From positions 1 to 5,514 of the forward strand of contig DUGW01000144.1 in assembly GCA_013331125.1 (NCBI GenBank): 5,514 bases of DNA. The letters run 5' to 3'. Numbering within the stretch: position 1 is the first letter of the stretch; the number at the start of each line of letters is the position of its first letter. The notes under the pieces are model-generated. The model was not told where the DNA came from. It did no database searches and saw only the letters and a program-made list of their open reading frames with translations. Of the stretch, positions 1 to 5,514 are shown piece by piece. The DNA is from Candidatus Woesearchaeota archaeon. Its GTDB lineage: Archaea > Nanoarchaeota > Nanoarchaeia > Woesearchaeales > UBA11576. A program made the translations under genes and the position numbers.

Positions 1-3000
1 CTCCCACATAGCCTATTGTGGAGCACGGATTGTTGTATGAGCCTAATACGCACCTCATGTTTGCTGCGCAGTCTGCATCAGTGCAGTCTGTATCTCCGTC
101 TCCGTCATTATCCTGGCTGTCTCCACACATCTCGGTGTATCTCTTGACCACGAAACAGTCGCTGTCTTCTCCATCTATGAATCCGTCATAGTCATTGTCT
201 GTCGAGTCTGTGCAGTTCTCTATAAGCCCGCAATAGCTCCTTCCTGGTCCTGCTAGTCCGTCGCAGTCAGGGTCATCGCAGTCTGTGGCTCCGTTTGCGT
301 CTGTGTCTTTCCCGTCCCTGCAGCTGTCTATGGTTATGTTCTCCCATTCAGGGCATGGTCTGCACAGTCCTGTGAGGTTTATGAGGAATCCGCTCTTGTT
401 CGTGCATGTTCCCGGATCGAAGCAGTCTACGAGGTTGTCTGCGTCATTGTCGAACCCGTCGTCGCATGTCAGCTCATCCGCGAATTCGCATAACGCGGTC
501 GAGAGCGGGTCTCCTCTTTTTCCGTCGCAGTCGCTGTCCCTGCAGTCCCATCCTCCATGCCCTATGTTTACGTTGAGGTATGGGTCTAGAGTCCCGTTGG
601 GGTAGTCTGAGTCAAGGTCATTGTCCAGGTTGTCGTAGCATACCTGTTCTGTCCTTGGGCATGGGTATAGGGGGCCGCTTCCTAATGGGTTGTTCCATCT
701 GTCGCAGTCCCTTTCGTATGATGTCTGGTAGGCATTGCCTATACAGTCGTATCTTCCGTCTGCGTCATTGTCGAAATTGTCATTGCAGGTGTCTTCTTCT
801 GCGTATTCGCATAGGGCATTTGGCGTCAGTCTTCCTTTCTCTCCGTCACAGTCGATGTCCAGGCAGTCTGTCAGTTGGATGTCTGGTCCTAACCTGTCCT
901 GGTACGATCTGCTTATTGTTGAGTTCGCGAATCTTCCCCAGTCAAAGTCGTCGTTTATGCTGTTTGCGCAGCTTGTCGTGTTGAAGTTCTCTACTGAATA
1001 GCATGGTCCTGTGGTCCCGTTCTTGTGGAAACAGTCATTGTCCTGGCAGTCTATGTATCCGTCGCCGTCATTGTCGAATCCGTCGTCGCATGTCAGTTCG
1101 TTCCCGTATTCGCACCTCTGTCCTGGGTTTGCCGGGTTGACTGTCAGGTCGCATGATAAGTCCAGGCAGTCGTAGTATTCGTTGAGGTCATTGTCTTCGC
1201 CGTCGAAGCAGTATGTCGCGTTGTCTGTCTCGTTTATTATTGCGTTTGACCTTATCTGGAAGTATATGAGGTTCTGGAACGCCGCTATGCTGTCTATTGA
1301 TTTTCCTGCAGCTACACTGCTGTAGTTTGCCTGTGCTGCGTTGTTTGATATCCTCATCGTTATCTTCTCTGCCAGGTATGTCTGGTTGAATTGGTCTGGG
1401 TTTGGTGGGTTGAATGTGGTGGCAGTCACTGATCTGCAGCTCGTTCCTCCTGTGCAGCCTCCTAGCTCTTTCACTGGCAGCTGCTGTATCCATGATTGGC
1501 TGTCTGTTATGTTGAATGTGGTGTTGAGATAGTTAACTGACAGCCTGACAGGTTTTGCATAGACTCCTGTGCTCTTCAGGAACTTGACCTTGAACATCTG
1601 TCCTGGCTGTACCTTGTTGAGGTACCTGACATTTACTCCGTCAGGGTTGCTGGAGTCGCATATTCCGTCGTCATTGCTGTCTGTCCCTCCTACGCATACC
1701 CTGCAGACGTTGTTGAAGCATGGATCTCCTAAGAATGCTGAGTCTATTCCCAGCTCTCTTCTGATGACATAATATTGTCCTGCGCAGTCTGTGTCGTTTA
1801 TGTCTGTCCTTCCGTCCAGGTCGTTGTCCAGTCCGTCGAAGCAGCTCACTTCTACTGTGAATACGTCTACCAGGTCTGCTACGTGGTTCAGGTCTGATTC
1901 CCAGTCGCATGCCACTTCGTCGAAATGGTATCCTTGCTTGAAGCTCCAGCAGTCGAACGCATTGTCTATGTCTGACCTTGCCCAGTTGTTGTGCAGGTGC
2001 ATGAATATCGATCCGTTCATGGTCTCGTACCCTGTGGAGTTGAACGCCTCTATCGTTATGTTGTATTGCCCGTCAGGCCTCGTGTTCCCGAGGCTTATGT
2101 TGTATGTTATGTTGTACCATAGTCCTGTGTTGTTCACTGCGTAGTTTGTCCCTGTGAATCCTGAGTCCAGCTGCGAGAAATTCATCTTTATCGTCAACCC
2201 TGGTTCTTCAAGTGCCAGATACAGGTTTATCGTGTCTCCGTCCCGGTAATATACCTTGTCTCTCTGTGTGTATTCTATCTTGAACAGTGTCGAGTTCTCG
2301 CCTGTCAGTCCTGAATTGTTGCATACGACTGTGAGGTTATGCCATCCGTTGTAGTAGTCATGGTGCTGTATCTGGGGGTATCTTCCCAGGTTTGTAGGCA
2401 GGTATGACCAGTTCTGCTCTGGCATCGTCACTTCCAGGTGTGACTTCAGTTGTGTGTTTATCTTCTGGAGTGTTGTCGGGTCGTAGTCTGTCTTGTAGTA
2501 GCAGTATGATCCTATCGATACATTGTTGTTGAGCAGCACGTCTGCTGTGAAGCTTGGGCTGTTGTCGAATGTCTTGTTGCTTACGTTGACGAGCACTGTT
2601 ATGTTGCACTCGTCTGCGCACCAGAATCCTACCTGTGGCTCCACGCACTGTCCTAGTGAGTCGCATGCGTATGCGCTGAACACCTTTATTGTCTCGTTGG
2701 TTGCATGTACGCATTCGACCTCTACTCCTGTCGCGCTTGCTGTTATCGGCGCGTTGAGGAATTGGCATAATGTTGTGTTCTCTGATGAGCAGCTTCCGTT
2801 CACTGGAGGGATCTCGTCTGAGCATATGAGTATCTGTGATGTGTCCAGTCCCCCGTCCAGGTCTATTGCTATCCCTGTGAAGTTCAGGTAGTGGAGGTAG
2901 TCTGGCATCATTGGGTCTGTCACGTTCCATGGGACCACTGTCAGGTTCTCCAGTGTTGGTACGTGGCTTACTAAGTAGTCCAGGCTGTATGTCCTGGTCA

Positions 3001-3706
3001 CAAGCGGGTTTGTGTTGCTTGTGACTGTTATGTTCACTGTGTAGTTCCCCGGTAAGAACTGTCTGGCTGTCAGGGTTACGTTCCGGCTTGCCCCTGATGC
3101 CAGGTTTGTTATTGTGCTCTGGTTCAGGTATGCGACATCTGTGTCATAGCTTATTGTCACTGTGAATGTGTCTGCGAATGCCTGTCTGTTTGTTATTGTG
3201 ACATTGAATATGTTTGTTGAGTTTATCGTGACGAATGCGCTTAATGGGTCCAGCACCAGGTCCAAAGGCACCCTCAACTTGTTCAGCGTGATGTTCAGCA
3301 GTGCCTGTCCTCCTGGCGGCACCACGCTGCTGTTCTCTCCGTAGTATGTTGCGTTCTCTGCATAGACATGTACTGTATGGACACCTTGTATACAGTCGTA
3401 TGCTGCCTTGTACTGGTTGTAGAACGGCGGGAATGGTGGAAACCCTGTCCCTGTTGCTGTGCTTATCTGTTGCCCTGTGTTTACGTTTGTTGCTTTCACA
3501 GGCGTCCCTGACCCTACTGGCGTGTGTCCTGTGTTGAATACATATCCGTCTACAAGGCATGATACTCCGTATGTCATCGTCGTGAGGCATGCTGTCGCTA
3601 TTATCATCAGGACGAGCGTCTTTCCGGCTGTCGCTATGGATGAGCACGTCCATGTGTTGCTCTTTTCCGGTCTTCTCCTCTTTCCTGTCCTGTTGTTCTG
3701 CATCAT
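1..3706 (-). CDS. Giant secreted/surface protein with Ig-like modules and Cys-rich Ca-loop repeats, 3' partial
   Basis: A single minus-strand frame is open for 1235 codons from ATGATG (3706 or 3703) to the left edge, with no internal stop; the C-terminus is outside the window. The first in-frame stop upstream is TGA at 3733-3731 and no other start lies between, which fixes the start. Domain order: basic N-terminus (RRR at 10-12), hydrophobic export segment (about 30-47), Ig-like/CARDB-like beta modules (about 141-248, 250-375, 405-570), a first Cys/Asp repeat (622-641), a DxNxDGxxD loop (676-684), a further beta-like stretch (about 692-825), then a dense Cys/Asp repeat region (833 onward). 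About 44 N-x-S/T sequons suggest heavy N-glycosylation if the host is archaeal. No catalytic motif was recognised. The likely role is structural, adhesive or S-layer-associated at the cell surface. The repeats resemble the MopE-like/TSP3-like metal-binding class, but the full-length protein is not recognised. It follows the hydrolase by 34 bases, probably in one operon. Confidence 0.9.
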   Translation of the reverse strand, partial: MMQNNRTGKRRRPEKSNTWTCSSIATAGKTLVLMIIATACLTTMTYGVSCLVDGYVFNTGHTPVGSGTPVKATNVNTGQQISTATGTGFPPFPPFYNQYKAAYDCIQGVHTVHVYAENATYYGENSSVVPPGGQALLNITLNKLRVPLDLVLDPLSAFVTINSTNIFNVTITNRQAFADTFTVTISYDTDVAYLNQSTITNLASGASRNVTLTARQFLPGNYTVNITVTSNTNPLVTRTYSLDYLVSHVPTLENLTVVPWNVTDPMMPDYLHYLNFTGIAIDLDGGLDTSQILICSDEIPPVNGSCSSENTTLCQFLNAPITASATGVEVECVHATNETIKVFSAYACDSLGQCVEPQVGFWCADECNITVLVNVSNKTFDNSPSFTADVLLNNNVSIGSYCYYKTDYDPTTLQKINTQLKSHLEVTMPEQNWSYLPTNLGRYPQIQHHDYYNGWHNLTVVCNNSGLTGENSTLFKIEYTQRDKVYYRDGDTINLYLALEEPGLTIKMNFSQLDSGFTGTNYAVNNTGLWYNITYNISLGNTRPDGQYNITIEAFNSTGYETMNGSIFMHLHNNWARSDIDNAFDCWSFKQGYHFDEVACDWESDLNHVADLVDVFTVEVSCFDGLDNDLDGRTDINDTDCAGQYYVIRRELGIDSAFLGDPCFNNVCRVCVGGTDSNDDGICDSSNPDGVNVRYLNKVQPGQMFKVKFLKSTGVYAKPVRLSVNYLNTTFNITDSQSWIQQLPVKELGGCTGGTSCRSVTATTFNPPNPDQFNQTYLAEKITMRISNNAAQANYSSVAAGKSIDSIAAFQNLIYFQIRSNAIINETDNATYCFDGEDNDLNEYYDCLDLSCDLTVNPANPGQRCEYGNELTCDDGFDNDGDGYIDCQDNDCFHKNGTTGPCYSVENFNTTSCANSINDDFDWGRFANSTISRSYQDRLGPDIQLTDCLDIDCDGEKGRLTPNALCEYAEEDTCNDNFDNDADGRYDCIGNAYQTSYERDCDRWNNPLGSGPLYPCPRTEQVCYDNLDNDLDSDYPNGTLDPYLNVNIGHGGWDCRDSDCDGKRGDPLSTALCEFADELTCDDGFDNDADNLVDCFDPGTCTNKSGFLINLTGLCRPCPEWENITIDSCRDGKDTDANGATDCDDPDCDGLAGPGRSYCGLIENCTDSTDNDYDGFIDGEDSDCFVVKRYTEMCGDSQDNDGDGDTDCTDADCAANMRCVLGSYNNPCSTIGYVG
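68..127 (-). repeat. Last visible Cys/Asp repeat (residues 1194-1213)
   Basis: C1194, C1208, C1213 with the exact 14 and 5 spacing and loop DNDGDGDTD. It is probably the A copy of a fifth unit continuing past the left edge. The remaining 22 residues (1214-1235) include two further cysteines (C1219, C1228). Confidence 0.75.
155..322 (-). repeat. A-B super-repeat unit 4 (residues 1129-1184)
   Basis: The A copy C1129, C1143, C1148 has loop DTDANGATD and ends DPDCDG. The B copy starts at C1165 with a perfect loop, DNDYDGFID, and ends at C1184. Its middle Cys is replaced by Gly1179, although the total 19-residue span is unchanged. Confidence 0.7.
404..640 (-). repeat. A-B super-repeat unit 3 (residues 1023-1101)
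   Basis: The A copy is C1023, C1055, C1060 with an insertion similar in size to that of unit 2 (spacing 32), ending SDCDGKRG. An ALCEFADELT linker matches unit 2 closely. The B copy is C1081, C1095, C1101 with loop DNDADNLVD, where the usual Gly is Asn and the last spacing is 6. Confidence 0.7.
443..472. repeat. 30-base direct repeat, copy 1
   Basis: This stretch differs from 1067-1096 by one base (C for T at the 12th position, a silent change). On the minus strand it encodes the LTCDDGFDND segment of the unit 3 B repeat. The copies are 624 bases apart, exactly 208 codons. Confidence 0.85.
704..970 (-). repeat. A-B super-repeat unit 2 (residues 913-1001)
   Basis: The A copy runs C913, C948, C953 with an insertion that lengthens the first Cys spacing to 35; the 5-residue second spacing and the DCDG ending are kept. 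After an ALCEYAEEDT linker, the B copy has C974, C988 and the loop DNDADGRYD. Its last spacing is lengthened to 13 (C1001). Confidence 0.7.
1031..1210 (-). repeat. A-B super-repeat unit 1 (residues 833-892)
   Basis: The A copy (C833, C847, C852) has a degenerate loop, DNDLNEYYD. It is joined by a linker ending CEYGNELT to the B copy (C873, C887, C892), whose loop DNDGDGYID is a perfect DxDxDGxxD. Both copies keep spacings of 14 and 5 between cysteines. This is the shortest and most regular complete unit. Confidence 0.75.
1067..1096. repeat. 30-base direct repeat, copy 2
   Basis: Near-identical partner of 443-472, encoding the same ten residues in the unit 1 B repeat. The intervening unit 2 B repeat (TCNDNFDND) is clearly more diverged, so the two outer copies are closer to each other than to the one between them. 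Confidence 0.85.
1655..1681 (-). other. Single TSP3/dockerin-like calcium loop
   Basis: Residues 676-684, DSNDDGICD, match the DxNxDGxxD calcium loop found in thrombospondin type-3 repeats and dockerins. It follows a short Cys cluster (C663, C668, C671) and precedes a beta-like stretch. It lacks the C-14-C-5-C frame of the other repeats. Confidence 0.55.
1784..1843 (-). repeat. First Cys/Asp repeat (residues 622-641)
   Basis: Starts CFDGLDNDLDG and ends DTDC, with an EF-hand-like DxDxDGxxD loop at 627-635. Its terminal cysteines are 19 residues apart, as in the later repeats, but the usual middle Cys (position +14) is replaced by Ile636. It stands alone, about 190 residues before the main repeat block. 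Confidence 0.7.
1997..2494 (-). other. Third beta-rich region with NGWHNLTV strand
   Basis: Residues about 405-570 contain NGWHNLTVVCNNSG, a closing-strand motif common in bacterial and archaeal Ig-like surface modules. A second module follows (YYRDGDTINLYLALEEPG to RPDGQYNITIEAFNSTG). About ten sequons fall in this stretch. Two Ig-like units probably sit side by side here. No active-site pattern was recognised; the HHD at 448-450 could be a metal site but is unsupported. Confidence 0.45.
2582..2959 (-). other. Second beta module with paired cysteines
   Basis: Residues about 250-375 open with LENLTVVPWNVTDP, a typical start of Ig-like modules, and continue through IDLDGG and an ILICSDE strand. 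Cysteines at 295, 306, 314, 332, 348, 354, 363 and 367 are even in number and would fit extracellular disulfides. The closing strand is CNITVLVNVSN. The family is not identified. Confidence 0.45.
2963..3286 (-). other. Ig-like (CARDB/NPCBM-associated type) beta-sandwich module
   Basis: Residues about 141-248 alternate hydrophobic and polar residues in a beta pattern. A NVTITNRQAFADTFTVTIS strand pair is followed by a Gly-turn (ASGAS, LPGNYTVNITVTS). This is the usual layout of CARDB or alpha-galactosidase-associated modules in exported archaeal and bacterial proteins. It contains eight sequons in about 110 residues and no cysteines. Assignment rests on pattern only. Confidence 0.55.
3566..3619 (-). 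other. Export signal or N-terminal membrane anchor of the surface protein
   Basis: Residues about 30-47 (TLVLMIIATACLTTMTYG) are hydrophobic and follow a basic, polar N-terminal stretch of 29 residues. A signal-peptidase site could lie near 47-50 (TYG/VSC), giving a secreted product. The n-region is long for a cleaved signal, so an uncleaved type II anchor is the alternative. No twin-arginine motif is convincing, because RRR is followed by PEK rather than a hydrophobic core. Confidence 0.7.
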
Positions 3707-3738
3707 TCTTTTCTCTGGCTTTGACTGTCTTCAAACAT
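3703..3738 (-). other. 11-codon mini-ORF overlapping the surface-protein start
   Basis: Just after the hydrolase stop, GAGG is followed directly by ATG at 3738, opening an 11-codon frame (MFEDSQSQRKE). Its TGA (3705-3703) overlaps the ATGATG start of the next gene. The GAGG is too close to this ATG for a normal ribosome site. It could be chance, or it could couple translation by termination and re-initiation. The sequence alone does not show that it is translated. No TATA-like promoter or strong GGAGG/GGTG site is visible before the surface-protein start. Confidence 0.2.
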
Positions 3739-3740
3739 CC

Positions 3741-5514
3741 TCAAAACAATGCCTCGAATCCGACCTTCTCGTTCTCTTCCTTGGCTTCTGTGAGGTCTTT
3801 GTCCACTCTCTCGAGCTCTTTCATCAGGTCCTCGGGTGACTTTCTGCCTGCTATCTTGTCCACTGCCTTCTTGATTATCTGTTTCTTGGGTTTTGGTACT
3901 TCAGGCTCTTTCGCTTCTTCTTTGCCTTCGCCTGCAGGTGGTTTCTGCTCAGGCTCCTCGGGAGTCTTTTTCTCTTCTGTTGTCTTCTCTTGTCCTTTCT
4001 GTGCTTCTTTCTTTTCCTCAGCAGTACCTTCTTCTTTCTTCGTCTCCTCTTTCTTCTCTCCAGCAGTCTCTGGCTCCTTCTCTGCAGCCTTTGTCTTCCT
4101 CTCCTTCGTAAATGCCTTCTCTGCCTCTTCGACCTCTCTTCCGCCGATAGGTTTCTTCAGCAGGCTGTGTGTTACCCAATGCCCTATTATCGTAAACCCT
4201 GAGAATTTCTTCATCTCTTCTCTGGTAAGTTCCATCGATAGCAGGTCTCTTATCTTGAATTCATCATAGTCTTTCAGTTTCTCTACCTTGTCTGCCATCC
4301 TGAGTATTGACCTGTCATAGCCGAACTCTTCGAGCTCGCTCTTTATCTGCTTGAGTGTCTTGCCCTCGGCGAGTCCTTTCTTGACCATCTTCACGAATAG
4401 CAGGAGATAATCCTTTAACCTTATGTAGAATGGTATGAAGAGTATTATCAGCAGTATGGCCAGAGATGCCCATACTGTTGCTGGTATATGTGTGCAGTCT
4501 GTCGGGCAGTTTTCTGCGCTTTCGAATCCTGCGCATATCCCGTCGCCGCATCCGCAGAGCAGGTCTCTTTCTATCTGGTCTTCTGCTACAGGCTTTCCTA
4601 TCACTATGTATACATCTTCAGGGCTGCACCTGTCGATGGTGAATTCGTAATAGTTGGTGTAACCCGCAAGCGTGGTTGTCCTGTCTAGCTCTTCAAGCGC
4701 GTCCTTTATCCTTGAGCTGAGCATCTGTGCTATTAGGTCCTGCGTGTTTTTCTCTATTATCAGGTGTGTGTGGTCCTGGTCGCGTTCCCAGAAGTTGACG
4801 CATTTGTTGTCGAGCACAGCATCGCCTATGTACTGTGCTGAACTCACGCCTACCAGTCCGTCATTCAGCTCTTCGCCGAACATCCTGTCAGTCAGTCCTG
4901 TCCTCTTGAGGAAATCGTATGATCTTATTCCTGCTATTGCGAGGTAGTCGACGCCAGGTACCCGAGGTACAGACACTCCCTCCTTCAGTGCCTGCAATGT
5001 CAGTGGGTTCATTGGCACATAGTCTGTTGCCCTGTCATTGATGAATTCTGTGATGTAGCTCTCGAACTCGACTGCCACAGGCGATCCTTTTGATGGTGAT
5101 GCCACCAGTATGGCCTTGTCTACCTTGTGTATGAATGTATATCTGTTCGCGTTCTTCTGGTTCTCTTCATAGGCGTACCTCAGCGCTGCCTGTGCGACCA
5201 GTCCTCCTAGGCTGTATCCTACTATGTCTATCTTGTTGTACCTGAATGAATTTATCTCAAGATAGTTTGCTAGTTCTTTGGCGTTCTCTTCCACTGGTTT
5301 TGATACTAGGTAGCTGAATGTCCATAACTGGTACGGCTGGTTCGTTGTCCTGTATGTGTTTATGAAGTTGTCCCATACCCTATATGTTCCGAACATTCCG
5401 TGGACGAGGATGACTGCCCTCTTTGTGTCAGGGTTGGGTGTGAACGCGTTCCTGAATCCTGCTGTGTCGCAGTCTTCGCATGTTATTGTCATCGGCGCGA
5501 TTGTCACCTTGCCG
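3741..5514 (-). CDS. Membrane-anchored alpha/beta hydrolase (lipase/esterase-like), 5' partial
   Basis: Probable serine hydrolase with its catalytic domain outside the cell; the substrate is unknown, and a lipid or other ester is plausible. Numbering from the GTG at 5507, the sequence shows an oxyanion-type HGMFG (36-40), the nucleophile elbow GYSLGG with Ser99, candidate acid Asp216 in NDGLVG, and candidate His248 (or His246) in DHTHL. After the catalytic domain come a Cys-rich motif (318-338), a transmembrane helix (about 343-364), a charged helical stretch (about 370-455), a Lys/Glu-rich tail (456-542) and a short predicted coiled coil at the end. The stop TGA is at 3743-3741. The frame stays open through 5508-5514 and no signal peptide is seen after GTG 5507 or ATG 5492. 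A helix with its C-terminal side inside needs an exported N-terminus, so the real start probably lies beyond the window. The catalytic domain resembles PGAP1/DUF676/lipase-like Abhydrolases. It lies 34 bases upstream of the large surface-protein gene on the same strand. Confidence 0.9.
   Translation of the reverse strand, partial: GKVTIAPMTITCEDCDTAGFRNAFTPNPDTKRAVILVHGMFGTYRVWDNFINTYRTTNQPYQLWTFSYLVSKPVEENAKELANYLEINSFRYNKIDIVGYSLGGLVAQAALRYAYEENQKNANRYTFIHKVDKAILVASPSKGSPVAVEFESYITEFINDRATDYVPMNPLTLQALKEGVSVPRVPGVDYLAIAGIRSYDFLKRTGLTDRMFGEELNDGLVGVSSAQYIGDAVLDNKCVNFWERDQDHTHLIIEKNTQDLIAQMLSSRIKDALEELDRTTTLAGYTNYYEFTIDRCSPEDVYIVIGKPVAEDQIERDLLCGCGDGICAGFESAENCPTDCTHIPATVWASLAILLIILFIPFYIRLKDYLLLFVKMVKKGLAEGKTLKQIKSELEEFGYDRSILRMADKVEKLKDYDEFKIRDLLSMELTREEMKKFSGFTIIGHWVTHSLLKKPIGGREVEEAEKAFTKERKTKAAEKEPETAGEKKEETKKEEGTAEEKKEAQKGQEKTTEEKKTPEEPEQKPPAGEGKEEAKEPEVPKPKKQIIKKAVDKIAGRKSPEDLMKELERVDKDLTEAKEENEKVGFEALF
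3882..4142 (-). other. Lys/Glu-rich low-complexity cytoplasmic tail
   Basis: Residues 456-542 consist mostly of Lys, Glu, Ala, Thr, Pro and Gly, with recurring EEKK-type blocks and a more Pro-rich end (EEPEQKPPAGEGKEE, PEVPKPKK). It is likely disordered and strongly charged on the inner side of the membrane. A helical end of about 45 residues (545-588) follows. The same Lys/Glu codons produce long, artefactual Ser/Phe-rich open frames on the opposite strand. Confidence 0.75.
4416..4481 (-). other. Transmembrane helix of the hydrolase
   Basis: Residues about 343-364 form a single uninterrupted hydrophobic run (ASLAILLIILFIPF at its core), followed by Arg/Lys (RLKDY, then VKMVKK). By the positive-inside rule the C-terminal side is cytoplasmic, so the hydrolase domain and Cys motif face outward. 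This is the only clear membrane segment in the visible part of the protein. Confidence 0.85.
4494..4556 (-). other. Cys-rich extracellular motif in the hydrolase
   Basis: Residues 318-338 contain five cysteines in the order CGCGDGIC, a short acidic stretch with ES, then NCPTDC. This CGDGIC...E...NCPxDC pattern recurs in secreted proteins of archaea and bacteria, usually next to a membrane anchor, and probably forms a small disulfide- or metal-stabilised knot. Here it lies directly before the transmembrane helix, which supports an extracellular position for everything upstream of it. Function in this protein is not known. Confidence 0.7.

Follow-up and report, generated by a model that had tools for sequence, protein, structure and literature searches.

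A giant surface-protein gene of a probable DPANN archaeon, and the MoxR–DUF58–VWA operon found beside its relatives

What kind of protein is encoded by a reading frame that runs without a stop into the edge of its contig, and with which gene products might it act? The window, by which we mean the whole stretch of 5,514 nucleotides analysed here, carries such a frame on its minus strand: 1235 stop-free codons from position 3706 down to position 2, open at the left edge in the ORF listing and on re-translation. The original prediction of a giant minus-strand gene running uninterrupted to that edge is borne out by the re-translation and by aligned relatives. Besides the window's own, ten proteins were retrieved at E ≤ 0.001, namely seven full-length relatives, two partial ones and P0011, a Helarchaeota protein covering only 7% of the query. 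Since the seven full-length database proteins (2018–2107 residues; 47–64% identity over the alignment) align along the frame, it is a real gene and not a chance ORF. They have 1161–1233 residues up to the window edge and a further 801–908 past it; the window thus appears to encode roughly the N-terminal 60% of a predicted product of about 2030 residues. The named relatives other than P0011 come from Woesearchaeota or Nanoarchaeota, and the host, judged by this kinship, is probably a DPANN archaeon of that type. A viral-contig scan returned no relative, and no tRNA was found in the window or in loci L001–L004. The features of the window are as follows.

2..3706, minus strand: first 1235 codons of the giant surface-protein gene, which runs off the left edge (801–908 further residues in seven relatives)
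3581..3637, minus strand: hydrophobic export/anchor segment, residues 24–42 (hydropathy scan)
3017..3232, minus strand: CARDB-like beta domain, residues 159–230 (Pfam, 21.8 bits, narrowly below its 22.7-bit cut-off)
1121..2593, minus strand: conserved core, residues 372–862, predicted beta-sandwich pieces around a Cys-rich link (low to medium confidence)
1784..1843, minus strand: first acidic Cys/Asp repeat (CFDGLDNDLDG...), residues 622–641, within the core
50..1210, minus strand: array of acidic double-disulfide repeats (NF033662), residues about 833–1219
3741..5513, minus strand: gene upstream of the giant, truncated at the right edge and encoding an alpha/beta hydrolase (DUF676/PGAP1/Lipase_2 type)

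The earlier reading of the product as a surface protein with an export segment and many sequons is supported by the hydrophobic segment at residues 24–42, which follows a basic N-terminus, and by 45 N-x-S/T sequons in residues 49–1235, against 16.7 ± 3.7 in 2000 shuffles (maximum 29). Based on these features, the product looks like an exported, sequon-rich, membrane-anchored surface protein that is probably glycosylated and whose repeats are probably stabilised by Ca. Its parts differ in conservation. Residues 1–371 match P0002 (153 of 355 identical) and P0003 (133 of 339) but hardly P0004–P0008 (37–46 identical of 271–278), while the core, residues 372–862, is kept in all seven relatives (282–354 of 486–490 identical, or 58–72%), a pattern that points to swapping of the N-terminal domain among them. 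The repeat part, residues 863–1235, retains 201–276 identities of 365–373 in the seven. A structural model of the core built from ten sequences consists mostly of beta strands, with a low-confidence Cys-rich link, and reaches a mean pLDDT of 63 and a pTM of 0.45; compared with the PDB, it gave 90 matches at E ≤ 0.001, the best 50 of them mostly Ig-type or adhesin chains with TM scores of at most 0.35. Because the model is weak and the TM scores are low, we call the core beta-sandwich pieces and no more. The sole PDB sequence match, to Teneurin-4, was weak (E 0.0011) and was discarded.

The Cys/Asp repeats noticed in the original prediction are real, scoring 99 bits against a cut-off of 41 over 8 stretches of the window product, but they are not new, being catalogued as NF033662, whose cut-off is also passed by the four full-length relatives scanned. 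That entry resembles the window protein in these repeats; it names a repeat only and not an architecture of 2030 residues, and its name did not turn up in the literature searched. The suggestion that the arrangement lies outside named families therefore holds in that no Pfam or NCBIfam model spans the architecture in the window product or the relatives scanned, and fails for the Cys/Asp repeats. Similarly, a full-length match to a well-described family had been named as evidence against the prediction. This came true by half, in that full-length relatives do exist, but where they carry a name it is hypothetical protein or, for one of them, Ig-like domain-containing protein.

How does the protein end? 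In the relatives, the part past the window edge comprises predicted beta domains, a Gly-rich linker, Cys-rich repeats, a membrane segment and a tail. Big_9 was found there above the cut-off in one of four full-length relatives and below it in two, with none in the fourth. The C-terminal Cys-rich part is, we assume from its motif, thrombospondin-like or a QGE repeat, names that no Pfam hit backs. A second hydrophobic segment lies near the C-terminus of both giant relatives scanned for it (L001 and L002), and the giant relatives' tails are 171–175 residues long. From this topology, we infer that the tail lies in the cytosol. Three iterations of a tail profile HMM over the ORFs of L001–L004 and L042–L081 collected 44 ORFs, which are either the tails of surface proteins or separate ORFs of 202–551 residues. 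Stand-alone tail ORFs occur in 21 of 43 stretches: 16 lie beside MoxR and three beside a VWA gene, one (L057) adjoins a surface gene with no recognised tail of its own, and one (L052) belongs to a stretch without MoxR. None was found in L001–L003, the closest relatives. Across the phylum, 75 of 193 genomes contain the tail at E ≤ 0.001 and 118 show none.

The tail is predicted to fold as a helical bundle (pLDDT 84, pTM 0.77), for which the PDB gave nothing at E ≤ 0.001; by query length, the highest TM score among the 50 matches listed was 0.59, to a protein of unknown function. Pfam offered no convincing family for it. We considered DUF4129 (PF13559), which we take to be typical of PFNA-type transglutaminases, and rejected it: it is absent from the best 25 of 62 Pfam families for 26 tails and from all 193 genomes at E ≤ 0.001, and at E ≤ 10 it gave sub-threshold matches in three of 20 genomes, none at tails. 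DNA-PKcs_N, with the best single-tail E-value among the families listed (0.00021, in one of 26 tails), is not believed either.

The genes next to the relatives place this tail in a recurrent setting. The operon order is tail-bearing surface protein, Big_9 surface protein, optionally a stand-alone tail, MoxR AAA+ ATPase, DUF58 protein and BatA-type VWA protein. At all four giant loci with downstream sequence (L001, L002, L003 and L042; L004 was excluded, as its contig stops within the gene), Big_9, MoxR and DUF58 genes follow on the same strand. The Big_9 surface proteins there have 1385–1459 residues, and the BatA-type VWA protein comes after DUF58 in L001–L003, the L042 stretch stopping inside DUF58. 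L002 and L003 include an extra membrane protein of 144 residues, and in L042 a free tail gene precedes MoxR. Scores in the L002 operon were 202 bits for MoxR (AAA_3), 157 for DUF58 and 69 for VWA. The contig of the window gene ends before any operon gene, and we infer the operon beside it from its presence in L001, L002 and L003 and in the more distant L042. Identity to the window protein is 64% for P0002, which the L001 protein resembles at 98%, and 50 and 49% for the L002 and L003 giants.

To what extent does this linkage hold beyond the giants? A search of 378 genomes of the class matched 261, many through repeats or Ig parts alone. Forty stretches were taken around high-ranking matches, omitting second matches per genome (except for G327, with two stretches), the short contigs G188:C36, G184:C22 and G350:C71, and G024:C12 and G222:C51; with L001–L003 they make 43, among which L044 and L049, lacking the C-terminal module, were retained and counted as misses. 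MoxR is found in 26 of the 43 (L001–L003 and 23 of the other 40). The density of MoxR in the 43 genomes, 67 copies in about 52.6 Mb (rounded sizes), predicts about 0.9 by chance for the 40 stretches; 42 of the 43 genomes searched contain MoxR, many with extra copies elsewhere. An ORF combining the Cys-rich C-terminal part with the tail occurs in 23 stretches (four giant, 19 other), and 20 of these 23 include MoxR, the exceptions being L048, L052 and L058. Some of the 17 stretches without MoxR represent another Cys-rich protein, a Big_9 pair alone or a position near a contig end. Gene order or strand varies in L054, L063, L071, L074 and L078. As the genomes are related, these counts are not independent events.

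In a further test, 20 previously unused genomes were taken in order of tail-search E-value (G080 was skipped), and their tail regions yielded MoxR in 16, DUF58 in 16, VWA in 15 and Big_9 in 12. About 0.4 MoxR would be expected against the 16 observed, and four regions lacked it; in L102, MoxR lies about 8 kb from the tail. This result indicates conserved linkage but is not fully independent, since the tail model was derived from operon loci and several of the genomes had been matched before.

The association is reinforced at three loci, where the tail-bearing and Big_9 proteins form a single ORF.

L055, 5842-12681: fusion of 2279 aa
L065, 2402-11503: fusion of 3033 aa
L068, 8811-17807: fusion of 2998 aa

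Each fusion has four hydrophobic segments in the order expected from two separate proteins. Gene fusion is commonly a sign of proteins working together. The family also includes much shorter forms: a 960-residue protein in L043 (G344) matches the family model at 8–378 and 1488–1998, and hence consists of the N- and C-terminal parts with neither core nor repeats. Conversely, core and acidic repeats occur together, at about residues 3733–4629, in an otherwise different ORF of 5530 residues in L044 (1-20000), a recurrence that suggests a cassette moving between surface proteins. On these comparisons, the giants may be read as a core-plus-repeat cassette inserted into a smaller tail-bearing protein. 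In a tree of MoxR (26 rows), L001–L003 group together while L042 and the fused forms are unresolved, a topology compatible with one or several origins of the giants and with either direction of change.

Upstream, the surroundings are less constant. The hydrolase gene of the window lies 34 bases from the giant gene on the same minus strand, and its product has one hydrophobic segment and a charged tail; it is likely a second surface protein. Related ORFs of 1734–1762 residues occur in G002, G003 and G004, in other surroundings. The position upstream of the giant, taken by this hydrolase in the window, is held by an HTH regulator in L001 and by a divergent methyltransferase in L002 and L003. At five loci inspected, L071 (12502-19999), L043, L050, L064 and L076, the tail-bearing gene comes after genes for small membrane-anchored surface proteins, and two of these proteins in L071 show weak, sub-threshold similarity to the WxL-interacting-protein domain. 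A separate observation concerns an ITGKA/TGYA-like motif ([ILVFTAS][TS]G.[AVI]) within 25 residues after the N-terminal hydrophobic segment. Among mechanical ORFs with one such segment in L001–L003 and L042–L081, it occurs in 40 of 201, whereas shuffles gave 7.7 and a control window 40–65 residues further on gave 5, the pattern having been picked after the sequences were viewed; it may be a processing or sorting signal.

Walker B is present in all 26 MoxR proteins and GxPGxAKT in 17 of them, and 16 of 19 VWA proteins have a MIDAS DxSxS; in the other three (L054, L059 and L074) DSGAS or DAGGS takes its place. A hydropathy scan found no membrane segment in the L002 MoxR or in the DUF58 proteins of L002 and L043. 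Each VWA protein of the same two loci has three; the loop joining the first to the second is basic, and by the positive-inside rule the VWA domain would then lie outside the cell.

We propose the following model, which we consider slightly better than even: the window gene encodes an exported, tail-anchored surface protein that is matured by a MoxR–VWA machine encoded in its operon and that acts as an adhesin or receptor. Its beta domains and acidic disulfide repeats would form a stalk, and the chain would cross the membrane near its C-terminus and end in a helical cytosolic domain. MoxR, together with cytosolic DUF58, would grip this tail, as gene order and the existence of free tail genes lead us to propose; by analogy with NorQ/NorD, the VWA protein, facing outward, would grip the acidic ectodomain. 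ATP hydrolysis would then drive folding, pairing or release of both surface proteins, which could serve as adhesin or receptor towards other cells or the cell's own surface layer. NorQ/NorD is reported to work only if the VWA domain is intact, ATP is hydrolysed and the target carries carboxylates on its surface (PMC9976466). A bolder version, which we put forward tentatively and expect rather to fail than to hold in full, is that of an undescribed DPANN surface-assembly machine: the tail, as inner end of the stalk and as free adaptor, would hand two surface proteins to a transmembrane MoxR–DUF58–VWA motor, with giants arising through insertion of the core-plus-acidic-repeat cassette.

Could the protein instead be an ordinary adhesin or S-layer-like protein that happens to lie near a general MoxR/Bat module serving other membrane proteins, its tail an anchor only? 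The membrane-anchored surface proteins upstream in the loci inspected would suit such a module, as would the tail-bearing stretches L048, L052 and L058 without MoxR and the absence of the tail from 118 of 193 phylum genomes set against the presence of MoxR in 42 of 43 genomes searched. Nonetheless, we regard this explanation as unlikely: a separate tail gene lies beside MoxR in 16 of 43 stretches, and MoxR turned up in 16 of the 20 stretches reached through the tail, and a mere anchor would need neither a gene of its own nor linkage to MoxR. It is also conceivable that the protein is a transmembrane sensor, whose ectodomain would bind a partner cell or ligand and whose tail would signal to MoxR and DUF58 without being matured by MoxR. 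The large ectodomain, C-terminal membrane segment and helical tail would fit a receptor of this kind, the stand-alone tail proteins could be its adaptors, and the Bifidobacterium PFNA operon is discussed as a host-signal system (PMC8430577, PMC6803598). No kinase, however, was detected by Pfam among 16 operon and neighbour proteins scanned, and the MoxR/VWA pair described in PMC9976466 matures its target; a sensor role accordingly seems to us quite improbable.

A neighbourhood that combines a MoxR ATPase with a secreted VWA protein and Ig-like surface proteins also recalls the predicted archaeal arCOG01314/arCOG02884 secretion or remodelling complex, with its Ig-like S-layer proteins (PMC5898192). 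Its defining DUF4350 (PF14258) was found in none of 20 genomes, however, and DUF1616 (PF07760) in five of 20 (three above the cut-off), on contigs other than those of the operon loci. Membership of that complex, already weakened by these results, strikes us as very improbable. Our preferred reading remains maturation of a tail-anchored surface protein by the operon's MoxR–VWA machine.

How does this arrangement compare with known systems? For the MoxR–VWA pairs (NorQ/NorD, RavA/ViaA and CbbQ/CbbO), the targets named in PMC9976466 are nitric oxide reductase, fumarate reductase and RuBisCO. As in those pairs, a MoxR AAA+ ATPase and VWA proteins (here DUF58 and BatA type) are encoded beside a possible membrane-protein target; there the targets are enzymes, whereas our loci encode large surface proteins next to the machine, one of which carries a predicted cytosolic tail domain. 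Archaeal pili, too, are described as having MoxR/VWA pairs beside them (PMC4858521). The nearest analogue that we met in the literature is the bifidobacterial PFNA operon of pkb2 (kinase), fn3, MoxR aaa-atp, duf58 and tgm (transglutaminase), for which a figure legend states that MoxR may help fold FN3 (PMC6803598, PMC8430577). Both systems place MoxR and DUF58 after a large secreted protein, which in PFNA contains FN3. Unlike PFNA, our loci combine Big_9 and Cys-rich surface proteins with the tail domain; DUF4129 had no match at E ≤ 0.001 in the 193 genomes, and Pfam listed no FN3 family for the window protein, for four relatives or for two Big_9 proteins. The nanohaloarchaeal SPEARE proteins (PMC10266531) are likewise giant DPANN surface proteins, in which many Ig-like domains are combined with a C-terminal membrane segment; in those, a VirB4/TraG-like ATPase domain follows the membrane segment in the same chain, whereas here a small helical tail does so and the ATPase is a separate gene. 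No VirB4/TraG-like ATPase domain was hit in the four full-length relatives scanned. We found no description of this operon in the literature searched, most subscription papers and preprints being outside our reach. The apparent novelty lies in the genomic context, in which a MoxR–DUF58–VWA machine accompanies the giant variant of a tail-bearing surface protein.

Many DPANN archaea are thought to live on other cells, and how they build and hold large surface proteins is poorly known. With MoxR in 16 of the 20 stretches from the tail search, the tail domain is a candidate marker for the operon. A surface stalk tied to a MoxR–VWA motor, with the same tail on the stalk and on a free protein, would open this question to a direct binding test.
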